Shown here piece by piece: positions 1 to 28,534 of a stretch of DNA of 28,534 nt; within the stretch, counting starts at the first letter, position 1, and every line of letters starts with the position of its first letter. This stretch comes from a virus, in the IMG/VR virus record IMGVR_UViG_3300049812_003380, positions 1 to 28,534 of that record; one strand, written 5' to 3'. The notes under the pieces were generated by a model, which did no database searches, was not told the origin of the DNA, and saw only the letters and a program-made list of their open reading frames with translations. A program made the position numbers and the translations under genes.

Positions 1-525
1 GAGATCTCGCCTCTTGGCACAGACGCCACGAAGACGATTACTATTGGTGCGAGTGGAGATGTAGCAGCTGGTGTATTTACCAATGTTCCTGCTTTTGAAG
101 CAGTTTTAAGTAGCGATCAAAGTGTTTCTAATAATACTGTAACTAAAATTCAATTTGATACTGAGGTACTTGATACAGATAACTGCTATGATAATTCTAC
201 TAATTATAGATTTACACCAACAAAAGCTGGAAAATATTTTGTTTATGCTCAAGTAGATTGTTATGCTGGTGGAGCATCTGATTTAAATGTTGCTAATTTA
301 AGACTTTATAAAAATGGTTCTCAAATACATTTTGCATATTCTGAATTTTCAAATAACAACATACAAACTATAACCAGAAACATTAATACAACAGTTGATA
401 TGAATGGTAGTTCAGATTATTTAGAATGTTTTTGTGATATTAACGGAGCATCTGGTGGTGGTGAGATTTTTCAAGGATATCAAAGAAGAACAAATTTTGG
501 AGCATATAGAATTATAGGAGCATAA
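1..525 (+). CDS. C1q-like tail fibre/adhesin protein, 5'-truncated
   Basis: An open frame runs from base 1 to a TAA at 523-525, so the N-terminus lies outside the window; 174 residues are visible. It starts in an anchor-like stretch (KTITIGASGD), followed by a PAFEA linker. After that comes a beta-rich domain with the motifs YRFTPTKAGKYFVYA, LRLYKNGSQ and VDMNGSSDYLE, which resemble C1q/TNF-like jelly-roll domains found in phage fibres. The same motifs recur in the 3585-4130 gene, so the two are paralogues. The likely role is a trimeric adhesin or fibre tip on the virion, inferred from the fold type and from the surrounding fibre and chaperone genes. The first 60 bases are clearly richer in GC than the rest, which hints at a mosaic joint between the anchor and the tip. 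The product is confidently a fibre-type virion protein; its receptor is unknown. Confidence 0.75.
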   Translation, partial: EISPLGTDATKTITIGASGDVAAGVFTNVPAFEAVLSSDQSVSNNTVTKIQFDTEVLDTDNCYDNSTNYRFTPTKAGKYFVYAQVDCYAGGASDLNVANLRLYKNGSQIHFAYSEFSNNNIQTITRNINTTVDMNGSSDYLECFCDINGASGGGEIFQGYQRRTNFGAYRIIGA

Positions 526-529
526 CATG
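512..529 (+). repeat. 18-bp direct repeat, copy 1 (C1q-like to lectin-like junction)
   Basis: The sequence TTATAGGAGCATAACATG is identical here and at 4117-4134. It encodes the end of one gene (Ile-Gly-Ala-stop), contains the AGGAG ribosome binding site, and ends with the start codon of the next gene. The two copies are 3605 bp apart in direct orientation and sit at equivalent junctions of the fibre cassette. Confidence 0.9.
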
Positions 530-1651
530 ACAGTAACAACGATACCCTCAGCGGGAATAGCGGATGATGCGATCACATCACCCAAAATTTTAGATAGTCA
601 TAGATTAGTGTCCCCATTAATTATAAATGGTGACATGGCCATTGCACAGAGAGGAACTAGCATAACTGGAATTACAACAAATACTTACTCACTAGACAGA
701 TATACAACAGAAGGCGATGATTGCACATTAACTATTTCACAAGATACCAGTGTTCCAACAGGACAAGGTTTTTCGACATCATTAAAAATGGATGTAACTA
801 CGGCTAATTCATCAAGAGATGCAGGAGATGTACAAGTCATAAGTCAAAGATTAGAAGGTCAAAATATGCAAATGTTAAAATATGGAACATCAAGTGCTGA
901 AGCAACGACTTTATCTTTTTGGTGTCGCATGTCTCAAACTGGCACATATATTGTAAGACTTTATGCTGATGATGGAGATAGACACATTTGTAAAACTTTT
1001 ACTATAGATGCTGCAGATACTTGGGAAAAAAAGATAATTAATATACCTGGAGACACTGCAGGAACAATTAATAATGACAATGGTAGAGCAATGAGAGTTA
1101 CTTGGATATTGGATGCAGGTACAGATTATACTTCAGGCACATTAGCAACATCTTGGGCTGCTAGTGTAAACGCAAACAGAGCTGTCGGTATCACAACAGG
1201 TTGGCTTGATAGTACAAGCAGTGATTTTTATTTAACAGGTGTACAATGGGAAGTAGGGACATACGACTCAACTACAATTCCTGAGTTTCCGTTTGAGAGC
1301 ACTGAAAGTAATTTAAGAAGATGTAGAAGATATTACGAAATGATTGTAAATAAAGATGTCAACGCAATTATTGCAACAGGTGGTTGTTATCAAGCGGATG
1401 TGGTTTCGATAAATTACCAATGGTACCCAAAAAGGTCCACACCATCGATAGACCAAGGTAGCGGTTCAAACTATTTTGGGTTTAATAGAGGTGGCGGTGC
1501 CATTACTTTTAATTCTATCAAAATATATTCAGGTAGAGCTAACACAGGACTTCTTTATTCAGATGATGGTGTATCTGCTTCTACGTATGAAAATGGATGG
1601 ATATATGCAGCAAACGCTAACGCTTATGTTGCATTAGATTCGGAGTTATAA
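527..1651 (+). CDS. Lectin-like tail fibre protein (NGDMAIAQRG family)
   Basis: This 374-residue protein opens with an anchor-like segment (TIPSAGIADDAITSPKI, about residues 5-21) that is closely matched at the start of the 4132-4764 gene. Residues 34-43 read NGDMAIAQRG, the signature of a carbohydrate-binding-like beta domain common in phage tail fibres. Near the C-terminus, GVQWEVG (238-244) and LRRCRRYY (263-270) complete the usual pattern of this family, in which a 'LEVG...PFE...CxRYY' block ends the domain. The start codon follows AGGAG closely and lies one base after the previous stop. The likely role is receptor binding on the virion surface, by analogy and from neighbouring chaperone-like genes. 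The extra ~100 residues after the RYY motif may be a variable tip. The sugar or protein bound cannot be read from the sequence. Confidence 0.75.
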   Translation: MTVTTIPSAGIADDAITSPKILDSHRLVSPLIINGDMAIAQRGTSITGITTNTYSLDRYTTEGDDCTLTISQDTSVPTGQGFSTSLKMDVTTANSSRDAGDVQVISQRLEGQNMQMLKYGTSSAEATTLSFWCRMSQTGTYIVRLYADDGDRHICKTFTIDAADTWEKKIINIPGDTAGTINNDNGRAMRVTWILDAGTDYTSGTLATSWAASVNANRAVGITTGWLDSTSSDFYLTGVQWEVGTYDSTTIPEFPFESTESNLRRCRRYYEMIVNKDVNAIIATGGCYQADVVSINYQWYPKRSTPSIDQGSGSNYFGFNRGGGAITFNSIKIYSGRANTGLLYSDDGVSASTYENGWIYAANANAYVALDSEL

Positions 1652-1652
1652 A

Positions 1653-1832
1653 ATGATAATAAAAACAGTAACACAAACTTATTTTTTTGGTGACAAAGCA
1701 GGTTTAGTAGTGACTTATAAAGATACTCAATCAACAAAAGTGGTGCCAATAGATGAAGAAAATACTGACTATCAAGAAATATTAAAATGGGTAGCAGAAG
1801 GCAACACTATAATAGATAATGGAGGTTCATAA
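1653..1832 (+). CDS. Small conserved tail-associated protein (WVAEGN motif)
   Basis: A 59-residue frame starts with ATG one base after the preceding stop and ends in a TAATG overlap with the next gene. The C-terminal half contains DYQEILKWVAEGNTI, a pattern I recognise from short proteins next to phage tail fibre genes ('YQxxxxWVAEGN'). In such settings they are usually thought to be accessory or assembly factors for the adjacent fibre; that role is inference here. There is no membrane segment or signal peptide. Its position between two fibre genes, with coupled start and stop codons, supports a real gene although it is short. Confidence 0.65.
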   Translation: MIIKTVTQTYFFGDKAGLVVTYKDTQSTKVVPIDEENTDYQEILKWVAEGNTIIDNGGS

Positions 1833-2305
1833 TGGGTTACTTAGGCAATCCAATCGTACAGGGCAACTTTTCACTAATAGATGATATTAGTAGCGGCTTT
1901 AATGGGTCCGACACACAATTTACCATAGCTGTTGGTGGAACAACACAAATTATTGGTAGCTTAGCTCAACTACTTATACACATAAATGGTGTGTATCAGG
2001 TACCTGGAACAGCATTTACTGCAGGGTCATCTAGTGGGACAATAGCATTTACAGGTCCACCTGCTAGTAGTGCGACCTTCTCAGGTGTCATATTTGGTGA
2101 TACTTTTGATGTGGGAGCTCCGACAGATGCAACAGTGACAGCGGCTAAATTAACAAGTATTAATGGTGCGTACAGAAATGTACAAACATTAACAGGCGGA
2201 CTTTCTATTGCAGCAAGTGAAAATGCTAGTATAGTGGGTCCTGTAACAGTGTCCTCTGGACAGACAATAAACGTAGCTAGTGGTGGAACACTGGTGATAT
2301 TATAA
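1832..2305 (+). CDS. Short tail fibre-like protein (FNG...LLIHINGVYQ domain)
   Basis: The 157-residue product has an N-terminal beta domain with FNGSDTQFTI, LLIHINGVYQVPGTAF and ATFSGVIFGDTF. This arrangement recurs in phage tail fibres, where a repeated 'FNG...F.L...L.I.lNGV.Q.pG..Y' unit forms a small beta-sandwich. The C-terminal part is Ser/Thr/Gly-rich (VSSGQTINVASGGTLVIL), as in beta-helical or fibrous tips. The start ATG overlaps the previous stop. It is probably a virion fibre component exposed outside the particle, and is followed directly by two chaperone-like genes. The family match is by motif only, so the exact position in the tail is unknown. Confidence 0.65.
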   Translation: MGYLGNPIVQGNFSLIDDISSGFNGSDTQFTIAVGGTTQIIGSLAQLLIHINGVYQVPGTAFTAGSSSGTIAFTGPPASSATFSGVIFGDTFDVGAPTDATVTAAKLTSINGAYRNVQTLTGGLSIAASENASIVGPVTVSSGQTINVASGGTLVIL

Positions 2306-2321
2306 GGAGTAAACAATGGCA
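2305..2321 (+). repeat. 17-bp start-site repeat, copy 1
   Basis: AGGAGTAAACAATGGCA occurs here and identically at 2683-2699. Each copy holds the ribosome binding site, the spacer, the ATG and the second codon (Ala) of a small chaperone-like gene. Shared start regions like this could arise by duplication or by recombination between modules; selection on the translation signal alone is a simpler alternative. Confidence 0.8.
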
Positions 2322-2684
2322 GATTGTGCACAAGCAATACAGTCAATTGGCACTTACGAATTTGTTATTCGTGGTGAGGTGACTACCGAAGCTGAGTTCA
2401 ACTCAAACGTTGAATGGGTTGTAGGTAAAGACTCCAATAACACAGCTATCATGGGCGCAAAGCCAGACGCTGTTACTTGGGCAAAAGTCAAAGCCGACAT
2501 GGACAAACAAGATGCATTTGCATCACAAAAGGTAATCAACGAAACTGCAAGAGCTTATCTTGCATCAACTGATTGGTATGCAGTCAGAGCAGCGGAAGGC
2601 GGAACTGCTATGCCTTCTGATGTAAAAACAAAAAGAGCAGCAGAACGTGCTAAAGTTGTGGATTACGCAAACTTTAGTGGATAG
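2316..2684 (+). CDS. Tail fibre assembly chaperone-like protein
   Basis: The 122-residue product ends in a block reading AYLASTDWYAVRAAEGG then MPSDVKTKRAAERAKV. The 'LASTDWYxxRxxE.G..mP.dV..kRaxaR' pattern is typical of small XkdW or tail-assembly-chaperone-like proteins encoded just downstream of phage fibre genes. The N-terminal half (YEFVIRGEVTTEAEFNSNVEWV) looks like a small mixed alpha/beta domain. It probably helps fold or trimerise the preceding fibre and may not stay in the virion; this is inference from family and position. The ATG follows AGGAG with a good spacer that is shared with the next gene. There are no membrane segments. Confidence 0.65.
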   Translation: MADCAQAIQSIGTYEFVIRGEVTTEAEFNSNVEWVVGKDSNNTAIMGAKPDAVTWAKVKADMDKQDAFASQKVINETARAYLASTDWYAVRAAEGGTAMPSDVKTKRAAERAKVVDYANFSG

Positions 2685-2699
2685 GAGTAAACAATGGCA
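2683..2699 (+). repeat. 17-bp start-site repeat, copy 2
   Basis: This is the second exact copy of AGGAGTAAACAATGGCA (see 2305-2321), again spanning the ribosome binding site and the start of a small gene (ATG at 2694). Confidence 0.8.
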
Positions 2700-3023
2700 T
2701 CATTAGCAACAAAAGTAAAACTATACTGTGAGGCTAACTCAAAGACTGTAGACTTTACAAAAGATGTTTTGCTTCAAAATGATTCTGATGGTAAAGGCGA
2801 TTACATTAAAGAATGGAATGTTTCAGGTCTAGACAAACCAACAGATGAACAACTTGCTGCACAAGAAACAGCAGGTAATACTGAAGAGAAAAACAATCAA
2901 GTTAGAGCTACACGTAGAGCAGCTTACGGTGATATAGGTGACCAACTCGATGAGATGTATAAATCTTTCGATGATTGGAAGGCTAGAATAAAAGCTATTA
3001 AAGACGCAAACCCTAAATCATAA
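2694..3023 (+). CDS. Small tail protein, XkdW-like (YGDIGDQLDEMY motif)
   Basis: The 109-residue product has a C-terminal block RRAAYGDIGDQLDEMYKSFD followed by WKARIKAIKDANPKS. A 'RR..Y..igDQLD..y.......W...I..iK...PK' ending is widespread in small proteins beside phage fibre genes and matches the general look of XkdW-type tail proteins. It follows another chaperone-like gene with a near-identical start region, so the two may work as a pair on the fibre at 1832-2305. An accessory tail or assembly function is inferred from context. It is soluble, highly charged and probably mostly helical in its second half. Confidence 0.6.
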   Translation: MASLATKVKLYCEANSKTVDFTKDVLLQNDSDGKGDYIKEWNVSGLDKPTDEQLAAQETAGNTEEKNNQVRATRRAAYGDIGDQLDEMYKSFDDWKARIKAIKDANPKS

Positions 3024-3033
3024 GGAGTTATAA

Positions 3034-3588
3034 TTGGTATCGCAGTTAAAGGTAAATGAGATTATTAAGCAATCAGGCTCGTCAATAACTATTGGTGAAA
3101 CTGGTGATACTATAACTGTGCCCTCAGGAACTTTGCTTAGTGACTTTTACTCTTCTACAGCCTTCTTTGCATATAAGACATCTGAACAATCAATCAGTAA
3201 TGTAACTTACACCACTTGCACTTTTGATGCTGAAGATTACGATTTTGGTAGTGCGTGGAATACATCGACAGGTTTATACACAGCCCCATCCACTGGATAT
3301 TATTTTTTTCACCTATCAATGCGTTTGTTTAATAGTCCAGCTAGAGTATATGAAGCAAGAATGTCTAGACAATTATCAACGACAGCTACAGATTTAATTA
3401 GTTGTAAAAGAGAAGATGGAGCAGATAGTAAACAAGACCAACAATCTATGAATGTCACTGGCACATTTTATCTAACTGCTGGACAATATGTGGCTTTTCA
3501 AGGATATATTGAGGAAGATAGTAGTGGAGATAGTAGAATATTATCAGGACACAATGTAACTTTCGTGCATGGACACAGATTTCTATGA
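3034..3588 (+). CDS. C1q-like tail fibre protein (TTG start)
   Basis: The chosen start is a TTG at 3034, placed 6 bases after AAGGAG (3022-3027), which directly follows the previous stop. No ATG lies close to the ribosome binding site in this frame. The 184-residue protein opens with QLKVNEIIKQSGSSITIGET, the anchor module also seen at the start of the 3585-4130 gene and in the truncated first gene. It continues into a C1q-like beta domain: TSTGLYTAPSTGYYFFHLSM, then LTAGQYVAFQGYI and a VTFVHGHRFL end. The 'G.y.ap..G.Y.F' block is the C1q hallmark. It likely forms a trimeric virion adhesin. It overlaps the next gene by ATGA, which suggests translational coupling. A weak start codon might lower its dose relative to its neighbour. 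Confidence 0.72.
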   Translation: MVSQLKVNEIIKQSGSSITIGETGDTITVPSGTLLSDFYSSTAFFAYKTSEQSISNVTYTTCTFDAEDYDFGSAWNTSTGLYTAPSTGYYFFHLSMRLFNSPARVYEARMSRQLSTTATDLISCKREDGADSKQDQQSMNVTGTFYLTAGQYVAFQGYIEEDSSGDSRILSGHNVTFVHGHRFL

Positions 3589-4130
3589 CTAGTAAACTTA
3601 AAGTAAATATAATCGCTGACGGTGGTGATAACGCCATTATGACCTCTGATGGGTCAGGGTCTTTGACATTGAATAATGCTGCATTAAAAATGACTCCTGC
3701 TTTTGAAGCACAGGGAAGTGGTTCTAACCAAACAATAGCAGACAACACAAATTCAAAAGTAACAGTCTATAACACTGAATTATATGATTCAAATAATGAC
3801 TATACTGATAATAGATTTACTCCTACTGTTGCAGGGAAATATTACATATATGCTACTGCTTATTGGTCAACATCAACATCCAATGATTATCACGATGGAC
3901 AAATTGCTATTTATAAAAATGGTAGTAATTATGCAGATGTAAATAATAACTGGAACGCAAGTGGTGGAAACGCTAGAGCAGAATATGTTGGTGCTGTTGT
4001 AGATATGAATGGTAGCAGTGATTATGTAGAAATATATATTTATCAAAACACAAACTCTGGAGGTTCGATAAGTGTTAGTGCAGGGTCAACAAATTCTAGG
4101 TTTGGTGGATATAAGGTTATAGGAGCATAA
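3585..4130 (+). CDS. C1q-like tail fibre protein, paralogue of the first gene
   Basis: The 181-residue protein begins with SKLKVNIIADGG, the same anchor type as the 3034 gene, then TPAFEA and a C1q-like domain: NRFTPTVAGKYYIYATAYW, IAIYKNGSNY, VVDMNGSSDYVEIYIY and a final YKVIGA. Each of these blocks has a counterpart in the truncated gene at 1-525, including the DNA stretches around LYKNGS and DMNGSSDY, so a duplication is likely. The ATG overlaps the previous stop (ATGA). The product is probably a trimeric adhesin at the tail; receptor specificity cannot be predicted. The region between the conserved blocks differs strongly from the paralogue, as expected for binding loops under diversifying selection (inference). 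Confidence 0.75.
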   Translation: MTSKLKVNIIADGGDNAIMTSDGSGSLTLNNAALKMTPAFEAQGSGSNQTIADNTNSKVTVYNTELYDSNNDYTDNRFTPTVAGKYYIYATAYWSTSTSNDYHDGQIAIYKNGSNYADVNNNWNASGGNARAEYVGAVVDMNGSSDYVEIYIYQNTNSGGSISVSAGSTNSRFGGYKVIGA

Positions 4131-4134
4131 CATG
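4117..4134 (+). repeat. 18-bp direct repeat, copy 2 (C1q-like to fibre junction)
   Basis: This is an exact copy of the repeat at 512-529, again covering Ile-Gly-Ala-stop, AGGAG and the next ATG. In both places it joins a C1q-like gene to a gene starting with the T.P...AD.AITS.KI anchor. Crossing over between copies would remove or duplicate about 3.6 kb of fibre genes while keeping both reading frames. Confidence 0.9.
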
Positions 4135-4764
4135 GCACTTAATACATTACCCGCAGGAGCTTTTGCAGATAGTGCAATCACTTCAGCAAAAATTAACTTA
4201 GCTAATAATTTTGCTTTTACCGGAACAGTTACTGGTGCGGGAGCATACGAATTACTACAAACTCAAACGGCATCAAGTTCTTCAACAATAACATTTACAT
4301 CAACTTATATAACAAGCACTTATAATCATTATTATGTAGTGATTGAAGGAGCAACTTTTAGCACAGATGGTTCAAGTGGAACATTTGAATTTTCAACTGA
4401 TAATGGCTCTAGTTACTCATCTACTGGAAGTTTCTTTGCACAAAATGCTTATGACAGCACATTTCGAGTAGTAGGGCCTTCTGTTTCTCAAAGCAGTATG
4501 AACACTTTTACTAGTGTTGATGGTGACGATTCTAATAACAATGGTATAGCAACTTTAGAACTTCATCTATTTAATTTAAATTCAACAACAGATAAAAAAT
4601 TAGGGTGGGGTATAGCATCTCGACATACGCAAAATGGTGATGCGGGTGGATATAGAATATATCAATATGGTTTAGATACGACATCAGCAATAAATAATAT
4701 CAGATTTGGTATGTCTAGTGGAACATATGTTACAGGTAAATTTAAAATATATGGAGTGAGATAA
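4132..4764 (+). CDS. Beta-sandwich tail fibre/virion protein
   Basis: The 210-residue protein starts with LNTLPAGAFADSAITSAKI, the same anchor as the lectin-like gene at 527. It continues with a domain containing YVVIEGATFS, FEFSTDNGSSYSS and a closing INNIRFGMSSGTYVTGKFKI followed by YGVR. The 'l.fStDgGssYss ... I..IrF.mSSG....G.fklYG' pattern is frequent in virion proteins of marine phages and fits a jelly-roll or beta-sandwich decoration or fibre module. A structural role in the tail tip is inferred from this and from the location between adhesin and chaperone genes. Its stop overlaps the next start (TAATG). The C-terminal blocks are unlike the C1q-like neighbours, so this is a distinct tip on a shared anchor. 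Confidence 0.68.
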   Translation: MALNTLPAGAFADSAITSAKINLANNFAFTGTVTGAGAYELLQTQTASSSSTITFTSTYITSTYNHYYVVIEGATFSTDGSSGTFEFSTDNGSSYSSTGSFFAQNAYDSTFRVVGPSVSQSSMNTFTSVDGDDSNNNGIATLELHLFNLNSTTDKKLGWGIASRHTQNGDAGGYRIYQYGLDTTSAINNIRFGMSSGTYVTGKFKIYGVR

Positions 4765-5051
4765 TGGCTAGACATCATTTAATAGACGGAGTTAAAGTGC
4801 CTTTTACAGCAGAGGAAGAAACTGCATGGGATGCTAAAGAAAAAGCATGGGCTGATGGTGCTTTTGATAGAGCCTTGGTTGAATTAAGAGATAAAAGAAA
4901 CAAATTATTAGCAGAAACAGATTGGTGGGGTGCCTCTGATAATACTATGACAGACGCACAGAAAAAATATAGACAAGATTTAAGGGATTTAACGGCAGGT
5001 CTTGATACTGTAGATAAAGTAAATGCAGTTGTCTGGCCTACAAAACCGTGA
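4764..5051 (+). CDS. Phage tail assembly chaperone-like protein
   Basis: The 95-residue product contains LRDKRNKLLAETDWWGASD, TMTDAQKKYRQDLRDL and a terminal VVWPTKP. This 'LR..RN.LLaeTDW...D......q..YRq.LRDl....WP..P' layout is that of the phage tail assembly chaperone family (PF16778-like). Such proteins are small, helical and encoded beside fibre genes, which they help assemble. Here it follows three fibre genes (3034, 3585 and 4132) and precedes the collar gene, so its client could be any of them. The ATG overlaps the preceding stop, with GGAG a few bases upstream. Confidence 0.75.
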   Translation: MARHHLIDGVKVPFTAEEETAWDAKEKAWADGAFDRALVELRDKRNKLLAETDWWGASDNTMTDAQKKYRQDLRDLTAGLDTVDKVNAVVWPTKP

Positions 5052-5062
5052 TAATTTAAGCT

Positions 5063-6025
5063 ATGGCATCAACATTTTCAGATAGATTAAAATTAGAATT
5101 ACAAGCGTCAGGCGAAAACGCAGGTACTTGGGGTGATAAAACAAACAATAACCTTGAGGTCATTGATGCGTTTGTAAATGGTTATTTATCTAAAAGCGTA
5201 GCAGGATCTTCTGATGTTACACTTACAACTGCTGATGCCTCAGCGACAGCAGAATCCTCTAACAAAGTTATTGAACTTACAGGAGCTTTGACTGGCAACA
5301 TTAAAGTGTTAGTACCAGCTAAAGAGAGTAATTACGTAATATTTAATAACACAACAGGTTCTTTTACTTTGACCGTGGCTCCCACTGGTCATACAGCAAA
5401 TGGGGTAGCTGTTACTCAAGGTTCACACACTATGATCTATAATCAGTCAGATAAGTGTGTTGACGTATTAGGTGCCAAAGTAGGTACAACTGGCACTACT
5501 TATATCGGTAGTGGTGCAGAGTTGACAGGCATCGACATTATACCTGCAGGATCTTTGATGTTATTTCAACAATCATCAGCTCCTACAGGTTGGACTAAAG
5601 CTACAGCTCACGATAATAAAGCGTTAAGAGTTGTAACAGGCTCTGCAAGTTCAGGTGGATCTAACACTTTTGCAGCAGCATTTAATAACAATCAAACAGT
5701 TAGTGGAACTACAAGTAGCACCAGTGTTACTATTACAGGATCTACGGCTGCACACCAACTTACTATTTCCGAAATGCCAGCTCACACTCACACAGAGGGT
5801 GGTATACAAGAATTTGGTACTACATCCTCTACTTCAACTGGCACAAGAAACACAGGTAACTCATCACCAGGTAATCAGTTTGAAACACAATCAACTGGTG
5901 GCGATGGCAGTCACTCTCATGGCGTTGGAACTTTAGCAGGTGATGCGCACACACATACTTTTTCAGATACATTTAATCTTGACGTGCAGTATGTTGATGT
6001 AATTATTTGTTCTAAGGATTCGTGA
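5063..6025 (+). CDS. Tail collar-domain fibre protein with three HxH motifs
   Basis: The 320-residue protein starts with FSDRLKLELQASGENAGTWGD (about residues 5-25), an N-terminal module common in marine phage fibres that probably docks the protein to the tail. A phage tail collar-type domain follows from about residue 160 (PAGSLMLFQQSSAPTGWTK). The C-terminal part is rich in Ser, Thr and Gly and has HTH at 241-243, HSH at 284-286 and HTH at 296-298, then DVQYVDVIICSKD. In T4 short tail fibre gp12 and relatives, His-x-His repeats line up in the trimer to bind iron; the same is likely here. It probably acts as a trimeric receptor-binding or baseplate-proximal fibre. The last bases overlap the next gene by GTGA. 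Confidence 0.82.
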   Translation: MASTFSDRLKLELQASGENAGTWGDKTNNNLEVIDAFVNGYLSKSVAGSSDVTLTTADASATAESSNKVIELTGALTGNIKVLVPAKESNYVIFNNTTGSFTLTVAPTGHTANGVAVTQGSHTMIYNQSDKCVDVLGAKVGTTGTTYIGSGAELTGIDIIPAGSLMLFQQSSAPTGWTKATAHDNKALRVVTGSASSGGSNTFAAAFNNNQTVSGTTSSTSVTITGSTAAHQLTISEMPAHTHTEGGIQEFGTTSSTSTGTRNTGNSSPGNQFETQSTGGDGSHSHGVGTLAGDAHTHTFSDTFNLDVQYVDVIICSKDS

Positions 6026-6309
6026 AACTCAAAGTCAAAGATAATTGTCCTCTCGATAATTTTAATCCATGTCGCAAGTTTGAATGTGGCTGGTTTATAC
6101 AGATACGTGGTAAACATCCTCAAACAGGTGAAGAAGTTGATGAATATGGCTGTGCCATGGCACTTATGCCCATGTTAATGATTGAAAACTCAAGACAAAC
6201 AAATCAAGCAGGATCAGCCATAGAAAGCTTCAGAAATGAGATGGTCAAACAAAACATGACAACTCTGTCAACACTAATGAAAGGTATGGATAAGAAAAAA
6301 CTAAAATGA
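6022..6309 (+). CDS. Conserved small protein with four cysteines
   Basis: The start is a GTG that overlaps the previous stop (GTGA). The 95-residue product opens with a Cys-bearing segment, CPLDNFNPCRKFECGWF, and has a fourth Cys in DEYGCAMALMP. The cysteines are at residues 9, 17, 22 and 44, which could form a small metal-binding or Fe-S site; nothing in the window proves it. The second half (ENSRQTNQAGSAIESFRNEM) is helical. I recognise this layout as a conserved unknown in marine phages but know no function. It is coupled to a glycosyltransferase-like gene (overlap at 6306-6309), so a shared job is possible. The lysine-rich end (MDKKKLK) is soluble. Confidence 0.6.
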   Translation: MKLKVKDNCPLDNFNPCRKFECGWFIQIRGKHPQTGEEVDEYGCAMALMPMLMIENSRQTNQAGSAIESFRNEMVKQNMTTLSTLMKGMDKKKLK

Positions 6310-7151
6310 TTACAGATGATTTAAAAAACCATGACATAAGGTTGTATTTAGGTATGCCTATGTATGGTGGAATGCTTAGTGAAAACACAATGCATGGGAC
6401 TTTAGCTTTACAACAATGGACCTCGGATCAAGGTGTTGGTATGAAAGTACAAACAATTGGTAATGAGTCTTTAATTACAAGAGCTAGAAACACGATAGTG
6501 TCTATGTTCTTAGATGATAAAGATTATGTAGGCTCACATTTATTATTTATTGATGCTGATGTTGGATTTGGACCTGCTAATATAGATAGATTAATTAGAG
6601 CTGACAAAGACATTGTTTGTGGCATTTATCCAAGAAAATGTATTCACTGGGATCAAGTTATAAGAGCAGTGAAAGAAAACCCTAACATTACAGAAGAGCA
6701 AGTTTCTTATAAGGCTTTAGGTTATAATTTAAACTTTGAAGACGTATCAAACATCAAATTGCAAGGTGGTTACACAGAGGTTATGGAAGCGGCAACTGGT
6801 ATGATGCTAATAAAAAGAGATGTTTTTAAAAAACTACAAGAGGCTTATCCTGATAGAAAATATAAATCTGATCAAATAGTGAACGGAAATCGTTGGAAGT
6901 CAGATAATTGTTATGATTTCTTTGGAGTTGGAAAATTACCTTGGGATAAGGAGGAGAGATATTTAAGTGAAGACTATTATTTTAGTAGATTATGGTCTAA
7001 TATACAGGGTAAAATTTGGGCAGATGTGGCCTCGCCCTTAGTGCATCATGGAAACATGCACTTTAAAGGTCATGTAGGAACAATATTTAGCGTAGCTGAT
7101 GACACTAACAAAACTAAAACTTCAACCAGGAATAAACAAACAGACAAGTAG
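6306..7151 (+). CDS. Glycosyltransferase-like protein (GT-A fold, DxD motif)
   Basis: The 281-residue product shows features of family 2-like glycosyltransferases found in phages: NESLITRARN (53-62), LLFIDADVGFGP (80-90) with a DAD motif at 83-85 for a metal-bound nucleotide sugar, KDIVCGIYPRK (101-111), and SEDYYFSRLW near the end, in the position of the usual acidic acceptor motif. A final HHGNMHFKGH is a conserved His-rich end of this group. It could glycosylate virion proteins or modify host surface glycans; the donor and acceptor are unknown. The last 53 bases lie inside the next gene in another frame, and the tail after the His block (TNKTKTSTRNKQTDK) is low-complexity, consistent with a late extension into the overlap. 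Confidence 0.7.
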   Translation: MITDDLKNHDIRLYLGMPMYGGMLSENTMHGTLALQQWTSDQGVGMKVQTIGNESLITRARNTIVSMFLDDKDYVGSHLLFIDADVGFGPANIDRLIRADKDIVCGIYPRKCIHWDQVIRAVKENPNITEEQVSYKALGYNLNFEDVSNIKLQGGYTEVMEAATGMMLIKRDVFKKLQEAYPDRKYKSDQIVNGNRWKSDNCYDFFGVGKLPWDKEERYLSEDYYFSRLWSNIQGKIWADVASPLVHHGNMHFKGHVGTIFSVADDTNKTKTSTRNKQTDK

Positions 7152-9228
7152 TCTTGGCGCAAGTGGGACATACACTGATTGTGATAATATTAGATTTAGA
7201 TATGGATTACCTGAAAAGATTGGTGGTTGGGCTAAAAACACACAAACTACGATTATTGGTGTCCCAAGAGACGCTCATCATTGGGTAGCATTAGATGGCA
7301 CAAGGTTAGCGGCTTTAGGCACAGATAAAAAACTTTATATCTTTGCTAATGATGTTTTGTATGACATTACTCCTATTAGACAAACAAATAGCTCAGTAAC
7401 TAGTATTTTCACTACAACAAACGGATCAGCCAATGTGACTGTAAATGTTAACGGACACGGTGCTCTTGTAGGTGATATAGTCACTTTCTCTGGTACCACA
7501 AGTTTGTCAGGCACAAGTTTTAGTGCAAGTAATTTTGATAGAAGTTTTGAAGTTAAATCAGTAACAGGCACAAACTCGTTTGTTATTCAACAAGATGCAA
7601 ACGAATCAACAGGTAGCGTCACAACAGGAACTGCTACTGCTAAGTTTGACATAAACTCAGCTCCCGCTTTTTCTACATTCGGATACGGTTGGGGCACAAA
7701 TGGTTATGGTGGATTCTCAACAGCGGTAACAAATCTTCTTAATGGAGCTTTATTAGATGACACTGCAGGAACAGGAGGATCAGGCACATCCATAACTTTA
7801 GATAGCACAACAGATTTTTCTACTTCAGGTAAAATAATAGTAGATGATGAAATTATATCTTATACAGGTAAAACATCTACAAATTTGACAGGCATCACAA
7901 GGGCTGTAGATAGTTCTACAAGATCAGCTCATGCAGATGATTCAGTTGTGACATTATTTGAAGACTCAGCTAATGCAAACGCATGGAATATACCAAGTAA
8001 TAGTTCAAGCACCATCTTAGACGGAAGAGATTGGTCAATAGATAATTTTGGTGAACTGATGATAGCAACTGCCTTAAACGGATCTACCTTTCAATGGTCA
8101 CCTACATCTGATGGTTTAGCAGGTAAAGCAAGTTTAGTGACAAACGCTCCAACAGCCAGTAAATTTTCTTTGGTGTCAACGCCAGATAGACACCTTATTT
8201 TGTTTGGTACAGAAAAAACAGTAGGCACAGCCTCTTCTCAAGATCCTTTATTATTAAGATTTTCATCACAAGAGGATATTAATACTTATGAACCACGAGC
8301 CACAAACACAGCAGGATCTTTACGTATTCAAGACGGTTCAACAATCGTTGGTGCAGACAAAGCTCGTGGTCAAATACTTGTATGGACAGACACCTCACTT
8401 CACGGATTACAATTTATAGGTCCACCATTTACTTTTGGTCTTAATCAATTAGGTAAAAACTGTGGACTATTAGGGCAACATGCTGCTGTTGTAGTCAGAG
8501 ATGTATCTTACTGGATTGGTCAAAATGCATTCTTTGTATTTGATGGTACTGTAAAAAAATTACCATGCACGGTTGATGATTTCGTATTTGAAAATATAGA
8601 TTTAACACAGACAGATCAAATCTTTGCTGGTGTTAACACTGAGTTTGCAGAAATAATTTGGTTTTATGTCACTAATCCAAGTAATGAAGTTAATCCACAA
8701 ATAAATAAATGTGTAATTTACAATTATCTTGAAGGATCTTGGGCAGTGGGCACATTAAATAGAACAACTTGGGTTGATCGTGGAGTTTTTCAAAATCCTT
8801 TTGCTACTGAATATCTTAAGGATAGCGTTGCTAACGCTACACCAACAGTTATTGGATTATCAAATGGTGTTTCAAGATATTATAAACATGAGTTTGGCAC
8901 TGACAATGATGGCACTGCAATGCAATCGTTCATTCAGTCTGGAGATTTTAACATTGATGAGGGCGGAGAGCAGTTGATGCGCATAGGGAGATTTGTGCCT
9001 GACTTTAGAGATCAGACAGGTAATGTCAGTGTAACTTTTAGTTTTAAAAATTATCCTTATGGTAATGTTGTAAGTCAAACAGCCACAACTGTGCAGACCA
9101 CTGACATAAAAAAAGATTTAAGAGGTAGAGGTAGACAAGCAAACTTTAAAATAGAAAGTAATGTCGTGGGTGGTAATTTTAAAATGGGCACGTTTACCAT
9201 AGATGCCTATCCTGATGGTGGTAGATAA
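7099..9228 (+). CDS. Large beta-rich virion structural protein (tail hub/stabilisation-like)
   Basis: The 709-residue protein starts LTKLKLQPGINKQTSS followed by DCDNIRFRYGLPEKIGGW, a well-conserved start in a marine phage virion family. The next Met comes only about 300 residues later, so the ATG at 7099 is the credible start even though it lies 53 bases inside the glycosyltransferase-like gene. The middle repeats short beta strands with a propeller-like feel (HHWVALDGTRLAALGTDKKL, LHGLQFIGPPFTFGLNQLG, SYWIGQNAFFVFDGT). The end (GRQANFKIESNVVGGNFKMG) resembles terminal beta modules of tail hubs. The layout recalls P22 gp10-type DNA stabilisation or tail hub proteins; this comparison is an inference from pattern and gene order, not a proven match. 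It overlaps the next start by TAATG. Confidence 0.62.
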   Translation: MTLTKLKLQPGINKQTSSLGASGTYTDCDNIRFRYGLPEKIGGWAKNTQTTIIGVPRDAHHWVALDGTRLAALGTDKKLYIFANDVLYDITPIRQTNSSVTSIFTTTNGSANVTVNVNGHGALVGDIVTFSGTTSLSGTSFSASNFDRSFEVKSVTGTNSFVIQQDANESTGSVTTGTATAKFDINSAPAFSTFGYGWGTNGYGGFSTAVTNLLNGALLDDTAGTGGSGTSITLDSTTDFSTSGKIIVDDEIISYTGKTSTNLTGITRAVDSSTRSAHADDSVVTLFEDSANANAWNIPSNSSSTILDGRDWSIDNFGELMIATALNGSTFQWSPTSDGLAGKASLVTNAPTASKFSLVSTPDRHLILFGTEKTVGTASSQDPLLLRFSSQEDINTYEPRATNTAGSLRIQDGSTIVGADKARGQILVWTDTSLHGLQFIGPPFTFGLNQLGKNCGLLGQHAAVVVRDVSYWIGQNAFFVFDGTVKKLPCTVDDFVFENIDLTQTDQIFAGVNTEFAEIIWFYVTNPSNEVNPQINKCVIYNYLEGSWAVGTLNRTTWVDRGVFQNPFATEYLKDSVANATPTVIGLSNGVSRYYKHEFGTDNDGTAMQSFIQSGDFNIDEGGEQLMRIGRFVPDFRDQTGNVSVTFSFKNYPYGNVVSQTATTVQTTDIKKDLRGRGRQANFKIESNVVGGNFKMGTFTIDAYPDGGR

Positions 9229-9395
9229 TGGCTAAGATTGCACAAACAAGATTTCCTGACCCACCTGATAATTATGACCCAAGATCTTTTGCTGAACTAA
9301 TCAGACAACTAGAACAATTAATACTACAACTAAACTTTTCTTATCAGCAAGACAACGCTGATGAGCAGACGAGAAGGGCGTTTTTCTTTGGATAA
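9228..9395 (+). CDS. Small helical virion-associated protein
   Basis: This 55-residue frame is joined to both neighbours by TAATG overlaps (9226-9230 and 9393-9397), which is strong evidence that it is translated. The sequence contains RFPDPPDNYDPRSFAEL then a Gln/Leu-rich amphipathic helix (IRQLEQLILQLNFSYQQD) and ends RRAFFFG. I recognise the 'YdprsFaeliRqLEqii.qLN..yq' pattern from small proteins that follow the large virion gene in related marine phages. Its function is unknown. A short coiled coil suggests oligomerisation, perhaps as part of the neck or tail. It has no signal or membrane segment. Confidence 0.65.
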   Translation: MAKIAQTRFPDPPDNYDPRSFAELIRQLEQLILQLNFSYQQDNADEQTRRAFFFG

Positions 9396-9751
9396 TGGCT
9401 GACGTATTTAAAAGATTTATATCTAATTTAACAACTACAAATCTAACTACAGTTTTTACTGTGCCACAGGCAGATGTATCAGCTTCACCACCTGTGCCTG
9501 TATCAACATTTGTGGTAAAAAGTTTATCTGTGCACAATTATCATGCTTCGGACACTATTACTGTGACCATTACACATAATAATGGATCTGCTGATTTTGA
9601 GGTGGATGAGGTAGATGTAAGCGCAACAGACACAACAACAAGAGAGGATGTAAAGGTTTTTGAGGCAGGAGATGCATTAAAAGTAACAGCAAACGCTGCT
9701 AACAAGGCGATGGTCACCGTATCACTGCTTGAAATTAAACAACAACAATAA
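9395..9751 (+). CDS. Small beta-rich virion protein
   Basis: The 118-residue product is predicted to be mostly beta, with TTNLTTVFTVPQ, FVVKSLSVHNYHASDTITVT and a final FEAGDALKVTANAANKAMV followed by a hydrophobic strand. The pattern 'T..tTvyTvp......v..l.v.N......tvtv......ag.aLkvtA......vtvS.LEI' is common in small structural proteins of marine phages (neck, decoration or tail). I know no proven function. The start overlaps the previous stop. The location within the run of late structural genes supports a virion role. Confidence 0.6.
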   Translation: MADVFKRFISNLTTTNLTTVFTVPQADVSASPPVPVSTFVVKSLSVHNYHASDTITVTITHNNGSADFEVDEVDVSATDTTTREDVKVFEAGDALKVTANAANKAMVTVSLLEIKQQQ

Positions 9752-9768
9752 TATAAATAGAGGTTAAA

Positions 9769-10020
9769 ATGAATAAAATCGTAGAAGAACCAAAAGTAGT
9801 AGGTTATAAAGACATTAATGGACAACAAATTCCTATATACAGTTGCAAAACGGAAACAGTGCTCACTCACAAAAAAACTGGCGCAACTTATGAAAGCGAA
9901 GAAGCAGCCTCTGCTGATGTCTCCGATCCTAATACAGATACTACTGAAGAAGATATTCAAAGAGACGTAACCATATTTGCACCTAGACTTGGCATGGGTG
10001 CAACTAACAAGAAGGAATAA
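9769..10020 (+). CDS. Conserved small hypothetical protein
   Basis: The 83-residue product has NGQQIPIYSCKTETVLTHKK and GATYESEEAASADV, then an acidic, Thr-rich linker and IQRDVTIFAPRLGMG. I recognise the 'G.qiPiYscktetvl.HKktG..Y.SeEe' pattern as conserved in marine phage late clusters, but not its function. An AGAGG-like ribosome binding site lies 6-8 bases before the ATG. It may be a scaffold or an accessory to the ejection proteins that follow; this is only a positional guess. No signal peptide or membrane segment is seen. Confidence 0.55.
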   Translation: MNKIVEEPKVVGYKDINGQQIPIYSCKTETVLTHKKTGATYESEEAASADVSDPNTDTTEEDIQRDVTIFAPRLGMGATNKKE

Positions 10021-10026
10021 TGACTA

Positions 10027-11067
10027 ATGCAAGAAAAGGACTACGCACAGATTTATGAATTTGGTCTTGGATCTCTGATCGGTGATTTTTTTCAAAATGT
10101 TAAAGACACCGTTACAGGCGTAGCTAAAACTGTTGCTCCAATAGCTCCTTTTGTTTTACCTTTTGTAGCTCCAGGAATAGGAAATTTAATAGGAGGTAGC
10201 ATTGGTAACTTTATTGGCAGTAGATTAGGTCAAGCAGCAATAGGTGCAGGTATAGGAGCACTAGCAGGACAAAAACCCTCTGAGATTGCAAAAAATTTAG
10301 CTCTTCAAACTGCTACTTCAGGAATTGCTGGAGTATTAGGAACTAATAGAGGTCAGGGCACTATTGGTGAAAGGTTTATGAGTGGGGTTAAAGGAGTGGA
10401 GTTACCTAAAGTTGAAGGTGTAGCTACCGATAAAACTTTTATAGATAAAGTTGTTTCTGCCATTAATCCAGCAGACAGAGCCATTAATCCTGAATTTACA
10501 AAAACTAAAAAAATTGCAGAAATAACAGGAAACCCTTTAACTGATGATGAGATAATATCTTTGGGAATTCCAAAAGAATCAAGTTTTACTTATCAATATA
10601 CTCCTGCTTTATATACAGGTCTCACTGCTGCATCTGCGGCTGATCAATTTTTAGGTCCTAAAACAGTGGAGGAAGAAGGAACATCGGTGAGAGAGGACTT
10701 ATACACTCCAAATTATGCTCAATATCAGTTGTTGGACATTACAGGCCCTGAGGGATTAGACCCATTACTTGTAGCAGAGGGTGGTGAAATAACAGGCTTT
10801 TCAGAGAATGGTGGTAAAAAAATACAACACCCTGATGGTGACACAAAAGAACACCCTAAACGCATTGGAGAAATCGTAGGTCCTGGAACAGGGACTTCTG
10901 ATGATATACCTGCTATGTTGAGCGATGGTGAATTTGTCATGACTGCTCAAGCTGTAAGAAACGCTGGTGGTGGATCGAGAAAAGAGGGGGCAAAAAACAT
11001 GTATAAAATGATGAAAAGTTTAGAAAAGGGTGGTAGTTTATCCCAACAAAGCATAGGAATGGCATAA
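10027..11067 (+). CDS. Putative ejection/internal virion protein with Gly/Ala-rich membrane-active segment
   Basis: The 346-residue protein has an amphipathic N-terminus and then a Gly/Ala-rich hydrophobic stretch, roughly residues 35-81 (PFVLPFVAPGIGNLIGGSIG, AAIGAGIGALAG), with several GxxxG-type spacings suited to helix packing in a membrane. The C-terminal part has AEGGEITGF at DNA 10774-10800, then GEIVGPGTGTSDDIPAM and LSDGEFVMTAQAVRNAGGG. The 'GtsDdIPamLSdGEfVmta.AVrnaG' block is a conserved signature in large internal or tail proteins of marine phages. It ends KGGSLSQQSIGMA. The likely role is a protein that leaves the capsid with the DNA and helps form a channel across the host envelope. 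This rests on composition and gene order, not on a direct family match. The stop overlaps the next ATG. Confidence 0.6.
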   Translation: MQEKDYAQIYEFGLGSLIGDFFQNVKDTVTGVAKTVAPIAPFVLPFVAPGIGNLIGGSIGNFIGSRLGQAAIGAGIGALAGQKPSEIAKNLALQTATSGIAGVLGTNRGQGTIGERFMSGVKGVELPKVEGVATDKTFIDKVVSAINPADRAINPEFTKTKKIAEITGNPLTDDEIISLGIPKESSFTYQYTPALYTGLTAASAADQFLGPKTVEEEGTSVREDLYTPNYAQYQLLDITGPEGLDPLLVAEGGEITGFSENGGKKIQHPDGDTKEHPKRIGEIVGPGTGTSDDIPAMLSDGEFVMTAQAVRNAGGGSRKEGAKNMYKMMKSLEKGGSLSQQSIGMA

Positions 11068-11960
11068 TGAGTATAACTGAGCAAATAGTAAGAGAAGCAC
11101 CTGAAGTAGAAGCTAGAAAACTGGGTTTATTGGATACTGCTAAAGCTTTAGCAGACCAGCCTATAACTTTGCCTGAACAACAAGTAGCTACTTTAACTCC
11201 TCAACAATTACAAGCCATAGAGTTAGGTGATACAGGCATTGGTGCTTATCAACAGTATTTAGCTAACGCTCTTCAGTCTCAAGCCGCAGGTTTATCATCT
11301 TTAGGTCAAGCAGCCCAACAATTTGTATCTCCAACATCAGAAAATATTAATCAGTTTATGAATCCTTTTCAGGATTCTGTTAGAGATGAAATTAATCGTG
11401 CTTTTGATATTGCAGGTCAAGGAGCTTCTGCTCAGGCTCTTAGATCAGGGGCTTTTGGGGGAGATAGAGAGGGGGTTCAAAGAGCTGAACTGGAAAGAAA
11501 TCGTGCCTCTGCTTTAGCTCAAGCTCAAGCTCAAGCATTTTTAAACGCACAAAATAGACAATTAGCAGGTGCATCAGGATTAGCATCTATTGCTCCACAG
11601 TATGGAAATTTTGCAGGTCAACAGGCACAGTTAGGAGCTTTAGGACAACAATTAGGAACTCAAGATATCAACACATTATTAGGATTAGGTTCTTTAGGAC
11701 AGCAACAAGCTCAAACACAGTTAGATGTAAATAGACAAAACTTATTATCTCAAATGTATGAACCATATCAAAGAGTTGGTTTCTTATCAGACATATATCA
11801 AGGAGCTCCAAGTAGCTCTCAAGTTATTCAAAGTCAAACAGGAGTAACAGCTCCAACACCTTCACCATTACAACAAATTGCAGGTTACGGAATTGCAGGT
11901 CTTGGTGCGTTAGGTCAATATAATGCTCTTAGCAACTTAGGTGGAGGATTATTCTCATGA
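11067..11960 (+). CDS. Putative internal virion/DNA-transfer protein (Gln/Ala-rich)
   Basis: The 297-residue protein is rich in Gln and Ala. Its core has ENINQFMNPFQDSVRDEINR followed by AQALRSGAFGGDREGVQRAEL, then many A-Q-x repeats and a second helical block NRQNLLSQMYEPYQRVGFLS. The 'FMNPFQ..V.deI.Ra......aqA.rsGAFGG.Regv..AEl.rn' signature recurs in internal virion proteins of marine short-tailed phages and resembles the role of P22 gp7-type DNA transfer proteins. The helical, coiled-coil-prone composition and the hydrophobic Gly-rich C-terminus (IAGYGIAGLGALGQY) fit a protein that crosses the membrane with the DNA. The start and stop overlap both neighbours (TAATG, ATGATGA), implying strong translational coupling. 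Confidence 0.6.
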   Translation: MSITEQIVREAPEVEARKLGLLDTAKALADQPITLPEQQVATLTPQQLQAIELGDTGIGAYQQYLANALQSQAAGLSSLGQAAQQFVSPTSENINQFMNPFQDSVRDEINRAFDIAGQGASAQALRSGAFGGDREGVQRAELERNRASALAQAQAQAFLNAQNRQLAGASGLASIAPQYGNFAGQQAQLGALGQQLGTQDINTLLGLGSLGQQQAQTQLDVNRQNLLSQMYEPYQRVGFLSDIYQGAPSSSQVIQSQTGVTAPTPSPLQQIAGYGIAGLGALGQYNALSNLGGGLFS

Positions 11961-14524
11961 TGAATGCAGTTTTACAAAGACCAATGTTTGCAGTGCCTGT
12001 TAGAAGACAGACTGGAACACCAGAGGGTGGAGAAACAACTTCTAGCACTCGTGTTATGCAAGGTCCCATAGACTCTTTTAAGTTTGATATATTAGATAGG
12101 TTAGGTGTAATTAGTAATAGAACTTTTAATTTTGATGCTCCTGATAAAGATTTTCAAATTAACATCGATGATGCGATGTCCAACCCTCAATTATTAAATT
12201 CTGTTTTTGACATGATTATATCGTCAACTGGCTTTGACTTAGATGCTTTTGCGAATATGGGTTTATCACAACAACAAGAGTATCTTAACTCTATTAAAGG
12301 AAAGTTGATTTTTGGTAAAGCTGAGGGTGGAGAAATAAAATCTGACGCTGTTGGCATCGCTGATGGATTAGACCAAGAAGAGAAGACCGTGAACCGTGAT
12401 CCGTCAAAAGAAGGTATCGCTAAAGTTTCTCCTGAGCAATATGTTCAATTAATGAATGAGGTTAGAGGAGACAAGGTTCCTTTGGAAGGTAGAGTTCAAG
12501 AATTAGCGATGACAGTTGGAGAGAGAGACGCACAAGATACTCCATTATCTGTATTAGCTTTAGTTCAGCCTGTATTTGAAATGAGAGAACAACAAGGTAT
12601 TGCACAAACACAACAAGCACAACAAATGATGCAACAACCACCGATGACTATGAAAGATGGTGGTATTGTTCATTTATCTACAGGAACTGGAGGAGAGGGT
12701 GTTTATTCAGGGATGGTGGGTCCTTTCTCTTTAGATCAAATAAAAAACTTTGGTTTGTATACCAAACCTGAAATGACTGAGTTAGGGATAGCCTCTTATG
12801 CAACTGGGGCAGGAGATGTAATACAGTCAGGTTCACCTGAAGTAATTTTATCTGAATTGAGTGGTATGATAAAAGAACCTAAAACTTTTGCTGAAATATT
12901 ACAAGAGAAAAGAGATACAATAGGTGGTCTTGGTTTATTTGATAGTCAAAGAGGTGCTCTTAAAGTGCCTCTTCTCGCTGGATTAACTCAATTTGGATTA
13001 GATGTTGCAAAGGGTGAAAATGTCATTGACTCAGCTTTAAACAGATTTAATCAAGCTACAAGTGTGGCTTTACCTGCGGCCATACAATTAAAACAACAAG
13101 AAAATCAATTACCTTTACAATTAGCGTTAAGTGAATTCTCAAGTCAAAAAGATGATATTCAGGAAATGAAAAAGTTTGTCTTAGGTAAGTCTTTTGACTT
13201 GGCCATAGAAAGAGAGAAGAAAAGTGGAATAGGAACAGTGGGAGTTGTGGGAACTGACAATGATAAAATAAATGAAACTTTTGGAACAAACGTAACCGAC
13301 TCTCTTCCAGTTGGAACTATAGTTCAACAAAATACCTCAGGAATGCTAACAACAATTGAGCCTGATCAGTTTGATGTAAAAAATTTAGTTACTATTACAG
13401 GAAGTTATGTAGATAATGAAGGAAAGACAATAAATGTAAGCACCATTGTAGATGTAAGCACAGAAGAGGGTTTGGCAGAATTTAATAAATTAAAAGGATT
13501 TTCAACCAAAGAAGCATCACAATTAATATTCTCACCTTTCATTGATACTCAACCTGAGATTAAACTTAACACTGAAGTAATTATGCCAGGAGCAAAAGAC
13601 GGTGGATTAGTGGAAGCCACTAGAAGGCTTAGAGAAAAAGAAATTGTTAAAAGATCGACAGGAACAGATAGTGGGGGAGAGCAGTCTCTTGATGAAAAAT
13701 ATCCTGACATTATGTCCGATATAGATTTTTCAGATTTAGAAATAAATCCCTTTGAAATGGGTCCAGGTAAAATAGACGTAACAAAATTTGATGGATCTAA
13801 TAGGATAATAGGTCTTAGATATAATACAGGTGATGAGACGCTTACAGCAATAGAAGATTTAGTTTTAAGGACATACACACAGCCTGAGACAGTTGGTATT
13901 TTAAGCTCTGCTTTAAGAGGATACGCTAATCTATCAAATACCGTAGATGAACTTTTAACTCAGTTGATGGGATTTGGTTTACCTGAGCAACTTGTGTATA
14001 ACAATCCTGAACTTCAAAAAACTTTAGAAGACATGATGAGAATTCCTAAACTGATAGCTGAGACAGAGGCAGGAGCATCTAGGTATAGAGCGACACCAAC
14101 AGACATTGATAAGATATCTAAAGAAAGACTTGACTATGGAGTTTTCAGCTCAGCCTCTAGTATTAGAAAAAGTTTAATAGCTGTTCATAAATCAATTTTT
14201 GACAAAATGAACACATATAGAACCAGTTTAGGGTTACCTGAGTTAGAATACAAAATGCCTCAAGTGTTTGATGAGACTTATGGAGCTTCTTTAGAACCAA
14301 GAGAGCCTATTAAGCTTCCTTCAAAAGACGATCTTACTTTTCAAAATTTACAAAACATTTTATTAGATGCAATACCAAAAGCTGATATACAAAAATATCC
14401 TCAGTTATTAACTGATCCTATTTTTACAAATGCCATTTATTCTCTCTCTCAGGGAGCTAGTATGGACCAAGTTGGACCAAAATTTTTAGAGTTATTTAAC
14501 GAAAAATACGGAACAGGGGAATAA
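11957..14524 (+). CDS. Large putative internal virion protein with three Gly-Gly motifs
   Basis: The 855-residue protein contains ADGLDQEEKTVNRDPSKEG and VSPEQYVQLMNEVRGDKVPL, then LSVLALVQPVFEMREQQGI, all recurring in marine phage virion proteins. Three copies of a short motif appear: AEGGEI (DNA 12320), MKDGGIVHLSTGT (12650) and AKDGGLVEA (13592); the last two are each linked to an STGT...GGE stretch. Gln-rich stretches (QTQQAQQMMQQ) and long helices follow. No enzyme motif is seen. The likely role is an ejection or tail-core protein, from its size, repeats and neighbours. The ATG overlaps the previous stop. Confidence 0.55.
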   Translation: MMNAVLQRPMFAVPVRRQTGTPEGGETTSSTRVMQGPIDSFKFDILDRLGVISNRTFNFDAPDKDFQINIDDAMSNPQLLNSVFDMIISSTGFDLDAFANMGLSQQQEYLNSIKGKLIFGKAEGGEIKSDAVGIADGLDQEEKTVNRDPSKEGIAKVSPEQYVQLMNEVRGDKVPLEGRVQELAMTVGERDAQDTPLSVLALVQPVFEMREQQGIAQTQQAQQMMQQPPMTMKDGGIVHLSTGTGGEGVYSGMVGPFSLDQIKNFGLYTKPEMTELGIASYATGAGDVIQSGSPEVILSELSGMIKEPKTFAEILQEKRDTIGGLGLFDSQRGALKVPLLAGLTQFGLDVAKGENVIDSALNRFNQATSVALPAAIQLKQQENQLPLQLALSEFSSQKDDIQEMKKFVLGKSFDLAIEREKKSGIGTVGVVGTDNDKINETFGTNVTDSLPVGTIVQQNTSGMLTTIEPDQFDVKNLVTITGSYVDNEGKTINVSTIVDVSTEEGLAEFNKLKGFSTKEASQLIFSPFIDTQPEIKLNTEVIMPGAKDGGLVEATRRLREKEIVKRSTGTDSGGEQSLDEKYPDIMSDIDFSDLEINPFEMGPGKIDVTKFDGSNRIIGLRYNTGDETLTAIEDLVLRTYTQPETVGILSSALRGYANLSNTVDELLTQLMGFGLPEQLVYNNPELQKTLEDMMRIPKLIAETEAGASRYRATPTDIDKISKERLDYGVFSSASSIRKSLIAVHKSIFDKMNTYRTSLGLPELEYKMPQVFDETYGASLEPREPIKLPSKDDLTFQNLQNILLDAIPKADIQKYPQLLTDPIFTNAIYSLSQGASMDQVGPKFLELFNEKYGTGE

Positions 14525-14528
14525 TCTT

Positions 14529-17423
14529 ATGGTGGAAACTAATCCATACGCAGAGTTTATACCCAGTAAAGATACAGGATTAGAAACAGTTGATGTGACT
14601 AACAATCCATATGGAGAGTTTATACCCACGGATGAGCCTGAATTTCAAGGAACAAGGTTACAAGAGGGAGTTATCCCTTCTTTAAATTTTCCTACTTTTA
14701 CGACTCCTGTATATGTTGACATTCAAGATAAAAGTGGTCAAAAAATAATTTACTTAGGAGATTCTCCTTTCAAAGAGGATTATGAAACAATTACGAATGA
14801 AAATGAGAAATCATTTTTTTTAGAAAGTTTTTTAGGTTTTGATATAAGAAATCAAATTTCAACCGATAAACAAGACGAATATAATGCTTACATTCAAGGT
14901 TTGGTGGATGAGGTTGGATTAGAGGCTTATTTTCCAAAAGAGGTAGCAACTATTTCAGGGTCACTTGCTGGTCCTTTGTTGTTGAATTATTTTGCAAAAA
15001 ATCCTGATAAAATTCCAAAATCAGGGTCAGGTGTGACTGCTTTTAGAACAGTCTTCAACGGACTTTGGAAGTTTCAAAAAGCTACGATTGATAAATTACC
15101 ACTGCCACCAAAAATAAAAAAACAAATTAAACAAAGGTATTTAATGGGAGCCATAGCAGCAGCAGGTTTAGCAGGAAGTGCAGGATTTGCTTATGACACT
15201 GTCAGTGATTATTTAGATGGAGATGAAGAAACTATTGAAGAGATTGTTGAAAAACTTCCTGAAAATTTAAAAAGAGAAGGCATTAATGAATTAATAGGTT
15301 TAGGTATATTAAAAACACTTGGCATAGGTAAAAACAACTTAGTTTTAGCTACAGACGCAGTCAGAAACAAATTAGCAGATTTCTATGAAGTAGGAGTTAA
15401 ACCAATTTTAGCTGATGTTGCATCAGAGGGAGGCACTTTTGCTACGAATTTTTTGAAGTCTTTTGGTAGACTACCATTAGTCGCTGATAAAGTTGGAAAC
15501 TTTATAAAAGAACAGGGGCCCGTTGTCAGAGATAAAGTTGATAAATTAATTCAGGCCTTTGCTCCTAGATCAAATAAAGATGCCACTACAACATTTTTAG
15601 AGTCTATGTTAAAAGGCAGAGCTGAGTGGAAAGCAGTCACAGGGGCTGCCTATGATAATTTTTATAGGCAAATAGATGAACTGTTTGGTAAAGGAACTCC
15701 TATTTTTCCTATGGTAAAATCTAGAACGAGTATTCAAGAGTTTATAACAAAGGCAGACAATCAAGCCTCAGGAGTTTTAAAAGACACTCCATTTTACAAA
15801 TTTAGTAAAAAATTTTTAGAAAGAACAAAAGGAAAAAAATTAACGATTGATGATTATAAGTTTTATCAAGATGAGTTAAGCGACATATATAACTCTTTGC
15901 CTTATGAAGATAGTGTCACTAGAAGATTGATAGACAACCTTAAAACAGATTTTTTTGATGACTTAGGATATCTTACAGCCACTGAGGGGGGAGCTTTTAC
16001 CGTAAATCAAGCTGGTCAAATAACCTCTTCTGTTTTTCCAAGAATGATAGACCCTGAAAAGTTAGCGTTGCTAAGAGAATCTAAAAAATTTGCAGATGAT
16101 GTTTTTAGATTTGGAGTCGATAGAGATCAAGCGTTGCCTATGGGTAAAGATTTTTTTGATAAAGGTGTGTTTTCTAAAATGACTCAAACTTATAGACAGG
16201 GAACTGACACTAATGATTTTGCTAAGTTAGTGGGATTTGGAGATGAGGGATATACGGTTAAGAAAACTATAAAACTTCCAGGACAAGGAGAAACAACAAT
16301 AACTCAGACATTTAGTGTTAATCAATTATATCAAACTCCTTTATCAAAAGAGGGAACTCAATACTATGATCAAATTTTTAAACCTTTAATGCAAAAATTA
16401 AACTCTCCTCAAGCAGTAAAACAACTTTTTAAATTAACAGGAAGTGATCCTAATGTTTTCGGTAGTTTTATATTTAAGCTGATGGATGACAGCATGAACG
16501 CCTCTATAAAGGCGTTAAACCAAGTAGGAGAGAACACATCCACTTTCTCTGCTACCAAAAACTTTTTAAATTTTGATCCTGTTAAATTCAGAAACGGAAT
16601 TTTTGGAACAAATGATCAAATGAAGAAAGGTGTTATGACTGCGTTTGACTTATTACACGCTAGAAACCCAAAAGAATTTATATCAGGAAAACAATTAGAA
16701 AAACTTTTAGATGTTTTAGTTGCAAGAGGAAATACTTTTGTGCCTAGTGCGGCAGGACTTTTGAATAAAAAGTTGTCTATAGGTGCAGTTAATTTAACCT
16801 CAGGACTTTTAGGTATTTTGTTTGGAGGATTTACAGGATTAAAAGGTGGCATAGGTGCACCTGCATTATTTTTAAGATTGAGAAGTATGGCTAATATTTT
16901 AGGAGACCCTAAAAAAGCTAGAGCTTTTTTTAAAGCAATGGATAATGCGACTAGTTATAAAACTAGATACTCTAATTTTGTTCGTTTAGTGCAAATGTAT
17001 ACCACTGATGTAATGAAAGAACAATATGAAGAGGGAACTGAGGCTTATGAGCAACATCAAAGAGAAATAAATGAGTTACAACAATTCTATCAATTAATTC
17101 AAGAAACTTTAGATAATATGCCTGACGATTATCAAGGAGATCAATTTGAAGAACAAATGTTAAATGATGTTGAAATTATAAATAATCCTCCCACGGAAGA
17201 ACAGAATATAAGTAGAGGTCAGGGAGAGATTCCGTCTATTCAACCAATCAACATACCTAATATTGATATTGCTTCTTTAGGAGGCCAAGGCATTGGGCCA
17301 ACTAATCCACAAACAATTGCTGGTTTAGAGTCCGTTGGATTACCTTTATTCACTGCTAAAGAGGGTGGTATCATAGATCTTTTTGAGTCTAAAAAATTTA
17401 AAAGACCACAAGTGGTAGCATAA
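14529..17423 (+). CDS. Very large putative ejection protein with NPY repeats and membrane segments
   Basis: The 964-residue product is the longest in the window. The first residues hold two copies of NPY(A/G)EFIP (residues 5-12 and 26-33), from 24-base DNA repeats 63 bases apart. A hydrophobic segment at about 204-222 (YLMGAIAAAGLAGSAGFAY) and another at about 747-785 (VNLTSGLLGILFGGFTGLKG) could span or enter a membrane. The C-terminal part is strongly helical with Glu/Gln-rich coiled coil, and ends KEGGIIDLFESKKFKRPQVV. I see no catalytic motif, including no clear transglycosylase or peptidase site. Size, position before the lysozyme gene and membrane segments suggest a major protein injected with the DNA. 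No known homologue is claimed. The stop overlaps the next gene. Confidence 0.55.
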   Translation: MVETNPYAEFIPSKDTGLETVDVTNNPYGEFIPTDEPEFQGTRLQEGVIPSLNFPTFTTPVYVDIQDKSGQKIIYLGDSPFKEDYETITNENEKSFFLESFLGFDIRNQISTDKQDEYNAYIQGLVDEVGLEAYFPKEVATISGSLAGPLLLNYFAKNPDKIPKSGSGVTAFRTVFNGLWKFQKATIDKLPLPPKIKKQIKQRYLMGAIAAAGLAGSAGFAYDTVSDYLDGDEETIEEIVEKLPENLKREGINELIGLGILKTLGIGKNNLVLATDAVRNKLADFYEVGVKPILADVASEGGTFATNFLKSFGRLPLVADKVGNFIKEQGPVVRDKVDKLIQAFAPRSNKDATTTFLESMLKGRAEWKAVTGAAYDNFYRQIDELFGKGTPIFPMVKSRTSIQEFITKADNQASGVLKDTPFYKFSKKFLERTKGKKLTIDDYKFYQDELSDIYNSLPYEDSVTRRLIDNLKTDFFDDLGYLTATEGGAFTVNQAGQITSSVFPRMIDPEKLALLRESKKFADDVFRFGVDRDQALPMGKDFFDKGVFSKMTQTYRQGTDTNDFAKLVGFGDEGYTVKKTIKLPGQGETTITQTFSVNQLYQTPLSKEGTQYYDQIFKPLMQKLNSPQAVKQLFKLTGSDPNVFGSFIFKLMDDSMNASIKALNQVGENTSTFSATKNFLNFDPVKFRNGIFGTNDQMKKGVMTAFDLLHARNPKEFISGKQLEKLLDVLVARGNTFVPSAAGLLNKKLSIGAVNLTSGLLGILFGGFTGLKGGIGAPALFLRLRSMANILGDPKKARAFFKAMDNATSYKTRYSNFVRLVQMYTTDVMKEQYEEGTEAYEQHQREINELQQFYQLIQETLDNMPDDYQGDQFEEQMLNDVEIINNPPTEEQNISRGQGEIPSIQPINIPNIDIASLGGQGIGPTNPQTIAGLESVGLPLFTAKEGGIIDLFESKKFKRPQVVA
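14541..14627 (+). repeat. Tandem 24-bp repeat encoding NPY(A/G)EFIP
   Basis: Two near-identical 24-base units, at 14541-14564 and 14604-14627, differ only around the alternating Ala/Gly codon. The period is 63 bases (21 residues), so both encode the same eight-residue motif in frame near the protein's start. Confidence 0.85.
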
Positions 17424-18304
17424 TGGCCCCTCCATTTTCACCTAAAGAGTTAGAACAAAGAGAGAAGAAACAGTTACAAGCTGTTAGAGAAAAATTTTTT
17501 TCAGGTCGTGATGCTAGTGATGTTTCAGATGATCGTGCATTTAGAAGACTAACCCAAGAAAGAGCGTTACAAAATTTTAAAGATAGATTTACAAAAGGTG
17601 TGGAGGGATCATCTAATCTTTTACAAATGACACCTGACGCTCCTAGAACGTTGGCAAAAGAAGCAGAAAGATTAGCTAATCTTTATGGTCCAACCTTTAG
17701 AGAAATTGGTTCTGACATAGGATTTGGTTTAGGTAGAATAGCTCAAGGTTTTAAAGAAAAAGGAGCTCCTATGTTTCAGGCAGTTAAAGGTGGTTTAGAA
17801 AATATTTATAACTTTTTAACACAAAATCGTAACGTGCCACCAAGAGTTGGAACTGTTTTTCCTATACCACGATCAGATGTAAGAAACTTTTTTGGATCAA
17901 TGAATACTGATGTGAAAACACAGCCTGTATTTGTGTCACCAACCTTTAACGATCAAAAAATAATAAGAGAGGATTTAGATCCGATACAAATGCCTACTTC
18001 TTCATTTAATAATATGGATATGTCAGGATTTAGAGCAGAAAACTTTGGATTACCAAGTTTACAAAACTTATATAATTTTAGTCAAAATCCTGAAATTAAT
18101 ACTAACGTTGGAAATTTTAGGCTCGACAATGTTTTTACAGGAGACCCACGACTTGGGTACGGTAACACTGTTTTAATTAACGGTGTCCCTGTAAATTTAA
18201 ACGCAACCATAGGTCAAGAAGGATTAGGATTGGGAGCATCAATGACTTTTAAAAAAGGTGGTCCTGTAGACAAATACAGTGGCTTAGGATATAAACTTAA
18301 GTAA
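17423..18304 (+). CDS. Putative internal virion protein, function unknown
   Basis: The 293-residue product is charged and helical at the start (PKELEQREKKQLQAVREKF), with a middle part of short helices and a Phe/Asn-rich region (PSLQNLYNFSQNPEINTNVG). It ends TFKKGGPVDKYSGLGYKLK, carrying the Gly-Gly motif at its C-terminus as in the previous gene. I do not recognise a family. Its position between the largest putative ejection protein and the lysozyme, with TAATG overlaps on both sides, suggests it belongs to the virion core or is a scaffold or accessory of it. There is no membrane segment. The Gly-Gly motif shared with its neighbours is the strongest hint of a joint role. Confidence 0.5.
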   Translation: MAPPFSPKELEQREKKQLQAVREKFFSGRDASDVSDDRAFRRLTQERALQNFKDRFTKGVEGSSNLLQMTPDAPRTLAKEAERLANLYGPTFREIGSDIGFGLGRIAQGFKEKGAPMFQAVKGGLENIYNFLTQNRNVPPRVGTVFPIPRSDVRNFFGSMNTDVKTQPVFVSPTFNDQKIIREDLDPIQMPTSSFNNMDMSGFRAENFGLPSLQNLYNFSQNPEINTNVGNFRLDNVFTGDPRLGYGNTVLINGVPVNLNATIGQEGLGLGASMTFKKGGPVDKYSGLGYKLK

Positions 18305-18753
18305 TGATAGAATTAACAGAATCACTAAAAAATAGGGTCCGTATTCATGAAGGTGTACGCACATCTATGTACCTGGATTCGCTAGGCAAAGCCACCATCG
18401 GCATCGGCCATCTTATAAAACCACATGAAAGAGAGCGATATGCTGAAGGGGTAGAAATAAGCATGGATGAAGTAGAAGAGTTATTTGAAATGGATTTAAA
18501 TAGAGCGGCAGCAGGAGCTGAGTCTCTTATAGAAGAATGTATTGGTCACGATTTGCCTCCGCATATAGAGGAGGTAATTCTTGAGATGGTATATCAGCTA
18601 GGAACTCAAGGTGTTCGCAACTTCAAAAAATTTTGGAAAGCACTAAGAGTCAAAGATTGGAAGACAGCGGCTTCTGAAATGAAGGACTCAAGGTGGCATA
18701 AACAGACCACCAAAAGATGTGAGTCTTTAGCTGAAATCGTTGCTAATACTTAA
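18304..18753 (+). CDS. T4-type lysozyme (endolysin, GH24)
   Basis: The 149-residue protein matches the T4 lysozyme family, which cleaves the glycan strands of peptidoglycan between N-acetylmuramic acid and N-acetylglucosamine. The catalytic triad is visible: Glu16 in IHEGVR, Asp25 in YLDSLG and Thr31 in ATIGIGH, with the same 9 and 6 residue offsets as Glu11, Asp20 and Thr26 of T4 lysozyme. The length is close to the 160-165 usual for the family. There is no signal peptide or membrane anchor, so it needs a holin, which is not visible nearby, or may act in the virion. It is the last gene of the + strand late operon. Its stop codon overlaps the stop of the opposing small gene. Confidence 0.93.
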   Translation: MIELTESLKNRVRIHEGVRTSMYLDSLGKATIGIGHLIKPHERERYAEGVEISMDEVEELFEMDLNRAAAGAESLIEECIGHDLPPHIEEVILEMVYQLGTQGVRNFKKFWKALRVKDWKTAASEMKDSRWHKQTTKRCESLAEIVANT

Positions 18754-18917
18754 ATCTCTCTTCTAGGAAAATTAGGTAAAGTACCCTCTTCTAAATACCA
18801 AGCGTAAGCCGCCTGCCAGTCTTTTTTATATTCTGCTCTTAAAAATTCTTTTAAGGCTTTGTCCGAGTCGTGCTCAAGAGTTATAAAATTAGTTAGTTTT
18901 TTTAAAAATTCTATCAT
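18750..18917 (-). CDS. Small conserved protein at the end of the early operon
   Basis: This 55-residue frame on the reverse strand starts at ATG 18917 after AAAGGA and ends at 18750, overlapping the lysozyme stop by 4 bases. The sequence is helical and charged: IEFLKKLTNFITLEHDSDKA, then KEFLRAEYKKDWQAAYAWYL and a final LPNFPRREI. A 'RaEYKkDWqaAYaw' pattern recurs in short marine phage proteins, with unknown function. The ribosome binding site lies within an RNA hairpin (18919-18946), and the leader matches that of the operon's first gene in 15 of 16 positions. That shared leader supports real expression and perhaps joint control. Confidence 0.62.
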   Translation of the reverse strand: MIEFLKKLTNFITLEHDSDKALKEFLRAEYKKDWQAAYAWYLEEGTLPNFPRREI

Positions 18918-18918
18918 T

Positions 18919-18946
18919 GTTATATCCTTTCGAAAAAGAATATAAC
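18919..18946 (-). promoter_or_regulatory. Hairpin leader that contains the ribosome binding site
   Basis: Read on the reverse strand, GUUAUAUUCUUU pairs with AAAGGAUAUAAC around a UUCG loop: 12 bp including one G-U pair. The 3' arm holds the AAAGGA ribosome binding site and ends one base before the ATG of the small gene at 18917. Such a fold can hide the site from ribosomes, so translation may depend on ribosomes coming from the upstream gene or on unfolding. It lies between two genes (18949 and 18917). There is no U-tract after the stem, so a transcription terminator is unlikely. The pairing is seen in the sequence; the regulatory role is inference. Confidence 0.55.
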
Positions 18947-18948
18947 GA

Positions 18949-19179
18949 TTATTTTCTCTCTTTAGATGTGTCTTTTACAGTCTTCTGATGTGACTCTAGT
19001 GCATCCCATACTTCAACAGCAGACCAATGAGCCATGACACACTTTGATATGTCCTCATGTAAAATTTTCAACCAACTAATATCCACCTTTGCTGGCTTTC
19101 CTCTATTCTCAACGATATGATCTACCTCTGCGTGTGTGAGAGATATATACAGCTCACCACTTTGATATACTATTCTCAT
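18949..19179 (-). CDS. Small protein downstream of DNA polymerase, unknown
   Basis: The frame extends further to a TTG at 19194, but the ATG at 19179 follows GGGGAG at good distance and overlaps the polymerase stop as ATGA, so it is chosen here. The 76-residue product has MRIVYQSGELYISLTHAEVD, VDISWLKILHEDISKCVMAH and a Lys/Ser-rich end. It looks soluble, with a mixed alpha/beta fold. I recognise no family. The coupling to the polymerase gene suggests co-expression and possibly a replication-linked accessory role, though this is only inference. Confidence 0.55.
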   Translation of the reverse strand: MRIVYQSGELYISLTHAEVDHIVENRGKPAKVDISWLKILHEDISKCVMAHWSAVEVWDALESHQKTVKDTSKERK

Positions 19180-21056
19180 TTTGCTTCTCCCCAATTATTT
19201 CCTATTGCAACATCTACTTTAGATGGAACACTCATTTCAATCGAGTTTTCCATTATGTTCACTATTTTTTCTTTCATTTCTTTATCTCCGTTAAAACTTA
19301 TAGCCAACTCATCGTGAATTTGAATCATTGGTATAATTCCTTCTTTGTATAAGTCTACCATTGCTTTCTTTGTTTGATCAGCGGCAGACCCCTGTATTAA
19401 CCTATTTAACGCTTTATAGGTCCCTGATCTTTTCAGAGGAGTATATTCACCATACTCTTCCTTAGCCTTATCCAAAGGATAAGCACGATAGGAACCAAAA
19501 GCTTTTGGCTCCCATAATTCAAAACGACATCTCCTACCTAAAAAAGTTTTTACAGCACCTTTTTTTTGAGCGTGGTCAGACACTGCATCAGCTAATTGTC
19601 TAACAAACGGAACTCTTTCATTATACTGTTTAATGAGCTCCCGACCCTCTTCAGGTGCTATACCTAATTGATCAGAGAGTTTGCCCACACCCATACCATA
19701 AAATAAACCTAAATTAATAGTCTTAGCACTCTTACGAGGTATATTTCCTATCTCAGCCATAATTGTATGAAAGTCTGTTTCTTTATCCTCATTGTAAGCT
19801 TTTACAATTTTTTCAGCTCCCTCTAACTTAACAATATTTGCATAGTGACTAACTAATCGTGGCTCTTGTTGTGAGTAATCAAATGAACCCCACTTCTCCT
19901 CTTCCTCAGGTAAAAATAAACCTCTAATCAAAGAACCTATTTTTATATCTGACTCAGCGTCATCTTTAGCAGGAATTTGTTGTAAGTTAGGATTTGAATA
20001 ACTAAATCTGCCTGTTAATGTTCCCCCATTTTCAGTTCTTAGCTGATTAATATTAGCGTGTATCCTACCTTTATGTTGATACTTTTCTATCGTATGGAGA
20101 AACGTGGTCCGTGCTTTATTAAAGTTTCTAGCTTGAACTATTGCTTTTGGAATGGGATGAGGGTGAAACTCTAAAAAACTTTTTGTAAAAGATGGGTTAC
20201 CCTTATCTGTTTTAGGATACTCTATCTTACATTGATCAAATATAGTAGCTATTGATCTAGCCGCCCATATATCACATTTTAAATTAGTCTCACCAAAAAC
20301 ATATTTTAATAATTCATTCTCTTTCCTAATAAAAGATTTCTCAGCTTTTTTTAATTTTTCTAAATCAACCCTGACTCCTTTTTTTCTCATTTTCATTAAG
20401 ATAGGTATTAGGTCGGTTTCTAAATCAAAAATAGTTTGTAAATCTTGTTGAGTAATCTCAGGCTTTAGCCTGTCCCACAGTTTAAGAGACAATACAGCGT
20501 CTTGCTCTGCATACTCTCCTACATACTGTGAAGGTATTTTAAACATCTCGCTCTTAGCATCTACACCCCATTGAGCAGCAGTTTCATTTAATAAAAATTC
20601 ACTCTTACTCTCAGCTAAATATTCTTTGGAAACTGCGTTAAGAGAATAGCTATATTTATTTTCATTAATTAAAGGGGCTACGATCATGGTATCAATAATA
20701 CGACCATTCCATTTAACACCCTCAGCCTCTAACCAACCAAAATCATATGCAGCATTATGAGCGATCTTCTCACCCTCTCCTGAGAGCATTTCATTTAGCC
20801 AATCAAACACGACTCGTGAATCGTGATTAAATCCTGTCTCATGTCTGATAGGATAATAACCCTTCCAACCATCCACAGCTATGGCTATGCCAATTATCTC
20901 TCCATCATCAGTGGCCCAACCTGGACCTTTCTCCATTATGTTTGGATCTTTTGTTTCTAAATCTATAGCTATTTTATCTGCATCTTTTATGTTAGGAAAA
21001 TCCATGGGTGGAACCCATTCAGATTTAGGTTTGAACATACCTATTTGTTTGCTCAT
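19176..21056 (-). CDS. polA: Family A DNA polymerase with 3'-5' exonuclease
   Basis: The 626-residue enzyme copies the phage genome. The N-terminal DnaQ-type proofreading domain keeps all key residues: D32 and E34 (IDLET), D105 (HNAAYDFGWL) and Y182/D186 (YAEQDA). The palm and fingers show TGRFSYSNPNLQQIP (348-362), motif A with D393 (SFDYSQQEPR), motif B from R441 to G454 with K445, L449 and Y453, and motif C HDE at 581-583. The residue equivalent to E. coli Pol I Phe762 is Leu449. In surveys of viral Pol A (Schmidt, Nasko, Wommack and colleagues), Leu762 types were linked to slower, more accurate copying and to temperate or slow life cycles; that link is a published hypothesis. There is no 5'-3' exonuclease domain. 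It starts with an ATGA overlap with the helicase gene. Confidence 0.95.
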   Translation of the reverse strand: MSKQIGMFKPKSEWVPPMDFPNIKDADKIAIDLETKDPNIMEKGPGWATDDGEIIGIAIAVDGWKGYYPIRHETGFNHDSRVVFDWLNEMLSGEGEKIAHNAAYDFGWLEAEGVKWNGRIIDTMIVAPLINENKYSYSLNAVSKEYLAESKSEFLLNETAAQWGVDAKSEMFKIPSQYVGEYAEQDAVLSLKLWDRLKPEITQQDLQTIFDLETDLIPILMKMRKKGVRVDLEKLKKAEKSFIRKENELLKYVFGETNLKCDIWAARSIATIFDQCKIEYPKTDKGNPSFTKSFLEFHPHPIPKAIVQARNFNKARTTFLHTIEKYQHKGRIHANINQLRTENGGTLTGRFSYSNPNLQQIPAKDDAESDIKIGSLIRGLFLPEEEEKWGSFDYSQQEPRLVSHYANIVKLEGAEKIVKAYNEDKETDFHTIMAEIGNIPRKSAKTINLGLFYGMGVGKLSDQLGIAPEEGRELIKQYNERVPFVRQLADAVSDHAQKKGAVKTFLGRRCRFELWEPKAFGSYRAYPLDKAKEEYGEYTPLKRSGTYKALNRLIQGSAADQTKKAMVDLYKEGIIPMIQIHDELAISFNGDKEMKEKIVNIMENSIEMSVPSKVDVAIGNNWGEAK

Positions 21057-22657
21057 ATTCTGTAAGCCTCTCTTGATTGTGGTGTTATTATGTAAAGGTT
21101 CTCTTTAGCTCTTGAAAACGCCACATAGAAAAGTCTGTGTTCACTAATAGGATTTATCCTATATTCCTCATACGCCATTTTTCCTATGTCTAAAGACACG
21201 ATAACATTCTCTGCTTCTCCACCTTTTTGTTGATGAATTGTAGATAAAGTTACTCGTGGCTCTAAAGCTAAGTTCTCTCCTCTTGACTCTAAATTTTCTA
21301 AGTATGCAACAGTCTCAGTGTTAATTGTTGTCATAACCTTTGCCCAAGGAGTTCCGAACTCAGCTTGTAATCCAAAATTATCTTTGAGTTCTAAAAAAGA
21401 TAATTTTTTATCAGGTAAAGCTTTTCTTTGCTCAGATATTTTTTTCTTATTACCTCTAGCTACAAATTCTTTACCAAGACACTTATATAAATTTTCTACT
21501 AATCTAATTGGCACTTCGTTTCTTTCATCTCTCATCAAATCTTTCCAAGTAAGTATAGCATTTCTTTCTTGGGTTTTAACTGAATATCTATATTTATTAT
21601 CTTTTAGCTTGACTCTGAAAAAAATATTCTTCTTCCTCATGACCTCTTCCATGTCATCACGAATAGTTCTAGTTCTACCCATGATCAACCAAGTGCCCTG
21701 ATCCATGTTTAAATGATAAATACCTCTAATAAATTCTACTGCTCCATCTCTATTAGCAGGTGACCATTGTATGTCATCATATCCTATGATCTGTTCTTCA
21801 ACACGATTTACAATCTCCCAAACTTTCTTAGGAACTCTTTTTGATTTATCTAAAACAATTAATTCTTTTGCCTCTTCTTTTAACCGTATCGCTTTTCCAA
21901 CATCAGCGTCTGCCCAAGTATAAATAGCTTGATTAGGGTCCATTGCTAAATAAGACTCTTCAGAGTTACTCCAAATCTTTTCTGCCATTTTCCATTGTAT
22001 GGTAGACATGTCCTGAGACTCATCAAAGAATACAACCTTAAATGATTTATTATAATCACCCTCTACATAGTCTGTAATTAAGTCAGTAAAGTCTATTTTA
22101 GGCCCTTGTGATTTTACGAGAAAACCTTTTGAACCCCCTGTAAACTGCTCAAAACCGAATTTTTTATACTCTTTTAAGCCCTTATCTATGTACTCTAACT
22201 TATGCCATATGATGTCCTTAGCAAACATGGCCCAACAATCTCTTAAAGAGATGTCTCTTCTTTTTGCTTTTTCTATAAGGTCGATATATTTGTCATCATA
22301 GTTGTTGAAAAATATGTCATCGTCATTATTAACGTTAATATTAATCCTAAGTTCATTTGATACATTCCTCCAATCATTATTACTCATTATGTGTTCTCGT
22401 GTTAATCCCATTTGTCTTAATGCAAACGAGTGCATTGTACTAAAATGTTCTAGTTGATTCATAGGGACCTTAAATTTTTGTGACGCTCTCTCTTTTGCTT
22501 CATCCACTGCTTTATTAGAGAATGAAAAAAAAGCTATTTCATCTATACCCACATCGTTATCCAAATACTCTTCTATTTTATTTAGTATGAAAGTTGTTTT
22601 ACCAGTGCCCGGTGGACCGATGACAACTGTAGGTATTTTTTTATCCGATGAATTCAT
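21053..22657 (-). CDS. UvrD/PcrA-like SF1 helicase
   Basis: The 534-residue ATPase carries the SF1A helicase motifs: Walker A GPPGTGKTT (14-22), motif Ia near FFSFSNKAVDEAKERA, Walker B VVFFDESQDM with DESQ at 212-215, motif III LAMDPNQAIY (238-246), motif IV DKSKRVPKKVW, motif V TIHQQKGGEAENVIV, and motif VI HRLFYVAFSRAKENLY. It most likely unwinds DNA during replication or recombination, 3' to 5' as is usual for this family (known for the family, not shown here). It is shorter than UvrD (about 720) and has a reduced 2B region, which fits phage helicases. The start overlaps the preceding gene by 17 bases and its stop overlaps the polymerase start. Since no DnaB-type helicase is in the window, it may be the main fork helicase. 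Confidence 0.9.
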   Translation of the reverse strand: MNSSDKKIPTVVIGPPGTGKTTFILNKIEEYLDNDVGIDEIAFFSFSNKAVDEAKERASQKFKVPMNQLEHFSTMHSFALRQMGLTREHIMSNNDWRNVSNELRININVNNDDDIFFNNYDDKYIDLIEKAKRRDISLRDCWAMFAKDIIWHKLEYIDKGLKEYKKFGFEQFTGGSKGFLVKSQGPKIDFTDLITDYVEGDYNKSFKVVFFDESQDMSTIQWKMAEKIWSNSEESYLAMDPNQAIYTWADADVGKAIRLKEEAKELIVLDKSKRVPKKVWEIVNRVEEQIIGYDDIQWSPANRDGAVEFIRGIYHLNMDQGTWLIMGRTRTIRDDMEEVMRKKNIFFRVKLKDNKYRYSVKTQERNAILTWKDLMRDERNEVPIRLVENLYKCLGKEFVARGNKKKISEQRKALPDKKLSFLELKDNFGLQAEFGTPWAKVMTTINTETVAYLENLESRGENLALEPRVTLSTIHQQKGGEAENVIVSLDIGKMAYEEYRINPISEHRLFYVAFSRAKENLYIITPQSREAYRI

Positions 22658-23738
22658 GTGCGTAACAGACTCTTTCTTTGTGTTTCTCTCTCAACTCTTT
22701 AGAATAACCACCGAAGTTAGGAGACTTTTTTTTACCTGAAGCAATTCTATCTAACTCTTTTTCATAGTCCTCTTTTCTATGTTGTTTATTATGTGTGGTG
22801 GGTCTCCACTTTTCAGGATGAGCCTCTCGATACTCACCAAACCTAGGGTGAGCTGTTTTAGAAAAGAAACGATGACCGATGTTCGTGAACTGTTGTGCAA
22901 CTGCCTCTGATAATCGGACTCCTAAACCTAAACCTTGAAAATCAGGTAGTATCACTGTTCTATGCTCTCTCCACGCTTTTTCTTTGATTGTTCCTGAGGG
23001 GAAGAAAATAACTGAAGCAAATCCAACTGTTGTTCCTTCCCATGTTCCGAGCCAACATCGTGATGCGTTACTGATGTCTGCTGTGAGATAGTGATGGTCA
23101 GCGAAGTATGGCCATATTTTGGGGGAACAAGGAACGACTTCCAAAACGACCTTGGGTCGCCTAAGTAACCCCCTTGTCACAACTTTGCTTGAGTTTGTAT
23201 CGTAAACCCAATCAGGTTGTAACCAATCGATTATATCATAATGACAAGATGCAAAGACCACATTTTTAATTTTTTTATTTCTTATAAATTTTTGTAAAGC
23301 GTTAGAACAAGACTTAGCCACGTTACGATCAACAACACTAGTAAACTCATCTATGACTGCATTATCCTTCACACGTCTAGCCAAGTCAGACCTAAACTTT
23401 TCTCCTGTGCTTAGAACATGATATGGCCTCATCCAAGAGGGTATGGTGTTGAAACCAACACAAGATAATCTCTCCTGAGCTTCCTCAGGACTATCGAAAT
23501 GTGAACAAACTGCTTTATTTTTGTCCCAAACAATATTTTCTTCCTGACCAAACTCTTTCAATAAACTTGATTTACCACTTCCTGAAGCTCCCACTATAAG
23601 CCCTATGTTAAATTCTTGTGTGGGTTTTTGAAAGTCAGGTAGAACAAACTCTGTTTGACCATTGAATTCATAATCAAACATTCTACTAATTTCACTAGTA
23701 ATATTGTCTACTTGAACTTGTGATGTTAATTTTTTCAA
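22641..23738 (-). CDS. ABC-type ATPase fused to GNAT acetyltransferase (COG2401-like)
   Basis: The 365-residue protein has two domains. Residues 1-190 form an ABC-type ATPase: Walker A GASGSGKSS (50-58), signature LSTGEKFRSDLA (109-120), Walker B with D130 and E131 (AVIDEF) and an H-loop at H166 (ASCHYD). Residues 200-365 form a GNAT acetyltransferase: a beta block with WLGTWEGTTVGFASV and motif A RTVILPDFQGLGLGVRL with Q268, G269, G271 and G273, then a Lys-rich end. There are no membrane segments, so it is not a transporter. The fusion matches the rare COG2401 type (ABC ATPase fused to a predicted acetyltransferase), whose function is unknown. The start is a TTG that overlaps the primase stop (TTGA) about 10 bases after GGAGG. 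It may couple ATP binding to acetylation of a host or phage protein, or of DNA-bound factors; this is inference. Confidence 0.82.
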   Translation of the reverse strand: MKKLTSQVQVDNITSEISRMFDYEFNGQTEFVLPDFQKPTQEFNIGLIVGASGSGKSSLLKEFGQEENIVWDKNKAVCSHFDSPEEAQERLSCVGFNTIPSWMRPYHVLSTGEKFRSDLARRVKDNAVIDEFTSVVDRNVAKSCSNALQKFIRNKKIKNVVFASCHYDIIDWLQPDWVYDTNSSKVVTRGLLRRPKVVLEVVPCSPKIWPYFADHHYLTADISNASRCWLGTWEGTTVGFASVIFFPSGTIKEKAWREHRTVILPDFQGLGLGVRLSEAVAQQFTNIGHRFFSKTAHPRFGEYREAHPEKWRPTTHNKQHRKEDYEKELDRIASGKKKSPNFGGYSKELREKHKERVCYAHEFIG

Positions 23739-25294
23739 AACGGTATATCCTCCTCTATATCTTTTTGTTGTTTCATTTCAGGAACCTCTAATTCAACCTC
23801 ATCAATTGTCAGTTGTTTTATTTTCCAAAGTCTAACTCTAGTATTTTTAATAGTTCTAATTAAATCATCTGCATTATACTCTTCTTTAAGTCTCATCGTG
23901 ACCCAAGGTCGAGTCTCTTTAAAATCATTTCTCTTCAAGTGGTCCATCAAATCTTTTAAAGCAAAATATGTAAACCCATCCTCTGTATATGATTTACCTA
24001 AAAATATGTCAGCTATTGTCAAAGCCTCTCCCTGATGCAAACAAAACTCTTCCAACAACTCTTTGAACTCTCCTTTTTTTGTAACCTCCTCAGGTGGATA
24101 ATCAATCGATATGCTTTCAAATAAACTACTATAAGTTTGGTTCCACTCAGCAGAACTCATATTCATAATCCCTGTATTTAATTGTTCTAGACAGGCCTGA
24201 ATAATTTTTTTGTGAGTCATTAAATCTTCAGTGTTAGCTATCTCTATTCTTCTATCATCGACATTTAAAAAATACCTAGGTGGGTCTGACTTATAAACTT
24301 TTAAATCTGAGTAAACAGGATGATCTCGATCTCCCTCACTGCCAATACCAAACTTTCTTTTCTTACAAAGCCTTTTATTACATAAAGATTCTATTGGTGG
24401 TTGAGTGCAACGATACATATATTTAGGAGCACCATTACCATCACTCTGACTTACTTGTTTTATTACTATTAATACTTCATCAGATTTTAAAGGTGGAGTA
24501 ATATAGCTTCTATTATAATCCTCTATTAATTCTTTAAAACTATCAGGATCTGCTTTACGATAGTATACGCCTACGTTGAACAGAGCATTATTCCGGGAGC
24601 CATCGGAAACACCCTGTTCAGTAAGTATTTGTAGGCATGGAGGTCCGTCTTTAATAACCTCGTTCTTGAAGTCAGTTTTAATTGACTTTAGAGCGCCAAC
24701 AACAAGGGTATCGTAGTGAGAAAGAAACTCTTCTAAACTTAATGCGTTACCTAATTCATTTATTCCATAACGACTTCTGCCATGATAGGGCAAGTTAATC
24801 CAACTCCCTGTATCTCTTTTTTCCTCTCCCTCTCTTTGATAAAGTTCTATCTGTTTTGGAAACACCTCAGCTTTAGGATAGCCAATGGCTGTGGCCATCT
24901 CGCTAAGTTTAGTTTGCATGTCCTTTGCTGAAACATACTGTTTTGTAAATAAATATAAATGTGCGCCACCACTTTTTGATAGACACATAATTAAGGGAAA
25001 CTTTTTTTGTTTTATCTTTTTTAATAATATTTTGTAGTCTAAGGGATAGACATCTATGTCAATTGCTCCAAACTTACATTTGTCATCATCGTTTATGGGA
25101 ACTATTCCCATTGCAGGATATTCTCCTAATAAATGTTTTTTAAATTTTTCAATTGATGGTGGCTCGTGGACCGTTTTCATATGAGCCTCGACCTTTACGC
25201 CTTCCTGTGGCTCATTCTTTTTTTCAAAGACACCGTGGGCCCTCTCAAGACCTGTGAAGATGTCTTTAAATTTTTGTACTAACTCTAGCTCCAT
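23735..25294 (-). CDS. Archaeo-eukaryotic-type primase with PriL-like Cys domain and DIPF tail
   Basis: The 519-residue protein begins with an AEP catalytic domain: FGAIDIDVY with D79 and D81 (metal binding), SKSGGAHLYLF with H112, and KAEVFPKQIE (E143), then GSWINLPYHG. This set resembles the primases of TOTE-type elements and other phages. Residues about 215-320 carry a PriL-like pattern: GPPCLQIL, then GSRNNALFN, and YRCTQPPIESLCNKRLC, giving four cysteines (220, 296, 305, 310) that could hold a 4Fe-4S cluster or zinc. The rest is helical, winged-helix-like. It ends KQQKDIEEDIPF, like the tail of E. coli SSB. Its likely job is to make primers for Leader and lagging strands beside Pol A. 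The start ATG follows AGAGG, 17 bases from an inverted repeat. Family by motifs; activity not tested. Confidence 0.82.
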   Translation of the reverse strand: MELELVQKFKDIFTGLERAHGVFEKKNEPQEGVKVEAHMKTVHEPPSIEKFKKHLLGEYPAMGIVPINDDDKCKFGAIDIDVYPLDYKILLKKIKQKKFPLIMCLSKSGGAHLYLFTKQYVSAKDMQTKLSEMATAIGYPKAEVFPKQIELYQREGEEKRDTGSWINLPYHGRSRYGINELGNALSLEEFLSHYDTLVVGALKSIKTDFKNEVIKDGPPCLQILTEQGVSDGSRNNALFNVGVYYRKADPDSFKELIEDYNRSYITPPLKSDEVLIVIKQVSQSDGNGAPKYMYRCTQPPIESLCNKRLCKKRKFGIGSEGDRDHPVYSDLKVYKSDPPRYFLNVDDRRIEIANTEDLMTHKKIIQACLEQLNTGIMNMSSAEWNQTYSSLFESISIDYPPEEVTKKGEFKELLEEFCLHQGEALTIADIFLGKSYTEDGFTYFALKDLMDHLKRNDFKETRPWVTMRLKEEYNADDLIRTIKNTRVRLWKIKQLTIDEVELEVPEMKQQKDIEEDIPF

Positions 25295-25414
25295 ATTACC
25301 TCTAATAGCTAGGTCAGAGCACGAACCGAAAGGAGGCCGGAAAAGTCATGCTCTGACCCTGTGAGAAAGTAAGAATAAACTATAGAAAGACTTACATTCT
25401 CATTACGCGGCTAT
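25295..25414 (-). other. Intergenic region before the primase gene
   Basis: This 120-base gap is the largest in the early operon, where most genes overlap. It holds the inverted repeat at 25312-25358 and the AGAGG ribosome binding site of the primase gene. I see no convincing -35/-10 promoter pair, but a weak promoter cannot be excluded. Confidence 0.6.
25312..25358. repeat. 10-bp perfect inverted repeat with GC-rich centre
   Basis: GGTCAGAGCA (25312-25321) is mirrored exactly by TGCTCTGACC (25349-25358), 27 bases apart, and the centre contains CCG/CGG that can form a small inner stem. It is much richer in GC than its surroundings and sits just upstream of the primase ribosome binding site. 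No U-tract follows on either strand, so it is not a typical terminator. It could be an operator, a replication-protein binding site or an RNA control element. The repeat is seen directly; the role is unknown. Confidence 0.8.
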
Positions 25415-26248
25415 TTAGAATGGTATATCACCACTCTGCGAGGACTCCCCTTGCGGGGAACTTGTTTCATCTTCCTGAGGAGCAACTTTAAGCTCCCCAC
25501 TATGAATATCTTTTTCAAACTTCATAGCATCAGCTAAGATGTCCTCAAGCTTAGCTAATCCTAATTCGTCTACCCATTTGTTTTGACTTATTAGCCAACC
25601 ATGCCAACTACCCTGATCATTTTTTTCAGGTTTACCTGACAAATTGTATGACATTGCAAAGTCTTTAGGTTGATAGATGTCATTACCGTCAACTCGTCTT
25701 TGATTTGACATTACCGAGTTCCATTGCTTAGACTTTTTAAGTTGAGATCCCTTCATTTTAATAAGGGCTTTGTACCAACTTTGTCCATCAATAACTATGA
25801 CATAATGCTCTGCTGTATTCTCAACATAAGTATCAGGTTTACCCACGAAGCGATCTTTTTTATCTTCTCCTCGAACTATCTTTCCATCTTTTTGAAAAGC
25901 CTGAAACTCGTCAGGTAGGTATTCACTGATAGGAGCTTTATTTTTTGTCCTGTCATTGTACCACTCTACATATCTCCTTCTGAAATATATTGGCAATACT
26001 GTCAATACATCACTACATGTTTCTGTAACTGTATTAAATATTTGTCCCTTTTTAGCACCTTGAATATACTTTTCATTCTCCTCATCAACTTGAGGTGAAC
26101 CCTTACTTAGCATATTAAGGTAAGGTATTGCATAGTCCTCAGCTTCTCTGACTGATAGAGGCTCTGACTTTAAAATTGCATTTAATTGTACTTGTGCAAC
26201 TTCTTTCTTTTCGTTTTTCGCTACTTGCTTTTTTGCTGTCTCTGTCAT
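25415..26248 (-). CDS. Putative single-stranded DNA-binding protein (C-terminal DIPF)
   Basis: The 277-residue protein has a Lys/Glu-rich N-terminus, then a core with KKGQIFNTVTETCSDVLTVL followed by PIYFRRRYVEWY, YVENTAEHYVIVIDGQSWYK and ALIKMKGSQLKKSKQWNSVM. This core recurs in marine and other phages with replication genes. The last part is acidic and Ser/Gln-rich and ends GDIPF, the same final residues as E. coli SSB (DFDDDIPF), the peptide that recruits partner enzymes. A role as ssDNA-binding protein or replication mediator fits the tail and the operon but the fold is not confirmed. The gene starts directly after the previous stop (TAAATG). The next gene's protein, the primase, has the same ending, so both may dock to the same partner. 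Confidence 0.62.
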   Translation of the reverse strand: MTETAKKQVAKNEKKEVAQVQLNAILKSEPLSVREAEDYAIPYLNMLSKGSPQVDEENEKYIQGAKKGQIFNTVTETCSDVLTVLPIYFRRRYVEWYNDRTKNKAPISEYLPDEFQAFQKDGKIVRGEDKKDRFVGKPDTYVENTAEHYVIVIDGQSWYKALIKMKGSQLKKSKQWNSVMSNQRRVDGNDIYQPKDFAMSYNLSGKPEKNDQGSWHGWLISQNKWVDELGLAKLEDILADAMKFEKDIHSGELKVAPQEDETSSPQGESSQSGDIPF

Positions 26249-26791
26249 TTATTTACCTTTCTTGATATTGACTTTATGACCTACAAATACTCCAAAAGTA
26301 TCCATAGGTAATTCTTTACCACTCTCAACCATTTCACGAATGAAACCTCTAAGAGTAGATGGCTCAACTTTGATAGCTCTATCAGTGTCAAGCCCTTGGG
26401 TCGCTAAGTCCTTGAACAGCTTTACTGCCTTATGGTCTTCAGCTCTCCCAAACTTTACTATCACTTGATTTTTAATCAAGTCTTCATATCCATGATCACG
26501 CAACCAAGCAAAAGCCTCGTCTTGTTTTTCTTTGGATATTGTTCCTGTATAAAACGGTTTGATTTCTACGTTAGAACCGTCTTTCATTTTTATTGAAGTA
26601 ACTCCACGCTCTTCAAACAATTCTACTAAATTTTCGTTTGCTCTGCGTACAGCTTCTTTTTTTACTTTAAGTAAAGCTTCTAAGTCCTCTACTTCTTTTT
26701 CAGCTTTCAAATAATCCTGTGCGCCCTTTGATATAGGGTCTACCTCAGTTACCTGAAAGTCTTTTTCTTCTCGTCTTAAGTTAATAGCCAT
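26249..26791 (-). CDS. Conserved coiled-coil protein of the early operon
   Basis: The 180-residue product starts MAINLRREEKDFQVTE, then a long coiled coil at about residues 28-60 (QDYLKAEKEVEDLEALLKVK and onward), followed by a compact domain with IKMKDGSNVEIKPFY, AFAWLRDHGYEDLIKNQVIV, and VEPSTLRGFIREMVESGKEL. The latter pattern ('KdGs.v.ikPfY...i..ek.deAf.WLrd.g..dlIK..v') is conserved in many phages, next to replication genes, without known function. A good GGAG ribosome binding site precedes the ATG. It lies just upstream of the SSB-like gene, without a gap, which implies linked expression. It may be a replication or DNA-protection factor; this is inference only. Confidence 0.6.
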   Translation of the reverse strand: MAINLRREEKDFQVTEVDPISKGAQDYLKAEKEVEDLEALLKVKKEAVRRANENLVELFEERGVTSIKMKDGSNVEIKPFYTGTISKEKQDEAFAWLRDHGYEDLIKNQVIVKFGRAEDHKAVKLFKDLATQGLDTDRAIKVEPSTLRGFIREMVESGKELPMDTFGVFVGHKVNIKKGK

Positions 26792-26811
26792 ATTATTCTC
26801 CTTTTTTATTC

Positions 26812-27159
26812 TTAGTTATAAATGTCAACTCTGATAGGAAAGTAATCTTTTTCTAATCTATCATATTTTAACATATTATATCTACCACTAGTAATACTTG
26901 ATACGACTGAGCAAGTCAACCCAATCAGAGCGGGGTCGCCAACTAAAAGTAAATAATCGTTGTCTTTGAACCCTTTTAGAAGAGATTTGAGTTTTCTTAT
27001 AGTGGGTTGAGGGGACATGACTACTTGTTTTTGACCATCAAATAAAAAGATTATTTCACCAAATCTCTCAGCTTGTTTATAATCTAATGCTCTAATTGTT
27101 CCGTCAGGATATTTTCTCATTACATTTTGAATAACATAAACTTTGCTTTTCTCACTCAT
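26812..27159 (-). CDS. Conserved hypothetical protein, first gene of the early operon
   Basis: The frame is open to 27222, but the ATG at 27159 is preferred. There the protein begins MSEKSKVYVIQN like related phage proteins, and the leader AAAGAATATAAC matches that of the 18917 gene. The longer start would overlap the divergent helicase gene. The 115-residue product includes GTIRALDYKQAERFGEIIFL, VVMSPQPTIRKLKSLLKGF and DNDYLLLVGDPALIGLTCSV. The pattern '...sPqPti..Lk..Lk.f.d.DyLl.vGDP.lIgl' is widespread in marine phages with unknown function. As the first gene of the replication operon it may be expressed early. Confidence 0.65.
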   Translation of the reverse strand: MSEKSKVYVIQNVMRKYPDGTIRALDYKQAERFGEIIFLFDGQKQVVMSPQPTIRKLKSLLKGFKDNDYLLLVGDPALIGLTCSVVSSITSGRYNMLKYDRLEKDYFPIRVDIYN

Positions 27160-27196
27160 TGTTATATTCTTTGATACTAGAATAAAAACTCTACAT
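27157..27196. promoter_or_regulatory. Compact divergent start region between early operon and SNF2-like helicase
   Basis: Only 37 bases separate the two divergent start codons (27159 on the - strand, 27197 on the + strand). An inverted repeat TATTCT...AGAATA lies at 27165-27184 and overlaps the leader of the - strand gene, AAAGAATATAAC, which is shared with the 18917 gene. Promoters for either side must lie in this gap or inside the coding regions. Matches such as TTGAAC with CATATG 17 bases on (- strand) are weak, so no -35/-10 pair is asserted. Confidence 0.4.
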
Positions 27197-28534
27197 ATGT
27201 TGGTTAACAAATACAAGTTCAAAACAAAGCCAATGGAACATCAGTTAGTTGGCCTTGCGGGTATGATGAACTCTTTTGAAAAAGAAAGTCCTGAGTATGC
27301 CCTGTTCATGGAAATGGGTTGTGGTAAAACTAAAGTTCTTATCGATGGGGTTTCTATTTTATTTGATAACGGAAAAGTAAATAATCTTTTAGTAATTTGT
27401 CCCAACGGAATAAAATATAATTGGCGAGAAGAGTTAGGAAAACATTTAGCAGAACACATTGAGTATGATGTTCATGTTTGGGAGGGAGCTAAAACAAAAA
27501 AAGAACAAAAAGAAATAAAAGAAAAACTTTTTTCTAATGACAACAAATTAAAAATTTTAGTAATGAACATTGATGGAATAATAACTAAGAACGGAAGTAT
27601 GGTTGCAGAAAAATTTTGTTATACAGATAAAACTTTAATGTGTGTTGATGAGTCCACAATTATAAAAAATGGTTCAGCTAAAAGAACTAAGAGATGTATT
27701 AAGATTGGGTCCTATGCTCGTTATAGAGCCATATTGACAGGCTCTCCCATAACTAAATCTCCTGAGGATTTATATTCTCAATGTGCGTTTTTAAATGAAG
27801 ACCTATTAGGCTTTAGTTCTATCTATACATTTAAAGCGAGATATTGTGATCAAGTTAAAATGAGTTTTGGTGGTAGAAGTTTTAACAAGGTGACAGGGTA
27901 TAAAAGACTCGATGAATTGACAAAACAAATACAAAAATTTTCCTATCGTGTAACTAAAGATGAAGCGTTGGACTTACCTGATAAAATTTATTTAAAGAGA
28001 CGTGTTCCGATGACCGAGAACCAACTAAAAGCTTATGTCATGATGAAAAAATTAGCGTTAGCTGAAATAGATGGGGAACAATTAACAACTGCAACTTTGA
28101 TAGCTCAGCTAAAAAGATTACATCAAATAGCTTGTGGTTACATGACAACAGATGAGGGTAAATTAATTGATTTTTCAGAAAATAGAGTAAAAGAGTTATT
28201 AGATACGATAGAAGAAACTGATGGTAAAGTCATAATATGGTGTTCTTACAGGCACAATATTAAAACAGTTATCGAAGCCTTAAATAAAAAATATGGACAG
28301 GGTTCAGCAGAGGGTTTTTATGGAGAAACACCCTCAACTGATAGACCTAAAATTTTAGAAAGATTTAAAGACCCTGAGCATCACATGAAGTTTTTAGTAG
28401 GCCATCCAAGAACAGGTGGTTATGGTCTCACTTTAAATATAGCTAATACTATGATATTTTATTCTAATGATTATGATCTTGAAATAAGAGAACAAGCTGA
28501 AGCTAGAAATCATAGAATTGGTACCCCTTTCTCT
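27197..28534 (+). CDS. SNF2-like SF2 helicase, 3'-truncated
   Basis: An open frame starts at ATG 27197 and runs off the window end; 446 residues are visible. It has the SF2/SNF2 motifs: motif I FMEMGCGKTKVLID (37-50), motif II VDESTIIKN, motif III RAILTGSPITKS, a C-terminal helicase half with VIIWCSYRHNI, LVGHPRTGGYGLTLNIA, and the start of motif VI QAEARNHRIG. SNF2-type enzymes translocate on DNA using ATP; phage versions are thought to help remodel or repair replicating DNA. It is divergent from the early operon and probably begins another early block. No clear ribosome binding site precedes the ATG; a second ATG at 27233 is possible but would cut into the QxxG-like helicase start. The rest of the gene is outside the window. 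Confidence 0.88.
   Translation, partial: MLVNKYKFKTKPMEHQLVGLAGMMNSFEKESPEYALFMEMGCGKTKVLIDGVSILFDNGKVNNLLVICPNGIKYNWREELGKHLAEHIEYDVHVWEGAKTKKEQKEIKEKLFSNDNKLKILVMNIDGIITKNGSMVAEKFCYTDKTLMCVDESTIIKNGSAKRTKRCIKIGSYARYRAILTGSPITKSPEDLYSQCAFLNEDLLGFSSIYTFKARYCDQVKMSFGGRSFNKVTGYKRLDELTKQIQKFSYRVTKDEALDLPDKIYLKRRVPMTENQLKAYVMMKKLALAEIDGEQLTTATLIAQLKRLHQIACGYMTTDEGKLIDFSENRVKELLDTIEETDGKVIIWCSYRHNIKTVIEALNKKYGQGSAEGFYGETPSTDRPKILERFKDPEHHMKFLVGHPRTGGYGLTLNIANTMIFYSNDYDLEIREQAEARNHRIGTPFS

Follow-up and report, generated by a model that had tools for sequence, protein, structure and literature searches.

Enzymes of the TmcA/Kre33/NAT10 group, in which an ATPase module is fused to a GNAT domain, make N4-acetylcytidine in RNA using ATP. 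COG2401, an ATPase of the ABC type joined to a putative acetyltransferase, is the same kind of fusion as the one described here by name only, and no paper in the literature searched mentions it. For phages, Iyer et al. (2013) predicted that an ABC-ATPase-coupled GNAT acylates a DNA base, as restated in PMC7824862, which gives Tenacibaculum phage pT24 as the example. In the literature searched, which had most subscription papers outside it, we found no experimental test of any ABC-GNAT member. The gene described here comes from a 28.5-kb virus record (the window, that is, the whole stretch of 28,534 nucleotides that was analysed) and is a new addition to this already predicted family, whose chemistry, DNA substrate and function we infer below. 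The in silico prediction of ATP-driven DNA-base acyltransferases by Iyer and Aravind (2013, 2021) is the reading that fits it best.

The ABC-GNAT gene lies in a replication operon

The open reading frame proposed by the initial annotation, and its place between a primase and a helicase, were confirmed; the annotation had given no strand, and the reading frame runs on the minus strand, as does the rest of the operon:

25415..26248, minus strand, Pam3 gp34-like protein in the same operon as the ABC-GNAT gene
23735..25294, minus strand, AEP (TOTE-type) primase with PriCT-1, the upstream neighbour, overlapping by 4 nt
23749..23754, minus strand, AGGAGG ribosome-binding site within the end of the primase gene, 10 nt before the TTG
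22641..23738, minus strand, ABC-ATPase/GNAT fusion gene, 365 aa, TTG start at 23738, TAA stop
21053..22657, minus strand, UvrD/Rep-type helicase, the downstream neighbour, its start overlapping the ABC-GNAT gene by 17 nt
19176..21056, minus strand, family A DNA polymerase with 3'-5' exonuclease, following the helicase

The overlap with the primase consists of the four nucleotides TTGA, at the primase stop. Because the gene overlaps both its neighbours, translational coupling on both sides is plausible. Genes resembling Pam3 gp32, gp33 and gp34, of unknown function, are located ahead of the primase. A promoter scan returned fewer sites than in shuffled sequences, and no transmembrane transporter partner was seen beside the ABC-GNAT gene in the window's operon.

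Both halves of the protein retain their motifs

The motifs of the two domains are the following:

23568..23591, minus strand, Walker A GASGSGKS (G50-S57), K56 invariant
23400..23414, minus strand, ABC signature LSTGE (109-113)
23346..23357, minus strand, Walker B VIDE (128-131), catalytic E131 invariant
23328..23339, minus strand, D-loop SVVD (134-137)
23241..23243, minus strand, H-loop histidine H166, invariant
23085..23096, minus strand, HHYL (215-218), between GNAT helix 1 and strand 2, H216 and Y217 invariant or nearly so
22959..22961, minus strand, R260 in GNAT strand 4, invariant
22920..22937, minus strand, acyl-CoA pyrophosphate loop QGLGLG (268-273) of the GNAT domain
22806..22808, minus strand, W311, invariant
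22644..22658, minus strand, C-terminal strand HEFIG (361-365), family pattern [HF]x[YF][IV]G

Across 95 aligned relatives, the invariant residues of the ABC half were G50, S52, G53, G55, K56, S110, G112, D130, E131 and H166, and those of the GNAT half F212, Y217, R260, P265, G269 and W311, with H216 nearly so. Since the Walker A, signature, Walker B and H-loop positions and the GNAT residues are invariant, both activities are expected to be intact in the window protein. It scored above the Pfam cut-off for GNAT (PF00583, E 4.9e-7) and below that for ABC_tran. Its AF2 model (mean pLDDT 95, pTM 0.89) matched the nucleotide-binding domains (NBDs) of ABC proteins with a Foldseek probability of 1.0. 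The fusion of an ABC ATPase with a GNAT domain, as originally annotated, is thus borne out by the intact ABC motifs, the PF00583 match, the QGLGLG loop and the AF2 fold.

The same annotation had described the ATPase as SMC/Rad50-like, a description that we do not retain. The solved folds nearest to the ABC half in Foldseek searches were transporter NBDs (MetN, MacB, MJ0796), and SMC or Rad50 heads were absent among the best 50 listed solved structural matches. Only about 52 residues separate the Walker A from the signature (K56 to L109), so the long coiled-coil insertion of an SMC/Rad50-type ATPase has no room there, and this assignment was rejected.

A widespread family with two clades

PHROG 11143, a family of unknown function, matched the protein over its full length (residues 5-365 of 365, E 2.5e-113). 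Relatives were retrieved from 51 annotated phage records, from at least about 600 viral stretches and from 444 genome stretches, many of them planctomycete and Nonomuraea contigs. Judging by the terminase genes beside them, many of the genome copies are likely prophages. With so many viral and genome stretches carrying relatives, the open reading frame is not a chance one, and the family, at first taken for a rare one, proves to be widespread, with hundreds of members. Against known defence families, PADLOC returned only a weak local match, to mads_3; as no full-length match was found, an anti-phage defence protein was rejected.

A tree of 129 dereplicated members resolved two clades with a support of 0.98, namely the window's clade (n=58) and a sister clade (n=71). 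A named replication or recombination neighbour was present for 6 of the 58 members of the former and for 1 of the 71 of the latter, and primase or UvrD neighbours were confined, among the 129, to the window's own near relatives. The position within the primase-helicase operon is therefore real but local to close relatives. The target in replication that had been proposed at the outset is not supported on the genomic part of the standard that the annotation itself had set for its refutation, most homologues lying outside replication contexts. The operon position may bear on the timing of modification rather than on what is modified.

The two clades differ in their partners. A ParB-like gene is adjacent or near in 62 of the 71 dereplicated sister-clade members, and 32 of them have terminase genes no more than four genes away, against 2 of 58 in the window's clade. 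ParB is absent in 53 of the 58 members of the window's clade and near in two (L204 and L258). No ParB-like partner adjoins the window gene, and none was found in eight related contigs of up to 64 kb. DNA methyltransferases are encoded at most two genes away in several separate lineages of the window's clade, Pfam-confirmed in two loci (L050, L259) and identified by motif in others (L047-L049, L201, L203, L235 and Aeromonas phage PX29). Of ten relatives of the window's virus, one had an N6/N4 methyltransferase. Among the neighbour clusters, no translation or tRNA genes recurred next to ABC-GNAT.

Some loci have further genes of note beside the ABC-GNAT gene. A second, stand-alone GNAT half of the same family is encoded directly downstream in one of them (L243:7113-7715), while in another an ABC-GNAT gene of the window's clade overlaps at its end with the gene of a protein carrying two ParB domains in tandem (L258:2770-3960). 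In Pseudomonas and Porphyromonas phages without ParB beside, a formyltransferase-like gene directly follows (L096:4987-5604, L097:4849-5322).

ParB partners and exchange with Mom

In Arthrobacter phage EastWest, a ParB gene is followed by ABC-GNAT at the place where phage Sonny has ParB, a small gene and Mom. The flanks of the two loci are homologous (gp68/gp73 64%, gp72/gp78 80% and the sliding clamp 45% identity), and the ParB proteins share 57% identity. The same kind of ParB adjoins Mom in 72 of 84 loci and is near in 7 more, in a sample drawn with an alignment led by a Microbacterium Mom and hence biased to that clade. In one member of the sister clade, on a contig of a Gemmataceae genome, ParB, ABC and GNAT are joined in one chain of 611 aa (L133:5191-7026).

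The ParB partners also matched, at E down to 6e-53, the N-terminus of phrog_498, a family of phage DNA methyltransferases. A separate census, based on a tighter ParB alignment, yielded 69 readable loci, of which 9 had ABC-GNAT, 8 were fusions of ParB with a methyltransferase and about 50 had partners of other kinds; the same census with EastWest gp74 as the single query gave no matches. One locus of the census (L426), with its near-copy L427 in the same group, turned out to be followed by a DNA methyltransferase. On these counts, ParB is an adaptor that serves several uses. Because its partners are so mixed, ParB alone is weak evidence for DNA modification, and the exchange with Mom carries more weight. 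ParBs beside ABC-GNAT (L092:3432-3986) and beside Mom (L293:4145-4720, L292:4469-5002) have a common core and a different C-terminal tail, a conserved tail versus a CPxC-type, zinc-ribbon-like one, and the type of tail perhaps matches the enzyme served.

The models of the two proteins also share neighbours, in that, of the 50 viral structures closest to the window model, about 20 were also among the best 50 of a Mom model, an overlap to which generic GNAT similarity contributes. The Mom model matched the ABC-GNAT protein of Leptospira phage LE4 (E 1.9e-5), which ranked above several generic GNATs. H216 and Y217 of the window protein occupy, in AF2 models as in alignments, the same structural place as H22 and Y23 of Mom.

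A candidate frameshift between ABC and GNAT in Firmicute phages

In a group of Firmicute phages (P335, Javan523, Javan141, Javan420, phiGBSVK, MismyG and Oenococcus), the HYL codons mark the end of the ABC frame, and GNAT is encoded in a frame offset by -1. The loci with this offset are L091 (P335), L089, L455, L456, L457 and L099 (streptococcal phages) and L088 (Oenococcus). Over the 78-nt overlap of five streptococcal phages, differences by codon position were 30/6/49 in the GNAT frame and 6/49/30 in the ABC frame; constraint on the overlap thus acts on its reading as GNAT and not on its reading as ABC. Ahead of the ABC stop, the GNAT frame has 34 codons free of stops, and none of these is ATG, GTG or TTG. 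Selection on a frame with no start codon of its own suggests programmed -1 ribosomal frameshifting at the ABC/GNAT junction of these phages. No slippery site common to all the -1 offset Firmicute phage genes was found.

Proposed function and alternative explanations

We consider it probable, with moderate confidence, that the product of this gene is an ATP-driven DNA-base acyltransferase acting on the DNA of the phage itself. Five lines of evidence argue for this function: the EastWest/Sonny exchange, the ParB partnership, the methyltransferase neighbours, the structural overlap with Mom and the prediction of Iyer et al. Against it count the null HHalign result for Mom (given below), the mixed partners of ParB, the relatives of the window's virus, which have no ParB and, but for one, no N6/N4 methyltransferase, and the transporter-NBD folds. 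Two ABC halves would close head-to-tail around ATP, with the signature of each facing the partner's Walker A, and so hold DNA in a clamp. ATP hydrolysis would then reshape the clamped DNA, allowing a base to reach the GNAT pocket, where acyl-CoA would be held by the QGLGLG loop, with the invariant His-Tyr near the acceptor, and the acyl group would be transferred to an exocyclic amine of the base. DNA so modified would resist host nucleases, and acylation would most probably serve to hide phage DNA from bacterial defences, so that the counter-defence purpose suggested in the initial annotation appears likely. In most sister-clade relatives, the ParB-like partner likely loads or directs the enzyme. 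In the window's clade, ParB would have gone and the window gene would have been captured into the primase-helicase-polymerase operon; modification may therefore be timed with replication.

The annotation had imagined an ATP-gated acetyltransferase acting on DNA-bound proteins. Its idea of an ATP-gated acyltransferase is supported; the genomic context points to DNA bases, rather than DNA-bound proteins, as the substrate. A protein acetyltransferase serving host takeover or tuning of the phage replisome, whose ABC half binds DNA or a partner while the GNAT half acetylates lysines of DNA-bound proteins, is nevertheless an explanation to be weighed, and in our judgement an unlikely one. The targets of most GNATs are amines of proteins or small molecules, the gene does lie between a primase and a helicase, and phage GNATs acting on host proteins exist, such as Rac of phage phiKMV, which acetylates the host RNA polymerase (PMC7824862). 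However, the replication neighbours are confined to close relatives, and it is ParB, terminase and DNA methyltransferase genes that adjoin the family, which also swaps place with Mom. Those neighbours indicate DNA equally against an RNA-base acetyltransferase like TmcA/NAT10 acting on host or phage tRNA or rRNA, a very improbable reading given also the lack of recurrent translation or tRNA genes among the neighbour clusters, even though ATP-using ATPase-GNAT fusions on RNA bases exist and ABC-F translation factors were among the profile matches of the ABC half.

Least probable of all, in our estimate, is a packaging or DNA-segregation factor, in which ParB and a soluble ABC ATPase would bring DNA to the packaging motor under regulation by the acyltransferase. 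The frequent terminase and ParB genes of the sister clade are what such a factor would predict, but the window's clade has neither adjoining it, Mom, a DNA modifier, occupies the same slot, and a late position beside the terminase would also suit DNA modification before packaging.

If a DNA-base acyltransferase is indeed encoded, hundreds of phages and prophages may make a DNA base so far undescribed, using ATP in a way unlike that of Mom. More tentatively, an ABC ATPase working as an ATP-gated DNA clamp may present bases to its fused acyltransferase and so produce a new acylated base in many phages. Such an enzyme would be interchangeable with Mom as the partner of one ParB targeting factor, and in Firmicute phages programmed -1 frameshifting would set its ratio of ABC-only to ABC-GNAT chains. 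Relatives are present in cultured phages that grow on laboratory hosts, namely Aeromonas PX29, Lactococcus P335, Arthrobacter EastWest, Rhodococcus phage Jace and Leptospira LE4, and EastWest and Sonny form a natural control pair, their common locus holding ABC-GNAT in EastWest and Mom in Sonny.

Comparison with known systems

The predicted ABC-GNAT system has the same pair of domains, and phage pT24 carries a relative that shares 39% identity with the window protein over 96% of its length, although the accession given in the paper (QAX98348.1) differs from those of the pT24 record (BAV39160/BAV39159). An in-frame stop at codon 254 interrupts the deposited pT24 gene (L001:5956-7128) within its GNAT domain.

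TmcA/Kre33/NAT10 are the nearest analogy in mechanism, as ATPase-GNAT fusions acting on a nucleic-acid base. They differ in their helicase-like ATPase, in their RNA substrate and in having no ParB partner. In its ATPase the window protein is not of the TmcA type, as it has an ABC signature and an NBD fold in place of the helicase-like module.

Membership in the Mom family was rejected. The Mom profile (PF25680) gave no match to the window protein at E up to 1, and HHalign comparisons of the GNAT half with Mu Mom and with 84 Mom sequences returned probabilities of 0.4-0.6%, which are not significant; with no significant link, the GNAT half may share just the superfamily fold. Aeromonas phage PX29 (L003, GU396103) encodes ABC-GNAT and, at a separate place in the genome, a relative of Mom, and the two can therefore coexist. 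What the window protein has in common with Mom of phage Mu is the GNAT fold with an invariant His-Tyr placed after helix 1 and before strand 2, where HHYL corresponds to an HYS that is invariant in Mom, as well as the same kind of ParB partner and, in Arthrobacter phages, the same locus. The window protein keeps a QGxGxG acyl-CoA loop that is not evident in Mom, and it is fused to an ABC ATPase, whereas Mom works without one.
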